Source: Nitrosopumilus sp. (GTDB lineage: Archaea > Thermoproteota > Nitrososphaeria > Nitrososphaerales > Nitrosopumilaceae). Taken from it: 64,000 nt of DNA. Both the position numbers and the translations under genes were made by a program. The stretch covers positions 662,204 to 726,203 of the forward strand of contig NZ_JAILWC010000001.1 in NCBI RefSeq assembly GCF_025699125.1. The letters run 5' to 3'. Below are positions 1 through 64,000 of the stretch, in pieces. The notes under the pieces are model-generated. The model was not told the origin of the DNA. It did not search any database and saw nothing but the letters and a program-made list of their open reading frames with translations. The number at the start of each line of letters is the position of its first letter. Position 1 is the stretch's first letter.

Positions 1-171
1 TTTGTACCCAGTTTTTTTCAGAGCTGTTGAAATTTGATCTGCAGATAATGCTTGACGGTATAAAATTTCCATAATTTTTGCCCGTGCAGGGTCTTCAATT
101 GCACGTGCGTGTTCAATACTTGTCGTAACAATACGATTAACTTTGATTTGCTTTTCTAACAACGTAGACAT
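1..171 (-). CDS. ArsR-like winged-helix regulator, N-terminal part
   Basis: The frame opens at the ATG at 171 and runs off the window edge after 57 codons. Residues 25-57 carry the start of an ArsR/MarR-type winged helix: DPARAKIMEILYRQALSADQ, followed by ISTALKKTGYK, matching helix 2 and the recognition region of metal- or redox-responsive ArsR repressors. The ligand-binding half is outside the window, so the effector cannot be read. The upstream region (172-417) carries several TACAAT/ATTGTA half-sites and a perfect palindrome, a plausible autoregulatory operator. Family assignment is inferred from a partial domain. Confidence 0.75.
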   Translation of the reverse strand, partial: MSTLLEKQIKVNRIVTTSIEHARAIEDPARAKIMEILYRQALSADQISTALKKTGYK

Positions 172-282
172 ACAAAATACCCTTCAAATCTGATCTAAAA
201 GATCCTTGTATCATATTTTTTTGTCTAATCGCATCAATTTTTGTTTACTTTAATAAATATTGGACCGCTATCAAATTAAGCT

Positions 283-366
283 ATACCACTACAATGAATA
301 TTGTAATCCATTACAATATTTTGATACCACTACAATGAATATGATATCAGTAGAATAATTATTGTA
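283..366. promoter_or_regulatory. Operator-like cluster of TACAAT/ATTGTA half-sites with palindrome
   Basis: A perfect inverted repeat with 11-nt arms (AATATTGTAAT, 2-nt spacer CC, ATTACAATATT) spans 297-320. A 19-nt direct repeat starting ATACCACTACAATG occurs at 283-301 and 324-342. Hexamer half-sites TACAAT/ATTGTA lie at 290, 300, 312, 331 and 361. The cluster is 110-200 nt upstream of the ArsR-like gene that starts at 171. This looks like a multi-site binding region for a dimeric regulator; which protein binds is inferred. The rest of 172-500 shows no convincing gene. Confidence 0.55.
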
Positions 367-500
367 ACGGTCTAAAAATTTTCAAAAAATATTGAAAAAT
401 GAGAAATCCAGAAAAATATGTCAGAAAACGGCGACGATGACAGTATTTTGCGAATAGTCAAAAACACAATTCGAGTTGAAGGAAAGGTACTATGCGTAGA

Positions 501-803
501 CTAGGAGTTCAACGATGAGATTATCTCTTGTTTAATATCTGCCAATCTATCATTGAACACTTCAGATATCAAATTCATCATTTCAAAAGTAGACTCTGCA
601 TTAGTTTCTTGTTTATTATCAATCCGTTTGTTATTTAGATAGTCAGTAGACTTTACAACAAAAGAATGGTAAACCATTCCAAGAATACAATCATCTAAAT
701 TCACATCCCAATGTTCAGAGTTTATCATGTTTGTGTAAGAGGGGATTTGGTTAATCACAATGTTCATCAATGTTTCAATTTCTTTTTTGTCTTCAATTCC
801 CAT
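501..803 (-). CDS. Hypothetical protein, 100 aa
   Basis: A soluble, acidic, mostly helical protein with no motif I recognise. It starts MGIEDKKEIETLMNIVINQI and ends in a charged helix (DRLADIKQEIISSLNS). It sits 21 nt downstream of purC on the same strand, so it may be the last gene of that transcript. No signal peptide or membrane segment is visible. Function unknown. Confidence 0.6.
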   Translation of the reverse strand: MGIEDKKEIETLMNIVINQIPSYTNMINSEHWDVNLDDCILGMVYHSFVVKSTDYLNNKRIDNKQETNAESTFEMMNLISEVFNDRLADIKQEIISSLNS

Positions 804-824
804 AACTCAACAATTATTCTAGGG

Positions 825-1661
825 TTAAAGAGTATTTCCAGTTATCTTCTCATATGCAATAACATATCTCTGAGTCATTTTTTGGATGATTTCATCTGGA
901 ATTTCAGGTGGTACTGGCTCCCGTCCAGCATCACGCTCATCATCAAATTTTTTCTGATAACCATTAGCGACTAACCAATCCCGCAATAGCTGTTTGTCAT
1001 ATGCTTCTTGGATTTTTCCTATTTCATAGGAATCCTTTGGCCATAGTCGATACTCGTCTGGGCCGATAGAATCACCCAAAGTAATTTTTCCATCTAAAAT
1101 TCCGAATTCCAGTTTCAAATCAGCCAAAATAAAACCCGCATTATTTGCAATTGCAGCCATTTTTTTGTAAATGTCAATCGAAGTTTTCTTTAGCCACTCA
1201 TATTGTTCTTCAGTTACCAAGTTCATATCCAACGCTTTTGATTTATTGATGGGAATGTCATGTTCCGACTTTGTTGTAGGATCAAAGATTGGTTCAGGTA
1301 GTTGTGCAGCAAGTGTTGTGTTGGTTCCTTCTGGAACAGAAACCTCACCTTGTTTCCATCTGCTTACAAGACTGCCATAAAAATAACCTCTAACTACACA
1401 TTCTATAGGCAACATCTTCATTTTTTTTACAACAATTTCAGTATCAGATTCTCTTCGAACAAAATGGTTTGGTACGGATAATTCGTTAAACCAAAATTCT
1501 GCAAATTTGCACAAAACTTCCCCTTTACGAGGAATATCTTGTTTGAACTTGACATCAAATGCCGAAACTCTATCGGAGAACTTGAAAAGTAAGGTATCTT
1601 CATCAACGTCATACAGATCCTTTACTTTACCGCGTGTAAGAAACTTCAAACAATAAGACAT
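825..1661 (-). CDS. purC: SAICAR synthetase (phosphoribosylaminoimidazole-succinocarboxamide synthase)
   Basis: Joins CAIR and aspartate with ATP to give SAICAR in de novo purine synthesis. The N-terminus holds the family hallmark [20 protein letters not shown], followed by DRVSAFD. Further on come VVRGYFYGS, the [10 protein letters not shown] substrate/ATP region and LADLKLEFG with [14 protein letters not shown]. At 278 aa it is slightly longer than bacterial PurC, with a C-terminal tail rich in [10 protein letters not shown]. It lies in the same orientation as purS-purQ-purL-purF but is separated from them by three small genes. Start ATG at 1661. Confidence 0.96.
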
Positions 1662-1691
1662 TATTTTTATTGGATTTAACTGCTAGGAAAA

Positions 1692-2078
1692 CTAAGAGCC
1701 CATCATCCCAACCATTTTAGGCATTTCACGATACGCTTTGTTTACGAAAATACCATTATCTGCAGATATCATAACAAATTCCATTGGATTGTCGGATGGC
1801 GGTGAAACTATGATTTTTTCACCAACATTTAACGTTCCTAACTCTAATGTATCACCAGCTCCAAAATTCACATGAACGTTAGTAAGTGGCAAAAATCCAG
1901 TGTTTTGGACAGTTACACGTCCCATTACAAACATGCTTTGTTTGTCTAAAATAGGATCAACAAAAACATCATAATCTTGTGTGGAGACAGATAATTTTAG
2001 AATATCCATACCAAATATTAGCGCCATTATTCCAATGCCACTAACACCTACTGCAATAATCACAGTATACCGTTTCAC
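1692..2078 (-). CDS. Membrane-anchored protein with extracytoplasmic beta domain
   Basis: 128 aa. Residues 5-27 form one hydrophobic segment after MKRYT, so the protein is probably anchored with its C-terminal domain outside. That domain has the alternating pattern VMGRVTVQNTGFLPLTNVHV with LGTLNVGEKIIV, which resembles CARDB/LEA-type Ig-like folds. It ends with a Met-rich tail (PKMVGMMGS). It lies between purC and a DUF427 gene without obvious functional connection. Function unknown; topology is an inference from hydrophobicity. Confidence 0.65.
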   Translation of the reverse strand: MKRYTVIIAVGVSGIGIMALIFGMDILKLSVSTQDYDVFVDPILDKQSMFVMGRVTVQNTGFLPLTNVHVNFGAGDTLELGTLNVGEKIIVSPPSDNPMEFVMISADNGIFVNKAYREMPKMVGMMGS

Positions 2079-2199
2079 GAATAATTGGTTGTTTTTCTAA
2101 TAATTAAGACTAACCAGAAATAGTAAATTGGCCTAAACGATTACCATTGTTTCCAATACAATTTCATTCTAAAATAGTATTTTTTAAACAAGCATCCAG

Positions 2200-2484
2200 T
2201 TAGGAATCAATCACTTTAACGCCATTCCAAAATGCCACCATTCCCTTTATTTTCATGGCCGCATCGTTGGGTTGCTCGTAATACCAAGCACAATCCTTGT
2301 TGGTTTTACCGTTAACAGTTACTGAGTAGTAGTTTGCCATTCCTTTCCATCCACAAAAGGATGTTTGATCGGTTTTTTCAAAATATTCTTTTTTGATAGA
2401 AGCAAATGGAAAATAATGATTTCCCTCAACAACTACAGTGTTATCACTTTCAGCAATTACCACATCATTCCATATTGCTTGCAT
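2200..2484 (-). CDS. DUF427 domain protein
   Basis: 94 aa and consisting of little more than one DUF427 domain. The diagnostic string is present in order: AIWNDVVIAES, EGNHYFPF, the Cys-Gly-Trp-Lys-Gly stretch after QTSF, then AWYYEQPNDAAMKIKGMVAF and WNGVKV. Members are small soluble proteins of unknown biochemical role, widespread in bacteria and found in archaea. It is a single gene between the membrane protein at 1692 and the AsnC-type domain at 2527. Confidence 0.8.
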   Translation of the reverse strand: MQAIWNDVVIAESDNTVVVEGNHYFPFASIKKEYFEKTDQTSFCGWKGMANYYSVTVNGKTNKDCAWYYEQPNDAAMKIKGMVAFWNGVKVIDS

Positions 2485-2526
2485 AGTATCAATTCAGAAA
2501 TACAATATTTAAAGAAATTTCCAAGA

Positions 2527-2781
2527 TTAATTCTTATTTTGCTCAGGTATCACAGATAAAGTTGTAGTAGATATCACATATGGGATTTTTCTAATTTGTC
2601 TTGTAATGATATCTGCAATTTCCAACGAAGAGTTTGCCTCAATTTTTACAAAAATATCATAAAGGCCAAAAGTACCCTTTGCCTCTTTGACTTGATCAAT
2701 TTTTAAAAGTTGACGCATGACATCCATTTCATGACTAATTTCACTTTTTACTAAAACCAAAGCTGTTTCCAACTTATTCAC
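2527..2781 (-). CDS. Stand-alone Lrp/AsnC ligand-binding (RAM) domain
   Basis: 84 aa corresponding to the C-terminal alpha-beta domain of Lrp/AsnC regulators with no helix-turn-helix. Typical elements are ALVLVKSEISHEMDVMRQLL, then VKEAKGTFGLYDIFVKIEA and IRKIPYVISTTTLSVI. Such lone domains form dimers or decamers and bind amino acids or other small ligands. The start codon lies inside the end of purF (8-nt overlap), so the two are likely translationally coupled, suggesting a role tied to PurF or nitrogen/purine status. That role is inference. Confidence 0.8.
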   Translation of the reverse strand: MNKLETALVLVKSEISHEMDVMRQLLKIDQVKEAKGTFGLYDIFVKIEANSSLEIADIITRQIRKIPYVISTTTLSVIPEQNKN

Positions 2782-4207
2782 CCTTCATTTCTTCTCTACT
2801 TCGGAATTCAGGAGTTATTCCAAGTGACTCGTAATTTCCAGTGGAGCATGTAAAACACATAGAATCTTTTGGAATGCCTACAGCCGCTGCAAGATTTTCT
2901 GCATCATTGTATCCCAAAAAATCAGCACCTATACTTTGTCTAACCATTTCAGTAATTTCAACATCACTCATTTCTTTGCCATCGGAAAATGTTGCAAGTT
3001 CTTCTCGTGATGGAAAATCAATTCCGGCATAACACGGAAATTTAATTGGAGGGTATGTTATTACCATGCTGATTTTTCTAGCACCCGCTCTACGTAATGC
3101 TTTAATGATTGCTTTGGAGCTTGTACCTCTAACTAAACTATCATCAATAACAACTACGTGTTTGCCTTCAATGATTTCCCTGATTGGAATAATCCATCGA
3201 TTGATTTCTATCCTGTCTGATTGATGAGGTTCTATAAAACTGCGTAATGGACCTTTCTTGCTATATCTATCTTTTAGAAGACCCTCATCAAATGAAACAC
3301 CAAGTTCTTGAGCATATCCTAATGCAGCAGGTCTGGCAGAATCAGGTACAGGAATTACTAAATCTGCATCACGTATTGGAAATTTTTTTGCCAAAAATCT
3401 GCCAATATTTTTTCTTGCAACATAGATGTTGGTTCCCTCCATATTGCTGGACGGATGTGCAAAGTAAGTAAATTCAAAAGAACAATGGGCTCTTGTAAGA
3501 TCATCAGAGAAGCGTTCAGTCTCCAAACCATTTTTACTTAATTTTATTAATTCGCCGGGATTTACATTTCGTTGAAGTTTTGCTCCAACTGCAGATACTG
3601 CTGAAGACTCAGATGCAACAATGTATGTGTCATCAGATTCTTTGTATCCTAGAACCATTGGACGGAAGCCTTTTGGATCACGTGCTGCATAAACTGAATT
3701 ATCATCAGAGATAAATGTAAAACAATAAGAGCCAACCATTTCATTTTTAAGAATTGAGAGTGCTTTTCCCATTTGACCGTTCTCAGAGATTAGTGCAACT
3801 AGTCGCTGTGCTGCAACAAGAGTATCACTTGCATTCTGGGGAGTAAACGAACATCCACCTACTAGATTTGACAATTCCTGTACATTTGCAATAGTTCCAT
3901 TATGTGCAATACAAAGATCCTTTACTTTAAGAGGTTGAGCATTTTCCAACGAGCTTCGTCCCATTGTAGAATAACGAACATGTCCTATTACTGCTGGAGA
4001 AGAGTATTCTTCAGTTATTTTTTTGAATTCAGAGGAAGATCCAGAAACCAATCCCAGCCGTTTAAGCGGAGGTTTGTTTGGAATTGCCAAGCCCCATGCT
4101 TCTTGTCCTCTGTGTTGAAGTGCCCTTAGTGCATCAATGACCATTGGGACAACATTAGTCCCACTCAGACTAAAAATTCCAACAACACCACAATTTTCTT
4201 TAACCAT
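2774..4207 (-). CDS. purF: Amidophosphoribosyltransferase (glutamine PRPP amidotransferase)
   Basis: First committed step of purine synthesis: PRPP plus glutamine to phosphoribosylamine. A five-residue leader (MVKEN) precedes the nucleophile Cys6 in CGVVGIF, implying processing to expose the cysteine. The Ntn glutaminase half shows RALQHRGQEAWGLA and HVRYSTMGRSS; the PRT half shows the PRPP loop VVIDDSLVRGTSS. Cysteines at CSFEFTYF, CYAGIDFP and the C-terminal CFTC correspond to the four [4Fe-4S] ligands of Bacillus-type PurF, so an iron-sulfur cluster is expected. Overlaps purL by 8 nt. Confidence 0.96.
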   Translation of the reverse strand: MVKENCGVVGIFSLSGTNVVPMVIDALRALQHRGQEAWGLAIPNKPPLKRLGLVSGSSSEFKKITEEYSSPAVIGHVRYSTMGRSSLENAQPLKVKDLCIAHNGTIANVQELSNLVGGCSFTPQNASDTLVAAQRLVALISENGQMGKALSILKNEMVGSYCFTFISDDNSVYAARDPKGFRPMVLGYKESDDTYIVASESSAVSAVGAKLQRNVNPGELIKLSKNGLETERFSDDLTRAHCSFEFTYFAHPSSNMEGTNIYVARKNIGRFLAKKFPIRDADLVIPVPDSARPAALGYAQELGVSFDEGLLKDRYSKKGPLRSFIEPHQSDRIEINRWIIPIREIIEGKHVVVIDDSLVRGTSSKAIIKALRRAGARKISMVITYPPIKFPCYAGIDFPSREELATFSDGKEMSDVEITEMVRQSIGADFLGYNDAENLAAAVGIPKDSMCFTCSTGNYESLGITPEFRSREEMKGE

Positions 4208-6365
4208 GAAGTACCAAGTCCCTTAACGAATTTAACCAAGTTTTTTGTGCTTTATCAACTCTTAGATCAATGATAGAATTTGTTCCATTCACAAATTGAA
4301 TTTTATCTCCTTCAAAGTGCCCAATAATTTCGAAAGAGACTTTGTTCTTTTTTAACAGAATTTCTAGTTTTTTTAGATTTTTCTTCTCAAAAGTTAAGAG
4401 ATATCTAGAATGACTTTCAGAAAATAGAGTTCTGTCAACGTCAAGTTTACCTCTCGGAATTTTTTCCAGAGATATTTTACAGCCAATCATGTTTTGCATA
4501 CATAATTCGGACACAGCTACTGCAAGTCCACCTTTGGAGCAGTCATGAACAGACTTTAGGATTTGGGCATCTATGGCATCCAATACGGCATTCATATTTT
4601 TCTTTGATTCTGAAAAATCCACTACGGGACATTTTCCCCCAATAAAGTTGTGAACATATTCAAAATATTCAGAACCTCCCATTTCATCTTTAGTATCCCC
4701 AATTATTACAAGGCAATCATTTTCAGAAATTTTTTGAGGCACTAGTGGTTTTTTATCAATTAATCCTAAAACACCAATTACAGGAGTAGGTTTTATGGGT
4801 CCAGCAGGAGTTTCGTTGTAGAGACTAACTTTTCCGCCAACGCAAGGAATTTCAAAATATTTAGCAAAATCAGTCAATCCTTTTAACGATTCCAGAAAAG
4901 TCCAAAATATTTCAGGATCTTTTGGGTTTCCAAATTGAAGATGGTCAAGCATTCCAATCGGTTTTGCACCAGTGCAAACAACATTTCTGCATGCCTCTTC
5001 AAAACAGCCTATTGCACCTTCTCTTGGGTTAATGTAACAATGTTTTGGATTGCCATCAATTTTTGCAGAAAGAAATTTTCCATTATCTAACCTTAAAACA
5101 GATGCGTCACTGCCAGGTTTTACAACAGTTCTTATTCCAACTTCATGATCATATTGTCCATAAACCCAAATCTTACTTGCAATATTAGGAGATGCAAGCA
5201 ATTTCATCAGAATTTTAGAATAATCAGATATTGATTTGAGTTTCTTTTCATTCTCGATTGTTTTAAGATATTCAGGGTATTTTGATGGCAAATCCAATAA
5301 TGTCGCATTTGCAACAACATCAGTGGGAAGATTTGCCAGTATCTTTGTACCTTTCTTCACACGCATTTGACTATCCGTTGTAACATGTCCAATTACTGAA
5401 CATTCAATGTGAAATTTTTTGCAAATAGATTCTAGTTTTTTTAATTTAATTTTATCAGTAACAATTAGCATTCGTTCTTGAGATTCAGAAACCATAATTT
5501 CATCTGGATGCATGTCAGATTCTCGGGTGTGGACTTTTCTAACATCCATCTCAATTCCAATATCTAGCGCATCGGCAGTTTCGGAAACTGCACATGATAA
5601 CCCACCACCGCCAAGATCTTTCATAGCATGAATTAATTTCTCATTTCTAGCCTCCAAAATTGCCTCAATGATCAATTTTTCAATGAAAGGATCTGGAATT
5701 TGTACTGCTGAACGATCTTCAGATTCTAATGAATCAGAAGCAAATTGAGAGCCGCCTATTCCATCTCTGCCGGTAGAACCACCCAACAAGACTACAAGAT
5801 CACCTTTTTTCGCATGATTTTTAATTAAATTTTCTTTTTTACCAAAACCGATTGCGGCAACATCAACTAGTGCATAATTTTTATAACAATCATCAAATTC
5901 AACCTCACCTCCAATTGTTGGAATCCCCAAACAATTGCCATAAGCTGCAACACCACTAACGGCATTTTTGAAAAGCCATCTAGCATGTTGATCTTTCTCA
6001 ATGTTTCCAAATCGCAATCCATCAAAAATTGCAATAGGTCTTGTTCCAGCAGATAAAATATCGCGTATTACTCCGCCAACACCGGTTGCGGCTCCACCAA
6101 AAGGTTCAACAGCAGAAGGGTGGTTATGACTTTCAATATGTGCAGTTACTACATAACCACCTCCAACATCTAAAACACCAGAATCATATCCTTTTTCATT
6201 AATTACTAATGGTCCAGCCATGGGTAACATTTTGAGATGCTTTTTTGATGATTTGTAAGAACAGTGCTCAGACCATTCTGCAGATACAATCTGAAGTTCT
6301 GTAGATGTCGGATTCCTGCCAATTTTAGATTTTAATTCAGATAGTTCATGGGATTCTAAACTCAA
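4200..6365 (-). CDS. purL: FGAM synthetase, small-type PurL subunit
   Basis: ATP-dependent conversion of FGAR to FGAM, working with PurQ (ammonia from glutamine) and PurS. At 721 aa it is the small form, about half the length of proteobacterial PurL, which fuses all parts. N-terminal SAEWSEHCSYKSSKKHLK and the ATP/Mg region SHNHPSAVEPFGGAATGVGG are clear; a second PurM-like half starts with KPGSDASVLRL and includes KPTPVIGVLG and HDCSKGGLAVA. Its start overlaps the purQ stop in an ATGA arrangement (6362-6365) and its end overlaps purF, so three genes form a tight translational unit. Confidence 0.97.
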   Translation of the reverse strand: MSLESHELSELKSKIGRNPTSTELQIVSAEWSEHCSYKSSKKHLKMLPMAGPLVINEKGYDSGVLDVGGGYVVTAHIESHNHPSAVEPFGGAATGVGGVIRDILSAGTRPIAIFDGLRFGNIEKDQHARWLFKNAVSGVAAYGNCLGIPTIGGEVEFDDCYKNYALVDVAAIGFGKKENLIKNHAKKGDLVVLLGGSTGRDGIGGSQFASDSLESEDRSAVQIPDPFIEKLIIEAILEARNEKLIHAMKDLGGGGLSCAVSETADALDIGIEMDVRKVHTRESDMHPDEIMVSESQERMLIVTDKIKLKKLESICKKFHIECSVIGHVTTDSQMRVKKGTKILANLPTDVVANATLLDLPSKYPEYLKTIENEKKLKSISDYSKILMKLLASPNIASKIWVYGQYDHEVGIRTVVKPGSDASVLRLDNGKFLSAKIDGNPKHCYINPREGAIGCFEEACRNVVCTGAKPIGMLDHLQFGNPKDPEIFWTFLESLKGLTDFAKYFEIPCVGGKVSLYNETPAGPIKPTPVIGVLGLIDKKPLVPQKISENDCLVIIGDTKDEMGGSEYFEYVHNFIGGKCPVVDFSESKKNMNAVLDAIDAQILKSVHDCSKGGLAVAVSELCMQNMIGCKISLEKIPRGKLDVDRTLFSESHSRYLLTFEKKNLKKLEILLKKNKVSFEIIGHFEGDKIQFVNGTNSIIDLRVDKAQKTWLNSLRDLVLHG

Positions 6366-7042
6366 TTATTAACACCCATCTTTACCAATAATGATTCAAA
6401 AATTAATGAAGACGGTTTGTTATCAATTGGGTTAATTTCTGGCTCAACAGCTCTTTCTGGATGAGGCATCATCCCAACAACATTTTCATCTTCATTGCAC
6501 ACTCCTGCAATTCTATCTGTAGAGCCATTTACAACATCACTGTATCTAAATACAATTTGATTTTTTTTCTTTAATTGTTTTAACACAACATCGTCTGCAT
6601 AATACCGTCCTTCACCATTTGCTATGGGAATTGGAATTTTTTGATGGAGTTCAAACTTATTCGTAAATGGAGTAGTATTGTTTTCTACGATAAGACTGGT
6701 CCATTCACACATAAAATTAAGAGATTTATTTTTCAGTAAAACTCCTGGCAATAATCCAGATTCTACTAAAATTTGAAATCCATTACATACACCTAATATT
6801 GGGATCCCTTTCTCAGCCAATTTTTTGACATCTTTTATAATTGGACTATGAGCAGCGATTACTCCTGCACGAAGTCGATCACCATAAGAAAAGCCCCCTG
6901 GAAGAATTACTGCATCAATATTTTTGGGAAGGGGTTTTTCATGCCAAAAGTATTGAGCGTCAAGATTAAAGACATCGGTTAGAACATGATACATATCACG
7001 ATCACAGTTACTACCTGGAAAAACTATAACCCCAACTTTCAC
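6362..7042 (-). CDS. purQ: FGAM synthetase glutaminase subunit
   Basis: Class I glutamine amidotransferase that feeds ammonia to PurL. The oxyanion and nucleophile region reads ILGVCNGFQILVESGLLPG (Cys in GVCNG), and the His/Glu pair of the triad lies in MMPHPERAVEP near the C-terminus. The N-terminus VGVIVFPGSNCDRDM is typical for PurQ. Length 226 aa is normal. It overlaps purL by 4 nt; purS lies 136 nt upstream with nothing recognisable between. Confidence 0.97.
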   Translation of the reverse strand: MKVGVIVFPGSNCDRDMYHVLTDVFNLDAQYFWHEKPLPKNIDAVILPGGFSYGDRLRAGVIAAHSPIIKDVKKLAEKGIPILGVCNGFQILVESGLLPGVLLKNKSLNFMCEWTSLIVENNTTPFTNKFELHQKIPIPIANGEGRYYADDVVLKQLKKKNQIVFRYSDVVNGSTDRIAGVCNEDENVVGMMPHPERAVEPEINPIDNKPSSLIFESLLVKMGVNN

Positions 7043-7178
7043 AATTGTTTTTAGATTCAGAGATATTTAATTTGAATCGAGTCTGAGAAAAGTTTTATGT
7101 GAATGAAATCCCTGATCGCTACCAGTCAAATCAAAGATAACATGAAAAAAATGCAATAATTACATAATTTGAAAAATA

Positions 7179-7439
7179 TCAGGCTTCAAAGACATCTATT
7201 GTCACTTTGCTCACCATAGGATTGTAAATTCGTAATTCATCACAAATTTCTTGTACTTTTGATTGAGCAGATTTCTTATCTTTTTCTTTAATAGTAAACT
7301 TCAACATTTTTGCAGTTTTGATTTTTGAAACTGATTTGTGAGTTCCTTTTAGCACCAGATCATTTAGAATTGTATCGCCTTCGGGATCACTCATGCCAGG
7401 TTTATTTTCAATGGTTACATGAACATCAAAAATAGGCAT
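7179..7439 (-). CDS. purS: FGAM synthetase subunit PurS
   Basis: 86-aa dimeric structural subunit that bridges PurL and PurQ. Typical features are FDVHVTIENKPGMSDPEGDT, the central KIKTAKMLKFTI strand and the C-terminal ELRIYNPMVSKVTID. It is the first gene of the minus-strand purine block, so the promoter for purS-purQ-purL-purF probably lies in 7440-7500, where AT-rich sequence (ATTAATTTAAAAATCG) is present but no single TATA box stands out. Confidence 0.93.
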   Translation of the reverse strand: MPIFDVHVTIENKPGMSDPEGDTILNDLVLKGTHKSVSKIKTAKMLKFTIKEKDKKSAQSKVQEICDELRIYNPMVSKVTIDVFEA

Positions 7440-7977
7440 TATTAATTTAAAAATCGAAAATGAGGTTAATCTATCTTCCGAATAAATTTGTGTTTTTATA
7501 CTTATTTTGGGATATTTGTTAGGTATCCGATTCTGAGGACTTGTATTGTTGCAGATATGACCAGCCCAGGATCGGTTACTTTAGATTTTTTTAATGTATT
7601 TGATGTAATCCCAGTAAAGACAAGATGGAAAAAGGGTGAATTGCAATTAATGATTTGTTTTTCAGAACTTCTTTTGAATGGGATGTATCTTTTGCAAAAA
7701 TTCCATTTTCATCCAAAATGATGCAGAGATAACCATGAAAAAAATCAGGATTCTATTTGCCGTTGCATAAACACATACAATAAACTAAGATTATTGGATT
7801 TGCCCAAGACAGGATTTTTCCACAGTATGATTTCTTTTTAATGTTTGAAAATAGATCAATCAATACAATTACAATTCAATTATTCAGACATGGTTCTGAT
7901 CACTTATAAAAAAAGTCATTTTTTGCATCCATTGCATATATTGGAATTTATAGCTGATGATTTTAGAGAATCATATA
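7440..7977. other. Intergenic region without a convincing gene
   Basis: About 540 nt between the divergent purS and the gene at 7978. The longest plus frame (7488-7721) has an unlikely composition (MCFYTYFGIFVRYP...) and no start signal I trust. A short frame at about 7735, MKKIRILFAVA then stop, looks like the beginning of a signal peptide, so a decayed secreted-protein gene is possible. A TTATAAAAAAAG stretch near 7903-7914 could be a promoter element for the downstream gene. No RNA gene was recognised. Confidence 0.4.
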
Positions 7978-8445
7978 ATGGCAAAAGGAAGAATGAGATA
8001 TTGGAAGATTACTTCTGAGGAATTAGGAGGATATGCTTATGATGAAAATAACTTACTTAATTGGGAAATAAAATGCGTTAGAGAACCTGATGACGAGGCC
8101 AAATTCATAGGTGTTTTCATGTACAGACATGGTACTGCATATGATTATGAATCAGTAAGAGGGATTTGTTATTATCACAACAATATTGACAGAAAAGAGC
8201 TCCCATCAATCACCAATTTCCTTCAAGGAAAATTTAACGGTAAAGAGATGGAAAAAGGAGACAGAGTATTCCTCAAAGATTCAAAAGAAATCTTCTCGGC
8301 TAAGGACATTTCAGAATTGGCAAAGGAGATGGAATCGAAGTTTAATACCAAGGCAATAATTTCTTTAGAGTTTGAGGGAATTACTGCTGAAAAACTAAAA
8401 GAGGCAGGGCTTCCAGAAGCAAAATTGTTACCAATCCCCACTTGA
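7978..8445 (+). CDS. Conserved-looking hypothetical protein, 155 aa
   Basis: Start chosen at ATG 7978 (MAKGRMRYWKITSEELGG) rather than the in-frame ATG at 7957, because the upstream seven codons add nothing protein-like. A soluble alpha/beta protein with a basic N-terminus, a central DRVFLKDSKEIFSAKDIS segment and a C-terminal LPEAKLLPIPT tail. No motif assigned. It precedes tatC by 30 nt on the same strand and may be co-transcribed. Confidence 0.7.
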   Translation: MAKGRMRYWKITSEELGGYAYDENNLLNWEIKCVREPDDEAKFIGVFMYRHGTAYDYESVRGICYYHNNIDRKELPSITNFLQGKFNGKEMEKGDRVFLKDSKEIFSAKDISELAKEMESKFNTKAIISLEFEGITAEKLKEAGLPEAKLLPIPT

Positions 8446-8475
8446 TTGATATAGTTTAAAACACAAAGATATCCG

Positions 8476-9267
8476 ATGTCAGAATTGGATGGGATTAACC
8501 AGCACTTAGAAGAGCTAAGAAAAAGACTTCTCAGGATTGTTTTAGTGATAGGAATCATTACTGCATTCATCTTAACTTTTCATGCAGAACCAATTCACAT
8601 ATCTGGAATTACAATGTACTATCCCTCCCCAGATCCGCTAAACAACATTGCAGCACAAATTACCAACCATATGAAAACAAATCTTGTTCCAGAAGATGTT
8701 CAACTAATTCAAACTGCACCGGGACAGGCTTTCTTTGCTCAAGTGTACATTGCGGCACTGGTAGGAATAGTTGTAGGGATGCCAGTGATTGTAAAAGAGC
8801 TAGTAGGTTTTATCAAACCAGCATTAAAAGAAAATGAGATTCATGTAAGCAGAAATATCACTCTTCCAGCATTAGGCCTATTCATTACAGGTTGTGTGTT
8901 TTCTTACAATTTGGTCATCCCATACATCTTAGATTTTTTATATCGATATGGAGAATCTGCAGGACTTGTAACTTTTCTTAATGTTATAGAATTTGTGACA
9001 TTTGTTTTACAGTTTTTACTTGCATTTGGATTTTCTTTTCAGCTACCACTAGTAATGTATGCAATTTCAGTATCAGGTATTGTAGATTCAGATTTTTGGA
9101 GAAAGAATATCAGATATGCAATTGTGATCATAACGATATTTGGTGCAGTCATCACTCCTGATGGAAGTGGGGTAACAATGTGGTTCATCGCAGGTCCAAT
9201 GATTGCACTTTATCTAGTAGGCATGATAATAATTGAGCGCAAAGAACGCAAAAAGTTGAACACTTAA
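8476..9267 (+). CDS. tatC: Twin-arginine translocase receptor subunit TatC
   Basis: Core of the Tat pathway that recognises twin-arginine signal peptides of folded proteins. The N-terminus INQHLEELRKRLLRIVLVIG is the classic TatC H/L-EELR motif before TM1. About six membrane segments follow, including FAQVYIAALVGIVVGMPVIV, QFLLAFGFSFQLPLVMYAIS and a C-terminal ALYLVGMIIIERKERK. The loop FIKPALKENE fits the family's conserved loop. The next gene is tatA, so the pair probably forms a minimal Tat system. Confidence 0.96.
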   Translation: MSELDGINQHLEELRKRLLRIVLVIGIITAFILTFHAEPIHISGITMYYPSPDPLNNIAAQITNHMKTNLVPEDVQLIQTAPGQAFFAQVYIAALVGIVVGMPVIVKELVGFIKPALKENEIHVSRNITLPALGLFITGCVFSYNLVIPYILDFLYRYGESAGLVTFLNVIEFVTFVLQFLLAFGFSFQLPLVMYAISVSGIVDSDFWRKNIRYAIVIITIFGAVITPDGSGVTMWFIAGPMIALYLVGMIIIERKERKKLNT

Positions 9268-9294
9268 ATCCAAATTTAATCAAATAACAATAAC

Positions 9295-9501
9295 ATGTTA
9301 GGAATGGGATTATCCAATTTCATAGCTGGACAAGAATGGATCTTTATCATCATTATTGCAGTAGTGTTCATTTTTGGTGCAAAGAAAATCCCAGAACTTG
9401 CAAAAACCTTTGGTAAAGCTAAAGGAGAATTTGAGAAAGGGAAAATTGAAGGGGAAAAAGAACTCAAAGACCTCAAAGATAAAGAAACAAAATCAGACTA
9501 G
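9295..9501 (+). CDS. tatA: Twin-arginine translocase pore subunit TatA
   Basis: 68 aa with one N-terminal hydrophobic helix (WIFIIIIAVVFIFGAKKIPE), the FG-x-KKxPEL hinge and a charged amphipathic/acidic tail of repeated GEF/EK/LKD units. No separate TatB is visible, as is usual in archaea. It lies 27 nt after tatC and its stop overlaps by 4 nt the stop of the convergent gene at 9498. Confidence 0.93.
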   Translation: MLGMGLSNFIAGQEWIFIIIIAVVFIFGAKKIPELAKTFGKAKGEFEKGKIEGEKELKDLKDKETKSD

Positions 9502-9926
9502 GTTTCAGCAGTTTTTAGAAAATCATCAATAATTTTAGAATAGCTATCTTCATATTTTTTGTTTCCAAAAAGTTGACCAATCTTCATTTTACCTTTTAAT
9601 TTCAAATTTACATCAATTGATATTTTAGTTCCTTCCGCATGTTCAATAAATTGTTGTTTTATGTGACTGCCTTTAGCATCCCCACCTATTACAAAAATTT
9701 CATGTAATGCAGGTTCTTGAGAAACATGTTTTGACATTATCACCATTTCTTCCCCTCCAAGATTCAAATGCTCTTCAACTACTGCAACATTCCCACGAAT
9801 TGAGCGAACCCTGATTGAAGGAAAATGTTGAGGGATTAATTTTTGATAATTTTCATAATTAGATAGAATATCAAAGACAACTTCGCGTTTTGTATTGACA
9901 ATTCTTTCTAAGGTAAACTCGGACAA
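9498..9926 (-). CDS. SRPBCC (START/Coq10-like) lipid-binding family protein
   Basis: 142 aa matching the helix-grip fold of polyketide cyclase/COQ10 proteins. It begins with RIVNTKREVVFDILSNYENY followed by QKLIPQHFPSIRVRS, has central EHLNLGGEEMVIM and KGSHIKQQFIEH strands, and a long C-terminal helix YSKIIDDFLKTAE. These domains bind hydrophobic ligands such as quinones. It lies 7 nt downstream of a UbiX-type gene on the same strand, which hints at a joint role in isoprenoid quinone biology; this is inference. Confidence 0.8.
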   Translation of the reverse strand: MSEFTLERIVNTKREVVFDILSNYENYQKLIPQHFPSIRVRSIRGNVAVVEEHLNLGGEEMVIMSKHVSQEPALHEIFVIGGDAKGSHIKQQFIEHAEGTKISIDVNLKLKGKMKIGQLFGNKKYEDSYSKIIDDFLKTAET

Positions 9927-9933
9927 ATGTAAT

Positions 9934-10506
9934 TTAGAAAGTTCCCCAACGAGGGTATAAATCGTGCTCTACATCAAATTGGTCCAGACATTTTCCCACA
10001 CCATGATTTACAATATCATCAATGGATTTGGGTTTTGTGTAAAATTCTGTTACAGGGGGCAATATTACAACTCCTAATCTAGAAAGCTTTAACATGTTTT
10101 CCAAATGGATTGCTGATAACGGAGTTTCCCTTACCATTAAAATTAATTTTCTGGATTCTTTTATTGTCACACCTGCAGCTCTTGCAATTAATGTATCATC
10201 ATACCCATTTGCAATAGCTGCCAAAGTCTTCATGCTACATGGCGCAACAATCATACCATCAATTCTATGTGTTCCACTTGAAACACTGGATGCCATGTTT
10301 TTTTCGTCCGAAATGCTTGTTGCCAGTGACGTTACGTATTCAAGTGAATAATCAGTTTCCATTGAAATGCATTTCTGAGCCCATTCAGACATAATCAGAT
10401 GTGTTTCAATATTTGATTTCTTGAGAGTTTCCAGCATTCGTATACCATAGATTACACCAGTACTACCAGTTATTCCTATAACTAATTTCAACAAAATATC
10501 TATCAA
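9934..10506 (-). CDS. ubiX: UbiX/Pad1-type flavin prenyltransferase
   Basis: Makes prenylated FMN for UbiD-type decarboxylases. The FMN-binding start LVIGITGSTGVIYGIRML, the SSVSSGTHRIDGMIVAPCSM segment, NGYDDTLIARAAGVTIKE and RETPLSAIHLENMLKLSRLG are all family hallmarks. 190 aa; the ATG at 10506 adds about six residues before the fold, so the TTG six codons later is an alternative start. With MqnD and MqnE elsewhere in the window it may serve a late decarboxylation in futalosine-type menaquinone synthesis, as UbiX/UbiD homologues are thought to do; no UbiD is visible here. Confidence 0.92.
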   Translation of the reverse strand: MIDILLKLVIGITGSTGVIYGIRMLETLKKSNIETHLIMSEWAQKCISMETDYSLEYVTSLATSISDEKNMASSVSSGTHRIDGMIVAPCSMKTLAAIANGYDDTLIARAAGVTIKESRKLILMVRETPLSAIHLENMLKLSRLGVVILPPVTEFYTKPKSIDDIVNHGVGKCLDQFDVEHDLYPRWGTF

Positions 10507-10546
10507 AGTACAGTATTTTATGTATTAGATAACAGGGTGTTCAGCA

Positions 10547-10693
10547 TTAGAAATTTTGAGCGTTATCGGCTTCTGCGGATTCTTGTAATTCCTTGTTGAG
10601 TTTTCTTCGCTTAAGCCACAGCGAAATTCCACCGATAGTCATTGCAGTAAGCAAGATCACTCCTGCCATTTGGAGTTCAAAGTGGTACAACAT
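10547..10693 (-). CDS. Small single-span membrane protein, 48 aa
   Basis: ATG at 10693. The protein has one hydrophobic segment (MAGVILLTAMTIGGISLWLK) followed by a basic stretch RRKLNKELQ and an acidic tail EADNAQNF. The organisation (outside-in anchor, positive flank, charged tail) is typical of genuine membrane microproteins. It sits between ubiX and purP, divergent from purP. Function unknown; existence inferred from composition. Confidence 0.6.
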   Translation of the reverse strand: MLYHFELQMAGVILLTAMTIGGISLWLKRRKLNKELQESAEADNAQNF

Positions 10694-10784
10694 ATCTAAA
10701 ATAAACAATTGGTTTGGGAAAAATCTTGTGATCTCATTCGATCTTGAAAATTAGCTATATTACCTCCCATCTTCTAGGCATAAT

Positions 10785-11876
10785 GTGATCAAGAGTTCTG
10801 AGATAAAGAAGATAGTAAACGAATATTCGGACGTCAAGATAGGAGTCCTAGGAAGTCATTCAGCATTAGAAGTAATGGACGGGGCAAAAGATGAAAATTT
10901 CCAAACTATCGTTTTCTGTCAGAAAGGCAGAGAGGGACCTTACCAAAGATTTGGAAGAATTGCAGACGAAATAATTGTTTTAGATAAATTCAAGGACATG
11001 GCTTCTGCCAAATATCAAAAAATGTTAAGGGATTCAAATACAATTATTGTCCCACATAGATCACTTACCGTTTATCTTGGATACAAGACAATTGAAAATT
11101 CATTCAAAGTTCCAATTTTTGGAAATAGAAAATTATTCCAAGCAGAAGAGAGGACAGCAAAAAAGGGGCAATATTACTTGTTAGAAAAAGCCAGAATAAA
11201 ATATCCCAAATTATTCAAAGATCCTAAAAAAATTAACAAACCATGCATCGTAAAAGTTCAGGAAAAAAATAGACCTCTAGAAAGAGCATTCTTTACAGTT
11301 TCATCATACAAAGATTTTGTTGAAAAATCAGAAGCAAAAATCAAACAAGGAGTAATCTCAAGAAATGATCTAGCAAAATCAAGCATTGAAGAATTAGCAA
11401 TTGGGACATACATGAATTTCAATTTCTTTCACACACCGATATCAAATCAAGTTGATTTTATCGGAATTGAGCGAAGATTACAAACCAACATTCATGATTA
11501 CAATGCCCTTCCTGCAAAACAACAATTAGATATCAATGTGGATTTACAAAATATTGAAGTAGGACACACTCCTGCCAGCATTAGAGAATCATTACTAGAA
11601 AAAGTCATTAAAATGGGAGACAAATTCGTAGCAGCAGTCAAAAGAGAATACGCCCCAGGAATCATCGGTCCGTTTTCACTTCAAAGTGTAATTACAAAAG
11701 ATTTAGAATTAGTTGTGTACGATGTATCTTTACGAGTTCCTGGAAATCCAATAGTTGCAACTACTAGCCCATATACAAAATACCAATATGGACAAACATT
11801 TGGAGTCGGTAGAAGAATTGCCATGGAAATAAAGCGAGCTCAGGAAGAGGAACGTCTTGACGAGATTGTCACATAA
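10785..11876 (+). CDS. purP: FAICAR synthetase PurP (formate-dependent)
   Basis: Archaeal ATP-grasp enzyme that formylates AICAR with formate and ATP, replacing the folate-dependent PurH step. The N-terminal domain has VLGSHSALEVMDGAKDE and FGRIADEIIVLDKF; the ATP-grasp part has GQYYLLEKARIKYPKLF, VKVQEKNRPLERAF and the late GIIGPFSLQSVIT. The C-terminus TSPYTKYQYGQTFGVGRRI is family-specific. 363 aa, starting with GTG at 10785 (the ATG two bases earlier is immediately closed by TGA). With purC, F, L, Q and S nearby, much of the pathway is encoded in the first 12 kb. Confidence 0.93.
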   Translation: MIKSSEIKKIVNEYSDVKIGVLGSHSALEVMDGAKDENFQTIVFCQKGREGPYQRFGRIADEIIVLDKFKDMASAKYQKMLRDSNTIIVPHRSLTVYLGYKTIENSFKVPIFGNRKLFQAEERTAKKGQYYLLEKARIKYPKLFKDPKKINKPCIVKVQEKNRPLERAFFTVSSYKDFVEKSEAKIKQGVISRNDLAKSSIEELAIGTYMNFNFFHTPISNQVDFIGIERRLQTNIHDYNALPAKQQLDINVDLQNIEVGHTPASIRESLLEKVIKMGDKFVAAVKREYAPGIIGPFSLQSVITKDLELVVYDVSLRVPGNPIVATTSPYTKYQYGQTFGVGRRIAMEIKRAQEEERLDEIVT

Positions 11877-11971
11877 TTTCAGTTCTGACATTTCAAGTTG
11901 AAAATATTCCTGATATTCTACAAAGATTTTTTGTGAAATTAAAAAGAATGTGTTTGAAAAGAAAAATTAAA

Positions 11972-12065
11972 GGCGCAAACCCCTAACTGCAGAACTCTGA
12001 GAGATTCCCTCTCGTGGTCAAACGTCTAAACGTCTGATTGCCTTTTTTGTTCTGCGGGGCAGCGC
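11972..12065 (-). ncRNA. Putative structured small RNA (three-way junction), unrecognised family
   Basis: A GC-rich block in AT-rich DNA folds on the minus strand. P1: GCAGAAC (12055-12049) pairs with GTTCTGC (11995-11989), extended by CCCC (12059-12056) with GGGG (11983-11980) and GCGC (12065-12062) with GCGC (11976-11973). P2: CAGACGT-TTAG-ACGTTTG (12036-12019), seven pairs. P3: GAGAG-GGAAT-CTCTC (12013-11999). P2 contains a G-U pair on the minus strand that would be an A-C mismatch on the plus strand, favouring minus. A T-rich tract (11971 downward) follows, like an archaeal terminator. It does not match tRNA, 5S, SRP or RNase P RNA as far as I can see. Confidence 0.6.
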
Positions 12066-12080
12066 AATCTAATCGCCAGA

Positions 12081-12088
12081 TTTTATAA
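12081..12088 (-). promoter_or_regulatory. TATA box for the small RNA at 11972-12065
   Basis: The minus strand reads TTATAAAA, the only strong TATA-like element near the structured block. Its centre is about 24-27 nt before 12057-12060, the normal archaeal spacing, which would place the transcription start at the beginning of the CCCC/GGGG part of P1. The 5' end is therefore uncertain by a few bases. Confidence 0.45.
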
Positions 12089-12503
12089 CTAACGACATCC
12101 ATTAGTATAAGACATATAACTATTTAACATTTAGTATGATTTTTTTGAATAAAGTTGATGAAATATTGTAAATCTCATCTAAGCATAAAAATCATAGTTT
12201 GACTAAAAATTAGCGCAGGTAAAAAAGGAAATTTATTCAAATACAAAAACGAAGAAAGAAAATTCAAAAAATACATTATTTGATTGGTTCAGAACAATAA
12301 ATGATAATTTAAAAAATACCTAAAAAATTACAAAAGCATATTTTCAGTGAACACCATGCATTTTTGTTAATTGGTTAGATTGGAAATATGTTGAATACCA
12401 TTCGTTCTAATTTTGAATGATTAAAGCGGTTTGACATTCAAAATTGAATTGCTGAGGCCAATTAACAATACAAACTCTTTTGTTGTCATTTATTGATTAA
12501 ACA
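12089..12503. other. AT-rich intergenic region, no gene seen
   Basis: Very AT-rich sequence with no open frame of coding quality on either strand and no RNA fold comparable with the neighbouring block. ACATATAACTATTTAAC near 12110-12127 could be another promoter-like element. It separates the small RNA from the gene at 12504. Confidence 0.4.
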
Positions 12504-12767
12504 ATGATGGGGAAAACAATTTTCATTAAAGAAATAATCCTAATTCTAAAAGAGCCAAGATTATGTCCAACTTGTGAAAAAGAAGACAGATTGGAAAAAG
12601 ATATTGTGAGAGAGGAGAGAACAAATGGTAAAACTATCTTATGCTCCAGATGTGAGGCACTAATAGTAATAACTAATCAGCATCCAAGAAAAGTAGAACT
12701 ATCATCAACCATGGGCGACATCATAATGCTAAAAGAACCACATTTAATTAGAAAAGTAAGCTACTAA
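12504..12767 (+). CDS. Small zinc-ribbon-like protein, 87 aa
   Basis: Two Cys pairs, CPTCEKE (residues 21-24) and CSRCEAL (about 47-50), give a CxxC-x22-CxxC arrangement typical of a zinc ribbon, linked by a charged EDRLEKDIVREER segment. The N-terminus has a short hydrophobic helix (FIKEIILILKE). No catalytic motif. It overlaps by 4 nt at its end the convergent gene at 12764. Role unknown. Confidence 0.65.
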   Translation: MMGKTIFIKEIILILKEPRLCPTCEKEDRLEKDIVREERTNGKTILCSRCEALIVITNQHPRKVELSSTMGDIIMLKEPHLIRKVSY

Positions 12768-13012
12768 GTTTTTGATTTTCCAAGCAATTCTTGAATTACA
12801 TAATTTCTAACATTTGCAAATTCCCACTCTTTTAGATCAGCATTCCTGCATTCTTCCTTGATGATTAATCCTGCCAAACCATGACTCCAGATATGACGCT
12901 TGGTATCATAAACTTCAATGATTTTGCCATGTTTAGTGATTTTGATTGCCCCATGACATCTTTGGACCACTTTGGATGCTACTCTTTGATAGATTTTTTC
13001 AAAATTTACCAC
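12764..13012 (-). CDS. Hypothetical basic protein, 82 aa
   Basis: Soluble protein beginning MVNFEKIYQRVASKVVQRCH, with a beta-hairpin-like KITKHGKIIEVYDTKRHIW and a helical C-terminus NVRNYVIQELLGKSKT. Net basic. No motif recognised. Convergent with the zinc-ribbon gene at 12504. Confidence 0.6.
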   Translation of the reverse strand: MVNFEKIYQRVASKVVQRCHGAIKITKHGKIIEVYDTKRHIWSHGLAGLIIKEECRNADLKEWEFANVRNYVIQELLGKSKT

Positions 13013-13219
13013 AACATTACATCATTGAATCACATCAAAAAGGTTCTGATTTTTTAGATGGGATAATAATATACCATAGAAATTACAAGAAAAAATGCTG
13101 ATGATTAACCAACAAACTAAGCTATAACTGATAGATGATGAGTTTGCCGAATTATGAAGCAATTTAAAAAATATTGGGATTTCATAACCAGTATTAGGAG
13201 GAGACTCCAATCATAGGCA

Positions 13220-13423
13220 ATGGGCAAACTTCCTGAAAAATTTCCAGAATATTCTATAATGTATAAAACATTATCAAAGCAAATCAAAGCATTAGAAAAT
13301 ATTAAAGAAAATGCTCAAGAAAATGAGATAAATGAAATCAATTTAAAAATTCAAAATTATCAGTCAGAATTATTGAAAATAAAGAGAATGTTTCCAGATG
13401 ATTTTTTTGATGGAGAAAATTAA
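13220..13423 (+). CDS. Small coiled-coil protein, family with 18631 gene
   Basis: 67 aa, almost entirely helical and charged, ending in KIKRMFPDDFFDGEN. The pattern Y-K/R-x-L-x-K-x-I at the start of the helix and the R-x-MFP near the end also occur in the protein at 18631 (YRSLTKVIS, RIRDMFPE), so the two are likely paralogues. Probably a short coiled-coil oligomer. Function unknown. Ends exactly where the convergent gene at 13424 ends. Confidence 0.65.
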   Translation: MGKLPEKFPEYSIMYKTLSKQIKALENIKENAQENEINEINLKIQNYQSELLKIKRMFPDDFFDGEN

Positions 13424-13642
13424 TCATTCATGAAAATGGTCATGATCGCAATTACATTGATGATCATCATCTTTTACAGATATTAATTTCTGCACCATTT
13501 CATCACGGATTTTAAGTAAATCGCCAACTTGATGTTTTAATGATTGAGAGTCCCAATTACCTTGATGAAGTTCCCGGACAACATCTATGATTTCAAGATC
13601 AACATTTAGCAAATTGTCCATCAACTGCTCTTGTTCATTCAT
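13424..13642 (-). CDS. Small helical protein with His/Asp/Cys metal-binding tail
   Basis: 72 aa. Residues 1-56 form two charged helices (LLNVDLEIIDVVRELHQ and SLKHQVGDLLKIRDEMVQKL). The last 15 residues, DDDHQCNCDHDHFHE, pack four His, two Cys and five Asp, a likely site for Ni, Cu, Zn or Co. Such tails occur in metallochaperones and storage proteins. No known family recognised; the metal role is inferred from composition. Confidence 0.65.
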   Translation of the reverse strand: MNEQEQLMDNLLNVDLEIIDVVRELHQGNWDSQSLKHQVGDLLKIRDEMVQKLISVKDDDHQCNCDHDHFHE

Positions 13643-13697
13643 AAAATTGTATAACTTCTGTATGAAAAAAACTATTCTAATTAAAAGAAAACAGTGT

Positions 13698-14135
13698 TTA
13701 TGCTTCCATGCTTTCTTTTAGAAGATTTTTTCTAACGAGAATAGGAATTTTGTAAAATGCGCCTAATGCCATTGCATCGGACGCTCTATAATTTCGCAGC
13801 ACAAGATCTTTTTTTCCTGTAAAATACAAATTTGCACGTAAAACTTCTCCACTTTCATATATTTTCACCTTAACTAGAATCAGCTCATTCTCCTCACAAA
13901 TCTCCTCAATCATCTTATAGATGGAAGGGGCAGATTCTCCCTCAGGATCGTTAAAACTGGAGATATGCCTGGCAACCTCACCAGAAAAAGCCCTCATATG
14001 AAATTCTTTTCCATTATCAGATTTTAGAACAACCATGCCTTCAACAGCATATGGATCAACAAACCCAACATAATCAATTTTCACAGATTCATAATCAGGC
14101 TCTTGTGCTTGATCAATTTCCATGGTATTACGCAT
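13698..14135 (-). CDS. Bifunctional nuclease (BFN/DUF151) family protein
   Basis: 145 aa matching the DUF151/BFN domain: VKIDYVGFVDPYAVEGMVVL, KEFHMRAFSGEVARHISSF, and the C-terminal LRNYRASDAMALGAFYKIPI followed by LVRKNLL. The last string is the most diagnostic (R-x-SDA-x-AL-x...P-I-x-V). Plant and bacterial members have been linked to nuclease activity or oxidative stress; biochemical role in archaea is not established. Lies upstream and divergent from the CBS-TrkH gene. Confidence 0.85.
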   Translation of the reverse strand: MRNTMEIDQAQEPDYESVKIDYVGFVDPYAVEGMVVLKSDNGKEFHMRAFSGEVARHISSFNDPEGESAPSIYKMIEEICEENELILVKVKIYESGEVLRANLYFTGKKDLVLRNYRASDAMALGAFYKIPILVRKNLLKESMEA

Positions 14136-14273
14136 AAACTACTTGTTCAGAGTTTATAAAGATAGCAAATTTTTTGGATCAAAACTAACCATGTTATTTT
14201 GTGAATTATTTTTTGACGATCAAGGATTGAGCATGACCCCAAATTATTTAAAATCCCCAACAATGGTAGCTTT

Positions 14274-16088
14274 ATGTCGGAAAATCCTGAACGTGCAATA
14301 TCATATGTTCTAAGTAGGTACGTCAGAAAATACATGGATAGTGATGTACTCATATTGAGTAAGAACACTCCCACCAGAGAAGCAACTAGAATGTTGCATC
14401 ACTATGAAACAGACGACATAGTTGTTACGGATGAAAACAATATTCCGGTAGGAATTGTAACAGACGAAGACATTCTAAGAAAAGTGAGTGATGTTACAGT
14501 GTACGCAGAATCTACTACATTAAAAGACATCATGACTACACCCCTAATCACAATTAATGAAAAAGCAACATTGCAAGAAGCATTGCATAAAATGAGAGAT
14601 AACGGAATTAGAAAATTGCCAGTTTTATCAAATAAAAATGAGATACTTGGTATGATCTTTCAGACAACTATCGCTAATGTAATTCGAGACGCTACGGCCA
14701 CACCAGCTCGTCTACTGAGTCCTCCTGTAAAAGCAATATTGGGAAATCTTGGTTTTGTATTACAGTTTGCAGGAGTATTGTTACTTGTACCTGCTATTCT
14801 CGCCACAGTTTTAGAAGACACAGTGATTGCTACAGGAATTTACCTAACCACAGTTCTTTTACTTGTGACAGGATTCTTTTTGAATTCATATGGGGAAAAA
14901 GCAAGTCTTAACCTTCAGCAGGCATCAATACTGGTATTTTCTAGTCTGTTTTTGCTGACTTTGTTTGGCACAGTTCCATATCTGTATGTACTGCCAAGTG
15001 ATGAGACTAGCATAGAAGCATTTTCAAATGCGTTCTTTTCAAGTGCTGCAGGATTTACAACTGGAGGAATATCCTTATTTTATGAACCGGAGGAATTGAG
15101 TGAGAGTTTTACGTTTTTCCGAAGTTATACTCAACTTGTAGGAGGAATGAGTTTCATCTATTTAGTAATCACAGCATTTTATCCAGAGTCAAAACTGCAA
15201 TCAATGCGCGGTTTTATTTCAGGTAGAACACTCCATATGAAAGAACTATTCCTTACAATCACAGTTATTTTTTCAATTTATATCGTAATTGTTGCAACAT
15301 TGTTGTATCTCTTTGGAGAGGGAAACATTATAGATAATTTCTCATTGGCAATGAGCACGCTTGCAACAGGAGGATTCTTGCCCACATCCACAATTCTTAA
15401 TGATCTATTGTGGCAAGAGCAAATTATTCTTATGGGCGCAATGATACTGGGCGCATTACCATTTACATTCCATTATGCATTTGTTAGAAAAAAATTCTTG
15501 TCCCCAAAACTTGGAAAAGAGGTTTTAACGTATTTTGCAATTTTGGGAAGTGCAATAATATTATTCGTTTCAATTAGCGGTTTAGACCCTATGGAAAGTG
15601 CATTCATTACTGTCTCAGCAAGCACCACAGCTGGACTTCAACAAGAAAGTCTTGCGGAACTTTGGAGTGGAGCTCAGACAATTTTGATAATTTTGATGTT
15701 CATCGGAGGATGTGGATTCTCAACAGCTGGCGGTTTTAAAATTTTTAGGTTATTACAATTGAGACATTTTCTAGATTTTATCAACAAAGTAAAAAGAGCA
15801 GAATTAACAGCAGAAACAAAAAAAGAAATGACATCTACTTTGATCATCATAGCATTATTTCCAATAATTGCATCTATTACTGGATTACATCTTGCAGAAA
15901 TTGAACAGGTCTCATACGAAGATGCGTTTTTTGAAGCAGTAGGAGTGATTACAACTGGAGGATTGTCAGCAGGGGTGATTGATCTCAATACAGATCCGGC
16001 TACAAAAATTGTGTTAGGATTTTTAATGATATTTGGCAGATTGGAAATAATTGCGATAATTTACATATTCATTCCAAAACTCATCTAA
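14274..16088 (+). CDS. CBS-domain / TrkH-type potassium transporter fusion
   Basis: 604 aa. Residues about 28-140 form a CBS pair (ETDDIVVTDENNIPVGIVTD, DIMTTPLITINEKATLQEAL, GIRKLPVLSNKNEILGMIF), expected to bind adenine nucleotides. The rest is a TrkH/KtrB-type membrane domain with four pore loops each carrying the selectivity Gly: AAGFTTGGIS, STLATGGFLP, STTAGLQQES and GVITTGGLSAG. TrkH normally depends on a separate TrkA/RCK protein; here the CBS pair may supply nucleotide sensing in cis. Uptake of K+ is the expected role; gating by ATP/AMP is inference. Confidence 0.9.
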   Translation: MSENPERAISYVLSRYVRKYMDSDVLILSKNTPTREATRMLHHYETDDIVVTDENNIPVGIVTDEDILRKVSDVTVYAESTTLKDIMTTPLITINEKATLQEALHKMRDNGIRKLPVLSNKNEILGMIFQTTIANVIRDATATPARLLSPPVKAILGNLGFVLQFAGVLLLVPAILATVLEDTVIATGIYLTTVLLLVTGFFLNSYGEKASLNLQQASILVFSSLFLLTLFGTVPYLYVLPSDETSIEAFSNAFFSSAAGFTTGGISLFYEPEELSESFTFFRSYTQLVGGMSFIYLVITAFYPESKLQSMRGFISGRTLHMKELFLTITVIFSIYIVIVATLLYLFGEGNIIDNFSLAMSTLATGGFLPTSTILNDLLWQEQIILMGAMILGALPFTFHYAFVRKKFLSPKLGKEVLTYFAILGSAIILFVSISGLDPMESAFITVSASTTAGLQQESLAELWSGAQTILIILMFIGGCGFSTAGGFKIFRLLQLRHFLDFINKVKRAELTAETKKEMTSTLIIIALFPIIASITGLHLAEIEQVSYEDAFFEAVGVITTGGLSAGVIDLNTDPATKIVLGFLMIFGRLEIIAIIYIFIPKLI

Positions 16089-16311
16089 AAATATTTCAAA
16101 TTCCACGGAATGGTTTTTTGTTATTCCTTGTAAGGTTTTAGCAGCGAACTAATGAAATTTCAAAAATCATAGAAATTAGGACAAATGATTCGAGATAAAA
16201 ATAACTAGAGAGCAATTGTCAAGTATCCCAATACGACATATGAAAGACGTACAAAACTTGTAAGAAATCAAATGAGATAGGATTTAATTTCATTGAAATC
16301 GGAGATAAACA

Positions 16312-17142
16312 ATGAATGAGCAAGTAGGAAAAAGTGTCAGCAAAGGAAAAAAACTCATCACATTAGGATTCATAACAATTATTGCTCTATTCATATTGTA
16401 TGGAAGATACCAGGATCCAGAGCTTCTTACTCCCAGTGCAATTGATTCAATACAAAGAATCGCATATGGATTTTACATTACACTAGTTGCGGCATTTGGG
16501 GCCATTGCTTTTGGATTGTATCGTTATCATAAAGGGAAAGTGGAGGCTAATCAGAAAAATCTTTCAACAATAATCGCCTTAACAACATGGAATTCAAAAT
16601 CACGTAAAATTTTTGTTGCCACCTTTATTGGGTACGGCATATTTTTTTCGCTGGCATCAGGAACTCTTGTTTATCAACCAGAAGTTAATTTTGCAATTCA
16701 TTATGGTGCTACGATTCCATCAGGATTTATTGCGCCATGTTGTGATGGTCCAGGATACATGCCAAAGATAATCGTGTATCTGACTGAACATGTAGGTTTA
16801 CAAATTATTCCGATAAATTTAGTTTTACAGGTAATTGTGTCTTATTTGGTCGGATTAAACGCTGCAATTGCTGTAAGTGCATATGGAATATCAAAGAAAG
16901 GCAGAGGAGCAAGTACGATAGGAGCTGCAACAGGATTGTTTATTGCGTGTCCAACTTGTGCAGGGACATTTTTGTCAATATTTATTGGAACAGCTAGTGG
17001 AATAGCATTATCTATTGCATTAACTCAAATGCAGACATTATTTATTGCAGTTTCAATTCCAGTATTAATCATAACTCCATTTGTAATGGCAAAAAAATTG
17101 CAAAATTCAGATGGAAGTTGTAAAATAGATCCTAAACAATGA
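16312..17142 (+). CDS. Polytopic membrane protein with conserved Cys pairs
   Basis: 276 aa with about six to seven hydrophobic segments (LGFITIIALFILYGRY; GFYITLVAAFGAIAFGLY; FVATFIGYGIFFSLASGTLV; LQVIVSYLVGLNAAIAVSAY; and two near the C-terminus). Cysteines occur in pairs: APCCDGPG in a loop and ACPTCAGTF at the start of a late segment, possible metal or redox sites. No transporter family recognised. A GGAG ribosome-binding site lies about 9 nt before the ATG. Confidence 0.7.
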   Translation: MNEQVGKSVSKGKKLITLGFITIIALFILYGRYQDPELLTPSAIDSIQRIAYGFYITLVAAFGAIAFGLYRYHKGKVEANQKNLSTIIALTTWNSKSRKIFVATFIGYGIFFSLASGTLVYQPEVNFAIHYGATIPSGFIAPCCDGPGYMPKIIVYLTEHVGLQIIPINLVLQVIVSYLVGLNAAIAVSAYGISKKGRGASTIGAATGLFIACPTCAGTFLSIFIGTASGIALSIALTQMQTLFIAVSIPVLIITPFVMAKKLQNSDGSCKIDPKQ

Positions 17143-17386
17143 ATTTTTTGACTTCAGGAACCTTATGATTACCAATATCATAACCGTCCCGTCTTAGAAA
17201 TTTTAGAGTAAGTTTGTAGAGAAGTTCATCATGATCTACTTTTTCTAAAATTTCAGTCCATAAAACACGACCATTTGTTTCAATGTATTTTTTAAAGTCG
17301 GGATTCATAGATTCTGCAATTTCTTTACACTGATCAAATGTTTTTCCGTTTTTATAAGCACGAATCCGTCTATCACAACTATCCAT
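17132..17386 (-). CDS. Hypothetical protein, 84 aa
   Basis: Soluble basic protein starting MDSCDRRIRAYKNGKTFDQC, with helical NPDFKKYIETNGRVLWTEIL and KLTLKFLRRDGYDIG segments. Two Cys near the N-terminus. No motif identified. The end overlaps the membrane-protein gene at 16312 by 11 nt in convergent arrangement. Confidence 0.55.
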   Translation of the reverse strand: MDSCDRRIRAYKNGKTFDQCKEIAESMNPDFKKYIETNGRVLWTEILEKVDHDELLYKLTLKFLRRDGYDIGNHKVPEVKKFIV

Positions 17387-17463
17387 GTCTTACCATGGTA
17401 AAAATTTTAAATAAACTTAGTTTGTCAGGGTTCAAACAAATACTAGAATAATCTTCAGAAAAC

Positions 17464-17697
17464 ATGGGAATAAAATCACCTTCAGAATATGTGGATTTTT
17501 TCATAAATCTCAACATGGGAGAAAATGTCAGTTTGCTAAGTTTCATAAACAATGAAAAAAATGTTCTGAAAAAAAATTTAGAGTTGAAAAACATCAATAA
17601 AGAACCAATCAAAAAAGGAATAGAGATTTTGGAGCTATTAGTAAGAGAAATTAATGAGAATGGAGAAAAAGCAGTACTAGGAAAATATCAAAAATAG
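17464..17697 (+). CDS. Hypothetical helical protein, 77 aa
   Basis: Mostly helical, charged protein (SEYVDFFINLNMGENVSLLS, then KGIEILELLVREINENGEKA). It ends 14 nt before the winged-helix gene at 17712 on the same strand, so the two are probably co-transcribed. No known domain recognised. Confidence 0.6.
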   Translation: MGIKSPSEYVDFFINLNMGENVSLLSFINNEKNVLKKNLELKNINKEPIKKGIEILELLVREINENGEKAVLGKYQK

Positions 17698-17711
17698 TCC
17701 TGGGGAAAATT

Positions 17712-18278
17712 ATGGAAAAAAGTTCACAGATTATCAGAACGGAGATCATCAGAATTCTCAACGAAAATGGGAAAATTCGCGGTACAGAACTTGCGAGAAG
17801 GGTCATAGAAAAAATGGGTAATGAAAAAACAGTATACAGAGAAATTAGTGCATTAGTTGAAGCAGGAGAAATAGAGAAAAAAGTTCACAGCAGATCCCAC
17901 ATAGAATATGAATTGATAAATCTATACGAATCAGTAAACAATCAATTAAAAAGTCTACATAAGGAGATTGAAACAGTTTTTGAAGAAATAAAAAATTTCA
18001 CTATGATTAGTAAGGAAGAAAATTTTTCATTTCATGAAAGATTAAGATCAGTTATTCATTTAATACACATTGTGCAGTCAACGGATGGAATCATGAAGTT
18101 GCTATCATATTATCCAGCATTCAAGAAAGATAAAATGTTCTCACAGATAAATAGAAAGATAGAGGATTGCTGGAAAATAATCATGGACATTATTGCACAT
18201 CAGCCAGAAGAGGATTTTCTGAATGAGGTTCTGGCCAATTTAAGAATGCCACAAATAGACACTAGCAATGTTAACTAA
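17712..18278 (+). CDS. Winged-helix DNA-binding protein
   Basis: 188 aa. Residues 8-75 read as a winged helix: TEIIRILNENGKIRGTELAR, VIEKMGNEKTVYREISALVE and AGEIEKKVHSRSHIEYELI (wing). A long helical region follows (NNQLKSLHKEIETVFEEIKN), typical of dimerisation, then a helical bundle with HLIHIVQSTDGIMKLLSYYP. It resembles archaeal wHTH regulators with a coiled-coil dimer arm. Target genes unknown; an adjacent PIN-like gene (18271) converges with it, overlapping by 8 nt. Confidence 0.7.
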   Translation: MEKSSQIIRTEIIRILNENGKIRGTELARRVIEKMGNEKTVYREISALVEAGEIEKKVHSRSHIEYELINLYESVNNQLKSLHKEIETVFEEIKNFTMISKEENFSFHERLRSVIHLIHIVQSTDGIMKLLSYYPAFKKDKMFSQINRKIEDCWKIIMDIIAHQPEEDFLNEVLANLRMPQIDTSNVN

Positions 18279-18546
18279 AATTTTTTAATTTTTCCACTAT
18301 CACTTTAAGAATTTCTTCATCATCAAGAAGAATAAGAGGAAAATTATTTTCATCGCTTGCTTTACGAAATTCTGTATCTTTTGTTACAATGATCATGTCG
18401 TTTTCACGAGCGTAATTAATAATAGAATAGTCTGATCCTAGCTTCTTTCCTTCCCTCTGTAATTTTCTTACACTTTGAGCATCATATCCTAAATTGATTA
18501 ACCGTTCATCCATTCCATCTAGGTTTTCATCTACAAGAATTTTCAT
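18271..18546 (-). CDS. DUF5615 PIN-like protein
   Basis: 91 aa with the DUF5615 pattern: MKILVDENLDGMDERLINLG at the start (acidic D6, E7), central DYSIINYARENDMIIVTKDT with the D-T/S-D-F motif of PIN-like domains, and PLILLDDEEILKVIVEKL at the end. These proteins are predicted RNases and are often toxin-like or partnered with a small antitoxin; no partner is evident, unless the convergent wHTH gene plays that part. Activity is inferred. Confidence 0.8.
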   Translation of the reverse strand: MKILVDENLDGMDERLINLGYDAQSVRKLQREGKKLGSDYSIINYARENDMIIVTKDTEFRKASDENNFPLILLDDEEILKVIVEKLKNFS

Positions 18547-18630
18547 AAAAATTACTAAGTTAAATTCAATATTAGTGTAAATAAATCATGAATGTCAAAT
18601 ACTTATTTTCAATGAAATTGTTTATTGTTC

Positions 18631-18864
18631 ATGGATGAGAAAAAAGAAGATAAATCAGCAGAGTCATTGAAGAACCATATTGTGTATTACAGGTCTTTAA
18701 CTAAAGTAATTTCAAATATTAAAAAAGAAAAAGAACAGGAAAAAGAATTGGCAATCAAAGAACATCTAGAAAATAGAATTGAAGCCATGGAAAAAGACAG
18801 AAAACGAATAAGAGACATGTTTCCAGAAATTAAGGAAGAGGAATGGAATGGCAACACCAACTGA
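18631..18864 (+). CDS. Small coiled-coil protein, paralogue of 13220 gene
   Basis: 77 aa. Start set at ATG 18631 rather than the TTG two codons earlier. Long charged helix (LTKVISNIKKEKEQEKELAI and KEHLENRIEAMEKDRKRIRD) ending MFPEIKEEEWNG. Shares the Y-R-S-L-x-K start and R-x-MFP end with the protein at 13220. The next gene begins 17 nt inside its end, so translation is probably coupled. Function unknown. Confidence 0.65.
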   Translation: MDEKKEDKSAESLKNHIVYYRSLTKVISNIKKEKEQEKELAIKEHLENRIEAMEKDRKRIRDMFPEIKEEEWNGNTN

Positions 18865-19054
18865 AAAAAATCACAATAAACATCTAGACTTACTCCAGGA
18901 TTATAAAATTCACTTAATAAAATACATTGAAGAATTAGAAAAATTGGACAAGCAGTCAGAATTTGCAAAAAAATGGAACGAGGCGACAGTTAAGGAAAGA
19001 AAGTATGAAGTGCAGGTAGTAGACAAGATAATCAAAAATTTAATCAGATTTTAG
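18848..19054 (+). CDS. Small helical protein, 68 aa
   Basis: Charged helical protein (HLDLLQDYKIHLIKYIEELE, then KKWNEATVKERKYEVQVVDK). It starts at ATG 18848 inside the last codons of the coiled-coil gene at 18631, in another frame, suggesting the two products are made together and may interact. No motif recognised. Confidence 0.6.
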   Translation: MATPTEKNHNKHLDLLQDYKIHLIKYIEELEKLDKQSEFAKKWNEATVKERKYEVQVVDKIIKNLIRF

Positions 19055-19396
19055 ACGATGTTTTTGGGTTAAATCATAAAGAGAGTTACAAAAATCATCA
19101 AGATGTTCTATCGACACCCCATCAAACCAAGCCAGTTCATTATCAATACTGAAATTTGTAAAATCTGTAGACATGTTTAGGAATTTTATTTCTTTATCAA
19201 ATAATTTTTTGATTTCTACCAATCCTTTATCTGTTATTTCATAATTACACGTAATCAAATCAATCTGAACATAATAATTTCCATGGCGAGGATTAATTTT
19301 TGCCTTAATGAAAGGTTTGTTTAGCTGTTGGCATTCCTTGTAATGTTTATCATACTCAAACATCTTTGAATCGCCAATATACTTGTGAAATGTCAT
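19040..19396 (-). CDS. Hypothetical protein, 118 aa
   Basis: Soluble protein with a mixed alpha/beta pattern: KAKINPRHGNYYVQIDLITC, then DKGLVEIKKLFDKEIKFLNM and a C-terminal ELAWFDGVSIEHLDDFCNSL. No family recognised. Convergent with 18848 (15-nt overlap). Confidence 0.6.
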   Translation of the reverse strand: MTFHKYIGDSKMFEYDKHYKECQQLNKPFIKAKINPRHGNYYVQIDLITCNYEITDKGLVEIKKLFDKEIKFLNMSTDFTNFSIDNELAWFDGVSIEHLDDFCNSLYDLTQKHRLKSD

Positions 19397-19423
19397 AATT
19401 TTTTTAAAAATTTGGTATCGAGT

Positions 19424-19804
19424 CTAAATTTCAAATGTAATTTTCTTAATACGTGTAATTAATCGGATTTTTGTATCAATTGGCATTTCTGGCTCCATTG
19501 TAAAATACACAATATTTCTTTTTGTGTAAATAACCATTTGAGATACTTTTTCTCTTTCAACGTGCACATATCGTACTTTACCAAGAGAACGATCAAATTC
19601 CTTTCGCATTGATCTTCTTTGTGCAACTTGTTTGCAGAAATGTTCTTCTTCTTTTTGGGTTTTAAGGCTAGTTTTGCCTGTTTTCATGATTGCTTCTCGA
19701 ATGTTACCTTTTGGATCAATAATAGCTGCAAATCTCATTTTTGGATCTAAATTTAGAATTTTCTGAACAATTTCTAAATAATCAAATTTTGTTGCGGTTG
19801 CCAT
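19424..19804 (-). CDS. DUF6659-like (Roadblock-like) protein
   Basis: 126 aa. Start set at ATG 19804 (MATATKFDYLEIVQKILNLD) because the upstream extension is hydrophobic and overlaps the divergent methyltransferase gene. The body is DPKMRFAAIIDPKGNIREAI, a KEEEHFCKQVAQRRSMRKEF segment, the sequence SLGKVRYVHVEREKVSQMVI and then TRIKKITFEI. The protein at 41177 has the same layout (RYAALLDESGMILAGG, RVSKRKKFDNELGHVKYSAS), so they are paralogues. This resembles DUF6659, common in Thaumarchaeota; a ligand or signalling role is likely but unproven. Confidence 0.7.
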   Translation of the reverse strand: MATATKFDYLEIVQKILNLDPKMRFAAIIDPKGNIREAIMKTGKTSLKTQKEEEHFCKQVAQRRSMRKEFDRSLGKVRYVHVEREKVSQMVIYTKRNIVYFTMEPEMPIDTKIRLITRIKKITFEI

Positions 19805-19908
19805 ATCTAGTGTGAAAAATATTTTTGCTAAATATAAGCTATCAAAATATTTCAAAAACATGCAATATGGAAAAGTATAGTTAAATCCATTTGAAACCTT
19901 ACAAAAGC

Positions 19909-20526
19909 ATGAAAGAGTCAATTTTCAATACTCTTAATGAGTTAGAAGTACAATCCACCCTTGAAAAATCAAGAATAGTAGATACATTGCCTGAGAATAG
20001 AATGCTTGCAATTACTAAAGAAACGGGAGAATTACTAAACATGCTTTTACGCCTAAAAAATGCCAAAAATATGTTAGAAATAGGTACATCAATAGGATAT
20101 TCATCAATATGGTGTGCAGAGGCAATTTTAGAACAAGCAGGCAAGGTAATCACAATAGAGCAAAACCCAAGTAAGATAAAGAGGGCAGAAGAAAATTTTC
20201 GAAAAGCAGAGATCCAAGATGCAGTTGAAATCAAGGAAGGCAATGCACTAGACATTCTAAGCAAAATGAATTGCACGGATAAATACAAAGAATATTTTGA
20301 TTTTGTTTTAATTGATGCAGATAAAGAAAACATAATCAAGTATTTTGATTTAATACTTCCAATGGTTTCTGTAGGAGGAATTATAGTCACAGACAATATG
20401 ATATACCCAGAAAAATATCGTGAACATATGAAAAAATTTTCAAATTATTTGAAAGAGAATCCAGGTCTCAACACCATAACATCAAATATTGGAAATGGCG
20501 AAGAAATCACAATCAAAGTAAGATAA
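19909..20526 (+). CDS. SAM-dependent O-methyltransferase family protein
   Basis: 205 aa from ATG 19909 (the TTG at 19891 adds six residues). Class I Rossmann fold: motif I NMLEIGTSIGYSSIWCAEAI, then GKVITIEQNPSKIKRAEENF, AVEIKEGNALDIL, and FDFVLIDADKENIIKYFDLI with GGIIVTDNMIYPEK. The D-A-D and D-N positions match the metal-dependent catechol O-methyltransferase/caffeoyl-CoA group. Substrate not predictable. Divergent from the DUF6659-like gene. Confidence 0.85.
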   Translation: MKESIFNTLNELEVQSTLEKSRIVDTLPENRMLAITKETGELLNMLLRLKNAKNMLEIGTSIGYSSIWCAEAILEQAGKVITIEQNPSKIKRAEENFRKAEIQDAVEIKEGNALDILSKMNCTDKYKEYFDFVLIDADKENIIKYFDLILPMVSVGGIIVTDNMIYPEKYREHMKKFSNYLKENPGLNTITSNIGNGEEITIKVR

Positions 20527-21942
20527 TCATTTTTTTGCTGTTTTCTTGTCAGGAGATTTTTTACTAGGTTTTAATTTTTTCTCGATAGATTTTAGCTTCT
20601 TGTTTTTATCATCAATTTGTTTTTTAATTTTTTCCTGTTCAGACTTTAGTTTTTGATTTTTGATTTTTATTTGCTGTTCAATTTTATCACGCTTCTTTTT
20701 AAGGGATTCAAATAACTTTTCTTCTTTTTTAAGTTGTGTGTTTAATTTAATTTGTGATTTTAATTTGTCTTTCTCTTCTTGAGTCTTTTTTGATATTAGT
20801 TCTTTTTCTTTGGATATTGTATTGATTAAGTTTAGTCGTTCTTCTTTAGCAGAAATCAATTCTGCCTCTTGTTTTTTGAGAATTTTTTTAAGTTTTTCAG
20901 ATTCTGTAAATTTTGCCTTTTCTTGATTAACTTGAGAAACAATATCTTTGTAATCTTTCTTAGTTTTTTCGAATTCTGCTTGTCTTAGTTTGATGTCGTG
21001 TGCGATTCTAGCCTGCTCTGCTAGGCGTGATTTTTGCTCCTCAGCCATTTGTGTTAGCAACATCTGTTCTTTTTGAACCTGCTTTTCAATTTCTTCTTGG
21101 TCAAGTTGTGCTTGAACTAGTTGTTTTTTTTGTTCATTGAGATCTCTTGTGATTTTAGTTTTTTCGACATCAATTTTTTTAATTATTTGTTCTCTTTCCT
21201 TTTTTACTTTAGATAATTCTTCCTTTTGAGAGATAATTTCTTGTGACAGTTTTGTTTGAGTTTCGATTCTTAGTCTTTCGTCTTTAATTTGTGATTCAAG
21301 AGAGGATTTTTCATTAGTAATTTTTTGCTCATATTCTTTTCTATGAGATATCAACTGTGTTAATTTTGAGCGCTGGTGATTTATTTCGTCGGAAATCTTT
21401 TCTTGTTGTTCAATTTTTGCCTCTTCATTTTTTATATCTGCATTTATTTCTGTTAGTTCATTAGAATTATTTTTCGGATTCCATCCCTTTGGCATACTTC
21501 CTCTAATCTCATTGTTTGGTTCAATATTAGAAACAATTTCTTTTGGAGGGGGTGAAAATACAATTTCTTTCTTTTCTTCTACAGGTTTAATTTGAGTATC
21601 TGAGTTTAATTTTGATTCAAGATAAGATACATCGGAATGATAAAGAGATTTGTTACTTTCAAGCGTGTCATAGATGTGTTGCAATCTCCCAGGATCTCCG
21701 TTTCCCGAATCAATTAGTTCTTGAATTTTTGGGAGAAGAGCATTTTCTTTTTTAACTGAATCGTCATCAATTGAAAATGAAGAATTCAACTTACTTTCTA
21801 AATAGACCTGATCTGAGCGGTACAGAGGACGGCTACTTTTCAAATATTCAAGTATATGATACAATCTGCCGGCATCACCATTGCCAGTATCAATTAATGA
21901 CTCTACTTTTTGAATTGTTTCTGTCAGGGTCAGTTGTTTCAA
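20527..21942 (-). CDS. Long coiled-coil protein with two N-terminal GNGD repeats
   Basis: 471 aa. Two copies of a ~45-aa module lie at about residues 10-56 and 66-113: SLIDTGNGDAGRLYHILEYL...YLESKLNS and ELIDSGNGDPGRLQHIYDTL...YLESKLNS. A related module starts the protein at 39270. From about residue 160 to the end is a continuous, Lys/Glu/Gln-rich coiled coil with a basic tail (KKSPDKKTAKK) that could contact nucleic acid. No ATPase head is present, so it is not an SMC/Rad50 protein. Scaffold or structural role inferred. Confidence 0.75.
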   Translation of the reverse strand: MKQLTLTETIQKVESLIDTGNGDAGRLYHILEYLKSSRPLYRSDQVYLESKLNSSFSIDDDSVKKENALLPKIQELIDSGNGDPGRLQHIYDTLESNKSLYHSDVSYLESKLNSDTQIKPVEEKKEIVFSPPPKEIVSNIEPNNEIRGSMPKGWNPKNNSNELTEINADIKNEEAKIEQQEKISDEINHQRSKLTQLISHRKEYEQKITNEKSSLESQIKDERLRIETQTKLSQEIISQKEELSKVKKEREQIIKKIDVEKTKITRDLNEQKKQLVQAQLDQEEIEKQVQKEQMLLTQMAEEQKSRLAEQARIAHDIKLRQAEFEKTKKDYKDIVSQVNQEKAKFTESEKLKKILKKQEAELISAKEERLNLINTISKEKELISKKTQEEKDKLKSQIKLNTQLKKEEKLFESLKKKRDKIEQQIKIKNQKLKSEQEKIKKQIDDKNKKLKSIEKKLKPSKKSPDKKTAKK

Positions 21943-22137
21943 ATTGTTGTCACTCTTTTGATTATTTTTTATATAATTTGGTAAAGATAACTGTTTAAAA
22001 AAAATTCACACGTACATGAATTTTAGGTGATTAAGATCCAAAATGCAGCGCAGATTGGTATCCACGATATCATTATTCCTTGAAGTATTTCATGTTAAGA
22101 TATTGTTGTTTATTAATCAGAAATAATTATCGCTAAT

Positions 22138-22365
22138 ATGAAATCAGGATTTGTAGTAATTATTATTGGAGTAGTCATGTTTGTTGCTGGACTTGTGATG
22201 TTTTATTCAATAGAACTTGGTCAAACAGATCCTGTTTTGAGATTAGTAAAAAATATTGGAACGTTCACAGGCCTTTTAGGAATGGGTGTAACGCTAGCTG
22301 GAATTTTATTAAATATAATTAGTAAAAATCAACCGCCCATCCAAGAAAATTCTGAAATCGAATAA
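22138..22365 (+). CDS. Small two-span membrane protein, 75 aa
   Basis: Two hydrophobic segments (FVVIIIGVVMFVAGLVMFYS and TGLLGMGVTLAGILLNIISK) separated by a short polar loop, ending in a polar tail NQPPIQENSEIE. No motif. Stands alone between a divergent coiled-coil gene and the gene at 22442. Confidence 0.65.
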   Translation: MKSGFVVIIIGVVMFVAGLVMFYSIELGQTDPVLRLVKNIGTFTGLLGMGVTLAGILLNIISKNQPPIQENSEIE

Positions 22366-22441
22366 TACAGATATTTTGTTATCGAAATCATTGTTTGAGA
22401 CAATAACTAAATTATAATATGTAAAAAGAAAACATTTTGGA

Positions 22442-22867
22442 ATGTCTGAAAAAATTTGGCTGGGTGCAATTTATTTAAAAGATGAGGGAGGGTACGAGAT
22501 AATCATAAAATCGTTGAAACATTATAGAAACAGATTAAAAACTATGGGCAACAGTCCAGAACTAAAAAATGCCGCTGCAATGTTCGCATCGGTATTAAAT
22601 CAGCAAGCAATGAAGACAATCCCAGTAATTGATGAAACAATTAAAAAAATTCAAGACAATTTACACGATATTCAATCTATTTCTAAATTAAGTGAAGACA
22701 TTCCATTTTTAGAAAAGGCCCTATCTTGTTATGAGGCAGACATTAACAAAGCAGAAGATACAGGACACGAATATTTTGTCAATCTAGTTGGAAATATGAT
22801 AGAAGCAAGGAATGATCGAAATTCAATCAAAGTTGCATTACGTAAAATAAAAAAGTTTTCAGAATAA
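22442..22867 (+). CDS. Hypothetical helical protein, 141 aa
   Basis: Soluble and mostly helical. It begins MSEKIWLGAIYLKDEGGYEI and contains LKNAAAMFASVLNQQAMKTI and SCYEADINKAEDTGHEYFVN. Convergent with and 2 nt from the gene at 22870. No motif recognised. Confidence 0.65.
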   Translation: MSEKIWLGAIYLKDEGGYEIIIKSLKHYRNRLKTMGNSPELKNAAAMFASVLNQQAMKTIPVIDETIKKIQDNLHDIQSISKLSEDIPFLEKALSCYEADINKAEDTGHEYFVNLVGNMIEARNDRNSIKVALRKIKKFSE

Positions 22868-22869
22868 TC

Positions 22870-23115
22870 TCACAAACCTTGCAAATACCAGTCCAAGTAA
22901 GGAGCTAACGCTTTGCATTGTTTTATTTTTTCAGATTCATCGTCAATTTGCATTATCTTTTGAATTTTACCTTGAAGATACTCAGATGTCAGTTCACTTT
23001 TAAATTCAGGCATTATTTTGTTTAAAATTTCAAGAATTTCCTCAGAAGGCGTACTCTCAAAATTCCTCATTATGCGATTGACTTGTTCTTCCAAAGTCAC
23101 AAAAACTAGTTTCAA
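22870..23115 (-). CDS. Hypothetical helical protein, 81 aa
   Basis: All-helical small protein (EEQVNRIMRNFESTPSEEIL, then ELTSEYLQGKIQKIMQIDDE) with an aromatic end APYLDWYLQGL. No motif assigned. Lies downstream of the gene at 23139 on the same strand, with a 23-nt gap. Confidence 0.6.
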   Translation of the reverse strand: MKLVFVTLEEQVNRIMRNFESTPSEEILEILNKIMPEFKSELTSEYLQGKIQKIMQIDDESEKIKQCKALAPYLDWYLQGL

Positions 23116-23138
23116 AATCCCTTTATTATTTTATACAT

Positions 23139-23366
23139 CTAAAGAATATCGTCATCATTCCAAGTAAGACGAAATTTTCCAGTAACTCTAAACATATTGA
23201 GTTTTCCACCTTCCTTAAAGCGAAGTTTGTATGATTTGTGGGAGTCATCCTCGATATCTATACTCACACCATCTTTGACAGTCTGAAAAACAATAGGATT
23301 GTTTGAAATTTGTTTCCATTCATTCTCAGCAAAATCAAGATAGAATTTAGTGTACAGCAATCCCAT
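23139..23366 (-). CDS. Hypothetical beta-rich protein, 75 aa
   Basis: Predicted beta strands dominate: GLLYTKFYLDFAENEWKQIS, VKDGVSIDIEDDSHKSYKLR and KLNMFRVTGKFRLTWNDDD. No Cys. Possibly in a short transcript with 22870. Function not recognised. Confidence 0.6.
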   Translation of the reverse strand: MGLLYTKFYLDFAENEWKQISNNPIVFQTVKDGVSIDIEDDSHKSYKLRFKEGGKLNMFRVTGKFRLTWNDDDIL

Positions 23367-23409
23367 AATGATTGATGTATCTACCTGAATAAATAACTAG
23401 ATGAGTAGT

Positions 23410-23985
23410 CTATTTCAATAAATTTTTGGGTAGGATAGATCCCAAATAACTTGTAATTGCTGGAAAAAGGATTTCAGAATCACGATCATTTCTTGTTATT
23501 TCAAACACATTGTGAATTAACTGTTGAATTGTCAGATGTTCATCACGGTACAGGGTTTTCTTAGGATTTTTAGCAGCATCCAAAATTGTAAACCCATTGT
23601 CAGTCTCCAATAAATTTCTCAATAGTGAATTCACTATGTTTATTTTCTCATCAATGTCCTTGTGTGGAAAATCAGTATTCAATCTCTTGATTTGTAACTT
23701 TAAATCATGAAAAGAATTTGTCGTATTTCTTTCAACTAGATGTTGAGATTTGGACGCGTAATTATTTGAAGGCAAGTAAAATTTCATATTTGCTTTTGTT
23801 TGAACTGTGATGATCTCTTTTTCAATTAACATATCTCGTGTCTTTTCAAATGTGGTTTTGGCCATAAATTCAGGAACAATCAATTTAATCAAGGCATTGT
23901 GATGTAAATCAGGATTGTCTCGGATTATCTGAAAAACTATCCTTTCACGCTCATATGATTCTAGGTTAGGCTCATTATGACTCAT
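23410..23985 (-). CDS. Winged-helix-like transcriptional regulator
   Basis: 191 aa. The first 70 residues look like a winged helix: RERIVFQIIRDNPDLHHNAL, then KLIVPEFMAKTTFEKTRDML and EKEIITVQTKANMKFYLPS (wing). The C-terminal part is helical (LKLQIKRLNTDFPHKDIDEK) and may mediate dimerisation. A perfect 12-bp palindrome lies 7 nt upstream of the start codon, consistent with autoregulation. Family assignment is from fold pattern only. Confidence 0.65.
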   Translation of the reverse strand: MSHNEPNLESYERERIVFQIIRDNPDLHHNALIKLIVPEFMAKTTFEKTRDMLIEKEIITVQTKANMKFYLPSNNYASKSQHLVERNTTNSFHDLKLQIKRLNTDFPHKDIDEKINIVNSLLRNLLETDNGFTILDAAKNPKKTLYRDEHLTIQQLIHNVFEITRNDRDSEILFPAITSYLGSILPKNLLK

Positions 23986-23991
23986 TTTATC

Positions 23992-24003
23992 TAGGTCGAC
24001 CTA
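23992..24003. promoter_or_regulatory. Palindromic operator candidate TAGGTCGACCTA
   Basis: Perfect 12-bp inverted repeat placed 7 nt before the ATG (23985) of the winged-helix gene at 23410. A related half-site CTAGGTTAGG occurs inside the coding start at 23961-23970 and TATTAGGAAGG just beyond. Position over the expected transcription start suits a repressor site. Binding protein inferred to be the adjacent regulator. Confidence 0.45.
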
Positions 24004-24118
24004 TATTAGGAAGGTTGTCTATAAATCAATGTCGGTAAAAATTCAGAGAAATCGCCATAGACATCAAATAGAAATTTTGAAATTCAGATTTGCATGCACA
24101 TTACAAACAAAATGACGG

Positions 24119-24142
24119 ATAAATGGAAAAATGTCCATTTAT
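24119..24142. other. Hairpin with 9-bp arms
   Basis: ATAAATGGA (24119-24127), 6-nt loop, TCCATTTAT (24134-24142), followed by TTTTTC on the plus strand. Two more AAATGGA elements occur at 24166-24180 in a tandem TGGAGATAAA repeat. It lies in the non-coding stretch between the regulator at 23410 and the remnant at 24276. Could be a terminator; no upstream plus-strand gene is seen, so its role is unclear. Confidence 0.35.
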
Positions 24143-24275
24143 TTTTCAAAAGCCAGGCACAAATTAAATGGAGATAAATGGAGATAAAAAAAATTTGAAA
24201 AAATACCTACAAACTGCAATAAATACAGCTATTCCTGAAATGTAAGGATCTTTTCCATCAAAAATACCATCACTG

Positions 24276-24410
24276 CTACCGACATCTAAAATTTCTGTAT
24301 CTTTGTCCGCCATTTTTTAGAATTATTTTGGAATCTTTGAGTGAAATTGATACTCCGTAACCTCGAAGAAGTTTAACGTTGTAATGATTTTTCTTGCCTT
24401 TGAGAGTCAA
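24276..24410 (-). pseudogene. Possible remnant of a Cas1-like N-terminal domain
   Basis: A 44-codon minus frame opens at a TTG overlapping the stop of the SnoaL-like gene (TTGA). It translates to LTLKGKKNHYNVKLLRGYGV followed by SISLKDSKIILKNGG, then degenerate residues and a stop. The HYNVKLLRGYGVSISLKDSK string resembles the N-terminal beta-sandwich of archaeal Cas1, including solo and casposon Cas1. Nothing downstream continues a Cas1 frame; another frame gives an unrelated 49-codon ORF (24164-24313). The position just beyond aEF-2 matters because thaumarchaeal casposons have been reported at the 3' end of that gene. Similarity is by eye and short. Confidence 0.4.
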
Positions 24411-24790
24411 GCCAATGATTCTTGAATCTTTTGTGTGTCTGTAAATTGCCTGAACTTGAAAATTTTGTTGTCCCTGATCTCATAGATGTGGGAAAATGGA
24501 ACATCAAATTCTTTTTCTTCCTTTGAGATTCCCGTATATCTTCCAATTACTATTACGTGGTTTTTTGAATCCAAATATTCTTCAGGAACTGCATGAAATT
24601 CCTTGAAATTTGATAACATGTTAGCAAAATAATCATTAAAGATTGCATCCAAGCCAACATATCTTCCACCGTGAGGCATTCCTTTCAGAGTGATCCATTC
24701 TAGTTTCTCATCACACAATTGCTGAATGGTTTTCATGTCTTTGTTTTTGAAAGCAAGATAGAATTTTTCTATTAGTTCTACATTGGACAT
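24407..24790 (-). CDS. SnoaL-like/NTF2-fold protein
   Basis: 127 aa with the ketosteroid isomerase-like cone fold pattern: VELIEKFYLAFKNKDMKTIQ, CDEKLEWITLKGMPHGGRYV, then GLDAIFNDYFANMLSNFKEF, SKNHVIVIGRYTGISK and FDVPFSHIYEIRDNKIFKFR. Members include isomerases, cyclases and ligand binders; active residues cannot be assigned here. It lies 80 nt downstream of aEF-2 on the same strand. Confidence 0.85.
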   Translation of the reverse strand: MSNVELIEKFYLAFKNKDMKTIQQLCDEKLEWITLKGMPHGGRYVGLDAIFNDYFANMLSNFKEFHAVPEEYLDSKNHVIVIGRYTGISKEEKEFDVPFSHIYEIRDNKIFKFRQFTDTQKIQESLA

Positions 24791-24870
24791 GAAATTTTGT
24801 AGGATCTTTGTTTCTTAAGATTTACGACAACGCAGCATCTTTTTGTTCCCAGAACGGGGAGATACCATTT

Positions 24871-27063
24871 TTACTCTTTATCGATAAACTCGTTAACACC
24901 TGGTGGATCTGGTGCCAATCCCTTTCTCTTCCTAATGTCAGCAACAGCTGGTCCTAACATTGATTTTGGGACTTCGGTCCATTCCTTAAATGAGGTATTC
25001 CAAGTTGCACGTCCAGCTGTTTGGCCCCTCATCTCTTCAGATAAAGTAAATGTTTCAGAAGCTGGAATCTCACCTGTAATAATGCTTGAAGCACCTTTTT
25101 GAGACATGTCCAATACTTTGCCTCTCTTTCCAGAAAGAACAGTTGCCACATTTCCAACCAAATCAGTAGGAACACGAACTTCAATAGCTAGAGTAGGTTC
25201 TAGAACTGCAGTTCCAGCAGTAAGTAAAGCGCCCATACATGCTCTTCGGGAAGCAGGACCCAATTGAGAAAGTCCTCTATGTGCGGTATCCTCATGAGGT
25301 ACAAAGTGAGTGAAGATAAACTTGCAATTCCTCATCTGTTCTTTACAGAGAGGTCCTTCTTTCATCACTTCTTCGAATCCGGAATTAATAGAATCAGTTG
25401 ATTCTTGTACAAATTGCACACCTTTAGTTCCGTTAATCAAAACATTTCCACGTGAATCAAATTTCATCACTCTCTTGATTGTGTCAGTATCCCATCCGGC
25501 CTTCTTTAGAAGTTCTGCCACCATCTTTTTATCTTTCATATCGCTGATTTCTCCTGTTCTTAACATGTGAGCAATTTCAGGTTCTAGCGGCTCTACTTTC
25601 ATGAAAATCTTATTGTGTCTGTTTGGAGATTTTGCCATGATTGGTTCGCAACTTCCCTTTACTGTTTCTCTATAGTTAATCAAAGGTTCAGATGTGACAA
25701 TTTCACATTTTGCGTCTTGAATTCTGTGTGTTGCGACATCAAGATGTAAAACTCCCATTCCCGCAACAATTGTCTCACCACTTTCTTCATCGATTTTCAC
25801 AATTAGGTTTGGATCCTCAATTGTTAGTTGTTTGAGAATTTCAACTAATTTAGGCAAATCTTTAGGATGTTTTGGTTCTATTGCAATTTGAACAACAGGC
25901 TCTGAAACATAGTGAACGCCTTCAAACATTGGAATGTCTTTAATGGAAGATAGCGTGTTTCCGGCTCTAGCTTCAGTTAGGCCAAGTAATGCAGGGATGT
26001 TTCCAGCACCAAGCTCGCCTACTTGTTCTCTTTGGTTTCCCATAAAGAAGTTAACAGATTGTACACGTCCCTCTCTTTTTGAATCTATAATGTTGATTGT
26101 TTGTCCATCTTTAATTTTACCAGAAAATAACCTCCCTATTGCTACAGGTCCCGCAGCAGGATCTAAAACCATATTCACAATCATCATAATTGTAGGACCA
26201 TCATCACTACATGCAAGTAATGCTTTTCCAACGTCGGATTCCAAATCACCTTTCCAAATTTGCGGAATCCTGTATTTTACTGCCTCATGTGGGGCAGGAT
26301 GATGTTTTACAACCATTCCAAGAACTGCATCAGCTAGAGGGGCTTTTTCTACGAGTTCATCTACTTTTTCGTTCTGATATGCATCAATTACATCTTTAAA
26401 TGAAATTCCTTTTTCTTTCATCAAATCAAGATTGATTGCCCACCTATCCTTTGCAGAGCCAAAAGTCACACTGGCGTCCTGGATTGATACTTTCCATTTT
26501 TCCTTGTATTCAGGTTCAGCATATGTGTCAATTAATTGATTAAAGTTTGATACAACATCTGCCAATTGCTGTTGCATCTTTTCTGGCGTTAATCTTAGTT
26601 CTTTGATGAGTCTATCAACTTTATTGATAAACAAAACGGGTTTTACACGCTCTTCTAGTGCCATTCTAGTTACAGTTTCAGTTTGAGTCATAATACCTTC
26701 TACAGCATCACAGACCACAACTGCACCGTCAATTGCTCTAAGACTTCGAATCACCCTTCCACTAAAGTCGACGTGGCCAGGTGTATCAATCATGTTTATG
26801 ACATATTCTTTATTGTTTTTTGTAAAGTGTAAAGTAACATTTGCCTGATAAATTGTAATTCCTCTTGCTTGTTCTTCTTTGTCAAAGTCCATTGCCAAAG
26901 CTTTTCCAGCAGCAGATGGAGCGATAATTCCAGAGTTTGCCAAAAGACTGTCACTCATGGTAGTCTTTCCATGGTCAACATGAGCGATAACACCAAAGTT
27001 TCGGATTTGATCCTTGTTCTTAATGATTTTAAGAACTTCTCCTGTTGACTTGAATTTTACCAT
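24871..27063 (-). CDS. fusA: Translation elongation factor aEF-2
   Basis: GTPase that drives ribosomal translocation. G1 AHVDHGKTT at residues 27-35, switch/G2 RGITIYQANVTLHF, G3 DTPGHVDF and G4 NKVD are all present. Domain IV carries the diphthamide loop HEDTAHRGLSQLGPASRR (His of AHRG is the expected modified residue). 730 aa, normal for archaea, ending NEFIDKE. Its 3' end is of interest as a reported integration target for thaumarchaeal casposons. Confidence 0.98.
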   Translation of the reverse strand: MVKFKSTGEVLKIIKNKDQIRNFGVIAHVDHGKTTMSDSLLANSGIIAPSAAGKALAMDFDKEEQARGITIYQANVTLHFTKNNKEYVINMIDTPGHVDFSGRVIRSLRAIDGAVVVCDAVEGIMTQTETVTRMALEERVKPVLFINKVDRLIKELRLTPEKMQQQLADVVSNFNQLIDTYAEPEYKEKWKVSIQDASVTFGSAKDRWAINLDLMKEKGISFKDVIDAYQNEKVDELVEKAPLADAVLGMVVKHHPAPHEAVKYRIPQIWKGDLESDVGKALLACSDDGPTIMMIVNMVLDPAAGPVAIGRLFSGKIKDGQTINIIDSKREGRVQSVNFFMGNQREQVGELGAGNIPALLGLTEARAGNTLSSIKDIPMFEGVHYVSEPVVQIAIEPKHPKDLPKLVEILKQLTIEDPNLIVKIDEESGETIVAGMGVLHLDVATHRIQDAKCEIVTSEPLINYRETVKGSCEPIMAKSPNRHNKIFMKVEPLEPEIAHMLRTGEISDMKDKKMVAELLKKAGWDTDTIKRVMKFDSRGNVLINGTKGVQFVQESTDSINSGFEEVMKEGPLCKEQMRNCKFIFTHFVPHEDTAHRGLSQLGPASRRACMGALLTAGTAVLEPTLAIEVRVPTDLVGNVATVLSGKRGKVLDMSQKGASSIITGEIPASETFTLSEEMRGQTAGRATWNTSFKEWTEVPKSMLGPAVADIRKRKGLAPDPPGVNEFIDKE

Positions 27064-27111
27064 ATTCGCAGACCCTAATATTCAGCTATTAAACCTTAGC
27101 CTTAGAAAAGA

Positions 27112-28017
27112 TCAATAGATCATTCGATTTGAAACATTACGAATATTTTCTGCCGTGACAAAATGACATTCATTCTTCTTTTTCCTTTTGGCCTCATTAA
27201 GAGAAATGAATTGTGAAAAAAATATACAGTAAACCATTTGAGAAATCTTTTCAGAGGGCATGTTTGGGTGAATGACATTGATTCCAATCTTTTGGAGATT
27301 TTGTGCCAGTTGTGTATTGTAAGAGTTTTTTGCCTCAAAAATTATTACCGTATCACCTTTTTTTGAAGAAAATAACTCCATGTGAGAGAATTGTTCTATT
27401 CGGCAATAGTGCGAATCATAGCCTAAAATTTCATAAAATTTTGCAGCGCAATACATAGCTAAAGGAAAGGTATAGAAATTTCCTAAAACAAAAAGTCTTT
27501 TTGAGATTTTTGCTTTTTTTGCATCAGATTTTGCTTTAAGAAATAATACATTATTTTTTGGAATAGTTATTTTTCTTACGAGAGAAACACATGTGAGGGC
27601 ACTTTCTAAAAAAGATATGCTTCCAGCGGTAAAGACACCATGGTTTCCAGCAGTAAGCAGAATGGTTTCATTAGATGTTTTTGCCAATTTGCTTTTAGGT
27701 TGAGAGGTTATCGCAGTTGTTTTTTTTGCAATTTTTGCAACTCTAATGTTAGTAATAGTATTTCCAGATATAGATACAAAATAGACATGTTTTGATTTTA
27801 CTAATTCTCTATTTGAATACAAATCTAACGGGTCCATTGCTTTTACAAGACCGTTTGAAAATGACTCGGCTAACATTGCAGATGCAAAAGAATCACCACT
27901 GCCAGAAAACAGTATGTTTTTTTGGAGGTTTTGAGATATTGGATTTTGTTTTTGGAATGATTTTAAAAAATCTAATTCAAGTTCTATGTCTTTCTCATAT
28001 GCTACAATTGAATTCAT
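27112..28017 (-). CDS. SIS-domain sugar-phosphate binding protein
   Basis: 301 aa from ATG 28017; a TTG at 28059 would add 14 residues of weak coding quality. Two sugar isomerase (SIS) halves are suggested: NILFSGSGDSFASAMLAESF with VYFVSISGNTITNIRVAKIA, and later KRLFVLGNFYTFPLAMYCAA and GYDSHYCRIEQFSHMELFSS. The G-S-G-D-S and I-S-G-N-T motifs match phosphosugar binding in GlmS/isomerase proteins. Exact substrate unknown. Lies upstream of aEF-2 and divergent from mqnD. Confidence 0.85.
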   Translation of the reverse strand: MNSIVAYEKDIELELDFLKSFQKQNPISQNLQKNILFSGSGDSFASAMLAESFSNGLVKAMDPLDLYSNRELVKSKHVYFVSISGNTITNIRVAKIAKKTTAITSQPKSKLAKTSNETILLTAGNHGVFTAGSISFLESALTCVSLVRKITIPKNNVLFLKAKSDAKKAKISKRLFVLGNFYTFPLAMYCAAKFYEILGYDSHYCRIEQFSHMELFSSKKGDTVIIFEAKNSYNTQLAQNLQKIGINVIHPNMPSEKISQMVYCIFFSQFISLNEAKRKKKNECHFVTAENIRNVSNRMIY

Positions 28018-28100
28018 AATATCAAGATATTTCAGATGTATATTAGAAAAACGATTCAAGATAGATTTTAGTATTTATTACGAGAATTTAGGAAATAAAT

Positions 28101-28928
28101 ATGGAAATTTCTGTAGGACATACTCCTGATTCGGATGACGCATTCATGTTTTATGGAATGTTTACAGGCAAAGTTCCATCTCCAGATTTTAAAGTGAATC
28201 ATGTAATTGAAGATATTGAGAAACTAAATCGTAAAGCTACAGATCCAGAACTTGATGTCACAGCAGTTTCAGTGCATGCATGTGCATACATACCAGGATA
28301 TACAATTTTGAGAAGTGGCGGAAGTTTTGGAATAGGGTATGGGCCAATTGTTACAGCTAGAGAACAAAAATCAATTGACGAACTAAAGAAATGCAAAATT
28401 GCAATTCCGGGAAAAATGACATCTGCATTTTTACTACTTCAGCTAATGATTGGGAAATTCGATTTTGTGGAAATGAATTTCAGTGATATTCCTGAAGCAG
28501 TGAAAACAGGAAAAGTCGATGCAGGGCTAGTAATTCACGAAACCCAATTATCATACGCACAAGAAGGAAATGTCAAGATTTTAGATGTTGGAGAATGGTG
28601 GGATAAGACGACAGATGGTCTGCCTGTGCCTCTCGGAATCAATGTTATGAGAACAGATTTGGGCATGGATACAATTGTAAAGTTTGACAAATATCTGCAA
28701 TCATCGATTGAATTTGGTTTGAAGAATTTTGATGACGCATTAGAATACGCGATGCAGTATTCCAGAGGAAAGAAACGAGACTTGATTGAAAAGTTTGTAA
28801 AAATGTATGTCAATCAGGTCACAGTCAATATGGGGGATCCAGGTGAAAAATCAATTAGAAAACTCTTTGAAATGGCAAAAGAGAAAAAATTAGTTCCAAA
28901 TTTTCAGATAAGCATAGCCACCAAGTAA
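28101..28928 (+). CDS. mqnD: 1,4-dihydroxy-6-naphthoate synthase-like (MqnD)
   Basis: Late step of the futalosine menaquinone pathway. The start EISVGHTPDSDDAFMFYGMF is the MqnD hallmark (S/TPDSDDAFMFYG); further matches are DVTAVSVHACAYI, FGIGYGPIVTARE, IAIPGKMTSAFLLLQLMIG and a KVDAGLVIHETQLSYAQEG segment. 275 aa is typical. With MqnE at 31221 it supports menaquinone synthesis by the futalosine route. A small unassigned gene follows 26 nt downstream. Confidence 0.92.
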   Translation: MEISVGHTPDSDDAFMFYGMFTGKVPSPDFKVNHVIEDIEKLNRKATDPELDVTAVSVHACAYIPGYTILRSGGSFGIGYGPIVTAREQKSIDELKKCKIAIPGKMTSAFLLLQLMIGKFDFVEMNFSDIPEAVKTGKVDAGLVIHETQLSYAQEGNVKILDVGEWWDKTTDGLPVPLGINVMRTDLGMDTIVKFDKYLQSSIEFGLKNFDDALEYAMQYSRGKKRDLIEKFVKMYVNQVTVNMGDPGEKSIRKLFEMAKEKKLVPNFQISIATK

Positions 28929-28954
28929 TTATAGAACAAAAAAAATTTCAAAAT

Positions 28955-29245
28955 ATGGGAGACGGAATTGGTGGTGCCGTGATTGGAATTCTAACAAACA
29001 ATGCATTTGAACTACTTGTAAGTCACACAAGAAAAGATAATCAGGAAGAATATGGTAAAACAGAAAAAATTATGATTGCAAAAGTGGATGATCCTGAACA
29101 ACCACAATATGGCGAAACAACCAAAGAAGATTTAGAACGTGCATTGAAAGGAAAATTTGTCTCATGTAATGTACAATACAGAGATTCAAAGACAGATGTT
29201 CTTGTGTGCAATGTTTTTGTTCAAAAACCACCTGAGGGATTTTAA
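28955..29245 (+). CDS. Conserved-looking hypothetical protein, 96 aa
   Basis: Begins with a Gly-rich hydrophobic MGDGIGGAVIGILTNNAFEL, then acidic KVDDPEQPQYGETTKEDLER and a beta-rich KFVSCNVQYRDSKTDVLVCN end. Follows mqnD by 26 nt, so likely the same transcript. No family recognised. Confidence 0.65.
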   Translation: MGDGIGGAVIGILTNNAFELLVSHTRKDNQEEYGKTEKIMIAKVDDPEQPQYGETTKEDLERALKGKFVSCNVQYRDSKTDVLVCNVFVQKPPEGF

Positions 29246-29316
29246 TTACTAAATTTTGATAAAACTCTTTTTAATATTTCAGATGCTTTATTAGATTAAA
29301 AAAACAAAGTTACAAT

Positions 29317-29439
29317 ATGAAGATATGTAAAAAATGCGATGTGGAGATGGAAATTGTAAATCCACAAGAAAAAAGAAGAGGCAATGAGCAAAAAAACATG
29401 CAGTCAGAATACTATTGCCCAAAATGCAACCATTTTTAG
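29317..29439 (+). CDS. Zinc-ribbon microprotein, 40 aa
   Basis: ATG 29317 gives MKICKKCDVEMEIVNPQEKR, a short charged linker and YYCPKCNHF. The CxxC-x27-CxxC layout is a complete zinc-ribbon knuckle pair in 40 residues. One of several such microproteins in this window. Confidence 0.7.
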   Translation: MKICKKCDVEMEIVNPQEKRRGNEQKNMQSEYYCPKCNHF

Positions 29440-29503
29440 CATTAATAAATTTGATACTAGAACAACACGCTTAAGTTAACAATTTTAGTATAAAAATAGT
29501 AAT

Positions 29504-29776
29504 TTGAGTTTGATTTGTAAAAGATGTGATATCGAATTTCATGGGAGAACAGATAGAGAATTAATTTGTGAGTCATGTAATGCTCAGTTGGAATTACTAG
29601 ACAAAGAGAGAAAAGCAAATGATGAAAGGATTAGGAAGCTTGAAGAACACAAGAAATCAGAATTGGAAAATCCGACATCAGAAGAGACTATGAAAAGGAT
29701 AGAGCGCAATTTGCAAATAGAGTATAAAAAACGTGAGGGAATAATTAAAACGATCAAATCCAAAGATAGGTTCTAA
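29504..29776 (+). CDS. Zinc-ribbon plus coiled-coil protein
   Basis: 90 aa starting with TTG at 29504. N-terminal knuckles ICKRCDIEFHG and ELICESCNAQLE (CxxC-x14-CxxC), followed by a long charged helix (DERIRKLEEHKKSELENPTS, then MKRIERNLQIEYKKREGII). A TATAAAAATAG stretch about 10-15 nt upstream suggests a leaderless mRNA, though the spacing is short. Role unknown, perhaps a nucleic-acid or protein adaptor. Confidence 0.65.
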   Translation: MSLICKRCDIEFHGRTDRELICESCNAQLELLDKERKANDERIRKLEEHKKSELENPTSEETMKRIERNLQIEYKKREGIIKTIKSKDRF

Positions 29777-29873
29777 AATTATTTTTAAAATAATATAAGA
29801 AATTCAAATGAATTGGTCAAAAATTTTGAAACAAGAAAATGCCTAATATATGATGAAATATCATCTATTATCG

Positions 29874-30152
29874 ATGATTCTGGTAGACAAGAAAATACTT
29901 GCAGGAGGTCTTGCGATGATTATTGTCGGAGTCATCCTTGTAGTAAATATTAGTGCAACAATGCCCGCAGGCCAAGCAGGAATGACAGAAGAAGAAGTAG
30001 TTGATTTGCTTATTGCCCAACAAGAAAATCAAGACTATAACACATTAGCAGGAATCTTAATCGGGGTAGGATTTTTGTTGGTATTGATTAGTTTTGGAGC
30101 TAGAAGAAAGAAAGACAGTGCAAAAAGAAAGGAGAAAAAGCCTGCCGAATAA
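29874..30152 (+). CDS. Small two-span membrane protein
   Basis: 92 aa if started at ATG 29874 (MILVDKKILAGGLAMIIVGV); two in-frame ATGs upstream (29850, 29853) would add eight residues. Two hydrophobic segments (LAGGLAMIIVGVILVVNISA and NTLAGILIGVGFLLVLISFG) flank an acidic loop TEEEVVDLLIAQQ, and the tail is strongly basic (RRKKDSAKRKEKKPAE). No motif. Confidence 0.65.
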   Translation: MILVDKKILAGGLAMIIVGVILVVNISATMPAGQAGMTEEEVVDLLIAQQENQDYNTLAGILIGVGFLLVLISFGARRKKDSAKRKEKKPAE

Positions 30153-30160
30153 TCGAAAAA

Positions 30161-30274
30161 CTATTTTCGATATAATTCAAATTTCTTTTTACAATTACCA
30201 CAAAATCGTTGTTTAGTTTTTCTACTTTCAGTTCCCAACGGTGAACCACACCTATCACATTTCTCTTTAATCAT
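30161..30274 (-). CDS. Zinc-ribbon microprotein, 37 aa
   Basis: ATG 30274 gives MIKEKCDRCGSPLGTESRKT followed by KQRFCGNCKKKFELYRK. CxxC-x15-CxxC with basic surroundings, a minimal zinc ribbon likely to touch RNA or DNA. Convergent with the membrane-protein gene that ends at 30152. Confidence 0.7.
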   Translation of the reverse strand: MIKEKCDRCGSPLGTESRKTKQRFCGNCKKKFELYRK

Positions 30275-30421
30275 TTTAGGTTCTTAAATCCCTGTAGGAT
30301 GTTCTCATCTTTTCATTGAAAGGAAACAGTAGTATAAGTAATTAATCATTTATCAAAATGTACCATTAAAAAATACACATGTCAGGATCGAATGTTTTTG
30401 AAATAAGATAAAAAAATAGAG

Positions 30422-30580
30422 TTATTCCTTATAATGGACTAACAATGCACTATCCATTACAGGTAAAACTGCAATAATGTTTTCGCCTTTTTGGGATAGA
30501 AATTCATTTACTACATCTTGAAGGTAAATTCCTTCAGATAGCTGTTTCGATTCAAAATAGCGGATTTTGTGAATCATCAT
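30422..30580 (-). CDS. Hypothetical small protein, 52 aa
   Basis: ATG 30580 (a second ATG follows immediately). MMIHKIRYFESKQLSEGIYL, then QDVVNEFLSQKGENIIAVLP and DSALLVHYKE: an alpha-beta pattern with good codon composition. No motif. The GT-rich region before it contains a hairpin (30626-30645) reading toward this gene. Confidence 0.55.
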   Translation of the reverse strand: MMIHKIRYFESKQLSEGIYLQDVVNEFLSQKGENIIAVLPVMDSALLVHYKE

Positions 30581-30625
30581 AAATTAGTGTGAACTTGGAG
30601 GTATTAACAATTTAAAAAAAGAACC

Positions 30626-30645
30626 TCCCAGATACGGTTCTGGGA
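30626..30645 (-). terminator. Hairpin followed by a T-run on the minus strand
   Basis: TCCCAGA (30626-30632), 6-nt loop, TCTGGGA (30639-30645): seven perfect pairs. Read on the minus strand it is followed by GGTTCTTTTTTTAAATTG, which looks like an intrinsic terminator. No minus-strand gene is seen in the 270 nt upstream, so it may instead end a small RNA or be a leader hairpin of the gene at 30422. Confidence 0.4.
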
Positions 30646-30751
30646 ATTGATCAAACATGCATGTAAAAAAATAATTTCAGAGATTTTGTGAAAATTATCA
30701 CCATAAATTCAGAATTAGTTTCCTAATATACTAGATAGGGATACATAAAAC

Positions 30752-30862
30752 ATGAAATATTGCCATGATTGCTTAACTCCAATCAATCGAAATTCATCAG
30801 AAGAGTATTGTAGTTTTTGTAAACGTGATAGAGCAGATAAAATAATCAACCCTACACCGTAA
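30752..30862 (+). CDS. Zinc-ribbon microprotein, 36 aa
   Basis: ATG 30752 gives MKYCHDCLTPINRNSSEEYC, then SFCKRDRADKIINPTP. CxxC-x12-CxxC in 36 residues. Followed 57 nt later by the thiamine-binding-type gene on the same strand. Confidence 0.7.
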   Translation: MKYCHDCLTPINRNSSEEYCSFCKRDRADKIINPTP

Positions 30863-30918
30863 ACTCTTCAATTTATCATAGAAGATATAATTATGTAAAA
30901 AATCATTATAAAATAATC

Positions 30919-31224
30919 TTGATTCAGGCTGAAATTTCCATATATCCGATGGCCACAAAGACTACAAGTGCAAGTTTTTACATTGCAAAGGCAATCGAAT
31001 CAATTCAGAATATTGAGAATTTAAGATATCAAGTGAATCCTATGGGAACAATTTTGGAATCAGACAACATCGATGTAATTAATAGTGCTACAAAAACAAT
31101 GATGGAAGTAGTTCATAATCTTGGAATTGCAAGAGTCGAAGTTGTGATAAAAATTGATTCAAGAAGAGACAAACAGATTAGAATGGAAGAAAAATTAGAA
31201 TCTATAAAAAAGCAAATGACTTAG
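30919..31224 (+). CDS. MTH1187/YkoF-type thiamine-binding-like protein (DUF77)
   Basis: 101 aa starting at TTG 30919 about 10 nt behind TTATAAAATAATC. The pattern IQAEISIYPMATKTTSASFY, YQVNPMGTILESDN and RVEVVIKIDSRRDKQIRMEE matches the MTH1187 family, ferredoxin-like folds that bind thiamine or related small molecules. The stop overlaps convergently with mqnE by 4 nt. Confidence 0.8.
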   Translation: MIQAEISIYPMATKTTSASFYIAKAIESIQNIENLRYQVNPMGTILESDNIDVINSATKTMMEVVHNLGIARVEVVIKIDSRRDKQIRMEEKLESIKKQMT

Positions 31225-32318
31225 AATTCTTGCAATATTCCAAAATGAGTATTTCTCTGTGCAGGGGATCGTCCAATTTCTTTTACCATAGTTGCCAGTT
31301 CTTCAATGGATGACGCAGTAGGTTTTCCTGCAGCACGATAGATTTCCTCAGAAAATGCAGTTCCAACTAAATCGCTTCCTCCATTTGACAATGCAACTTG
31401 AGCAAGCTTCTTTCCATATGCAACCCAATAAACAGAGATATTATTTAGAACATTTGCAAGCATTAATCTGGACAATGCTATTATCTTCAAATCATATAAT
31501 GATGAACATTCATTATTGACTAGATGCTGTTGCTCTAATTCAGTATTATCCAAACTAAACTTTAACGGAATTAATGTAATGAATCCTTTGGTCTTTTTTT
31601 GTAATTCGCGAATTTTAATTAAATGATCAATGATGTGTTCTGGTTTTTCTATATGTCCGTATAGCATTGTGACATTACTTTGAATTCCCATATTATGTGC
31701 CTCTTCAATTACATCAAGCCATTGTTGCCCAGTGCATTTTCCCCTTACAATCTTATCCCGGATGTCAGGATGGAATAGTTCTGCTCCTCCACCAGGCATT
31801 GAATCAAGCCCGGCATCCTTGAGACGGGATAGAATTTCTTTCGTAGAATTTTTAGTTAATTTGGATAAAAAGAAAATCTCAGCTGCTGTAAGTGCTTTGA
31901 TGTTTAATTGAGGATGATTTTTTTTGATAACTTTCATCATATCTTCATAATATTCCAGCGGGAGTGTCGGATGAAATCCCCCTACAATATGAACTTCAGT
32001 TGCGCCCATCTGTTTTGCAATGCCGACGCGTTGTTCGATTTCTTGAGAAGTTAGAGTATATGCATCATCAGCACCATCTTTTCGATAAAAGGCACACATC
32101 TGACAGCTTGCAGCACACACATTGGTATAGTTCATGTAGTAAGATGCCGCAAAAGTAACGGTATCTCCAACTAGTTTTTTTCGCGAATTATCTGCAACGG
32201 CGGCAAGAATGTGTTGGTTGTCATAATTCATCAGTTCAAGACCGTCTTTATAGGACAATTCTTCCCCGGCTATTGCACGATCTAATGCTTGAGAATCCCC
32301 AACTAGTTGCTCTAACAT
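31221..32318 (-). CDS. mqnE: Aminofutalosine synthase MqnE (radical SAM)
   Basis: 365 aa radical SAM enzyme of the futalosine menaquinone route. The [4Fe-4S] motif CxxxCxxC is C68, C72, C75 (VCAASCQMCAF). Family strings include VHIVGGFHPTLPLEYYEDMM, ALTAAEIFFLSKLT, SMPGGGAELFHPDIR and ISVYWVAYGKKLAQVALSNG with GGSDLVGT, which fit MqnE better than the related MqnC or F420 CofH. The partner gene mqnD is 3 kb away on the opposite strand. CofH-like alternatives cannot be fully excluded by eye. Confidence 0.85.
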   Translation of the reverse strand: MLEQLVGDSQALDRAIAGEELSYKDGLELMNYDNQHILAAVADNSRKKLVGDTVTFAASYYMNYTNVCAASCQMCAFYRKDGADDAYTLTSQEIEQRVGIAKQMGATEVHIVGGFHPTLPLEYYEDMMKVIKKNHPQLNIKALTAAEIFFLSKLTKNSTKEILSRLKDAGLDSMPGGGAELFHPDIRDKIVRGKCTGQQWLDVIEEAHNMGIQSNVTMLYGHIEKPEHIIDHLIKIRELQKKTKGFITLIPLKFSLDNTELEQQHLVNNECSSLYDLKIIALSRLMLANVLNNISVYWVAYGKKLAQVALSNGGSDLVGTAFSEEIYRAAGKPTASSIEELATMVKEIGRSPAQRNTHFGILQEF

Positions 32319-32383
32319 ATTATTTCATGTTCTCATCATGATATATTCCTTATAGTCTCAAAAGATAAGTAATCCAAACTAAT

Positions 32384-32566
32384 ATGATCTGCATGGTACT
32401 TCCGTTAGTTGATGAGCACAAACCAAAATGTTACTTGTGTCATGAAGGATTCGAAAACATTGAAAAGTTAAGAGAGCATCAAAAATTAAAGCACAAAGAA
32501 TTCTCAGAATCACACGAAAATAACATCAAGAGACAGCCAGCACCCGGCGATGTTACTGTGTTTTAG
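32384..32566 (+). CDS. Small C2H2 zinc-finger protein
   Basis: 60 aa. The finger is CYLCHEGFENIEKLREHQKL followed by KH: CxxC-x12-H-x4-H, close to the classical C2H2 spacing. An in-frame ATG three codons in (32393) is an alternative start. A short basic/polar tail (NIKRQPAPGDVTVF) follows. Likely nucleic-acid binding. Overlaps the convergent TPR gene by 14 nt. Confidence 0.75.
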   Translation: MICMVLPLVDEHKPKCYLCHEGFENIEKLREHQKLKHKEFSESHENNIKRQPAPGDVTVF

Positions 32567-33047
32567 ATTTCTTCTTTATTGATTTTAGCAAATCTTGAGC
32601 AAATTCTTTTGAGATATTTGCCAAATCATAATCTTTGTCAATAGATAGTGCTTTTTTGAAATGCTTTATCGCATCTTGTAATTCTCCAATTTCCCCTAAT
32701 GAGAGACCTTTGTAGGCAAGGGCCATTGCACATTTTTTATCAATTTTTAGAGCCACATCATAACATCCTATTGCCTCAAGATACTTTTGATCTGAATGCA
32801 ATGCAGTTCCTTTATTCAGTATTGCATCAAGAAAATTAGGGGAAATTGCAAGGGCTTTATCATATGTTCGGATTGCTTGTTTTATTCGACCCATGTTTTG
32901 GAGGGTCACTCCCTTGTCTACTAGGGCATTAATATTATCAGGTTCTTCCCTGAGTACTAAATCATATAATCTAAGTGCATCATCAAAATTCTCCTCATCT
33001 GCAAACTCAAAGGCTTGGTCTAGCATCTTATCTACTTTATCACTCAT
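32553..33047 (-). CDS. TPR-repeat protein
   Basis: 164 aa from ATG 33047 (MSDKVDKMLDQAFEFADEEN); an ATG at 33062 would add five residues. Four tetratricopeptide repeats can be traced: FDDALRLYDLVLREEPDNIN, IKQAIRTYDKALAISPNFLD, YLEAIGCYDVALKIDKKCAM and LQDAIKHFKKALSIDKDYD, each with the W/L-A-P spacing. A basic tail KKKSKTQ closes it. A protein-interaction scaffold; partner unknown. Confidence 0.88.
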   Translation of the reverse strand: MSDKVDKMLDQAFEFADEENFDDALRLYDLVLREEPDNINALVDKGVTLQNMGRIKQAIRTYDKALAISPNFLDAILNKGTALHSDQKYLEAIGCYDVALKIDKKCAMALAYKGLSLGEIGELQDAIKHFKKALSIDKDYDLANISKEFAQDLLKSIKKKSKTQ

Positions 33048-33241
33048 AATCTTTGATAACATTTTGTTAATAATATAGATTAACTAAAAGTAAACTATGT
33101 TTTCACTTTATCAATCATGAAACTATGATTTTTGTATCTTTAGCCAATAAAACAACATGGCTTCAATGTTAAGAATTGACTTCAAATAAGATGAAATCAA
33201 CTAGTGATTTGTTTATCCGCTTAGCAGATTTCACAATTCTC

Positions 33242-33331
33242 ATGAGTTACAACAATGGAATTCAAGACGATTATGACGGATTCGATGATGATGACAGCGA
33301 TTCAGAGTCAGATTATGACTTTGAGGATTAA
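33242..33331 (+). CDS. Very acidic micropeptide, 29 aa
   Basis: ATG 33242 gives MSYNNGIQDDYDGFDDDDSD followed by SESDYDFED: 13 Asp and three Glu. The extreme composition is unlike random AT-rich frames, and Asp/Ser/Tyr are clustered. It may be a real peptide or a chance frame; it is antisense to a spurious minus frame and 65 nt from the next gene. Confidence 0.4.
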   Translation: MSYNNGIQDDYDGFDDDDSDSESDYDFED

Positions 33332-33396
33332 TCCATAATCCTCCCGATTTCTTTTTATAATATTGGGAAAGAACATCACGAGAGGGTAGCGTAAAA

Positions 33397-33624
33397 TCAT
33401 GAGGCATGTTTATCTCGCGGGTCAATTTCCAAGGATTTGTTAAAGCATTCCATAGATTCCTCGTATCTACCTAAACTTCGAAGTGCAACGCCTTTGTAGT
33501 TCCAAAGATCAGGATCATTTTGATTCAAAAGAAGAGCCTGCTCAAAAAAACCCAAGGCTTCATCAAACTTTCCATCATCCATTAATGATTGCCCTTTTTC
33601 AACAAGATCCTGGATTTGACTCAT
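33397..33624 (-). CDS. Short TPR-repeat protein, 75 aa
   Basis: Two tetratricopeptide repeats fill the protein: KFDEALGFFEQALLLNQNDP and RYEESMECFNKSLEIDPRDK, preceded by VEKGQSLMDDG. Related in type to the longer TPR gene at 32553. The nearby reverse direction is the Lrp/AsnC gene at 33748. Interaction module; partner unknown. Confidence 0.85.
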   Translation of the reverse strand: MSQIQDLVEKGQSLMDDGKFDEALGFFEQALLLNQNDPDLWNYKGVALRSLGRYEESMECFNKSLEIDPRDKHAS

Positions 33625-33747
33625 GAATTACAATGAATTTCGATTGTATTAAATCTGAAACCAACCATAGCAAGGAAAAATAAAAAAACTGAACAAATTT
33701 ACATGTATTGAGTGAAAATTTAAATAAATTTTTCACTATAAATAATC

Positions 33748-34191
33748 ATGAATTTAGACAGTACAGATGAAAAAATTCTCAAAAATTTAATGATGGATGC
33801 AAGGCAATCAGCAAGACAGCTTGCATTGAAATTAGGTATGTCAACTGTCACAGTGCTATCTAGAATCAAAAAATTAGAAAAAGAGAAGATTATCAAAGGA
33901 TATACTGCAATTATTGATCATGAAAAAATAGGATATTCCCTAACTGCAATTATTGAGATTTTGGCAAAAAACGATAAAATTGTAGACATGGAAGAAGAGA
34001 TATCAAAATTTGAAAACGTGTGTGGGGTATATGACATTACAGGTTCAACAGATACAATAATCATTGCAAAATTCAAAGAAAGGAATGAATTGAGCAAGTT
34101 TGTAAAGGGCCTTGCAACCATTCCAAATGTGGAAAATACAATCACTCATGTTGTTCTGAATACAGCAAAAGAAGATTTTCGACTAACGTAG
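33748..34191 (+). CDS. Lrp/AsnC family transcriptional regulator
   Basis: 147 aa. N-terminal helix-turn-helix: STDEKILKNLMMDARQSARQ, LALKLGMSTVTVLSRIKKLE and IIKGYTAIIDHEKIGY. C-terminal RAM domain: AIIEILAKNDKIVDMEEEIS, GVYDITGSTDTIIIAKFKER and VENTITHVVLNTAKEDFRLT. Feast/famine-type regulators of this size are usual in archaea. The next gene (J-protein) starts 5 nt after the stop. Confidence 0.92.
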   Translation: MNLDSTDEKILKNLMMDARQSARQLALKLGMSTVTVLSRIKKLEKEKIIKGYTAIIDHEKIGYSLTAIIEILAKNDKIVDMEEEISKFENVCGVYDITGSTDTIIIAKFKERNELSKFVKGLATIPNVENTITHVVLNTAKEDFRLT

Positions 34192-34196
34192 GAAAA

Positions 34197-34748
34197 ATGA
34201 ACCGAATCAATGTTTTTGTAATTTTATTGATTGTTTTTGGAACATTGCAAACAGCATATCCACAATCAAACAATCTAGATATGGAATTAGAAGTCACAGA
34301 TGAGGAGAAAATTATTCTTTTTTCTGGTTTTGCAATTGCAGTGATTGCAATCTTTATGTTTTTAGCAAGAGACATCATACTTCGGAAAAAAACATCTTAT
34401 GATAAAGAAGAACATGAATCAAAAAATGAGAAAACTTATGAAAAATATCATTCTGACTGGGGAGATGATTATGAAGAGTTAGGAACAAGAAAAAATAGTA
34501 AAGAGGATAGAGAATTTAGGGATGCCGTATTGAATAATGAACTTCCAAACTATTATAAAATTTTAGGATTATCAAAAGACGCCACACAAGAAGAGATAAA
34601 AAAGAATTTCAGGGAACTTGCAAAAAAAAACCATCCAGATAAAACAAAAGAAGATTCTGAGAAACAAATGATGGAATTAAACAAGGCATACGAAGTACTT
34701 TCAGATAAAGAAAATAAAGAGAAATATGATAGGTATCTTACAGACTAG
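34197..34748 (+). CDS. Membrane-associated DnaJ-domain protein
   Basis: 183 aa. Residues 4-22 form a signal-like hydrophobic stretch, and 39-58 a second membrane segment (IILFSGFAIAVIAIFMFLA). The cytoplasmic C-terminus is a J domain, YYKILGLSKDATQEEIKKNF to SDKENKEKYDRYL, with the HPD tripeptide at 146-148 that stimulates Hsp70 ATPase. Likely a membrane-tethered DnaK partner; no Hsp70 gene in the window. Confidence 0.9.
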   Translation: MNRINVFVILLIVFGTLQTAYPQSNNLDMELEVTDEEKIILFSGFAIAVIAIFMFLARDIILRKKTSYDKEEHESKNEKTYEKYHSDWGDDYEELGTRKNSKEDREFRDAVLNNELPNYYKILGLSKDATQEEIKKNFRELAKKNHPDKTKEDSEKQMMELNKAYEVLSDKENKEKYDRYLTD

Positions 34749-35149
34749 ACAGAATTTAGTTTGATTATAATCATACTAAGTTCAATTGAATTTGGAGTCT
34801 GAACACTGTTTGTAAGATTTGTAAATATTTCTAGATTTTGAGATTTTCCTTCAGATTCAATTTCAGTCGTAATTTGAAGTTCACCAAATTCTGTATTAGG
34901 TCCTAACATCTTTTTTGTCAATAAAGGAACTATTGAAAGATCTTCAACAACGCCTTTCATCTTATAGGCAAATGTATCAGAAAAATAAACCCCCCCACGA
35001 GTAGTAGGCTCATTTACAGGTATTGGGGAATTGGTAATCGAGACATTAATCATAGGATATGAAACACCGTTTAGATTTAGACTGTATTTGGGGGTATTGT
35101 TCTCAATGAATAACATCAGAGATTCAAGTAAATTATGATTGACAGACAT
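34745..35149 (-). CDS. Hypothetical protein, 134 aa
   Basis: Beta-rich soluble protein: YSLNLNGVSYPMINVSITNS, GGVYFSDTFAYKMKGVVEDL and ELQITTEIESEGKSQNLEIF. No signal peptide and no motif recognised. Its stop overlaps the J-protein gene end by 4 nt. Confidence 0.6.
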   Translation of the reverse strand: MSVNHNLLESLMLFIENNTPKYSLNLNGVSYPMINVSITNSPIPVNEPTTRGGVYFSDTFAYKMKGVVEDLSIVPLLTKKMLGPNTEFGELQITTEIESEGKSQNLEIFTNLTNSVQTPNSIELSMIIIKLNSV

Positions 35150-35285
35150 TAGAAAACATCTAATTCATAATTCTATTGAGTGTTTCGAGAAATTCTCAAT
35201 TATAGATTTTTACTGGAATTATTTAGAAAATGGTCATTTTGATACTGACCAGTAGATCATCTTTAAAAACAGGAATTACATTCTT

Positions 35286-36608
35286 GTGTTATTGCAGCAA
35301 TTTGCAAACACCCATTCAATGAGAAACGAAATTCTTAATCTGATGGTGGAAAAAGGCATAGAAGATGATTGCTATGTAGAGATGTTAGACTATACAATTG
35401 ACTTGTTTGAAAGTCAAGGATTAGGAATTGATTATTACGGATACCACAATATCATTCATGAATTAGAAGTCACATATTTTGCACTTTTGGCCTCAATTCA
35501 AGATAAAGTGGAAATTACAGATACGGACATAAAATATCTTTACGTAGCAGCGTTATTTCATGATTTTGATCCTCAAAAAAATGTAGACAAACCTCATGAA
35601 GAAAGTGTTTTAAAATTTATTTCAATGGATAAAAAATTGCAGCAATTAATTGATGAAGCAAAAATCGATTTAGAAATTATCAAAGTTTTGATTTTGAGAA
35701 CAACATACCCATGGAGTGGAAAACTTAAACAGAATGCCGAAGAACAAATCAAACAATGTTTTGAAAATTCAGATTTGACAAGAAACAATCTACCATACCA
35801 AGAACACATTATGGAAATGGGATGGTATCTCTCAGTAGTTGATAGAATTTGTGGTTATGCATTAGGTGATTTTTCAAAAGCAATGGAGATGGCAAAAATG
35901 AATGCACATGCATTAGCATGGAGACCTTCATTAATTGTTAGAAGTTCAGTGGCATATTTTGAAGAATTACTAAATAAAGAAACAGATATGGCAAAAACAA
36001 TTCTAAAAATACTCCCAAAAGAAATGAGAAAGAATTTTTTCGGATCAGTTCTTGCATTCATGAAACTAAGACAACAAGAAATCACAATTCAAGCAGATTG
36101 TTCTTATGAAAATGTCAAGTTAATTCCAACCATAGAATGTATGAGTACAAGGAACGATCCAAAATTCATCAAATCACTTTACGACATATTTGTGCAACTT
36201 CCAAAACCACTACAATTTCTAAAAGATGATTTTGAGAAATCGGTAAGAGATCCTGAAACAATTCTTAACACGCTTAGATTAAATAATAAAAATGGAGAGA
36301 TCATAGGATATTCAAAAGGAGGACCGCTTGAAAGATACCAACTACGAGAAGAAATCAGAGACGAGAATTACGGTTTAAGAAATACAGTATTTTTAGAACC
36401 TTTGGCATTAAAGATGGGGTATTGGGGACTCAAGGGAGGAAGTGAGATGAGACACATGTTTATCATGCAGTCTCATTCCATGAAATACAAGTTTTTGACA
36501 AGTTTTGCATTACGAGATGTCATCAGAGCAAGAGTAGATAAAGAGCAGGCAGAATTTGTCACATTGTTTGATCCAGAACGATGGGATTACTATAGAATCG
36601 CAATTTAG
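35286..36608 (+). CDS. HD-domain phosphohydrolase-like protein with C-terminal extension
   Basis: 440 aa, GTG start at 35286 about 20 nt behind a TTTAAAAA box (leaderless). Residues 53-120 carry metal-ligand motifs of an HD domain: YYGYHNIIHELEVTYF and YVAALFHDFDPQ, close to the YHNxxH ... HD arrangement of cyclic-nucleotide phosphodiesterases. The remainder (from about residue 250) has NNKNGEIIGYSKGGPLERYQ and RNTVFLEPLALKMGYWGLKG, which may be an acetyltransferase-like or ligand domain. Substrate unknown. Start and HD call are firm; the C-terminal call is tentative. Confidence 0.8.
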   Translation: MLLQQFANTHSMRNEILNLMVEKGIEDDCYVEMLDYTIDLFESQGLGIDYYGYHNIIHELEVTYFALLASIQDKVEITDTDIKYLYVAALFHDFDPQKNVDKPHEESVLKFISMDKKLQQLIDEAKIDLEIIKVLILRTTYPWSGKLKQNAEEQIKQCFENSDLTRNNLPYQEHIMEMGWYLSVVDRICGYALGDFSKAMEMAKMNAHALAWRPSLIVRSSVAYFEELLNKETDMAKTILKILPKEMRKNFFGSVLAFMKLRQQEITIQADCSYENVKLIPTIECMSTRNDPKFIKSLYDIFVQLPKPLQFLKDDFEKSVRDPETILNTLRLNNKNGEIIGYSKGGPLERYQLREEIRDENYGLRNTVFLEPLALKMGYWGLKGGSEMRHMFIMQSHSMKYKFLTSFALRDVIRARVDKEQAEFVTLFDPERWDYYRIAI

Positions 36609-36617
36609 ATTCCATAC

Positions 36618-38069
36618 TTGAAAAAATCCATCTACGAATCATTACAAACATCCATAGCAGGAAAGGTGTGTACACAAAAGGAAATTAGGAATTTTTACTC
36701 AGTGGACTCTAGCTTATATCAAATAATTCCAAGCGTGGTAATAGTTCCAAAAAATGAAAAAGACATCATGAGTGCAATCAAGATTGCAAAAAAATTCAAA
36801 TCATCAGTCACAGTGCGTGGAGCAGGGACTGGGCTTGTTGGGAGTGCCCTAAACAACGGAATTATTTTAGATATGAAAAATTTCAATTCAATAAAAATTA
36901 CCAAAAACTATGCAATAGTAGGTCCAGGAGTTATCAAAGGAGAATTAGATAAAAAATTAGAAATTCATGATAAATTTTTTCCTCCAAATCCTTCAATTGG
37001 TTCTTTTTGTACAGTTGGCGGAATGATTGGAAATAATTCTAGTGGAAGTAAGAGTCTAAAATATGGAAGTGTAATTGACAATGTCGCAGAGATTATTTTC
37101 ATTGATGGAAATGGAAAGAAAGTATCACTTCCAAAAGATAAAAAAGTTTCAAAAAAGATACTAGAATTTTCAAAAAAAATAAAAATTGAAAAGTTTCCAA
37201 ATGTCACTAAAAATTCTTCTGGATATAGAATTGACAAAATAAGATCAATTACAGATGCCCATAAACTAGTCATAGGTTCTGAAGGAACATTAGGAATTGT
37301 GTTATCAATAAAACTCAAAATAAGAGACAATCCAGAAAAGAAGATCCTTTTCATTATTGAATTTAAATCAATCATAGATGCATCAAGAAATTGTTTAGAA
37401 ATTAACAAAACAATGCCATCAGCAATAGAATTTGTAGACAGAACAACTCTCAATCAAATTAATTTTAAATTTTCTCAAGATACTCAATGTCTACTTTTTG
37501 TTGAATATGATGAAGATGTAGATAGGAGTGAAAAAAAACTAAAATCAATAATCACAGGAAAAATTGTTAAAAAACTAAAAAAAGATTTAGAAATTAACGA
37601 GTGGTGGAGATACAGGGATTTATCATTGCACTATAGTTTAAAATCCATTAAAAAAGAAAAAAGAATACCACATGTTATTGAAGACGCAGCAGTTCCTTTA
37701 GAGAATTTACCGGAAATTTTTAAAATTCTAAAAAAAATAAATAAAAAGTTTAAAACAAAAACTATTGTATACGGTCATGCAGGCAATGGGAACATACATG
37801 TCAGATTAATTTCGGACAGAAGTAAATTTACGACAATTAAGAAGATAGCAACACTGTATTTTGATGAGATATTCAAACTAGGCGGAACCATCACAGCAGA
37901 GCATGGAGATGGTCTTGCACGCTCAGAATTTATAAAAAAACAGTACGGAAAAGACAACTATCAAATTTTCAAAGAAATTAAACAATTTTTTGATCCAAAA
38001 AACATTCTTAATCCAGGAAAAATAATCACATCAAAAAGCACCATAATTGACAATTTAGAAAAATTCTAA
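36618..38069 (+). CDS. FAD-linked oxidase (GlcD/D-lactate dehydrogenase family)
   Basis: 483 aa, TTG start 9 nt after the HD gene, so probably co-transcribed. FAD_binding_4 domain: PSVVIVPKNEKDIMSAIKIA, VTVRGAGTGLVGSALNNGII, FFPPNPSIGSFCTVGGMIGN and NNSSGSKSLKYGSV. C-terminal oxidase domain: KTIVYGHAGNGNIHVRLIS, GGTITAEHGDGLARSEFI and FDPKNILNPGKI (the last conserved in all members). It oxidises a 2-hydroxy acid such as glycolate or D-lactate; substrate not predictable. Confidence 0.92.
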   Translation: MKKSIYESLQTSIAGKVCTQKEIRNFYSVDSSLYQIIPSVVIVPKNEKDIMSAIKIAKKFKSSVTVRGAGTGLVGSALNNGIILDMKNFNSIKITKNYAIVGPGVIKGELDKKLEIHDKFFPPNPSIGSFCTVGGMIGNNSSGSKSLKYGSVIDNVAEIIFIDGNGKKVSLPKDKKVSKKILEFSKKIKIEKFPNVTKNSSGYRIDKIRSITDAHKLVIGSEGTLGIVLSIKLKIRDNPEKKILFIIEFKSIIDASRNCLEINKTMPSAIEFVDRTTLNQINFKFSQDTQCLLFVEYDEDVDRSEKKLKSIITGKIVKKLKKDLEINEWWRYRDLSLHYSLKSIKKEKRIPHVIEDAAVPLENLPEIFKILKKINKKFKTKTIVYGHAGNGNIHVRLISDRSKFTTIKKIATLYFDEIFKLGGTITAEHGDGLARSEFIKKQYGKDNYQIFKEIKQFFDPKNILNPGKIITSKSTIIDNLEKF

Positions 38070-38138
38070 ACCCTTCACAAATCATCCGATCAAAATAGTG
38101 TAGAAACGCTTTATTAACTAAAAAGGAAGCAAAAACGC

Positions 38139-38564
38139 GTGATAGTGAGAATATTTAGTGCACTAGTAATGATTGTGTTTTTAGTCACATTCTCTTCTGC
38201 GTTTGCATTGAGTGAATTAGAAAGAGCCACAATGAATGATCCAAGATTGGAAAATGCATTTGGACAACCGGTAGATGACAATGTTAATGTGAATCAACAA
38301 ATACAGATTTCTGCAGACATCATAAATAATCAAGAAAAATCTCAAAATTTTGTTTATCTTGTACAGATAAAAAATGAAAATGATTTCATTGTATCATTAG
38401 GTTGGATTAGTGGACAGTTAACACCAAATCAAAAACTCAATCCATCATTATCATGGACTCCAAACGATTCTGGCGAATTTGTAGCAGAGATTTTTGTTTG
38501 GGAAGGTTTGGTAAATCATAGTGCATTGACAAATTATTCAAAAATAGACATATTCGTAAGTTAA
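38139..38564 (+). CDS. Secreted beta-sandwich protein
   Basis: 141 aa with GTG start. Residues 1-23 form a signal peptide (IVRIFSALVMIVFLVTFSSA, then FALS). The mature part is Ig-like: NVNQQIQISADIINNQEKSQ, NFVYLVQIKNENDFIVSLGW, and SGEFVAEIFVWEGLVNHSAL. This pattern (Q-S-x-N-F-x-Y-x-V-Q-I-x-x-x) is common in archaeal cell-surface proteins. Surface or envelope role inferred. Confidence 0.75.
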   Translation: MIVRIFSALVMIVFLVTFSSAFALSELERATMNDPRLENAFGQPVDDNVNVNQQIQISADIINNQEKSQNFVYLVQIKNENDFIVSLGWISGQLTPNQKLNPSLSWTPNDSGEFVAEIFVWEGLVNHSALTNYSKIDIFVS

Positions 38565-38753
38565 AAAAAAATAAAAGAGATTTTAAAAAATAATGACTTT
38601 ATAAGAAATTTGAATGATTTGTTCCTAAATTTATCTAAGTTTGCGTTACGAAAAAAATTGTTTTGGAACAGTAAAATTAAGATCTGAGGTTTGCCTCTTA
38701 GTAAAAAAAGTTCAACAAGTTCTTCCTAATAGAACCTCGAGCCTAATTCAATC

Positions 38754-38897
38754 ATGACAATAGGATATTGTGTAAAGTGCCGAGATAAACGAGATATCAA
38801 TGGCGCAAAACCATACACCATGAAAAATGGAAAACCTGCAATAAAGGGCACCTGCCCAACTTGTAGTACAACCATTTTCAGAATAGGCAGAGGATAA
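38754..38897 (+). CDS. DUF5679-type zinc-ribbon protein
   Basis: 47 aa. MTIGYCVKCRDKRDINGAKP, TMKNGKPAIKGTCPTCSTTI and FRIGRG give CxxC-x25-CxxC with the K-N-G-R/K-P-A-x-x-G-x-C-P-x-C string typical of DUF5679, a chromosome-associated small zinc protein of unknown function in archaea and bacteria. Confidence 0.85.
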   Translation: MTIGYCVKCRDKRDINGAKPYTMKNGKPAIKGTCPTCSTTIFRIGRG

Positions 38898-38915
38898 ATT
38901 TCTCACTAAAGAAAT

Positions 38916-39167
38916 TCAGTACTGCCATTCATCGGTAAGGCCATTCCAAAGCGATCGCATTGGGGATGGATCTTTTTCTATTTCTTCAACAATTCGGTTT
39001 TTCAATACAAAAAAGAAATTCTCCAAAGCGTCAACTCCCCCGTCTGCATATAGTTCATGTCCGATCTCAGTGATTCTTTTATGTTTTTCAGGAATCTCAG
39101 AAGACTCTGGATTTTGAAGGCAGAAGGTCATCAAATCAATTAATTCTTCTTCCAACATAAAGTCCAT
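38916..39167 (-). CDS. Hypothetical acidic helical protein, 83 aa
   Basis: All-helical, acidic (MDFMLEEELIDLMTFCLQNP, HELYADGGVDALENFFFVLK, EIEKDPSPMRSLWNGLTDEW). No motif. Divergent from the protein at 39270 and convergent with the DUF5679 gene. Function unknown. Confidence 0.6.
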   Translation of the reverse strand: MDFMLEEELIDLMTFCLQNPESSEIPEKHKRITEIGHELYADGGVDALENFFFVLKNRIVEEIEKDPSPMRSLWNGLTDEWQY

Positions 39168-39269
39168 GCATAAATGTGGCTTTGTCAGCTCAATTTACAG
39201 TTTATGAATTATCACAAGTGATAATTTTAAGAAAGAAACAATTTAGAATAGCATCCCAATAGATAATTC

Positions 39270-39971
39270 ATGGATTCATCAGATATTGTCGATGATGTTA
39301 ATGCTCTATTGAAATTAGGTGTGGGTGACGCATATAGATTAGAACACATCAAACAGGGGTATATCGAAAACAAGACTATCTGGGTAACTGATCAAAATTA
39401 CCTTCAACGTATGAAGGAGAAATATCTCATAAAACAACAATCAGACAAGAATGCAGATACGGATGAAACCATTGATGTGGATCTCAAAAATAGGGAAACG
39501 ATTCATTGTTGGAAATGCGGTAAAAAAACTCCATTGGAGGCAAATTTTTGCATGATTTGCGGCTCATCATTATTTGAGGTAGGATCAAATCATAATCAGA
39601 AAGAAAAAACATCCAATTCTATGAATCAAATGAAAGGCAAAAGTTTGAAATTACCCATCATAATAGGAATTCCAGTTTTAATTTTAATTGTTCTTGGTGG
39701 GGCGTACAGCCAAGGAGTTTTTGATAACACATTTGAAAGATATGACACGGCAGATTCCAAAAAGGATGATTTAACTTCCAAAAATACCATCCCCAAAGGG
39801 TCATCAGTAAATACAGTAACTGATTCAAAATGTGGGAAAGGGACAGTTTTTGATGTTGAAACAAATTCATGTGTTTTGGATAATGGGGTTTCCCAGGATA
39901 TAGTAAATTCAAAATGTGGGAAAGGGACAGTTTTTGATGTTGAAACAAATTCATGTGTTTTGGATAAATAA
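39270..39971 (+). CDS. Zinc-ribbon membrane protein with GNGD-like module and C-terminal repeats
   Basis: 233 aa. Residues 5-50 (DDVNALLKLGVGDAYRLEHI...NYLQRMKEKYL) match the modules of the protein at 20527. Then a zinc ribbon CWKCGKKTPLEANFCMICGS, a TM segment (LPIIIGIPVLILIVLGGAYS) and two exact copies of SKCGKGTVFDVETNSCVLD, likely outside the membrane. Cys-rich CGxGTxFD units occur in archaeal surface proteins. Likely a cytoplasmic sensor joined to an outside domain. Confidence 0.8.
   Translation: MDSSDIVDDVNALLKLGVGDAYRLEHIKQGYIENKTIWVTDQNYLQRMKEKYLIKQQSDKNADTDETIDVDLKNRETIHCWKCGKKTPLEANFCMICGSSLFEVGSNHNQKEKTSNSMNQMKGKSLKLPIIIGIPVLILIVLGGAYSQGVFDNTFERYDTADSKKDDLTSKNTIPKGSSVNTVTDSKCGKGTVFDVETNSCVLDNGVSQDIVNSKCGKGTVFDVETNSCVLDK
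39823..39967 (+). repeat. 61-bp perfect tandem direct repeat inside the gene at 39270
   Basis: ATTCAAAATGTGGGAAAG... at 39823-39883 recurs without mismatch at 39907-39967, offset 84 bp, a multiple of three so the frame is kept. The zero divergence indicates a recent duplication or active gene conversion, and would produce length variation between strains. Confidence 0.9.
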
Positions 39972-40012
39972 ATTAACTAACATAATCCACAGATAAATTT
40001 TTTAATTCTAAA

Positions 40013-40396
40013 TTATTTTTCTGATGGGAATTGATCATTTATAATTTTTTTAAGAGTATCCATGCTGTAAGGTTTTGAGAGGACAGGAACATGCATACTA
40101 GTCAATCGACCAAAAGTGTCAGTCGTTGTATCAGCAGTCACTGCAATAATTTTAGCAGTTTCAGAAATTTTTTGAATACCATCTATTGCATAAAATCCAT
40201 CATATTTTGGCATCCTCATATCTAAAAATACAATATCTGGTTTTGAAGAATCAAAAAGTTCAATTGCTTCTTTTCCATTTTCACCAATACCAATTACTTC
40301 TAAACCACAAATTTCAACCATTTGAGACAGCAATAATTGATGACTTTTCATATCGTCGATTATAATACAAGTGTATTTCATCTCAGCATCAGACAT
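40013..40396 (-). CDS. Stand-alone response-regulator receiver domain
   Basis: 127 aa from ATG 40396 (alternatives: GTG 40414, ATG 40381). CheY-like fold: TCIIIDDMKSHQLLLSQMVE with the acidic pair, GENGKEAIELFDSSKPDIVF then LDMRMPKYDGFYAID with the phosphoacceptor Asp, AKIIAVTADTT with the conserved Thr, and PVLSKPYSMDTLKKII with Lys. No output domain, so it must act by protein contact. A histidine kinase is not in the window. Confidence 0.9.
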   Translation of the reverse strand: MSDAEMKYTCIIIDDMKSHQLLLSQMVEICGLEVIGIGENGKEAIELFDSSKPDIVFLDMRMPKYDGFYAIDGIQKISETAKIIAVTADTTTDTFGRLTSMHVPVLSKPYSMDTLKKIINDQFPSEK

Positions 40397-40551
40397 AGAA
40401 TTACTATTACTCACACGTGATTTTAATCTTGATTAGATTAAAAATGATTTCTGCTCAACATGAACAGAGTTTTTTGAATATTTTCTATATCTTGTTTGTT
40501 TGTGTGGAATTACAAACATTATCTTTTAGGGAGTTAATTGGAATAAAACAC

Positions 40552-40674
40552 ATGAGAAAAATCTATTTCTATGAATCAAATCCAGAGTCCAAAATATGGG
40601 AAAAGACAATTGAAAATGTAGAAGGCAAAATCATAGTTGAAACACCTTGGAAAATTTGTGAGACACAAAACTGA
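40552..40674 (+). CDS. Hypothetical small protein, 40 aa
   Basis: ATG 40552: MRKIYFYESNPESKIWEKTI, then ENVEGKIIVETPWKICETQN. The upstream in-frame part (from 40417) is hydrophobic without a clear start and overlaps the receiver gene promoter, so it was not used. No motif. Divergent from the receiver gene. Confidence 0.5.
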   Translation: MRKIYFYESNPESKIWEKTIENVEGKIIVETPWKICETQN

Positions 40675-40755
40675 GATACTCAAAAAAGCACGTATAAACA
40701 ACTAGACCAAGGCAACCCCAATTTTGGATGCATATGAAATTGAGATAAACCTGAT

Positions 40756-41121
40756 TTATTCTGAAAAAAACACATCAGTCAACATTCGTTTAATGATAGT
40801 AATGTCAAATGGCTTATAGATCACTGCTGTAACTTTTAATGTATTCATAAGATAGGATTCACCAGCCATTAGATCACCGGTTACAACGACAATTTTAGCA
40901 TCAGGATTATTTTTTAATATATTTTTAATTGCATAAAATCCATCAAATTTAGGCATAATCAAATTAACAAAAATCAAATCAGGTTTATGTTTTTCATACA
41001 TAACAACTGCATCTTTGCCATTATTACCAGTAACAACAACATCAAGACCAATCATGTCCAGCACCTCACAGAAAACACTTATTGTTTCAGGATCATCATC
41101 AATCACAATACAGCTAACCAT
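40756..41121 (-). CDS. Stand-alone response-regulator receiver domain
   Basis: 121 aa. SCIVIDDDPETISVFCEVLD provides the acidic residues; NGKDAVVMYEKHKPDLIFVN with LIMPKFDGFYAIKNIL has Asn where the phosphorylatable Asp is expected (LIFVN vs IVFLD in the receiver at 40013). The Thr (VVVTGD) and Lys (VIYKPFD) positions are conserved. If the Asp is really missing, this protein may not be phosphorylated in the usual way. Confidence 0.9.
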   Translation of the reverse strand: MVSCIVIDDDPETISVFCEVLDMIGLDVVVTGNNGKDAVVMYEKHKPDLIFVNLIMPKFDGFYAIKNILKNNPDAKIVVVTGDLMAGESYLMNTLKVTAVIYKPFDITIIKRMLTDVFFSE

Positions 41122-41176
41122 TTTTTATTTTCATAACATCATACTATATAAGATAATGTCTAAATCAAATGAGAGA

Positions 41177-41629
41177 TCATTCGCCTACAAATTCTCCCCA
41201 CTGTCTTCCAAGTTTGGAAATTACACGAAAAGCCAACCTATCTATATTGACATTAGATTCTGCAACCAACATTATCACCTTATCAAAAATTGGAAAACTC
41301 ATTATTACCACATGCTCTCTACGGGAAGCAGAATATTTCACATGGCCTAATTCATTATCAAATTTTTTTCTCTTTGATACCCTAGATGCCAATTCTGTAC
41401 AAACGGATTGCAGTTGTTCTTCAGACAACCTAACAGTCATGCCAGGTTTTTTACCTCCTGCCAATATCATTCCAGATTCATCTAACAGTGCAGCATAACG
41501 TATTTCGTCATCATCAAGAATATCTTGACATTTTAACTCATATTCAGAAAGATCTAATTTTTTTTCAGGCACAATACTTGTAATGCAAGAATTACTATAT
41601 TTTTCCAAACTGTTTTTACCCTTTGACAT
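41177..41629 (-). CDS. DUF6659-like (Roadblock-like) protein
   Basis: 150 aa. LSEYELKCQDILDDDEIRYA, ALLDESGMILAGGKKPGMTV, RVSKRKKFDNELGHVKYSAS, HVVIMSFPIFDKVIMLVAES and IDRLAFRVISKLGRQWGEF match the layout of the protein at 19424 (paralogue). The two receivers next to it suggest a small signalling cluster. DUF6659 call is from memory of the family; role unknown. Confidence 0.75.
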   Translation of the reverse strand: MSKGKNSLEKYSNSCITSIVPEKKLDLSEYELKCQDILDDDEIRYAALLDESGMILAGGKKPGMTVRLSEEQLQSVCTELASRVSKRKKFDNELGHVKYSASRREHVVIMSFPIFDKVIMLVAESNVNIDRLAFRVISKLGRQWGEFVGE

Positions 41630-41853
41630 TAATTGTCAAATTATCTGAATCAAATTTTGGCTTTTCATCTCTTAGTTTGTTGGCAATCAATACTGTCAAT
41701 ACCATAAAAATACTAAATCGTCGAGATATATCTTTACTAGTTTGTTCAAATTGTACCTACAAAATTAGGTGGATTTCAAGATTAATTATAAAAAAACTAT
41801 TTTAAAAATTTTAAAAACATTATCTTCATAAAATACAATTTAAAAAAAGAGAA

Positions 41854-42228
41854 TTATTTTAGACGTTTGTATATTTCTTTGAATTCTAGAGACAAATTAT
41901 ACGAGATGTTTAGGAGATGAGCCAATTGATTCATAGATGTTTTTTCATGTCCCAATTGTCTAAGAATAGTGAGTGCTTTTTGTGGAGAATTAATACTTAA
42001 TGGGCTTCGACCAGACCATGTTTTAAAGGCAGATTCTACATCCAAAGAAAAATTCAAAACAAATTCTTTCCAATTGGGCATAGATTTCAATGCTTTTTCA
42101 TTCAGCAATACGTGTGACAATTCACGAAATTCATTTTTCCTATCAGCATATAACATGCTAAGAGCCTGCTGGATTTTTTCTTCTTTGTATTCCTCTGCAT
42201 TCAACATATACATTCCTGAAATACTCAT
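41854..42228 (-). CDS. Hypothetical helical protein, 124 aa
   Basis: Helical, soluble protein (EEKIQQALSMLYADRKNEFR, ELSHVLLNEKALKSMPNWKE, SLEFKEIYKRLK). The C-terminal TILRQLGHEKTSMNQLAHLL segment has a helix-turn-helix-like rhythm (L-A-x-L-L-x-I) but is not convincing. No known family. Near the signalling cluster at 40-41.6 kb, divergent from nothing obvious. Confidence 0.55.
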   Translation of the reverse strand: MSISGMYMLNAEEYKEEKIQQALSMLYADRKNEFRELSHVLLNEKALKSMPNWKEFVLNFSLDVESAFKTWSGRSPLSINSPQKALTILRQLGHEKTSMNQLAHLLNISYNLSLEFKEIYKRLK

Positions 42229-42379
42229 ACTGGATTATACTCATGATCAAAGATAAACCCAGTAGATGATTCTCTTAAAAACTGTTAAAAAAATCAAAAA
42301 AAAATTAACATGTGTAAAGAATTCTAAAAAACAAGAGGAAGGGATTTTTCTTTAGAAGAATTTGCTCAAATTAGAAAAT

Positions 42380-43003
42380 TCACACAGGAAGTTCAGAGAA
42401 TCGATTTCCAACATAATCCCAGTTTACGACATTCCACCAAGCTTGTACATAATCAGGTCTCTTGTTTTGATATTTTAGATAATATGCATGTTCCCAGACA
42501 TCTAATCCTAAAAGAGGTGTTTTTTGGACCGTCCACGGACTATCTTGATTTTGAGTGGTTATGATCTCAATTTTATTATAAGTTTGATTAAAAACTAACC
42601 AACACCACCCACTTCCTTGAATCGCAATAGCTTTTTCTGAAAAAATTTTCTTGAAATTTTCAAAACTATCAAAATACACATCAATTGCATCCTCTAATTT
42701 TCCATTAGGTTTATCTTCACCATCAGGAGTCATAGTTTCCCAGAACAATCTATGATTTTCAAATCCCCCACCAAAGAAATTGATTGCGCTTCGTCCAGAC
42801 TCAGGAATTGATGTGAGTTCAGAAAGAATTGACGAAATGTATTTGGGATGAGATGCACCTCCAATTTCTTCAAGAGATTTGTTTAATCCATCAACATAAG
42901 ATTGGTGATGTTTTTGATGATGAATTTTCATGGTTTCTGTATCAATAAATGGTTCTAGTTCATCATAACCATAAGGCAATCTAGGAAGTTCATATCGGAC
43001 CAC
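42380..43003 (-). CDS. sod: Superoxide dismutase, Fe/Mn type
   Basis: Dismutates superoxide. 207 aa. Metal ligands: His28 in KIHHQKHHQSYVDGL, His in GGFENHRLFWETM, and the D-x-W-E-H motif LGLDVWEHAYYLKYQNKRPD. Second-shell GSGWCWLVFNQ and QAWWNVVNWDYVGNRF are typical. Fe versus Mn use cannot be told reliably. Alone in its transcript. Confidence 0.96.
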   Translation of the reverse strand: MVRYELPRLPYGYDELEPFIDTETMKIHHQKHHQSYVDGLNKSLEEIGGASHPKYISSILSELTSIPESGRSAINFFGGGFENHRLFWETMTPDGEDKPNGKLEDAIDVYFDSFENFKKIFSEKAIAIQGSGWCWLVFNQTYNKIEIITTQNQDSPWTVQKTPLLGLDVWEHAYYLKYQNKRPDYVQAWWNVVNWDYVGNRFSELPV

Positions 43004-43089
43004 GTTTCAAGGTTCAATAATCCACATATATTCTTCAAGAACAAAAATCAATTGGAAAGAATGATTAATCTTGGAAAGGAGAGCAAGAT

Positions 43090-43704
43090 ATGCGAAAATT
43101 AGGTACCATAGATTTAGAAATTTTGGATTTGGCAATGAAGGCAAATGGAACATTTAATGAAAATAATCTTGAGAAATCAGAATTAAAGAGATTAGGCGTA
43201 GGAAAAATTCTTGATTCGTTAGCATCTCTAAAAGATAGAAAATTCTTATCACTAAATAGCGACGGTTCATTTTCCATAACCAATCTTGCAAAAGAAATTC
43301 TTTGGAGCAACAACATACCAACATGGGCAAAAATTTTAAGACTACTTCAAATAAAATCATGCAGCATAAAACAGATTAGAGATATTCTTTCTATAAGAGA
43401 AGATGAAATTTTAGAAAATTTGGAAAAACTAAGAAAGAACCAATTTGTGCTAATGTCTCCACAAAGACAAGAAGATAAAATTATTAAAATTTACGAAATA
43501 ATGTCTGAAGGAATTGAAGAGATCGATAAAACAGAAGAATGTGGTTTTGAGAACACAGTATTTTCCGGTCCAACTCATGAAATTGAAATCATAAGTATAA
43601 TTGATGAGATTTCTAAAAATATCCAAGATTCCAAATTAGAGCAATCCGAGAAACAAAGTATTTTAGAAAAACTATCTAAATTAAAGAACAAACTAGAGAT
43701 TTAA
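43090..43704 (+). CDS. Helix-turn-helix protein, possible regulator
   Basis: 204 aa. A GGAG ribosome-binding site lies 11 nt before ATG 43090. Two wHTH-like blocks are suggested: LEILDLAMKANGTFNENNLE...ASLKDRKFLSLNSDGSF and LLQIKSCSIKQIRDILSIRE. The C-terminal part is an amphipathic helix (SILEKLSKLKNKLEI). Convergent, 1 nt apart, with the SNF2 helicase gene. Target unknown. Confidence 0.65.
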   Translation: MRKLGTIDLEILDLAMKANGTFNENNLEKSELKRLGVGKILDSLASLKDRKFLSLNSDGSFSITNLAKEILWSNNIPTWAKILRLLQIKSCSIKQIRDILSIREDEILENLEKLRKNQFVLMSPQRQEDKIIKIYEIMSEGIEEIDKTEECGFENTVFSGPTHEIEIISIIDEISKNIQDSKLEQSEKQSILEKLSKLKNKLEI

Positions 43705-45429
43705 TTATTTAGAACGAATCTTGTCTTGAATTTGTGCCAAAATGAGTTCTGCTTTGTCTTTATTTTCATAGTTATCGGTGGATTCATCCATAATTTCATC
43801 AATCTCATAGCTTTTATCCACTAAGATATTTGCAACGTGATCATCCAGAGTTCCTGCACCAATCAAATAATATGCAAACACCGTATTTTTCTGACCAATT
43901 CTGTGAAGCCTATCTTCTGCTTGTCTATGAATTGCAGGACTCCAATCAAGTTCTGCAAAAATTACATATTTTGCTCGAGTTAAATTAATACCCACATTTC
44001 CTGCGCGAATTCCAGCAATCATGAGTTTTGACTCACCCTTTTGGAATTTGTCTATTTGATCCTGTCTTAGTGTATCAGACTGTCCACCAATTATTGAAAC
44101 AGGGGAAAATTCTTCTAGGCTTTCATTTAGTAATTTATGAATTACTTTGTGATGACAAAATACTACAACACTTTCTTCTATTTCCATAATATTTTTTACA
44201 AAATTAATCACATGAGGTAGTTTAGCAAGTCCCGCAATCTGTCTTTCACTTTGAATAGCTCTATGATATGATGCAGATTTTGAAAATTCAGTTTCTGCAA
44301 CTTTTTGTTCATCTTCAAGTTTTTTCCAGATTTTATCAAGTTCTTCAAGATAGTAATCCGTATCAGCTGCTATTACTTCCTTGTAACGAACTTTATCTTT
44401 TAGCTCTTTTAACACGTCAGATTTCTTTCTTCTTAACATGACATGTTTTTGTAATTCATTTCTAAGAGATGCACGTTTGTTTTCTAATACGATGGCCTTA
44501 CCTTTTTCATTAACATAGCAAAAGTATTCACAAAATTCTTTAAAGCTTCCAAGTAGCCCAGGTTTTATTATATCAATGATAGGCCAAATTTCTGAACCTC
44601 TATTGTAAATAGGAGTGCCAGATAATCCAATTCTATACAATATGGTAGGAAGCGCAGCAAGTTTTTTCACGGCTTTATATTTTTGAGTGGTTTTCGATCT
44701 TAAATTATGAACTTCATCACAAACTATGGTTCTGAGTCCAACTTTCATCAGATCCTCAGACCTCTTTAAGAGCAGTTCATAATTGATAATGTAAATATCA
44801 GTTTTTGGCAGCTCTTCAGATTTTCCAGTTCGAATAATTGTAACACTGGGAGATTCAGTCTCAATAATTCTTCCGTTTCGACTTTTTTTCTTTAAGAATT
44901 TTTCAATCTCTCTTTCCCAATTGTTTAATGTGACCAATGGAGCCACAACGAGAACAGGAAAGGTTTGTTTTTCAGTAGACACATAAGATAATGTCTGAAC
45001 AGTTTTTCCCAACCCCATTTCATCAGCTAACAATGCATTACCAGAAGATTTGAGTAAAAAGTCCAACCCCTCCTTTTGAAAATTTAAAAGCTTTCCACGG
45101 AACTGTTCTCCAGATTTTGCTCGTTTTAATTTGTGTTTGATTGGAGGAAGTGTAGGCTTAGGGGCATAAGTTTTTACAATTTTTCTTTGCCAAATCGATT
45201 TTGACAAAATTTCTAGCGGGTATCTATCCATTATGAGTTTTAATTGTTTTACACTCTCAGTGCTGTCAGGAATAATTACTTCGTTGATGTTTTCCCCATA
45301 CCATGCTTCAGGAACCAGTCTTGAGATCATATTGACCGCACGATCACCAGTAATTTTCCAGCACCAGATTTTAGAATATTTGTCAAGAACATATTCTAAT
45401 GTTCCAATGTTTTCCATGGATGTTTCCAT
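43705..45429 (-). CDS. SNF2-family DNA helicase/translocase
   Basis: 574 aa Swi2/Snf2 ATPase. Walker A is ALLADEMGLGKTVQTLSYVS; motif II is CDEVHNLRSKT; later motifs are IGLSGTPIYNRG, VVVFCHHKVIHKLL, GIRAGNVGINLTRAKYVIF and the VI box AEDRLHRIGQKN. The N-terminal 100 residues are family-specific. Such enzymes remodel protein-DNA complexes by translocation, without unwinding. An ATG four codons in is an alternative start. Confidence 0.93.
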   Translation of the reverse strand: METSMENIGTLEYVLDKYSKIWCWKITGDRAVNMISRLVPEAWYGENINEVIIPDSTESVKQLKLIMDRYPLEILSKSIWQRKIVKTYAPKPTLPPIKHKLKRAKSGEQFRGKLLNFQKEGLDFLLKSSGNALLADEMGLGKTVQTLSYVSTEKQTFPVLVVAPLVTLNNWEREIEKFLKKKSRNGRIIETESPSVTIIRTGKSEELPKTDIYIINYELLLKRSEDLMKVGLRTIVCDEVHNLRSKTTQKYKAVKKLAALPTILYRIGLSGTPIYNRGSEIWPIIDIIKPGLLGSFKEFCEYFCYVNEKGKAIVLENKRASLRNELQKHVMLRRKKSDVLKELKDKVRYKEVIAADTDYYLEELDKIWKKLEDEQKVAETEFSKSASYHRAIQSERQIAGLAKLPHVINFVKNIMEIEESVVVFCHHKVIHKLLNESLEEFSPVSIIGGQSDTLRQDQIDKFQKGESKLMIAGIRAGNVGINLTRAKYVIFAELDWSPAIHRQAEDRLHRIGQKNTVFAYYLIGAGTLDDHVANILVDKSYEIDEIMDESTDNYENKDKAELILAQIQDKIRSK

Positions 45430-45959
45430 AATTTGTCGATAGAAAGTTTTTTTGCCTTATGAATCTTCATATTTTGGACGATCACTGAAGAAATCACCTC
45501 TGATCTAAAAGAGTTAAAATATGATATAGATCTTAGTATATGGCAAAAAATGGATTTTGAGACATATAGGCTCAAAATTGCACGATTTTGCCAAAAAATC
45601 AAGGCACATAAATTCAATTCATAGAGAATAAGATTAAGATTTACCGAGTTTTAAGATAATCACGATTTTAGTAAAACATGAATTCGTCAAAAACTCGAAG
45701 ATTGTTTCAAAAAGAAGGATATTGAATACGGGCATGAATTGTTTATAGAAATTTTATAGAAGATGGAAAAATTCAAAATACAAAAAATTACAAATCTACT
45801 CAAGAAAGGGCATGAACAGAAAATTTTGAAACATGAAATAACATAACAGTAGATCATTTGGCAACGATAAGATCTTTAAACACGTAAAAATATGAAATAG
45901 GAAAAATAGAATTTGTAATTAGAACATAGATTTAAAATTCATTACATTTCACATATGCT
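45430..45959. other. Intergenic region, no gene assigned
   Basis: 530 nt between the divergent SNF2 and PAC2 genes. An open frame without ATG/GTG/TTG from about 45481 to the stop at 45624 has coding-like composition (TSDLKELKYDIDLSIWQKMD, then FETYRLKIARFCQKIKAHKF), so it could be the 3' remnant of a lost gene. The rest is AT-rich and unstructured; GGCATGAATTGTTT and GGGCATGAACAG at 45731 and 45806 are similar but too short to interpret. Confidence 0.35.
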
Positions 45960-46640
45960 GTGGATTTTATTCAAAATGAAGAACCCAGAATAGAAAAACC
46001 GATCATTATTGCAGCAATGCAAGATATGGGAAATGTAGGAAGCATTGTAGTAAATTTCATTAACGATTCATTGAGAACAAAGACATTCAGAACTGCAAAG
46101 ACGGCTTATCCAACATATGTAATTGATAACGGAGGATACATTGATCTTCCAGATGAGAGTTGGGAATACAAATACACAGAAGATCTGATTGTTTTTGGAG
46201 GAGGAAAAGGACAGCCACAAAGCAACAGTGAATTAAATGCTTTATGTCAAGATGTGATAGATGTTGCAAAAAAGTATTCTGCAAAATTCATTTACACACT
46301 TGGAGGATTTCATACTAATGTAGTGCTAGATAACAATCCAAAAACATTCATCACTACTACATCCATGGAGTTAACAAAACAGATGGAAACACTTGAAGTA
46401 AATACAACTCCCCAAAAATCAATCATCACAGGATTTAATGGATTAATTCTTGGATTTGCCAAAAAGAATCAAATTCAAGGAATTGGCATGTATGGAGAAA
46501 TAAATGAGCCTGAAATTCCACAATATAGAGCCGCAATCAGCATCATCAAAACCATTGAAAAATTAACATATAGAAAATTTGGAGATACTAGTCAGTTAGA
46601 AGCAATAGCTCAAGAAATAGATAGAAAATTTAAAAATTGA
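45960..46640 (+). CDS. PAC2 family (proteasome assembly chaperone-like) protein
   Basis: 226 aa, GTG start. PIIIAAMQDMGNVGSIVVNF, VIDNGGYIDLPDESWEYKYT, DLIVFGGGKGQPQSNSELNA, and a GFNGLILGFAKKNQIQGIGM...EPEIPQYRAAISIIKTIEKL segment match the PAC2/ATP-grasp-like archaeal proteins related to proteasome assembly chaperones. Cellular role in archaea not established. Ends 2 nt before a convergent Cys/His-rich gene. Confidence 0.85.
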   Translation: MDFIQNEEPRIEKPIIIAAMQDMGNVGSIVVNFINDSLRTKTFRTAKTAYPTYVIDNGGYIDLPDESWEYKYTEDLIVFGGGKGQPQSNSELNALCQDVIDVAKKYSAKFIYTLGGFHTNVVLDNNPKTFITTTSMELTKQMETLEVNTTPQKSIITGFNGLILGFAKKNQIQGIGMYGEINEPEIPQYRAAISIIKTIEKLTYRKFGDTSQLEAIAQEIDRKFKN

Positions 46641-46642
46641 GA

Positions 46643-46789
46643 TCAGTGTGAACTGCCTACAGGATGAGGTTCCGTATTTTCGTCATGACAATCACAACTA
46701 CACAAATGAGTTTTATGATTATTCATGCAATCAATGCATTCAAAATGCTTCCGGGTTTCACATGCAGCACAAATCATACTACAAATCAT
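46643..46789 (-). CDS. Cys/His-rich microprotein, 48 aa
   Basis: ATG 46789 (or ATG 46777). MICSMICAACETRKHFECID, CMNNHKTHLCSCDCHDENTE and PHPVGSSH: eight Cys and five His, with CxxC, CxxCM, CxCxCH patterns. The arrangement would hold two metal ions, like a cross-brace or B-box-type finger. No known family matched. It lies 2 nt from the convergent PAC2 gene. Confidence 0.6.
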   Translation of the reverse strand: MICSMICAACETRKHFECIDCMNNHKTHLCSCDCHDENTEPHPVGSSH

Positions 46790-46829
46790 TAATAATAGAT
46801 GAATTTGAATTTTTTCTATTGTTTAAAAG

Positions 46830-47495
46830 CTAATATTCTATTTCACTTCGTCTAAGAAGATTTTCAGTCAATTCAACATATCCTTGTGGATCAACTTCCT
46901 TTGCAAAACCTTTGTCAATATTTATTAGATAAATTGAATGGAGACGAGCATTTAAGACATCATCATATTTGATAGGAGGATTTTTGTAATATCGATCACA
47001 GAGATCTTGAATTTTTCTTACATCTCTTTCATTTCTTGCATTTGGCGGCAATAGGAAAATTTTTGAAATAGGCAAGTTACCTACTGCAGGAGTAGCCAAT
47101 GAAAATTTTGAGCAATATTGACTGTATCGTGCAATCTTGCTCATTATTCGAGCTGCAAAATAATCTATAGTATCCATTGCATGTTCTGGAGGGGTGAATC
47201 CCGTTTCAATTTCAATTATTGTGTCACCATCCCCTTTTTTTGCATAAATGTCACATACCAAAATATCTGAAATGTCTTTTTCAACTTTAACGGTGTATCC
47301 TCGAGAAATCAAATTACTAGCACAAATTAATTCCAAAATTGAATGATTAATTTTTACCAAGTTTTTTTGATACATTTCTACTAATTGTTGGCAGACGTTG
47401 TTTAGTTTGAATACATCTTTTTCCTTAAGGCCGCAAGATAATTTCTCAGTCATTTGATTAACATCATTTCGAAATTTTACTAAATCCATGTTCAA
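46830..47495 (-). CDS. Possible PD-(D/E)xK nuclease-fold protein
   Basis: 221 aa. The core ILVCDIYAKKGDGDTIIEIE followed by TGFTPPEHAMD fits the D-(x)n-ExK-like arrangement (D and E-x-E; the Lys of ExK is replaced). The preceding helix (ELICASNLISRGYTVKVEKD) and following ARIMSKIARYSQYCSKFSLA resemble the fold's helices. Activity uncertain because the catalytic Lys is not in place. No obvious methylase partner nearby. Confidence 0.55.
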   Translation of the reverse strand: MNMDLVKFRNDVNQMTEKLSCGLKEKDVFKLNNVCQQLVEMYQKNLVKINHSILELICASNLISRGYTVKVEKDISDILVCDIYAKKGDGDTIIEIETGFTPPEHAMDTIDYFAARIMSKIARYSQYCSKFSLATPAVGNLPISKIFLLPPNARNERDVRKIQDLCDRYYKNPPIKYDDVLNARLHSIYLINIDKGFAKEVDPQGYVELTENLLRRSEIEY

Positions 47496-47648
47496 GATAT
47501 GATAAATTTTGGGGTTTAAGAAGTAGCGGGGAATAATATTTTAACAAAATTTATGCTTGTTTTGAAATAAAATTGCTCAAATAAAATTAAAAAATGGCTA
47601 ATTTTTATTCATACTTTGGCTTAACAAGGAAAATCCTAATGAAGCCAT

Positions 47649-48572
47649 GTGTACAAAAATAGACTTCTAGGAATAGGATTAATCTCATTTTTGATGCTAT
47701 TTTCAATTATTTCAACATCATATGCAGAATTATGGGAATTAGTCATAGAGGTTAATGTTGAAAAAGGAGCAATTTATGCAGGAGATTCAGTAATTGTTAC
47801 AGGTAAAGTAGTCGATCAGGCATACAAACCAATTAGGGGCGCAGAGGTTTTCATTAAAGCTGGATCATACACCACAAAAGCATTCACTGATCCTTGGGGG
47901 GTTTTTAGAGGAGAAATTAAAGATTTTGAAAGAATTCCAGGAACTTACATTGTTAATGTTATTGGTTCATGGTATGGAATGACAGGATTGTCAAGTACGG
48001 AATTTCAAGTGAAAGGAGACATATCACCAGTTTCTGAATTACAGGAAAAACTATCTACTGATGAAGCAATAAAATATCTGAGTTCAAATGAAAGTGATTT
48101 TGAAAAAAACCCCATAGGTCAGACTTTATTCAAATATTATCACAAAATACTAGATGAATTAATCTTGGAGCAAAAAATAGCCCAAAAACCTTCTGAAGAT
48201 AAAATATTCATGGAACATCAGAGATTAATTGCAGAAAATCTGAGAAACCAAGCAATCAATGAATTTAATCCGGGAGTCGGCATATATGACGGGATTCAAT
48301 ATAATGATTATATCAACAATCTTAATCCTAAGATCAAAGAACTTGTAATTAGCCAACTCAACTTTACAAAGAATAATTTTGCAGAAGCCCAAAAAATCAG
48401 AGATGATATTCTTGCAAATGGAGGAACGTATGAAGAGGCAAGACAAGCATATCTAGACAGGATATCAATTCCAAAAGAAACACTTGAAGAATTCAATAAA
48501 GAAAAAATAGATCAAGAATTAGAAGAAAGCTCAGAAAATAATACCACAGATGAAAATTCAGAAAATCAATGA
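47649..48572 (+). CDS. Secreted protein with Ig-like domain
   Basis: 307 aa with GTG start. Signal peptide: residues 1-26 (NRLLGIGLISFLMLFSIIST then SYAE). Residues 30-125 form a beta domain (VEKGAIYAGDSVIVTGKVVD, YKPIRGAEVFIKAGSYTTKA, FRGEIKDFERIPGTYIVNVI) like PEGA/carboxypeptidase-regulatory-like modules. The C-terminal half is helical, ending in an acidic tail (ELEESSENNTTDENSENQ). Envelope-exposed role inferred. Confidence 0.75.
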   Translation: MYKNRLLGIGLISFLMLFSIISTSYAELWELVIEVNVEKGAIYAGDSVIVTGKVVDQAYKPIRGAEVFIKAGSYTTKAFTDPWGVFRGEIKDFERIPGTYIVNVIGSWYGMTGLSSTEFQVKGDISPVSELQEKLSTDEAIKYLSSNESDFEKNPIGQTLFKYYHKILDELILEQKIAQKPSEDKIFMEHQRLIAENLRNQAINEFNPGVGIYDGIQYNDYINNLNPKIKELVISQLNFTKNNFAEAQKIRDDILANGGTYEEARQAYLDRISIPKETLEEFNKEKIDQELEESSENNTTDENSENQ

Positions 48573-48626
48573 ATGATTGATAAATTCTACGCGTGCCTTA
48601 TATTCAAAATTTCATAGTAATATTTA

Positions 48627-48794
48627 ATGAAAATAGATATTCCATTACCTTGCCCATCATGTGGCGGAAAAATGTATTCTGTAAGTTATGAATCATCATT
48701 TACCCTGCTCAAAAAAAGAAGTTGGCAAGTATGCAAAGAATGTAATTTTGAGAGGAATTCGGAAGATTTTAAAAAATCCATTTGCTGTGCATAA
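48627..48794 (+). CDS. Zinc-ribbon microprotein, 55 aa
   Basis: MKIDIPLPCPSCGGKMYSVS and QVCKECNFERNSEDFKKSIC, CA. CPSCGGK then CxxC after a 24-residue spacer; a third CC pair ends the protein. Likely a zinc ribbon. Lies 54 nt after the secreted protein on the same strand. Confidence 0.7.
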   Translation: MKIDIPLPCPSCGGKMYSVSYESSFTLLKKRSWQVCKECNFERNSEDFKKSICCA

Positions 48795-48850
48795 CAGCAT
48801 TTTTCTTTTTTATAAACAGTTTTTAATCAAAAATAAATAGAAAAAAGGAA

Positions 48851-49192
48851 TTGAAAATTTTACACAAGTCTTCTTGCATTACGTGCAAAAGAGCAATTTC
48901 AGAGATCGAAAGAATGAAAATAGATATTGAAAAAAGAGATTTTTTTAAAGAACCACTATCAGAAGGAGAACTAAAAAAAATCATCAAAATTACTGGTAAA
49001 AAACCATCAGAACTTCTTAGAAAAAGAGACAAAATGTTCAAAGAATTAGATTTAGAGAAGGGTAAAAAAACAGATACTCAAATAATTAAATTAATGATAA
49101 AGTATCCGGGATTGATATTACGGCCAATAATCATTTCAGGAAACAAGTCGTTTGTCGGGAAGATTGATTCAAAAAAATTTAAGATAACCTAA
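48851..49192 (+). CDS. ArsC/Spx family thioredoxin-fold protein
   Basis: 113 aa with TTG start. KILHKSSCITCKRAISEIER holds a CxxC redox motif at the N-terminus in the place of ArsC's active Cys. The KRDFFKEPLSEGELKKIIKI segment, the PSELLRKRDKMFKELD loop and the PGLILRPIIISGNKSFVG end (with the conserved R-P-I) match ArsC/YffB/Spx proteins. Redox or arsenate role undecided. Confidence 0.85.
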   Translation: MKILHKSSCITCKRAISEIERMKIDIEKRDFFKEPLSEGELKKIIKITGKKPSELLRKRDKMFKELDLEKGKKTDTQIIKLMIKYPGLILRPIIISGNKSFVGKIDSKKFKIT

Positions 49193-49428
49193 GAGCCCTG
49201 CTTGAAAATTCGGATAGCCTCCAAATGTGAACAATTTGCCTTCAAGCCCTTCCCATGATGGAATTTATAGAAATTTTTGAATCCAGGACATTCACAAGTA
49301 TCAGATGTAACGAAATATGATTTTTCAGGATCAGATGAAGATTTTATCTGAAACAAATCATCTTCTATTTGGACTACACCGCCGCTCTCGACTAATTTTT
49401 TTGCTTTTTTGATAGTGTTTACACTCAT
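49189..49428 (-). CDS. SWIM zinc-finger protein
   Basis: 79 aa. TIKKAKKLVESGGVVQIEDD, then KSYFVTSDTCECPGF and KGLKANCSHLEAIRIFKQ: the CxCx(n)CxH signature of a SWIM domain, which binds nucleic acid or protein in Rad51/Sws1 and other contexts. The partner is unknown. Overlaps the ArsC-like gene end by 4 nt. Confidence 0.8.
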   Translation of the reverse strand: MSVNTIKKAKKLVESGGVVQIEDDLFQIKSSSDPEKSYFVTSDTCECPGFKNFYKFHHGKGLKANCSHLEAIRIFKQGS

Positions 49429-49447
49429 GATATTTCAAAATATCTCA

Positions 49448-49741
49448 TCATTTTTTATTCTTTAATTTTTTCATCACATTTCCCCATTCCACATTATCCT
49501 GAGACATCGCATTTTCATACAAAAGTTCAAAGATCCATGCAAATATCTCACTCCAAATTGCCTTAAGGGATTCATCATCAGTCCAAATAACACTTGTTTT
49601 TACTGCACTCATTGCAAGAATATTATTTCTATTTTTTACTGGATTCTTTTCCCATTTTTTCAATACTCTGTCGCAAAATTCTAGAATCTCGTTTTTTGTT
49701 AAAACTAATTTATCAGGATCAAATGATTTCTTTTTTACCAT
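49448..49741 (-). CDS. Hypothetical protein, 97 aa
   Basis: Helical, with Lys-rich ends (MVKKKSFDPDKLVLTKNEIL, FAWIFELLYENAMSQDNVEW, MKKLKNKK). No motif. May be in the same transcript as the SWIM gene (19-nt gap). Confidence 0.6.
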   Translation of the reverse strand: MVKKKSFDPDKLVLTKNEILEFCDRVLKKWEKNPVKNRNNILAMSAVKTSVIWTDDESLKAIWSEIFAWIFELLYENAMSQDNVEWGNVMKKLKNKK

Positions 49742-49806
49742 AAATTGAATAGTAATAACTAATTATAATATTTTAAAAATCAAATTATTCATACTTTCAT
49801 AAAATG

Positions 49807-49813
49807 TTTATAT
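49807..49813 (+). promoter_or_regulatory. TATA box for the hairpin RNA at 49837
   Basis: TTTATAT with its centre 27 nt before 49837, the exact archaeal TATA-to-start spacing for the first G of the stem. No protein start fits downstream on the plus strand. Confidence 0.5.
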
Positions 49814-49836
49814 CTGATGTTAACTTAACGGGGTTA

Positions 49837-49900
49837 GACGAGAGATTTTGCCTTTCTGCCCGGAGTAACACCTAGAATTCGTTTCACTCTCGTCAGTTTT
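49837..49900 (+). ncRNA. Putative small hairpin RNA, about 64 nt
   Basis: Eight perfect pairs GACGAGAG (49837-49844) with CTCTCGTC (49887-49894) enclose a 42-nt loop rich in pyrimidines and containing GGAGTAACACC. The stem is followed by AGTTTTATT, an archaeal-style terminator. A TATA box sits at the correct distance upstream. It is not a tRNA (no T-arm). It could alternatively be a terminator-like structure behind the minus-strand gene at 49902, but no T-run exists in that direction. Confidence 0.5.
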
Positions 49901-49901
49901 A

Positions 49902-50099
49902 TTACAATATGATTTTTTGAACTCGGCCAATTTTTCCACCATTTAATTCAACTTTAATTCCATGCGGATGAGAATTACTTGAAGTAAGAATTCTCTTTAC
50001 AGAACCATCAGTTAAATTTCCTGTTTTTTGATCTTGTTTTAGAATAATCTGGACCATCATTCCAATCGATATTTCATCTCTGGATGGAATTGAAACCAA
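49902..50099 (-). CDS. YwbE-like (DUF2196) protein
   Basis: 65 aa. SRDEISIGMMVQIILKQDQK, TGNLTDGSVKRILTSSNSHP and HGIKVELNGGKIGRVQKI match the short beta-barrel YwbE/DUF2196 family. Possibly OB-fold nucleic-acid binding. Function unknown in any organism. Confidence 0.85.
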   Translation of the reverse strand: MVSIPSRDEISIGMMVQIILKQDQKTGNLTDGSVKRILTSSNSHPHGIKVELNGGKIGRVQKIIL

Positions 50100-50178
50100 T
50101 AATAAATTTACATGTATGAAGATTCTAAATCTTTGGGTATAAAATAAAGGAGTTTTGAAAGTTACTCAAAACGATTTT

Positions 50179-50538
50179 TTAATTTTGTTTGTGATTTTGG
50201 AAACAATCTCTGCAATAAACAGGTCTGTCGTCTTTTGGTCTAAATGGTACCTGACAATCATTTCCACAGTCACCGCATTTTGCGTCAAACATTTCTCGTG
50301 GTCTATCATCTCTTCTACCAAATCTAGAACCTCTGTCTCCACCGTAGCCACCAGATCTTCCACCAAATCTTCCGCCAGGTCTTGGTGCGGGTTTGTGATT
50401 TTGGAAGCACTCTCTGCAATAAACAGGTCTGTCGTCTTTTGGCTTGAAGGGTACTTGACAATCATTTCCACAGTCACCGCATTTTGCGGTGAACATTTCT
50501 CTTTCTCTATCAAAGGACATGTCTTTCTGAATTTTCAT
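50179..50538 (-). CDS. Duplicated CxxC zinc-ribbon protein with RGG-type linker
   Basis: 119 aa: two copies of EMFxAKCGDCGNDCQVPFKP...DDRPVYCRECFQNHK (residues about 14-48 and 82-117) joined by a Gly/Arg-rich linker (PGGRFGGRSGGYGGDRGSRF). Each copy has CxxC-x3-C and CxxC knuckles, giving one zinc ribbon each. The RGG-like linker is typical of RNA-binding proteins. Related domains are found beside DEAD-box helicases and in archaeal cold-responsive proteins. RNA binding is inferred. Confidence 0.85.
   Translation of the reverse strand: MKIQKDMSFDREREMFTAKCGDCGNDCQVPFKPKDDRPVYCRECFQNHKPAPRPGGRFGGRSGGYGGDRGSRFGRRDDRPREMFDAKCGDCGNDCQVPFRPKDDRPVYCRDCFQNHKQN
50187..50501. repeat. Two 111-bp direct repeats within the gene at 50179
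   Basis: 50187-50297 and 50391-50501 align without gaps at an offset of 204 bp, with roughly 85-90% identity by eye. They encode the two zinc ribbons. The gene is therefore an internal duplication, older than the exact 61-bp repeat at 39823. Confidence 0.85.
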
Positions 50539-50615
50539 AAAAATGTGCCGTAATTAAACTGTGGGAAAAAACATCTATTGTTATAAAGTAATTCTATTCC
50601 TTGAGAATATTGAGC

Positions 50616-51665
50616 ATGAAAAGGTATGTGGCCACAAGAATTGCAACGATATTTGGAGTTTTAATAATCACATTATTGATTACTATTTCACTTGTAGGTT
50701 CCAATATGGACACTATTCTAAAGCAAGGAATAGTCTTTCAAGTAAGATCTGAAATTACAGAAAATCCAGACATAGCAAAAAGCTTTTCGTCAGTAGATGA
50801 ATTTGAGTTATTTGTTCAAGCACAGATAGAACAGAGGACAAAGATTTTAGGACTAGATGAACCATGGTATTCGCCTCAAAGAATTGGAATTACAATGTAC
50901 AAGATATTATTATTGGATTTTGGTCATGCAACATTCCTAACTAGTGATGAGGGTTCTTCAAATGTCAAGGACATACTTTTTGAGAAACTACCAAGAACGG
51001 TTTTACTTTTTACAACTGCAACAATAATCATTTCCATAATTGGAATTTTTCTAGGTGCCTTTTCCAGTAGTAAGGTAGGATCTGTAATTGACAGAATCAC
51101 GTCTAGTTTTGCAATTATTAGTTCTAGTTTTCCTGTATGGTGGATAGGAATGTTGATGATATTTTTATTTGCATTTACGTATCAAATATTTCCTGCAAGA
51201 GCAACTCCAGATATCCCGTCATCAGATCCGGGGTATATTGGTTCGCTATTATACCACATGGCATTACCATTGATTACTATTGTCATGATTGGTTTTGGTT
51301 CATGGGCATATTTGGTAAGAAATTTCATGGTAGGAATTATGCAGGAAGATTTCATCATGGCAAAAAAAACAATGGGGATTTCACAGAAAAAAATAATCTA
51401 CAGACACGCACTAAAAAATGCAGCTCCTCCAATTGTAACAATTTTAGCTCTTAGTTTATCAGGATCACTTGGCGGTGCAATTATCACAGAAGCAGTATTT
51501 GATTGGCCAGGAATGGGAAGATTGTATTTTGAGGCAATAACAGTGATGGATCTTCCAGTAATTATCGGTGCAACATATTTACTTACAGTGTTCTTTTTGA
51601 TCAGCATATTCATTGCAGACTTACTTTATGGTTATTTTGATCCCAGAGTGAGAACAGGTCAATGA
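50616..51665 (+). CDS. ABC transporter permease, DppB/OppB type
   Basis: 349 aa from ATG 50616 (TTG at 50601 adds five). TM1 ATRIATIFGVLIITLLITIS, an extracytoplasmic loop, then PRTVLLFTTATIIISIIGIF and the permease core with the EAA-like ALKNAAPPIVTILALS and ITEAVFDWPGMGRLYFEAI. Typical of peptide/nickel permeases; substrate open. The ATPase and binding protein are not in the window. Overlaps the next gene by 4 nt. Confidence 0.92.
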   Translation: MKRYVATRIATIFGVLIITLLITISLVGSNMDTILKQGIVFQVRSEITENPDIAKSFSSVDEFELFVQAQIEQRTKILGLDEPWYSPQRIGITMYKILLLDFGHATFLTSDEGSSNVKDILFEKLPRTVLLFTTATIIISIIGIFLGAFSSSKVGSVIDRITSSFAIISSSFPVWWIGMLMIFLFAFTYQIFPARATPDIPSSDPGYIGSLLYHMALPLITIVMIGFGSWAYLVRNFMVGIMQEDFIMAKKTMGISQKKIIYRHALKNAAPPIVTILALSLSGSLGGAIITEAVFDWPGMGRLYFEAITVMDLPVIIGATYLLTVFFLISIFIADLLYGYFDPRVRTGQ

Positions 51666-53029
51666 ACGGAATAACACTCCAAGAAATTAAACAAGAATTT
51701 CTTAAAAGCAAGATGGGCATTGCAGGAATTTCAATCCTCATAATATTAATTGGAATTTCGATTATTGCAATGATTGCAATTCCAATTGAAACTTTTCAAG
51801 AATGGAATAATCCAAGTAGTTGGATCCTATACCCAAAAGTTGCAATTCCAGTTTGGATGAATTTGTTTATGACTGAAAAAATTCCAGAACATAAAATTCT
51901 AGAAAATCCAAGTATTCAGAATATTTTGCAAGATGAGATAATCCTTACTTCACACCAATTCGGTTTAAATTTTGATTATGATTATTTTCCAAATGATTTC
52001 ATCTATGTGTTTTCATCAGAATATGTAGGATCACCATTGTTAAAAATGTCCGTTATTAGACCGGATGGAGTTCAACTTGAATTATTATCAACAGCACTAC
52101 CATATTCTAATTCAAAAACAGTTCATAGTGAAAGAATTTTTTCAACAGATGATGCAATTAAGAAAAATCTAGCATTACAGTCAGAAAAATTTCAATTTTC
52201 TCTTGATGGATTATCCTCAGAAGATATTGTTTTTTCAAAAATTGAAGCAAACGAACCTCTAAAAGGAAAATATATTTTTTCTATGAATTTGTACGGAGTC
52301 AACTCTGAAAATCAAATTCACGAATCAAAATTAATCATAGGAGGAAAAGCCTTTGGTGTAATGGGTACAGATGAGTTAAGACGAGATTTAGCAGTAGGAC
52401 TTCTGTGGGGTACCCCACTTGCATTATTCATAGGCATTGTAGTTTCAATTGCATCAGTGGTAATGGGTTTGCTGTATGGAGTCTATGCAGGATTCAAGGG
52501 CAAAAAGACAGATGAAACCATGATGAGATTTAATGATGTGATATATGCACTTCCAGCTCTTCCATTTCTCATCATACTTTCAGTAACAATTAGCAATAGC
52601 ATATTTCTGATGATAGGATTTTTAATGATATTTGGTTGGGTGGGAATTGCTAAAGTAGCAAGAAGCATGTCACTTCAAATCAAAACTAGAGGGTATGTAG
52701 ATGCTGCAAATATGATGGGGCAAAAAGACTCTAAAATAATTTTCAAACATATTTTGCCACAATTGTTACCTTATGCTTTTGCAAGTATTGCGATTTCAGT
52801 ACCAGCAGCAATAACTACAGAGGCAGGATTAAGTTTTCTAGGATTAGGCGATCCATCATTTCCCACATGGGGCCAAATTTTACATGATGCAAATACTTTT
52901 GGTGCAGCAGCAAGAGGATTATGGTGGTGGATTATGCCACCAGGAGTCATGATTGCCATAACAGGTTTAGCATTTGTATTCATTGGAAATGCTCTTGATG
53001 CAATTGTTAATCCAAAACTCAAAAGATAG
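51662..53029 (+). CDS. ABC transporter permease, DppC/OppC type, with insert
   Basis: 455 aa, about 150 residues longer than usual DppC. After TM1 (AGISILIILIGISIIAMIAI), a large external insert of about 170 residues (PSSWILYPKVAIPVWMNLF to HESKLIIGGKAF) precedes the standard core GVMGTDELRRDLAVGLLWGT. The EAA loop HILPQLLPYAFASIAISVPA, TEAGLSFLGLGDPSFPTWGQ and IMPPGVMIAITGLAFVFIGN complete the permease. The insert may act as a receptor contact. Pairs with 50616 by an ATGA overlap. Confidence 0.92.
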   Translation: MNGITLQEIKQEFLKSKMGIAGISILIILIGISIIAMIAIPIETFQEWNNPSSWILYPKVAIPVWMNLFMTEKIPEHKILENPSIQNILQDEIILTSHQFGLNFDYDYFPNDFIYVFSSEYVGSPLLKMSVIRPDGVQLELLSTALPYSNSKTVHSERIFSTDDAIKKNLALQSEKFQFSLDGLSSEDIVFSKIEANEPLKGKYIFSMNLYGVNSENQIHESKLIIGGKAFGVMGTDELRRDLAVGLLWGTPLALFIGIVVSIASVVMGLLYGVYAGFKGKKTDETMMRFNDVIYALPALPFLIILSVTISNSIFLMIGFLMIFGWVGIAKVARSMSLQIKTRGYVDAANMMGQKDSKIIFKHILPQLLPYAFASIAISVPAAITTEAGLSFLGLGDPSFPTWGQILHDANTFGAAARGLWWWIMPPGVMIAITGLAFVFIGNALDAIVNPKLKR

Positions 53030-53341
53030 CTACATGTTGTAACTTCTAATTATATCTAAAGCTGAATCATTAAGCTTAATTGTATATGTCAATGAATTTG
53101 GATCTTCTTTTGTTTCAGCTAAAGTTTCAGTAAATTTAGTCTTTTCATCCTCAGTTGCACCGGCTTCATGAGCACATAGATTAAACGCTTTAAGGTTGAG
53201 ATTGTTTTTTAGTAAATGTGCAATGAATTTTTTATAATTATCAGTGTTTGTCCAAGGAACGTTTTTCTCTTTGCATGCTGCAATCCAAACATCAACTGAA
53301 TTGTGAAATATTACTTTTTTGCGAATTTCTTCTAGGGACAT
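53030..53341 (-). CDS. Hypothetical protein, 103 aa
   Basis: Soluble mainly helical protein (MSLEEIRKKVIFHNSVDVWI, KKFIAHLLKNNLNLKAFNLC) ending in a beta-like TYTIKLNDSALDIIRSYNM. No motif. Convergent with the permease gene, ending right next to it. Confidence 0.6.
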   Translation of the reverse strand: MSLEEIRKKVIFHNSVDVWIAACKEKNVPWTNTDNYKKFIAHLLKNNLNLKAFNLCAHEAGATEDEKTKFTETLAETKEDPNSLTYTIKLNDSALDIIRSYNM

Positions 53342-53350
53342 TGTATCTCT

Positions 53351-53671
53351 TTAGAAGTCTGCTCGTTGCATTTTTGAACCACATCGTGGACATGTGCCAC
53401 CCTTGTGTTTGTTGTTGCAAACAAGACAAACATACCTAACACCACCAGAACCACCTTGTGAACCCATTCCAAAAAATCCACCACCAGTTCCAGAATCACC
53501 GCCGTAACCACGCATACGACTCATGTATCGTTTTCTTAAGAACAGTGGAAATACAATAAAGATTGCCAGCGCTGCGCCTAAACCATACGGAAATGGAAGC
53601 ACCATTTGCAATCCAATGCTTATAGCTAATGATGCCCCTAGAAATAACAAATAAGTTTTGTAGTTAAACAA
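53351..53671 (-). CDS. Membrane zinc-ribbon protein
   Basis: 106 aa. Two membrane segments (YLLFLGASLAISIGLQMVLP and GLGAALAIFIVFPLFLRKRY), a Gly-rich linker (GYGGDSGTGGGFFGMGSQGG) and a C-terminal zinc ribbon YVCLVCNNKHKGGTCPRCGS. The topology puts the ribbon in the cytoplasm or outside; unclear. Possibly a small membrane sensor. Confidence 0.7.
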   Translation of the reverse strand: MFNYKTYLLFLGASLAISIGLQMVLPFPYGLGAALAIFIVFPLFLRKRYMSRMRGYGGDSGTGGGFFGMGSQGGSGGVRYVCLVCNNKHKGGTCPRCGSKMQRADF

Positions 53672-53749
53672 TCCAATAAAAGTACCTTGAAAAAGGTTAT
53701 AAAGTTTTGTCAGTTATTTTCTGTTTACACCACAGAAAATTTTCATGTT

Positions 53750-54148
53750 TTATATTATTGAATGAGGGATTTGATTGCCATTACTGTCCCAAGCAAAAAT
53801 AGAATTCTCATCATATGGTGATTTTACAATCATTGATACAAGTCCAAAAAAATTATGTAAATCAGTTACAGACGGTTCTGCAGAACCACTTGGATGAGAA
53901 TGAACTATGCCAACATAACTCATATCAAATGGCAAAAAAGAATGTGGAAATCCAGCAAATGTTGGGCCAGTTTCACTAAATGGAGGAATTACAAGTCCAT
54001 TAATTGTGATTTCACCATTCTTGGATTTTCCTTTGAGGATCAAAATTCCTTCATTTGGATGTTTCATTTGACAAAAAGACAGAATACTATCAAGAACTTC
54101 TTTCTGTATCAAAACAGTCCGTTTAAATTCTTTCTTTTTGAAAATCAT
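53750..54148 (-). CDS. JAMM/MPN+ metalloprotease-like protein
   Basis: 132 aa. The full JAMM signature is present: Glu33 (PNEGIL), His83 and His85 in VGIVHSHPSGS, Ser93 and Asp96 in PSVTDL, i.e. E...HxHx7SxxD. This is the zinc active site of deubiquitinase-like peptidases such as Rpn11 homologues and archaeal SAMP-removing enzymes. A ubiquitin-like partner is not seen here. The next gene upstream (54179) is a coiled-coil protein 30 nt away. Confidence 0.9.
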   Translation of the reverse strand: MIFKKKEFKRTVLIQKEVLDSILSFCQMKHPNEGILILKGKSKNGEITINGLVIPPFSETGPTFAGFPHSFLPFDMSYVGIVHSHPSGSAEPSVTDLHNFFGLVSMIVKSPYDENSIFAWDSNGNQIPHSII

Positions 54149-54178
54149 GACATTACTTCAACATAGTTCCAATTTAAT

Positions 54179-55453
54179 TCACGATGAATCAATAATGTAT
54201 TTTGTATTTGAGAATTTCCTTAATTTACCTTCAATTTCAGTGACAAATTGAGGAATCTTTAAGTGAATTTCATCTATTTCGGTTTTAATTGTTTCAGATT
54301 TAATTTCATAATCTTCTTTAAAAGAGATGTTTTTTTCCAGGTCGTTTTCCAATGATGTGAGACTTTTAGGTTTTAGTGAATTCAAGTCATTTTTCAGCTG
54401 TTCATATTTTTTAAAATATTCTAAAACCTGTTTCAGGAATCCATCAAGTGCCTCTTCAGTTTCAGTAATTTGTGCCAGTGTCTTATCTACGTCTTTTACT
54501 GATATTGATGAGGAGGATACAGCTTTACGGACGTTTTCTAAAATCACTATAATAGAATCTTTATTTTTTGGAGTAAGAACATCAAAAGGATCTGCATTCA
54601 GTTTCGCTAAAAGATTTTTTTGATCTTTATCCAATGATGATGCATATTCATATCTATTCAAAGGACGAGAGATTTTTGTGAATTGTGCATCAATATCATT
54701 TTTTATTTTTATTTTTTGAGTCTCAAATTCATCCAAATTCTTTTTCAAATCAACATATTTTTGATAATTATCAGACGATTTTATTTCTTCTATAGATGAC
54801 TGTATAGACGAAATTTTTTCTTCTATAGATGACAAATTATTATTTATTTCCACAATCTTTTTTTCATTTTGCATACGAATTTCTTGTAGATTTTTAATTT
54901 CAGAAAGAATGTTCATTATTTCATTAGAGATGATTTTCGTCGTATCAAAATTTTTTAAAATATCATGAATCTCATAATGATTTTTGTTCATCACTTCAAG
55001 GTTATTTTTTAATTGTTCTGCATATTTTTTTGCAAAAATATGAATGACTCTAGTTTGTCTACCTAAAACATCACCAACTTTTTTTAATATTTGATTTAAA
55101 GTAGAGTCTAGTTCTTGGGCATCATCAATAGATGAAATTTTTGGAATGCCAGTAACTCCTTTTTTTATTATATCAATTACTTGCTTTTTGCCTCTAACAA
55201 CAATAATTGCAAGATGTTTATCAATATCATCAACATTCAGATTGTCTTTTTCAAGTACTTTTCCAATATTTGTTAAATCATCAATTAATGGGACGGTGGC
55301 ATCTCTTAGACGTTTAATGTCCGATAGGGCTTGGGACTGCCTTAATTGCTGAAGTTCAGTTACAATTTTTGGAACATCAGAAAGATTTATCGTCTTATCA
55401 TTTGGTGCCTCTTTTGGTACTTCTTGCTTTTTTTTACCCCATCCAAAGACCAT
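54179..55453 (-). CDS. Coiled-coil protein with helical N-terminal domain
   Basis: 424 aa, almost all helical. N-terminal WGKKKQEVPKEAPNDKTINL, then LRDATVPLIDDLTNIGKVLE with DIDKHLAIIVVRGKKQVIDI, followed by long coiled coils (EEKISSIQSSIEEIKSSDNY). No ATPase motif. A domain with similar rhythm repeats near KDVDKTLAQITETEEALDGF. Next to the JAMM gene in the same orientation; partnership is inferred. Confidence 0.75.
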   Translation of the reverse strand: MVFGWGKKKQEVPKEAPNDKTINLSDVPKIVTELQQLRQSQALSDIKRLRDATVPLIDDLTNIGKVLEKDNLNVDDIDKHLAIIVVRGKKQVIDIIKKGVTGIPKISSIDDAQELDSTLNQILKKVGDVLGRQTRVIHIFAKKYAEQLKNNLEVMNKNHYEIHDILKNFDTTKIISNEIMNILSEIKNLQEIRMQNEKKIVEINNNLSSIEEKISSIQSSIEEIKSSDNYQKYVDLKKNLDEFETQKIKIKNDIDAQFTKISRPLNRYEYASSLDKDQKNLLAKLNADPFDVLTPKNKDSIIVILENVRKAVSSSSISVKDVDKTLAQITETEEALDGFLKQVLEYFKKYEQLKNDLNSLKPKSLTSLENDLEKNISFKEDYEIKSETIKTEIDEIHLKIPQFVTEIEGKLRKFSNTKYIIDSS

Positions 55454-55532
55454 TTGATAGTATTGTATTCAGGGGATTAAAAATGGTTGTACAACTAAAA
55501 TTTAAAATTCAACTAGATCGGATTATGGAAAT

Positions 55533-55994
55533 ATGGCAAAAACTGTAAAAAAATCATTTCATACGGGCACTGTTAAAAAAATTATTACCATTAAAGCTTC
55601 AAAAGACAAAGTTTGGAGAAAAATTAGCAACATAGTTGGATTGCCAACTTGGGTAGTAGATGTAAAAAAAACAATTTATCTTTCTAAAAACAAAAAGGGC
55701 ATAGGCGCAATTAGACTAATCACTTTTGCAGATGGAAATAAGATAGAAGAGCACGTAGTAGCATGGAAAGACAAAGAATACTTTACATATATTGCAACAG
55801 AAGGATTGCCACTTAGAGCATATGTTGCAACAATTTCAATTAAAGCCAAATCCGCCAAACTCGTTGAATTAACTTGGCAATCTTATCTTAACAGTAAAAA
55901 AATGTCTGAAAACCAATTTCTAGAATTTCTAGCTTTTATGGGATCGTTTTATGAGGCATCGCTTGAAAATTTAAAAGCATTACTTGAAAAATAG
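55533..55994 (+). CDS. SRPBCC (polyketide cyclase/START-like) protein
   Basis: 153 aa. KKIITIKASKDKVWRKISNI, VGLPTWVVDVKKTIYLS, RLITFADGNKIEEHVVAWKD, and a C-terminal helix MGSFYEASLENLKALLEK match helix-grip ligand-binding proteins. Ligand unknown. A second SRPBCC gene is at 9498. Confidence 0.85.
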   Translation: MAKTVKKSFHTGTVKKIITIKASKDKVWRKISNIVGLPTWVVDVKKTIYLSKNKKGIGAIRLITFADGNKIEEHVVAWKDKEYFTYIATEGLPLRAYVATISIKAKSAKLVELTWQSYLNSKKMSENQFLEFLAFMGSFYEASLENLKALLEK

Positions 55995-56048
55995 CACCAC
56001 ATTGTTTTCAGGCCAAAATGTAAATACGATAAATCAGAAAAAACAAGC

Positions 56049-56384
56049 ATGAGTGACATGAGATTTATCATGATTGGAATAATACTAGTTTTTGCAGGGT
56101 TTCTTGTCCTAGGAATATTTGGGCACGATTTTCAAGCTGCGACTTTAGAATCAGGCGAATTTGGAACATGTTATGAATATTTTGATGACAAACCACCTGT
56201 TGAAATTAATTGCTCATTTAAGATATTTGAACAAACAATATTCTTTGGTGGCATTATTGGTCTAATTGGCATAGGAATTATTTCACTGATAAAAGGCGTC
56301 AAAGGAGATTGGGATAACAATGTAAAACCAGAAGACATGGTAGGCCCAGGAGGAAGACAGACGGATGATTCTGATAAGGATTAA
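56049..56384 (+). CDS. Small two-span membrane protein, 111 aa
   Basis: Hydrophobic segments at 5-24 (FIMIGIILVFAGFLVLGIFG) and about 67-87 (FFGGIIGLIGIGIISLIKGV), a Cys pair in the loop (GTCYEYFDDKPPVEINCS) possibly forming a disulfide, and an acidic tail. Function unknown. Follows the SRPBCC gene by 54 nt. Confidence 0.7.
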   Translation: MSDMRFIMIGIILVFAGFLVLGIFGHDFQAATLESGEFGTCYEYFDDKPPVEINCSFKIFEQTIFFGGIIGLIGIGIISLIKGVKGDWDNNVKPEDMVGPGGRQTDDSDKD

Positions 56385-56394
56385 TGCAACAAAA

Positions 56395-56481
56395 TTACTC
56401 GGATTTTTTAGTTTTTAGTTTTAGATATTCTTCAGGATTGTCCTCTTCCATTCTTTGAAAATAAACTTCTTCGTACGGCAT
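56395..56481 (-). CDS. Acidic microprotein, 28 aa
   Basis: ATG 56481 gives MPYEEVYFQRMEEDNPEEYL then KLKTKKSE. Good amphipathic composition in an otherwise empty gap. No motif; could be a chance frame. Confidence 0.4.
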   Translation of the reverse strand: MPYEEVYFQRMEEDNPEEYLKLKTKKSE

Positions 56482-56576
56482 ATCTTCTCAGTATCATATT
56501 ACCAAATTTGCATTTAACCTTAAAGAATGATTTGTAACTAATCATGAATGAATTTTTAAAATTCTTTAAACTAAAA

Positions 56577-56954
56577 TTAATATGATTCAATGATATTTTT
56601 CATAGAAACTACCATATCGCCAATTTCAGATATTCTTTGATCAAACTGGGTATCAGTTAATTCATCAGGTTTGTTCAAAGTAATCACCACATCAGAAAAA
56701 TCACCATTTGAGACTACCCTCATGGGTACATTCCAAGTAGATTCTTCATCAATAAACTGATGATCCAAAATTCCAAGGGATTTGTTTTCATTAAATTTTA
56801 GTCGGGATTTACCATGAGGGCCTGTGAATAACCACCAACCATCATCATTGATTGTTGCATCGGGCATCATTTTTGGAGGAGCTTGTAAAATGGCATCAAA
56901 TGCATCGCCTGTTTTCTTTTTTACAGTAATAGTAATTGTTCTAGATCTAGTCAT
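56577..56954 (-). CDS. Hypothetical protein (possible SRPBCC-like), 125 aa
   Basis: TITVKKKTGDAFDAILQAPP, KMMPDATINDDGWWLFTGPH, ILDHQFIDEESTWNVPMRVV, and EIGDMVVSMKNIIESY suggest a beta-rich ligand-binding protein ending in a helix, loosely like SRPBCC. No catalytic motif. Fold suggestion is weak. Confidence 0.6.
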   Translation of the reverse strand: MTRSRTITITVKKKTGDAFDAILQAPPKMMPDATINDDGWWLFTGPHGKSRLKFNENKSLGILDHQFIDEESTWNVPMRVVSNGDFSDVVITLNKPDELTDTQFDQRISEIGDMVVSMKNIIESY

Positions 56955-57019
56955 AGTAAAAATATCACATTATGATTAAAAAGGATATAGTAGAAATTAT
57001 AGGAATAAATCCTTCCCAA

Positions 57020-57238
57020 TTATTTGTTTAGAAAAGCACGAATTTTTTTTAAATTTGATACATTTGACTCATGAAACATCGCCACAGATTCGGCTAATGA
57101 ATCCGGAAGAATATCCTTTAAATTGCCAACTAGGTCATCTCCGCTAGAAATCATATTATCAATTAGTTTTTCAATCTCATTTTTGTCATCAGTCATATTC
57201 ATTCCATTGACAACAATCATAATTAAATTTTCAAACAA
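57020..57238 (-). CDS. Hypothetical protein, 72 aa
   Basis: Mostly helical: DDKNEIEKLIDNMISSGDDL, VGNLKDILPDSLAESVAMFH, SNVSNLKKIRAFLNK. Preceded by a short N-terminal Met-rich stretch; MTDDKNE (57196) may be the better start. No motif. It lies 12 nt from the AsnC-type domain gene upstream. Confidence 0.55.
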   Translation of the reverse strand: MFENLIMIVVNGMNMTDDKNEIEKLIDNMISSGDDLVGNLKDILPDSLAESVAMFHESNVSNLKKIRAFLNK

Positions 57239-57250
57239 TATTAGTCATAT

Positions 57251-57484
57251 TCAATTGTCTTTTTTTATCAGAGTTGCAGTAGAACGAACATTTTTCATCT
57301 TTTGTATGTTCCAGGAAACAATTTCACGTATCTTTTCAAAATTTTCAGCTTGGAGTTTTACTAGCATATCATGAGTTCCAATTGTTTCAAAGACATCAAC
57401 AACTTGTTCAATTTGCTTCAGTTCCTCTAGAATTTGTGCTTCTGCACCCAATTCACAATTCAACATAACATATGCGTCAGTCAT
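57251..57484 (-). CDS. Stand-alone Lrp/AsnC ligand-binding (RAM) domain
   Basis: 77 aa. AYVMLNCELGAEAQILEELK, QIEQVVDVFETIGTHDMLVK and REIVSWNIQKMKNVRSTATL match a RAM domain without DNA-binding part, like the one at 2527. Probably a small-molecule sensor that mixes with full-length Lrp proteins; this is family-based inference. Confidence 0.8.
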   Translation of the reverse strand: MTDAYVMLNCELGAEAQILEELKQIEQVVDVFETIGTHDMLVKLQAENFEKIREIVSWNIQKMKNVRSTATLIKKDN

Positions 57485-57535
57485 GACTCTGACAGATAAC
57501 TATGATTATTTAAAGATGAATAATTTCAGTAGGTT

Positions 57536-58183
57536 CTACCATACAACATGAACCAAATCTTTGAGATTTCTTCGTGGCTTGGGGAATTTTGTTTGTTCGG
57601 GATATCCAATACACAGAACAGATGAAGGAATAAGATCAGTGCCAATAACATCCATTACTTTTTTCTCATCGAACATTCCAATCCAGATCGAACTTAATCC
57701 TAATGCCTGAGATGCAAGCTGGGAGTATCCAGCAGCTAAAGTGGCATCTTGAATTGCAAATTTTGCAAGGACGTATTCTGGAAAATCAAATTTTACTCTA
57801 GAAGGATTTTTGCAAAAAATTAAGACTACAGGAGCATCCACATAAGGTTGCTTGTTGCATGCTTCAACTAGAAGTTTTTTCTTTTCTGGACTTTTAATAT
57901 AAAATATTTCAAACCCTTGATAGTTTCCAGCAGTGGGGGCAGTGTCAGCTGCGGCAATAATTTTATCAATCTTTGTAGTTTCTACAGGTTTATCAGAAAA
58001 TTTTCTTGTAGAACGTCTTTTTGCCATTACAGCAAATAAATCAGTGTCTACAACTTCAGTGGGTCCAGATTGTAGAATAAAATCAAGTAATTGATTTCTT
58101 ATGTTGGGGTTATCAGAAACGGGAATGTCTTGAGGTTCATATCCTAAGGGGAAAATTCGCTCTTCCTTTTTTTCTGAATCCAT
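57536..58183 (-). CDS. Nitroreductase family protein
   Basis: 215 aa. FMN-binding family: MAKRRSTRKFSDKPVETTKI, AADTAPTAGNYQGFEIFYIK, DATLAAGYSQLASQALGLSS, and the C-terminal LCIGYPEQTKFPKPRRNLKD. Acts as NAD(P)H-dependent oxidoreductase on unknown substrates. Monocistronic. Confidence 0.9.
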   Translation of the reverse strand: MDSEKKEERIFPLGYEPQDIPVSDNPNIRNQLLDFILQSGPTEVVDTDLFAVMAKRRSTRKFSDKPVETTKIDKIIAAADTAPTAGNYQGFEIFYIKSPEKKKLLVEACNKQPYVDAPVVLIFCKNPSRVKFDFPEYVLAKFAIQDATLAAGYSQLASQALGLSSIWIGMFDEKKVMDVIGTDLIPSSVLCIGYPEQTKFPKPRRNLKDLVHVVW

Positions 58184-58247
58184 AGTTAGATTATAAAAAA
58201 TATCTTATTAAAGAATTAGAAAACATGTAAAAACTTACATTATTTGT

Positions 58248-58433
58248 TCATTCAGGATCAAACCCATCACAGCCAGACGTACATGGCTTATTCATTACGC
58301 CTTCACATGCTCCAAATTCATCATGCATTATTCTATGATGACCACATAATTTGCATTTTTCTCTGAAATGAGATATTAATTCAGCAGTTGAAATTCCAGT
58401 CTCTTTAATTTTTGATTCAGTTTCACTAGTCAT
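58248..58433 (-). CDS. Cys/His-rich small protein, 61 aa
   Basis: ATG 58433 (an ATG at 58451 adds six). TAELISHFREKCKLCGHHRI, MHDEFGACEGVMNKPCTSGC, DGFDPE: CxxC-HH, then CxxxxxxxC-x3-C, a likely zinc-binding fold in which His-Asp may also bind. No family recognised. Confidence 0.6.
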   Translation of the reverse strand: MTSETESKIKETGISTAELISHFREKCKLCGHHRIMHDEFGACEGVMNKPCTSGCDGFDPE

Positions 58434-58792
58434 AATTGCTTGATTAATCAATTAACTTTAAACATTTTGAAAATTCAAAAATTATTTTAAAAAACTAGAT
58501 ATCAGATTCTGATGTTTTGTATCAGACTTAGTTCCACGCACCATGTGTCTCAAAAATTTCTTAACATAAATTACAGCATTGGTTTAACTCCACACAGACT
58601 TGTTTGTTTATTTCCAAACCCAACATTTTGTCAAAATTCAGGTTCAAAATATGTTATTTTGAGTTTGAAAAATCCTGGCGCCGGGAAAGGGCTTGGTCAA
58701 ATTTTTCGACGCCCTCACACATGTCAAAAATTAAGATTGGACCTGATCAATGTTGGGATGGCTTAAATAAGAAAACAGTCATTCTAAGTTAG
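58434..58792. other. Intergenic region with repeat of tRNA-Ser flank
   Basis: Contains copy A of the tRNA-Ser 3' end and its flank (58560-58691). After it, GGCTTGGTCAAATTTTTCGA and ACGCCCTCACACATG follow, unlike the tRNA copy. The hicB promoter must lie in 58700-58790 (TTAAATAAGAAAAC near 58763). Confidence 0.4.
58560..58691. repeat. Copy A: tRNA-Ser 3' end and downstream flank
   Basis: 58673-58691 (TCCTGGCGCCGGGAAAGGG) is identical to 59479-59497, which is the tRNA-Ser acceptor 3' strand, encoded CCA and T-stem strand. The adjacent ~110 bp are alignable with 59370-59478 (shared TGGTTTAAC, CTTGTT, AAAATT, GTTC and AAATGTT-like blocks) at perhaps 65-70% identity. The truncated copy is not a functional tRNA. 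Looks like an attachment-site duplicate. Confidence 0.7.
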
Positions 58793-59002
58793 ATGAAATA
58801 TACAATAACAGTACAGAAAGACGAAGATGGTATGTACGTTGTAAAATGTCCATCATTGCCAGGCTGTATCTCACAGGGAAAAACCAAAGATGAAGCATTA
58901 AGCAACATCAAAGACGCAATTGAAGGTTATCTTCAAAGCCTAAAAAAACATAACGAGCCAATTCCACCAGTCGATGAGGAATTGGTAGAAGTCAATGTCT
59001 AA
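58793..59002 (+). CDS. hicB: HicB-like antitoxin
   Basis: 69 aa. MKYTITVQKDEDGMYVVKCP, SLPGCISQGKTKDEALSNIK and DAIEGYLQSLKKH are the standard partial RNase-H-like HicB fold. There is no C-terminal DNA-binding domain, so autoregulation may need other parts. Overlaps hicA by 8 nt, with hicB first, the opposite order from many systems. Confidence 0.95.
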   Translation: MKYTITVQKDEDGMYVVKCPSLPGCISQGKTKDEALSNIKDAIEGYLQSLKKHNEPIPPVDEELVEVNV

Positions 59003-59219
59003 GATTCCAATTTTATCAGCAACGAAACTAATCAAGGCATTATCAAAATTAGGGTATTACACAGATCATCAAACTGGAAGTCATATCATACTAAGAGACA
59101 ATAAACCGCCTTTTAGAAGACTGACAATACCAAACCACAAAGAAATTGCACGAGGCACCTTGAATTCAATAATTGAAGATGCTGGACTAACAAGAGAAGA
59201 GTTTTTGTCTTTGTTATAG
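58995..59219 (+). CDS. hicA: HicA-like mRNA interferase toxin
   Basis: 74 aa dsRBD-like fold: SATKLIKALSKLGYYTDHQT, then GSHIILRDNKPPFRRLTIPN, HKEIARGTLNSIIEDAGLTR. The catalytic His is in GSHIIL, as in active HicA. It cleaves mRNA when the antitoxin is lost. Forms a type II toxin-antitoxin pair with hicB, in a tRNA-flanked islet. Confidence 0.95.
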   Translation: MSKIPILSATKLIKALSKLGYYTDHQTGSHIILRDNKPPFRRLTIPNHKEIARGTLNSIIEDAGLTREEFLSLL

Positions 59220-59369
59220 AAATCAAAAATTTATGGATTGGACGGTATCACGTCCTACAGTGGGTGCAGATACCTTTTTGAGAACTTTCTATGAAATGAA
59301 GTAATGGCAGAAAGTTATCGGAGTGCTTTCAAACTCCTAATTTTTTATTTTAGTTGAACGGATTTGAAT

Positions 59370-59497
59370 TCAAAAATAAACTGGTTTAACGCCAGAACTG
59401 GGCTTGTTCATTAATTTCAAAGCCCTCAAAATTTAGCAAAATTTGTTCCTAAATGTTGTAACTTTTTGCATGGAAAATTCCTGGCGCCGGGAAAGGG
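59370..59497. repeat. Copy B: downstream flank and 3' end of tRNA-Ser
   Basis: Contains the intact tRNA end (59479-59497 is identical to 58673-58691). The flank (59370-59478) resembles copy A in length and order of blocks. An extra feature is GGGCTT...AAGCCC (59400-59425), a hairpin not preserved in copy A. Confidence 0.65.
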
Positions 59498-59576
59498 ATT
59501 CGAACCCCTGCACGCTTTCGCGTAGCCGTTTTCGAGACGGCCGCCGTACCACTTGGCTATCCCGGCATCTATTCTG
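59485..59576 (-). tRNA. tRNA-Ser (anticodon CGA)
   Basis: Type II tRNA of 92 nt with encoded CCA just beyond it (59484-59482). Acceptor GCCGGGA (59576-59570) pairs with TCCCGGC (59492-59486), discriminator G. The anticodon arm GCCGT-CTCGAAA-ACGGC gives CGA for UCG codons. The long variable arm has ACGC-GAAA-GCGT, and the T arm is AGGGG-TTCGAAT-CCCTT. No intron. Its 3' end is duplicated at 58673-58691. Confidence 0.97.
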
Positions 59577-59611
59577 AAATTTTCTCCATAATAAAGCAAA
59601 TCAGTGTTAAT

Positions 59612-59881
59612 TTAGAATTTTTTGTCAATATCAAATAATTCATCTTTGAATTTCTTTTTGATTTGTTCTTTGGTATTATTCCACTCATCTTCAGTAATGG
59701 TATCTGTAAAAATTGAATGAAATTCATCAAATGATTCATTTTGTAAATTAGACCTGATTTTTTGAACCTCTAATTCAGATAATGGGAAATATGAAATAAT
59801 CTTAGAAACAGTGTCATCAGCCCCAAATTTAATTTCAAAAATTTTATCTTCCAAATTGGCAGGCAGTGTCAGTATTGCCAT
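59612..59881 (-). CDS. Hypothetical protein, 89 aa
   Basis: Start at ATG 59881 (the upstream ATG at 59899 adds six). AILTLPANLEDKIFEIKFGA, then DDTVSKIISYFPLSELEVQK and KEQIKKKFKDELFDIDKKF form a compact helical protein. No motif. Ends 35 nt upstream of the tRNA-Ser 5' end, on the same strand. Confidence 0.6.
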   Translation of the reverse strand: MAILTLPANLEDKIFEIKFGADDTVSKIISYFPLSELEVQKIRSNLQNESFDEFHSIFTDTITEDEWNNTKEQIKKKFKDELFDIDKKF

Positions 59882-60012
59882 AGGATTTGAACTAGTCACA
59901 GGTATATTAAAATCGATTTCATAACAAAAATTGCGTCAAGAGAGTAATTTTATAAAAAACGATCATATCTAAAAGATAAACACAAAATAGAACAAATTTA
60001 CAAGAAATATCA

Positions 60013-61035
60013 ATGGGGTTAAACCTAAAAGATTTGGTAGTAAGAGAAAAAACAACGCTTGAAGCATTTTCAGCAAAGGTTATTGCTATTGACGCATACA
60101 ATGCAATCTATCAATTTTTAGCAAGCATTAGAGGTCCAGATGGATTACAGTTATCAGATTCTGAAGGCCGAATTACTAGTCATCTAAGTGGGTTGCTTTA
60201 TAGGAATGTGAATTTTCTATCTTTGGGAATAAAACCAGTTTATGTATTTGATGGAAAACCTCCATCTTTGAAAACAGCAGAGATTGAGCGTCGGAAACAA
60301 ATCAAAAAAGATGCAACTGTAAAATATGAAAAAGCGATAGCCGTAGGAAATATGGAAGATGCAAGAAAATATGCACAGCAAACTACCAGTATGAAAGATG
60401 GGATGGTAAAAGAATCAAAAGAAATTCTAACATATTTTGGCATTCCATATATTGATGCGCCATCAGAAGGAGAGGCAACGGCCGCACACCTTACAAACAC
60501 AGGACAAGCATATGCTTCAGCAAGCCAAGACTTTGATTCTATTTTATGTGGAGCAAAAAGATTGATAAGAAATTTTACCAATAGTGGAAGAAGAAAAATT
60601 CCAAATAGAAATACGTACATCGACATAGTTCCTGAAATTATTGAAACAGAAAAAACACTTCAATCACTAGGATTGACAAGAGAAGAGTTGATTGATGTAG
60701 GCATATTAATTGGGACGGATTTTAATCCAAATGGATTTGAGAGAATAGGACCAAAGACTGCGTTAAAAATGATAAAACAGCATTCAAGATTAGAAGATAT
60801 TCCACAAATCCAAGAGCAATTACAAGAAATTGATTTTGAGCAAATCAGAAAGATATTTCTCAATCCGGAAGTGGCAGATGTTGAAGAGATTATTTTCAAT
60901 GAAGTGGACTATGAGGGATTGACAAACTATTTGGTAAATGAAAGAAGTTTTTCAGAAGAAAGAATACAATCCACGCTAAACAGATTAAAAAAGGCGCTAG
61001 AAAAAAAGAGCCAGAATTTAGATCAGTGGTTTTAG
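60013..61035 (+). CDS. fen: Flap endonuclease FEN1
   Basis: 340 aa. N-domain [20 protein letters not shown] and the metal-binding [21 protein letters not shown]-domain [15 protein letters not shown] and [18 protein letters not shown]3TH region [20 protein letters not shown]. All acidic catalytic residues are in place. The C-terminal SQNLDQWF is a PCNA-interacting peptide-like end with Ser instead of the first Gln. It cleaves 5' flaps in Okazaki-fragment maturation. Core gene, so the following element starts beyond 61035. Confidence 0.97.
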
Positions 61036-61078
61036 CTAACAAATTCATCTTTTATACTTCATAGTTTGACTAATTTTT

Positions 61079-62596
61079 GTGGTAAAGCAATTTTACAAAG
61101 TTCTAAAAAAATTCAAAACTGAAAAAGACTATGGAGAAAAAATCAGACCACAGTATGCAAAATGTCTATCAATGCTAAAGGTAGGTCAAAGAATCAACCA
61201 AAAAGACTTTGCAAGAGAATTTGGGCACGAATTTACGAATAAAGACACATCAAAAGCAAGAGAAGAGGCAGTCTATCACGCCTTTATGCTAGGCAGAAAA
61301 ATTGGAATTTTAAAAGTATTATCAACTTCAGAGCTAGGATATGGAATATCATATGAGGATTTTATCAAAATAAAATCAGTTGCATATTTTATGAAACAAC
61401 ATCAAGGGAGCAGGTTCAAAAACATAGAATCAAAAAGCCATGAAGGGACTAGAGGAACATACGCTCGTAAATTATGGAAGTTCAATAATTGGATTACAGG
61501 AAGAGAGGCAACATTTACAAAAATTTATTCTTCAGGTAAAGACACATTCAAACAAAAAACTGAAAAAATAAAACTCAAAGGAGTAGATGATTTACTACAC
61601 CACTATGTACAGCCACTTAGCCAAGAAAGGGAATTTGTCAAAGTAATCAAAGACTATCTGTTAGATTCCGAAAATGAAACTCTAAGTGACAAATCAATGA
61701 AAATAATTGTAAACTCTATAAAATCATATTTTGAGAAAAATGATGCTCCAATTAATTTCAAGTACAACATCAAAGTAGGTCACACCACAGCAGAAGACAG
61801 GGAAGGAGAATCAAGTCTAAACCTTGATGAATTAATGCAGTTACTGACAATTGGAAATCCAACCCTAGTGCAAAAAACTGCATTGCTTTGCAAGTTTCAT
61901 CGAGGATTAGACACATCCACACTAATAGACAGATTCAATTTTGAAGCATGGGCACAACTAGTAAGTTGTTTTGGAACAGAAAATTACAAAAAATGGGATA
62001 CTAATCTATGTCCCGTTCCAATTAAACTGACAAGAATGAAGACAACATATCAACACACAGGATTCTTGGACAAAGATGCAATAGATTCACTTGTAAAATA
62101 CCTAGACCATAGAAAAAAGCAGACAGGAAACGAAATGAGCGAAGATCAAGCAATATTTCTTACAGAAAAAAAGCGACCAATCACAAAGGAATGGATGATG
62201 ATTACAATGAAAAAACTGCGAAAAAATGCAGGTTTAGATGACAAACTATCAGGGTATAGATCCACAAGATACAGAATAAATTCTCACGAGTTTAGAGATT
62301 TACTCAAATCAGTCCTTATGGATTGTGAAGTCCGTCCAGATGTATGTGAGCACCTAATCGGACACAAGCCAAAGGATTCATACGAAAAACAGGCAGAGTT
62401 ATTTTCAAAAACACTACAAAAAGAGTATTCCAAAGCCAGTCGCAGAATTAACATATTTTCCAACTTTTCTAGTATGGCAAAGGGAGAAAGCAATGCAGAT
62501 TTGATGGAGGAGAAAATAACAAAGTTGCAAGAAAATATGAAAAAAATGGAAAAAAAGATTTCCAGAACGAACAAACTTCGAAAAAAATCTAGGTAA
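61079..62596 (+). CDS. Tyrosine recombinase/integrase, archaeal type
   Basis: 505 aa. GTG start 25 nt after TTTATACT, a leaderless promoter. The N-terminal 180 residues are a probable DNA-binding arm. The catalytic half has Arg275 (FHRGLDTST), Lys321 (RMKTTYQ), His403-x-x-Arg406 (SHEFRDLL), His429 (HLIGHKPK) and Tyr435 (KDSYEKQ) as best nucleophile; Tyr450 is an alternative. C-terminal tail is a basic coiled coil (ENMKKMEKKISRTNKLRKKS). Overlaps the convergent gene at 62589 by 8 nt. It may mobilise the element at its right. Confidence 0.88.
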   Translation: MVKQFYKVLKKFKTEKDYGEKIRPQYAKCLSMLKVGQRINQKDFAREFGHEFTNKDTSKAREEAVYHAFMLGRKIGILKVLSTSELGYGISYEDFIKIKSVAYFMKQHQGSRFKNIESKSHEGTRGTYARKLWKFNNWITGREATFTKIYSSGKDTFKQKTEKIKLKGVDDLLHHYVQPLSQEREFVKVIKDYLLDSENETLSDKSMKIIVNSIKSYFEKNDAPINFKYNIKVGHTTAEDREGESSLNLDELMQLLTIGNPTLVQKTALLCKFHRGLDTSTLIDRFNFEAWAQLVSCFGTENYKKWDTNLCPVPIKLTRMKTTYQHTGFLDKDAIDSLVKYLDHRKKQTGNEMSEDQAIFLTEKKRPITKEWMMITMKKLRKNAGLDDKLSGYRSTRYRINSHEFRDLLKSVLMDCEVRPDVCEHLIGHKPKDSYEKQAELFSKTLQKEYSKASRRINIFSNFSSMAKGESNADLMEEKITKLQENMKKMEKKISRTNKLRKKSR

Positions 62597-63614
62597 TCTC
62601 AGAGTGTATCTCCTCTAGATACTCTGGCATGCTCAATGAATCGTTAATGTCTGCAATAAAACTTGTCATCACTTTTTGTATCTTCTTGTCTTTGTTAATC
62701 ATCTCAAATAGTTTCTTTGTAGAACTATCTATTTTGTCTGAAAACTTTTTGTTGTTCTCATCATATTTTGCCATTTCCAAAATGTCATAGTCATTTCTTT
62801 GTGGCTCATCTGTGAAAACCGAATAAATTCTGTTTCTAAATGTATAGTCATAGTGAAGTCTCAATAAATTAAGGTAGAACAGTGCTGCAAACTCATCAAT
62901 AAAAAAAGAAATGTCTTCAGAGAACTGAAACTGAATGCTGTTTCTGTTGTATTTCTTTGTGATCTCTTTGTTGTACTTTGTCTTGTGTGCTATGGTTAGG
63001 AAATATTTTTTCAGATGCAGTTCTGATACATCCTCTATTATTGGAACATTCATTGTGAATCTGAAATGGTTTTGTGTGTTCTCGTCCCTTGATCTCCATG
63101 TACTCTCACTCTGTTCTATCTCTACTGAATTTAATGAATATTTTAAAACAATTAAAAGCAGTTTCCTGTCATATGCTGATAACAAACAGTGATCATTCCA
63201 GTGGATGCCGATTTTTGGGAAAAATTTCTTAAAATGCTCCATGTGTTTTGTGTCGATATTTGTTATCTTTTCTGATTCTATAAAATGAAAAAACCCAATT
63301 GGTGTTACTTGATAGAAACCAACTGTCTGCTTTTTCTGCTGTTCTTCTGATACAATCTTGATACAGTAGGATTCTGTGAGTTTTTTCTCATTATCCCTAA
63401 AGGTTCGCCTAGATACATATTCTGTCTCCTTGGGTTTTGCGTTTCGCTTAACATTGTGTTCTAAATCATATTTTGTGACGCCTATTTGCTTGCTTTCAAG
63501 ACGCTTTTCTATGTCAAGCATTCTTGATACTATTCGTATCTGAGTTTTAGATAGGGCAAACATGGGGGATTTCTCTTTTGCATGTACCATATTTTCTATA
63601 TAAATTCCGGTCAT
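62589..63614 (-). CDS. Hypothetical protein of element, 341 aa
   Basis: Soluble, basic protein. RIVSRMLDIEKRLESKQIGV, TKYDLEHNVKRNAKPKETEY and VSRRTFRDNEKKLTESYCIK suggest a helix-turn-helix or winged-helix start (predicted DNA-binding), followed by a helical remainder rich in aromatic residues (FFIDEFAALFYLNLLRLHYD). No family recognised. Convergent with the integrase and divergent from the gene at 63625. Confidence 0.7.
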   Translation of the reverse strand: MTGIYIENMVHAKEKSPMFALSKTQIRIVSRMLDIEKRLESKQIGVTKYDLEHNVKRNAKPKETEYVSRRTFRDNEKKLTESYCIKIVSEEQQKKQTVGFYQVTPIGFFHFIESEKITNIDTKHMEHFKKFFPKIGIHWNDHCLLSAYDRKLLLIVLKYSLNSVEIEQSESTWRSRDENTQNHFRFTMNVPIIEDVSELHLKKYFLTIAHKTKYNKEITKKYNRNSIQFQFSEDISFFIDEFAALFYLNLLRLHYDYTFRNRIYSVFTDEPQRNDYDILEMAKYDENNKKFSDKIDSSTKKLFEMINKDKKIQKVMTSFIADINDSLSMPEYLEEIHSEIT

Positions 63615-63624
63615 AATTTCGGTG

Positions 63625-63801
63625 TTGAGCCAAAAACAAGAACCAATAGTGCAATACGAGTGTGAATGTGAGTCTGAGAAAAGATTCAGAATAACCTTTG
63701 ATGGAGGAGATACTGGAGATTATTCTGTAGAGTATTGCCAGTCTTGTTTTGATAAGGATGACAAGCAGTTTATGATTTCAATGGAGGAATGTCATGGCTA
63801 G
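63625..63801 (+). CDS. Cys-rich small protein, 58 aa
   Basis: TTG start (GTG at 63622 is in frame). QYECECESEKRFRITFDGGD and YSVEYCQSCFDKDDKQFMIS, ending EECHG: CxC then CxxC, so one zinc site is likely. ATG of the next gene overlaps its stop (ATGGCTAG), showing tight coupling. Confidence 0.65.
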   Translation: MSQKQEPIVQYECECESEKRFRITFDGGDTGDYSVEYCQSCFDKDDKQFMISMEECHG

Positions 63802-64000
63802 AAAAAATTCGGAAATTAATCCATTATTAGAGTTAGCATCAAAATATACTCATAGTAAAAAAATTTCATCTAGGGTTTTTACAGTTGTATATACATTGGC
63901 TAAAGAGATGAGATTTGGTAATGCTCACAAAGCTGATCATCTAAAAGATTTATTTGGTATGCCCAAACAAAATATGAATTATTACCTCAACAAATTAACT
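63794..64000 (+). CDS. Probable winged-helix protein, N-terminal part
   Basis: Overlaps the preceding gene by 8 nt (ATGGCTAG) and runs off the window. ARKNSEINPLLELASKYTHS, FTVVYTLAKEMRFGNAHKAD and HLKDLFGMPKQNMNYYLNKL are compatible with a winged helix whose recognition helix is MPKQNMNYYLNKL. Likely a regulator of the element. Confidence 0.55.
   Translation, partial: MARKNSEINPLLELASKYTHSKKISSRVFTVVYTLAKEMRFGNAHKADHLKDLFGMPKQNMNYYLNKLT

Follow-up and report, generated by a model that had tools for sequence, protein, structure and literature searches.

A gene for a structured RNA of ~130 nt, located behind purP in a Nitrosopumilus genome, has relatives in most genomes of the Nitrosopumilaceae, and every distinct copy that we compared places a mini-ORF of 8–9 codons directly before a closing helix, P1. 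Our preferred explanation, held with slightly less than even confidence, is a family of standalone small RNA genes whose function requires ribosome engagement. The copy described here lies in a 64,000-nt stretch of DNA from this genome (the window), whose coordinates are used throughout unless another contig is named (Table 1).

Structure, strand and extent of the RNA

The minus strand from 11969 to 12068 folds with a minimum free energy of −39.4 kcal/mol (z = −4.2; equalled by 0 of 200 shuffles) into the three-way junction that a sequence-only reading had described, with closing helices GCGC/GCGC, CCCC/GGGG and GCAGAAC/GUUCUGC plus two hairpins. The plus strand of the same block folds almost equally well (z = −4.1), so folding energy alone cannot decide the strand. 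The G–U pair from which that reading had called the strand is indeed present in a hairpin (TCAGACGT/ACGTTTGA on the minus strand, against an A·C mismatch, TCAAACGT/ACGTCTGA, on the plus strand), but it is the relatives that settle the matter: their minus strand carries the promoter, the ORF, one-sided G–U changes and the T-tract. The strand is therefore minus, and the comparison points to an independent small RNA, as had been suggested.

Comparison of the copies also assigns to the RNA a putative promoter, structure and T-tract of its own, and shifts its limits: the conserved unit runs from a TTAAATA box (12121–12127) to the T-tract (near 11953–11971), not from 11972 to 12065. The T-rich tract anticipated downstream is there and is T-rich in aligned copies; two other early assignments give way. 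TATAAAA, formerly read as the promoter, is part of the mini-ORF codons GTT ATA AAA, the promoter being TTAAATA ~26 nt before the ATG, and the transcript envisaged at ~90 nt becomes one of ~130 nt, of which the first 30 nt are the leaderless nine-codon ORF.

Alignment A1 (48 congeneric copies) has 91 cells in which both sides of a pair are changed, against 32 ± 6 in shuffles. The family-wide alignment behind covariance model R2 (62 distinct copies) has changes on both sides in 27 of 34 pairs, a result matched by 0 of 500 shuffles. Covariation in both alignments lies well above shuffled and slid controls and strongly backs the closing helix and both hairpins; such compensatory changes, sought by a covariance search, were the test originally proposed. 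The stem of the leader hairpin also has double changes in the family-wide alignment. P1 is a continuous helix of 9–10 bp in 41 of 51 distinct cases, and that of the window's own copy is interrupted (GCGC, then CCCC). Past P1 come a bulge, P1c and then a junction with the variable P2, whose sequence and length vary while its pairing is retained, and P3 (RAGAGGNAATCTCTY across copies, with a loop that is mainly GNAAT). A pairing of the junction AAAAAGGC with the 3′ GCCUUUUU, spotted by eye, has no covariation in alignment A1 and was rejected.

Table 1. Elements of the small RNA gene in window coordinates.
Element	Position	Strand	Observation
Promoter TATA box GTTAAATAG	12120–12128	−	Centre ~26 nt before start codon; kept in nearly all copies
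Leaderless mini-ORF ATG TCG TTA GTT ATA AAA TCT GGC GAT TAG (MSLVIKSGD)	12069–12098	−	ORF in 176/176 distinct copies
Leader hairpin TCGTTAG/CTGGCGA	nt 3–27 of mini-ORF	−	Mean z −2.6 plus covariation
P1 5′ strand (GCGC-TG-CCCC)	12056–12065	−	Starts 3 nt past stop codon; folding plus covariation
P1c 5′ strand (GCAGAAC)	12049–12055	−	Double changes in 6/7 pairs, family-wide
P2 hairpin (TCAGACGT TTAG ACGTTTGA)	12018–12037	−	Double changes in 7/7 pairs
P3 hairpin (GAGAG GGAAT CTCTC)	11999–12013	−	Element of highest conservation
P1c 3′ strand (GTTCTGC)	11989–11995	−	Folding plus covariation
P1 3′ strand (GGGG-TTT-GCGC)	11973–11983	−	Folding plus covariation
T-rich tract CTTTAATTTTTCTTTTC after P1, likely terminator	11953–11971	−	T-rich in aligned copies

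Distribution and paralogues

Of 61 genomes searched at the DNA level, 33 contain the block, all of them in the same genus and often with two per genome. Covariance model R1 extends the RNA to 216 of 250 Nitrosopumilaceae genomes (122 of the 131 of good quality) and 18 of 22 genera, and covariance models place 1–5 paralogues in a genome; genera g27, g29, g30 and g42 are without a clear match. A separate pattern search returned matches in Nitrosopumilus, Nitrosarchaeum and other Nitrosopumilaceae; two of its loci are labelled Nitrososphaeraceae (L092 and L114), but have copies and neighbours that match those of Nitrosopumilaceae. Searches of other families with R1, the wider model R2 and the still wider R3 gave no credible homologue: a candidate in genome G058 (E = 0.34) is without the ORF and was rejected. 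A weak, distant match in genus g27 (G079, locus L286; 26 bits) has no closed mini-ORF and is possibly a homologous form that does without it. The exact pattern was not found in viral contigs; the pattern is stringent, hence this is weak evidence.

The window's genome holds at least three paralogues. Copy A, that of the window, is located behind purP (a gene with PF06849 and PF06973, which we take to be the two PurP domains), and copy B is flanked by an SDR gene and a convergent gene of ~143 codons. Copy C, found with R3 on contig 4 of the same genome (G000, 29476–29603, minus strand; locus L287), sits between two genes that by their sequences look aroC- and aroA-like, and is antisense to both. 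The ORF of copy C (MQKRVNYKP), its spacing and P1 are retained, and its inner domain differs, with GAGTGAGGAGAATGCTTTTCACTC as inner hairpin; opposite-strand matches at this locus were dismissed as shadows of palindromic helices. Elsewhere, contig 184 of genome G270 carries tandem copies at 10093–10216 (L219) and 10399–10524 (L236), with a promoter and a mini-ORF apiece.

Two neighbouring proteins are recorded here in their own right. The ~143-aa protein encoded convergently to copy B in many genera (L035 and many locus B loci) is conserved, has the motif FHVTLADPxLY and is probably membrane-anchored or secreted. Beside copy A, the plus strand at 12504–12767 encodes an 87-aa protein with two CxxC motifs, which is kept there within the genus and has no Pfam match.

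A leaderless mini-ORF of fixed length

All 176 distinct copies, which share ancestry and so do not amount to 176 independent events, follow one rule: a start codon, 8–9 codons, a stop, 3–5 nt and then P1. Shuffled leaders satisfy it in 1.3% of cases. Start codons are ATG (163), GTG (7) and TTG (6), stop codons TAA (93), TAG (55) and TGA (28), and the ORF has 9 codons in 165 copies and 8 in the other 11. The start codon lies 26 nt from the TATA centre in 148 copies and 25 nt in 16, and its distance to P1 is fixed at ~33–35 nt. Within the ORF span, stops occur at 0 of 1,573 codons in frame, against 189 of 1,397 and 70 of 1,397 in the other two frames. Models R1–R3 include leader columns, which could favour similar leaders; copies with unrelated leaders also hold the ORF, which is kept in at least 15 leader clusters of <60% identity with peptides as unlike as MSLVIKSGD, MRKDVKSNK, MHMARKSMA, MLVQCRMMD and MFTKPQKMA. 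Another 20-odd copies have it too, in a listing that holds ORF-bearing copies only. Among 296 other TTAAATA boxes in the retrieved loci, three scored with such an ORF at 25–26 nt, two of them being copies of the RNA, which leaves one. As a separate observation, 89 of these 296 boxes (~30%) have a possible start codon exactly 25–26 nt downstream, which fits common leaderless transcripts in this lineage.

The copies encode 99 different peptides, and those of paralogues are unrelated. For closely related pairs, dN/dS is ~0.85 in the frame of the ORF and 0.98 and 0.92 in the two alternatives, a rough count over 24 nt that double as a hairpin; on these sequences, selection on the peptide is not clear and its absence is not proven. 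Leaders fold better than their own shuffles (mean z = −2.6). Comparison among copies thus establishes structure, strand and promoter position together with a start, stop, frame and length that are conserved where the peptide is not. Fixed boundaries around a drifting peptide are as expected if a ribosome must pass, but would not be expected of a peptide product, and what counts is probably this passage and not the peptide.

How ribosome passage might act on the RNA

We infer that the RNA is transcribed and translated. Transcription would begin at, or a few nucleotides from, the AUG, GUG or UUG, and a ribosome loading on the 5′ end would open the 5′ hairpin, read the 8–9 codons and halt 3–5 nt before the GC-rich P1 of 9–10 bp. 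By established ribosome geometry, a ribosome terminating with the stop codon in the A site extends over roughly 11–13 nt past it, a footprint that would take in the greater part of P1. We therefore propose that P1 is opened by the passing ribosome or, alternatively, slows it down. Each transit would unzip P1 or pause there while the inner domain (P1c, P2 and P3) remains folded, and ribosome traffic might thereby determine how the RNA is folded, how long it lasts or which partners it binds, so that it would act as a sensor of translation or as a brake on it. The geometry suggests P1 as the switch, and the RNA would presumably act in trans. More tentatively still, we suggest a new class, ribosome-gated RNA, comprising trans-acting structured RNAs that take as their signal the passage of a single ribosome through a leaderless mini-ORF of fixed length, with the peptide irrelevant.

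Alternative explanations

The alternative that fares best, although we consider it rather unlikely, is a classical trans-acting or protein-scaffolding sRNA whose mini-ORF does no more than shield the 5′ end or let the leaderless RNA pass as mRNA. The ribosome would then serve as a cap against 5′ decay and the function would reside in P1c, P2 and P3. This agrees with the sequence conservation of P3 and P1c, the highest within the genus (alignment A1), with genes that are standalone and multi-copy, and with a peptide that lacks conservation. Protection, however, needs neither exactly 8–9 codons nor a stop that always lies 3–5 nt before P1, and between paralogue groups the inner domain changes (copy C) but ORF and P1 are retained.

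It is improbable that the peptide itself is the product, a signal or precursor of 8–9 aa encoded by one of the smallest genes, with the 3′ structure stabilizing the message. The ORF is conserved in all distinct copies and short motifs (MxKDxxxID and MSLVxKSGD) are common within groups, as a functional peptide would have it; yet amino-acid changes are nearly as common per site as silent ones, paralogues differ completely in peptide and the heavy covariation sits in the RNA body. A dual-function sRNA with a conserved functional peptide was rejected, as the dN/dS value and the number of different peptides speak against it.

Quite improbable, too, is a ribosome trap, which would be a special case of ribosome engagement with the ribosome as target: in cells that grow slowly, ribosomes loaded at the 5′-terminal start would pause at P1, each carrying a short peptidyl-tRNA, and so be sequestered. 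The fixed distance from start codon to P1 and the stable helix directly past the stop would suit such a trap, whereas complementarity to the 16S tail is not in excess; the idea that the purine-rich P3 (GAGG) pairs with the genome's own 16S 3′ tail GGATCACCTCCT (L294) was discarded because, overall, shuffled sequences give best matches at least as long.

Last, it is very improbable that the RNA is a cis element, be it the leader or attenuator of a gene downstream or an antisense regulator acting on a convergent neighbour. At locus B the RNA and the convergent 143-aa gene do meet at their 3′ ends, and this in many genera, but elsewhere some copies are co-directional and others face purP, aroA, a CorA-like gene or further genes. 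Of 161 copies, 141 are followed first by a gene on the opposite strand, and the genes that follow are of unrelated kinds. Any antisense role would thus have to change between copies and, with no consistent co-directional downstream gene, a leader or attenuator serving one particular gene is ruled out.

Relation to known RNAs

Rfam 15 at the gathering score matches one tRNA elsewhere in the window and nothing else, and gives no match at E ≤ 5 over 11850–12200, in keeping with an initial failure to recognize the family. ARAGORN reports one tRNA-Ser in the window and no tmRNA, for which a tRNA-Ala-like acceptor domain is the criterion. Guide RNAs were rejected on inspection of alignments A1 and A2, which have neither a conserved RUGAUGA/CUGA pair (C/D) nor a 3′ ACA (H/ACA), and on the lack of an Rfam match for either type.

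Dual-function sRNAs such as SgrS/SgrT, RNAIII/hld and SR1/SR1P are likewise small RNA genes containing a short ORF; their peptides are conserved and functional, whereas here conservation extends to start, stop and length alone, in a leaderless ORF of 8–9 codons. Leader-peptide attenuators, among them the trp leader and the leaderless Cys uORF attenuators of mycobacteria, would share the idea that the position of a ribosome on a tiny ORF controls an adjacent helix, but here no regulated gene follows and the RNA ends after P1. tmRNA also combines a tag-sized ORF with structured domains; in the Nitrosopumilaceae RNA the ORF is instead at the 5′ end, leaderless and equipped with a start codon of its own. 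Among archaeal RNAs, the ribosome-associated sRNAs of Haloferax volcanii are defined by Ribo-seq and show ribosome occupancy, most of them without coding potential, and the abstract of that report states no conserved family with a fixed mini-ORF (PMC12482152). Tan1 of marine group II Euryarchaeota, a structured small RNA of unknown function known by expression, is set apart from the present RNA by its description as euryarchaeal and 229 nt long (PMC5069720).

Rfam and the open-access papers searched name no such RNA, and the papers name no comparable small RNA in marine Thaumarchaeota; on that condition, the novelty lies in the architecture. Nitrosopumilaceae include abundant ammonia oxidizers of the sea, and few cells on Earth are as numerous as those of marine Thaumarchaeota. 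A mini-ORF coupled to an RNA fold in nearly all genomes of this family would be a new route from translation into RNA function.

Follow-up and report, generated by a model that had tools for sequence, protein, structure and literature searches.

The question raised by this locus is whether a short frame resembling the N-terminus of Cas1, lying next to the aEF-2 gene, is what remains of a casposon. aEF-2 is an essential gene, here of a marine ammonia-oxidising archaeon, and casposons have been proposed as the origin of the enzymes of CRISPR adaptation. In the window (the whole stretch of 64,000 nucleotides analysed, from a Nitrosopumilus genome of 1.85 Mb in 6 contigs), the frame reads as 44 codons from a TTG start at 24276-24410 of the minus strand, overlaps the stop of the upstream gene and lies 461 nt from the aEF-2 end at 24871, much as the original prediction had it (about 460 nt). 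We conclude, with a probability of about 0.92, that the locus is a one-ended, decayed family 1 casposon that integrated at the aEF-2 stop and was later cut by a deletion. Family 1 casposons are known in Nitrosopumilus and its relatives (NitAR1-C1, NitAR2-C1, NitNF5-C1/C2); as far as the available text of PMC4046053 and PMC6563490 goes, they combine Cas1, PolB and TIRs, insert at the 3' end of ef-2 with the gene unchanged, and are also known in tandem. The copy in the window differs in being one-ended, without polB and without a working cas1.

The predicted resemblance to Cas1 holds for residues 1-34 of the frame. This cas1 5' stub (24309..24410, minus strand) shares with the intact 333-aa Cas1 of the same genome (G000:C4:187538; one genome searched) a core identical at 27/27 residues, NHYNVKLLRGYGVSISLKDSKIILKNG (E 2.8e-13), and 91% identity over the 34 codons. 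Downstream of codon 34 the frame extends to 24276 through unrelated sequence, which places the breakpoint of cas1 at about 24309. The intact protein matches PF01867 (148.7 bits, cut-off 22.3), so that the suggested Cas1 profile is reached through identity to the full protein and not by the stub itself, which is too short and gave 0 Pfam families at E<=1. On this identity, 24309-24410 encodes a real Cas1 N-terminus of 34 codons. Among these, 14 are identical to those of the intact gene, 17 carry silent and 3 replacement differences; counted by sites, this small sample gives 19 silent changes over ~24 silent sites and 3 others over ~78 sites. Because the DNA differs mostly at silent codons, the stub is not a recent copy of the intact cas1 but comes from a sister element, and the same small sample suggests that both cas1 lines were under protein-level selection until one was cut.

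The surroundings of the stub have the layout of a casposon end. The aEF-2 gene (730 aa; 24871..27063, minus strand) was taken from its ORF and aligned with 78 loci of the genus; its 3' end is the casposon target, here a 15-bp leader (24887-24901) followed by the 15-bp TSD unit TATCGATAAAGAGTA (24872-24886), together 24872..24901 of the minus strand. The same 15-mer stands on both flanks of a complete element at aEF-2 of another genome (G002). Directly adjoining the aEF-2 stop on the minus strand is a left TIR with its subterminal region, AAAATGGTATCTCCCC...GTTGTCGTAA... (24804..24871, minus strand, the lower bound approximate), which aligns with casposon ends: 82.8% over 87 bp (E 1.5e-18) with the G013 end L068, 86% over 80 bp with the end L069, and 84.6% over 52 bp with the TIR of an element in G013. 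An intact cargo gene follows (24407..24790, minus strand), coding for a SnoaL-like protein of 127 aa (PF12680, 52.8 bits, cut-off 27); this type of gene occurs away from visible casposons too, such as a 63% paralogue at G000:C1:219760 of this genome. Behind the stub, 100 bp of post-breakpoint sequence (24209..24308, minus strand) match none of the loci compared, and the right flank (23901..24208, minus strand) is 89.3% identical over 308 bp to locus L125 of the nearest relative, G110, where the counterpart stands behind that genome's own aEF-2 casposon remnant. A 112-bp segment within this region (24097-24208) recurs at 86% next to this genome's other casposon scar (L135, 8210-8320) and at 83% in G110.

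The rest of the element was not found. No right TIR occurs within 3 mismatches across the window, which leaves one TIR of two; the 15-bp target occurs once without mismatch, other matches being at chance level, which leaves no duplication; no tblastn match to polB lies within 9 kb downstream of the target; and 34 of about 333 cas1 codons remain. The original prediction had seen neither a TIR nor a duplication. A search for a duplicated aEF-2 3' end confirmed the latter, with no second copy in the window, and the former is corrected by the left TIR behind the aEF-2 stop, the right one being the only one absent.

Complete relatives are present in the same genome. The intact Cas1 is housed in an element of 11,383 bp (G000:C4:186667-198049) whose TIRs are alike at 16/17 bases and whose 15-bp TSD, TATCGACAAACAGTA, is found on both sides (15/15). 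Its genes are a 273-aa cargo gene, cas1, an AAA ATPase, a 632-aa DNA polymerase, a TIR-domain protein and an AlbA_2 protein, and it thus has the Cas1, PolB, TIRs and TSD of family 1. The polymerase matches phrog_11768 (E 2.1e-60), which PHROG describes just as "DNA polymerase"; there was no Pfam match and no polymerase among the PDB sequences, and its placement with the protein-primed PolBs relies on the association between family 1 and such enzymes that the available text of PMC6563490 gives. By its gene content, this is a family-1 casposon with a virus-type DNA polymerase, and it shares with the window the gene order TIR, cargo, cas1. Because a second TIR follows right behind its right TSD (L368, 12066 onward), it would be the first of a stack; the 7 kb searched behind that TIR (L368) contained no further TSD copy that would mark the right end of the second element. 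Contig C3 has an element of 2,060 bp next to the stop codon of a 451-aa gene; the TIRs of this element agree at 17/17 bases and its TSD at 14/15, and it carries cas1 codons 1-61 but no polB. A second type of casposon-like locus, L082 7943-9822 and 4194-6926 (G000:C4:105000-123000), has a 403-aa Cas1 (PF01867, 199 bits) and, where PolB would stand, a neighbouring protein of 910 aa; the 910-aa protein has no Pfam match, and by size the locus looks like a family 2 casposon. The other scar of this genome, L135 (G000:C1:391068-401118, site 9042, minus strand), has a target copy, a TIR and a PolB piece, lies within an insert at the 3' end of a gene, presumably a 3-hydroxyacyl-CoA dehydrogenase, and is common by descent with G110 (L126).

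The sequence of events at aEF-2 may be read as follows. An ancestor of this genome would have received a family-1 casposon at the stop codon of aEF-2, with Cas1 presumably joining the TIRs to the 15-bp target ending in TA. The TSDs at aEF-2, at a leuB-like gene (which we take to be an isopropylmalate dehydrogenase) and at the 451-aa gene of contig C3 all end in TA, and because of this the first TIR base completes a TAA stop, an arrangement seen for complete elements at all three genes; in the window, too, the first A of the TIR would complete TAA and leave aEF-2 whole. A deletion, probably a single event, would then have taken everything from cas1 codon 35 to the right end, so that the TIR, a single cargo gene and the stub of cas1 were left. 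The SnoaL-like gene may be expressed or retained for use. As predicted for the residue of a lost casposon, the same stop codon is occupied by casposons, whole or partial, in related genomes. Counting against this reading are a stub that is short and has no Pfam match, the missing right TIR, second target copy and polB, the unexplained 100 bp past the breakpoint and the occurrence of SnoaL-like genes apart from visible casposons.

Other origins have to be weighed against it. The element may have been small from the start, consisting of a TIR, cargo, a cas1 stub and a right TIR, moved by Cas1 from another casposon, with only the right end lost since. Natural elements of such a plan exist (812, 2060 [in this genome], 2835 and 2780 bp), and, of the cas1 fragments of the genus, 35 begin with the 5' end while 9 are internal or 3'. 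However, the window has neither a right TIR nor a TSD, and the piece from stub to right flank measures just about 100 bp, so we regard this origin as rather unlikely. Since Cas1 is common to casposons, solo cas1 genes and CRISPR-Cas systems, the stub might also derive from a solo cas1, as the original prediction allowed, or from a CRISPR-Cas adaptation module. Yet a casposon TIR precedes it, and it equals the Cas1 that a TIR/TSD-bounded element of this genome encodes together with a DNA polymerase; because the order TIR, cargo, cas1 matches that of complete casposons, with the breakpoint on the other side of the stub, the solo option loses weight and such an origin is very improbable. A chance resemblance or an unrelated small gene, to which the mere 34 codons of the stub lend what little room there is, has practically no probability: the 27/27 identity refutes it, and the frame does not behave as a conserved small gene, the fragments of relatives ending at many different residues.

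A survey of 95 genomes of the genus gave aEF-2 DNA matches in 83/95, a few of them by distant target copies only. In the suggested comparison of the region downstream of aEF-2, a fixed regular expression recognised a TIR at the stop in 22 of the 78 loci read, a denominator that keeps two loci read beyond the normal gene end (L261, L266) and one at a contig end (L329). About five further loci have a TIR that looks worn by eye, outside the 22, and many without a TIR by the expression have AT-rich sequence at the stop. We considered that insertion overwrites the aEF-2 end (GAC for GAT), which fitted the first loci, but GAC is widespread without a TIR among the 78 and the idea was dropped. With the intact Cas1 as query, 16 nearly full-length relatives were found at >=50% identity, together with fragments of which 35 begin within the first ten residues and 9 are internal or 3' by hand count, omitting a distant Cas1 family (25-40% identity), continuations of counted fragments and one full-length copy broken in two. 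Fragments of PolB likewise occur at target-near ends. The cas1 stubs of relatives gather at ends of 121-154 codons, with frequent breaks at codons 133-154 (L069, L070, L072, L073, L303, L304, L308); we do not take them for a conserved Cas1 N-domain gene, the DNA after the break being mostly unrelated and some of them being frameshifted longer copies. At L307 (G096:C49:62000-69000, frame from 3313), a 262-aa ORF fuses Cas1 residues 1 to about 124 with a piece of PolB, apparently through an internal deletion.

A finder for paired TIRs flanked by equal 15-mers, run on the fetched loci, yielded 14 TIR/TSD-bounded elements, to which a looser earlier search added 1 for a total of 15; as controls, 81 TIR pairs at six shifted offsets and 18 pairs in reversed sequence each gave 0. 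Full cas1 and polB are present in 5 elements (one polB broken), cas1 alone in 1 and neither intact in 9 (812, 915, 2060, 2221, 2769, 2780, 2835, 3240 and 5105 bp), a proportion of 9/15 that describes a selected set and not a genome-wide rate, the loci having been chosen for cas1 pieces, targets or the aEF-2 end. The 812-bp element has a broken cas1 (1-131), the 2835-bp element cas1 1-145, and the 2780-bp element cas1 1-76 adjoining polB 395-607. Several mini elements stand in tandem with a TSD in common; in G079, the 2780-bp and 915-bp elements lie between three copies of TACAGATAATCTCTA. Among the proteins that casposons and mini-casposons carry as cargo are TIR-domain, AlbA_2 and KAP-NTPase proteins (L146 1336-2385, L368 8179-10444, L079 4253-4906), which by domain are of types common in defence. 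The titles and abstracts searched, among which few subscription papers were covered, held no description of natural non-autonomous, miniature or defective casposons or of Nitrosopumilus remnants. A word search of PMC9939771, PMC9966878 and PMC6563490 gave nothing on natural non-autonomous or defective casposons, and the terms "MITE", "non-autonomous", "defective" and "truncated" are absent from PMC6563490. We rate natural mini-casposons without intact cas1 and polB as new relative to the available text of PMC4046053 and PMC6563490.

How casposon ends come to lie behind others is seen most clearly at aEF-2 of G041. Outward from the gene there are a TSD (1108148), a casposon of 13.1 kb, a TSD (1095032), a second casposon of about 19.4 kb with cas1 and a 592-aa PolB-like frame, a TSD (1075645), a worn TIR and a SnoaL homologue. 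This homologue, with 63% amino acid identity to that of the window, stands directly behind the two casposons and is followed by a small gene and a CPDase-like gene, a relative of which (57% aa) serves as cargo in the scar at aEF-2 of G013. The plainest reading of this one clear case is that new elements enter beside aEF-2 while older ones are pushed outward and wear down to their cargo genes. Stacks with an older SnoaL scar behind two newer casposons are rated new relative to the parts of the cited casposon papers available to us.

Many casposon ends far from aEF-2 have a near copy of the aEF-2 end just before them. Among 33 candidate sites that a script placed neither at aEF-2 nor at tandem junctions, 24 match AAGTGTTAACGAGTT at >=11/15 positions immediately before the TSD; one of these, L133, is aEF-2 cut by a contig end, leaving 23 distant copies. 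The other sites are one-base shifts, weaker copies or false matches, including one false match in this window. The copies cover aEF-2 positions -15 to +15, with a conservation of 0.6-1.5 bits at -15 to -1 and 0.0-0.6 bits at -45 to -16. Later sites came from a query starting near -13, which could favour copies with the leader; with a 600-bp aEF-2 query, most distant matches also lose homology near -13. The extent of -15 to +15 equals the minimal target measured for another casposase, that of A. boonei, whose shortest working target reaches -15 on the leader side according to the available text of PMC6614799, in which a family 1 casposase is shown to use the aEF-2 target. One comparison with an empty site speaks against the 30-bp target being precisely where the moved DNA begins on the left: an intergenic insert of G013 (1.32 kb, flanked by the 6-bp repeat AAACGA, with uninterrupted sequence in the nine relatives compared) starts 61 bp before the copy. 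At G000:C1:400068 and G110:C1:722180, where the copy is common by descent, about 90 bp separate the end of the host gene from the copy. Repeats of the 15 bases preceding each copy gave 4 weak, unconvincing matches among the 33 sites, and no tRNA genes were found at seven loci (L218 and six that have distant target copies). Transport of the target to distant sites is plausible, against which stand the extra 61 and about 90 bp. We rate the 23 distant ends preceded by copies of the aEF-2 3' end as new relative to the available parts of the cited casposon papers.

An experimental parallel exists in Methanosarcina mazei, where, as far as the available text of PMC10359463 goes, an engineered TIR-bounded cargo without cas1 moved with the chromosomal Cas1, landed in the TSD and thereby formed a tandem, and a casposon at a new site had one of its own target copies in place of the local one. 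That was a designed construct and a methanogen casposon, whereas the elements here are natural, of family 1 and known from genomes, and the piece carried along takes in the 15-bp leader as well. In the available text of PMC4046053 and PMC6563490, mini elements, decayed ends with kept cargo and a transported ef-2 end are not described. The window locus itself is the decayed end of an already known type of family 1 casposon; what we rate as new is the set around it, namely the mini-casposons, the stacks with worn, cargo-bearing ends and the apparently transported targets.

A CRISPR array grows by insertion behind a leader, with a short repeat duplicated at each insertion and the newest unit on the leader side. 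Casposon stacks share the leader, the duplicated short repeat and the newest-near-leader order, but each unit is a transposon with genes, 0.8 to 19 kb long, and not a spacer, and no guide RNA function is suggested. A genus with stacking, enzyme loss and apparent target transport offers natural material on how a transposon target becomes a leader and repeat, and for asking whether the Cas1 of one element moves others; it also points to a way in which genes carried as cargo, the SnoaL-like one among them, end up behind aEF-2. Tentatively, and with more doubt than confidence, we propose that family 1 casposons carry their whole target (15-bp leader and 15-bp repeat, copied from the aEF-2 end) to new places and so seed leader-repeat stations, where the Cas1 of any full casposon would stack gene-bearing units separated by identical 15-bp repeats, the newest on the leader side and many without cas1 or polB. 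If true, these stations would be a living form between a transposon and a CRISPR array, and a route by which the host collects cargo genes.
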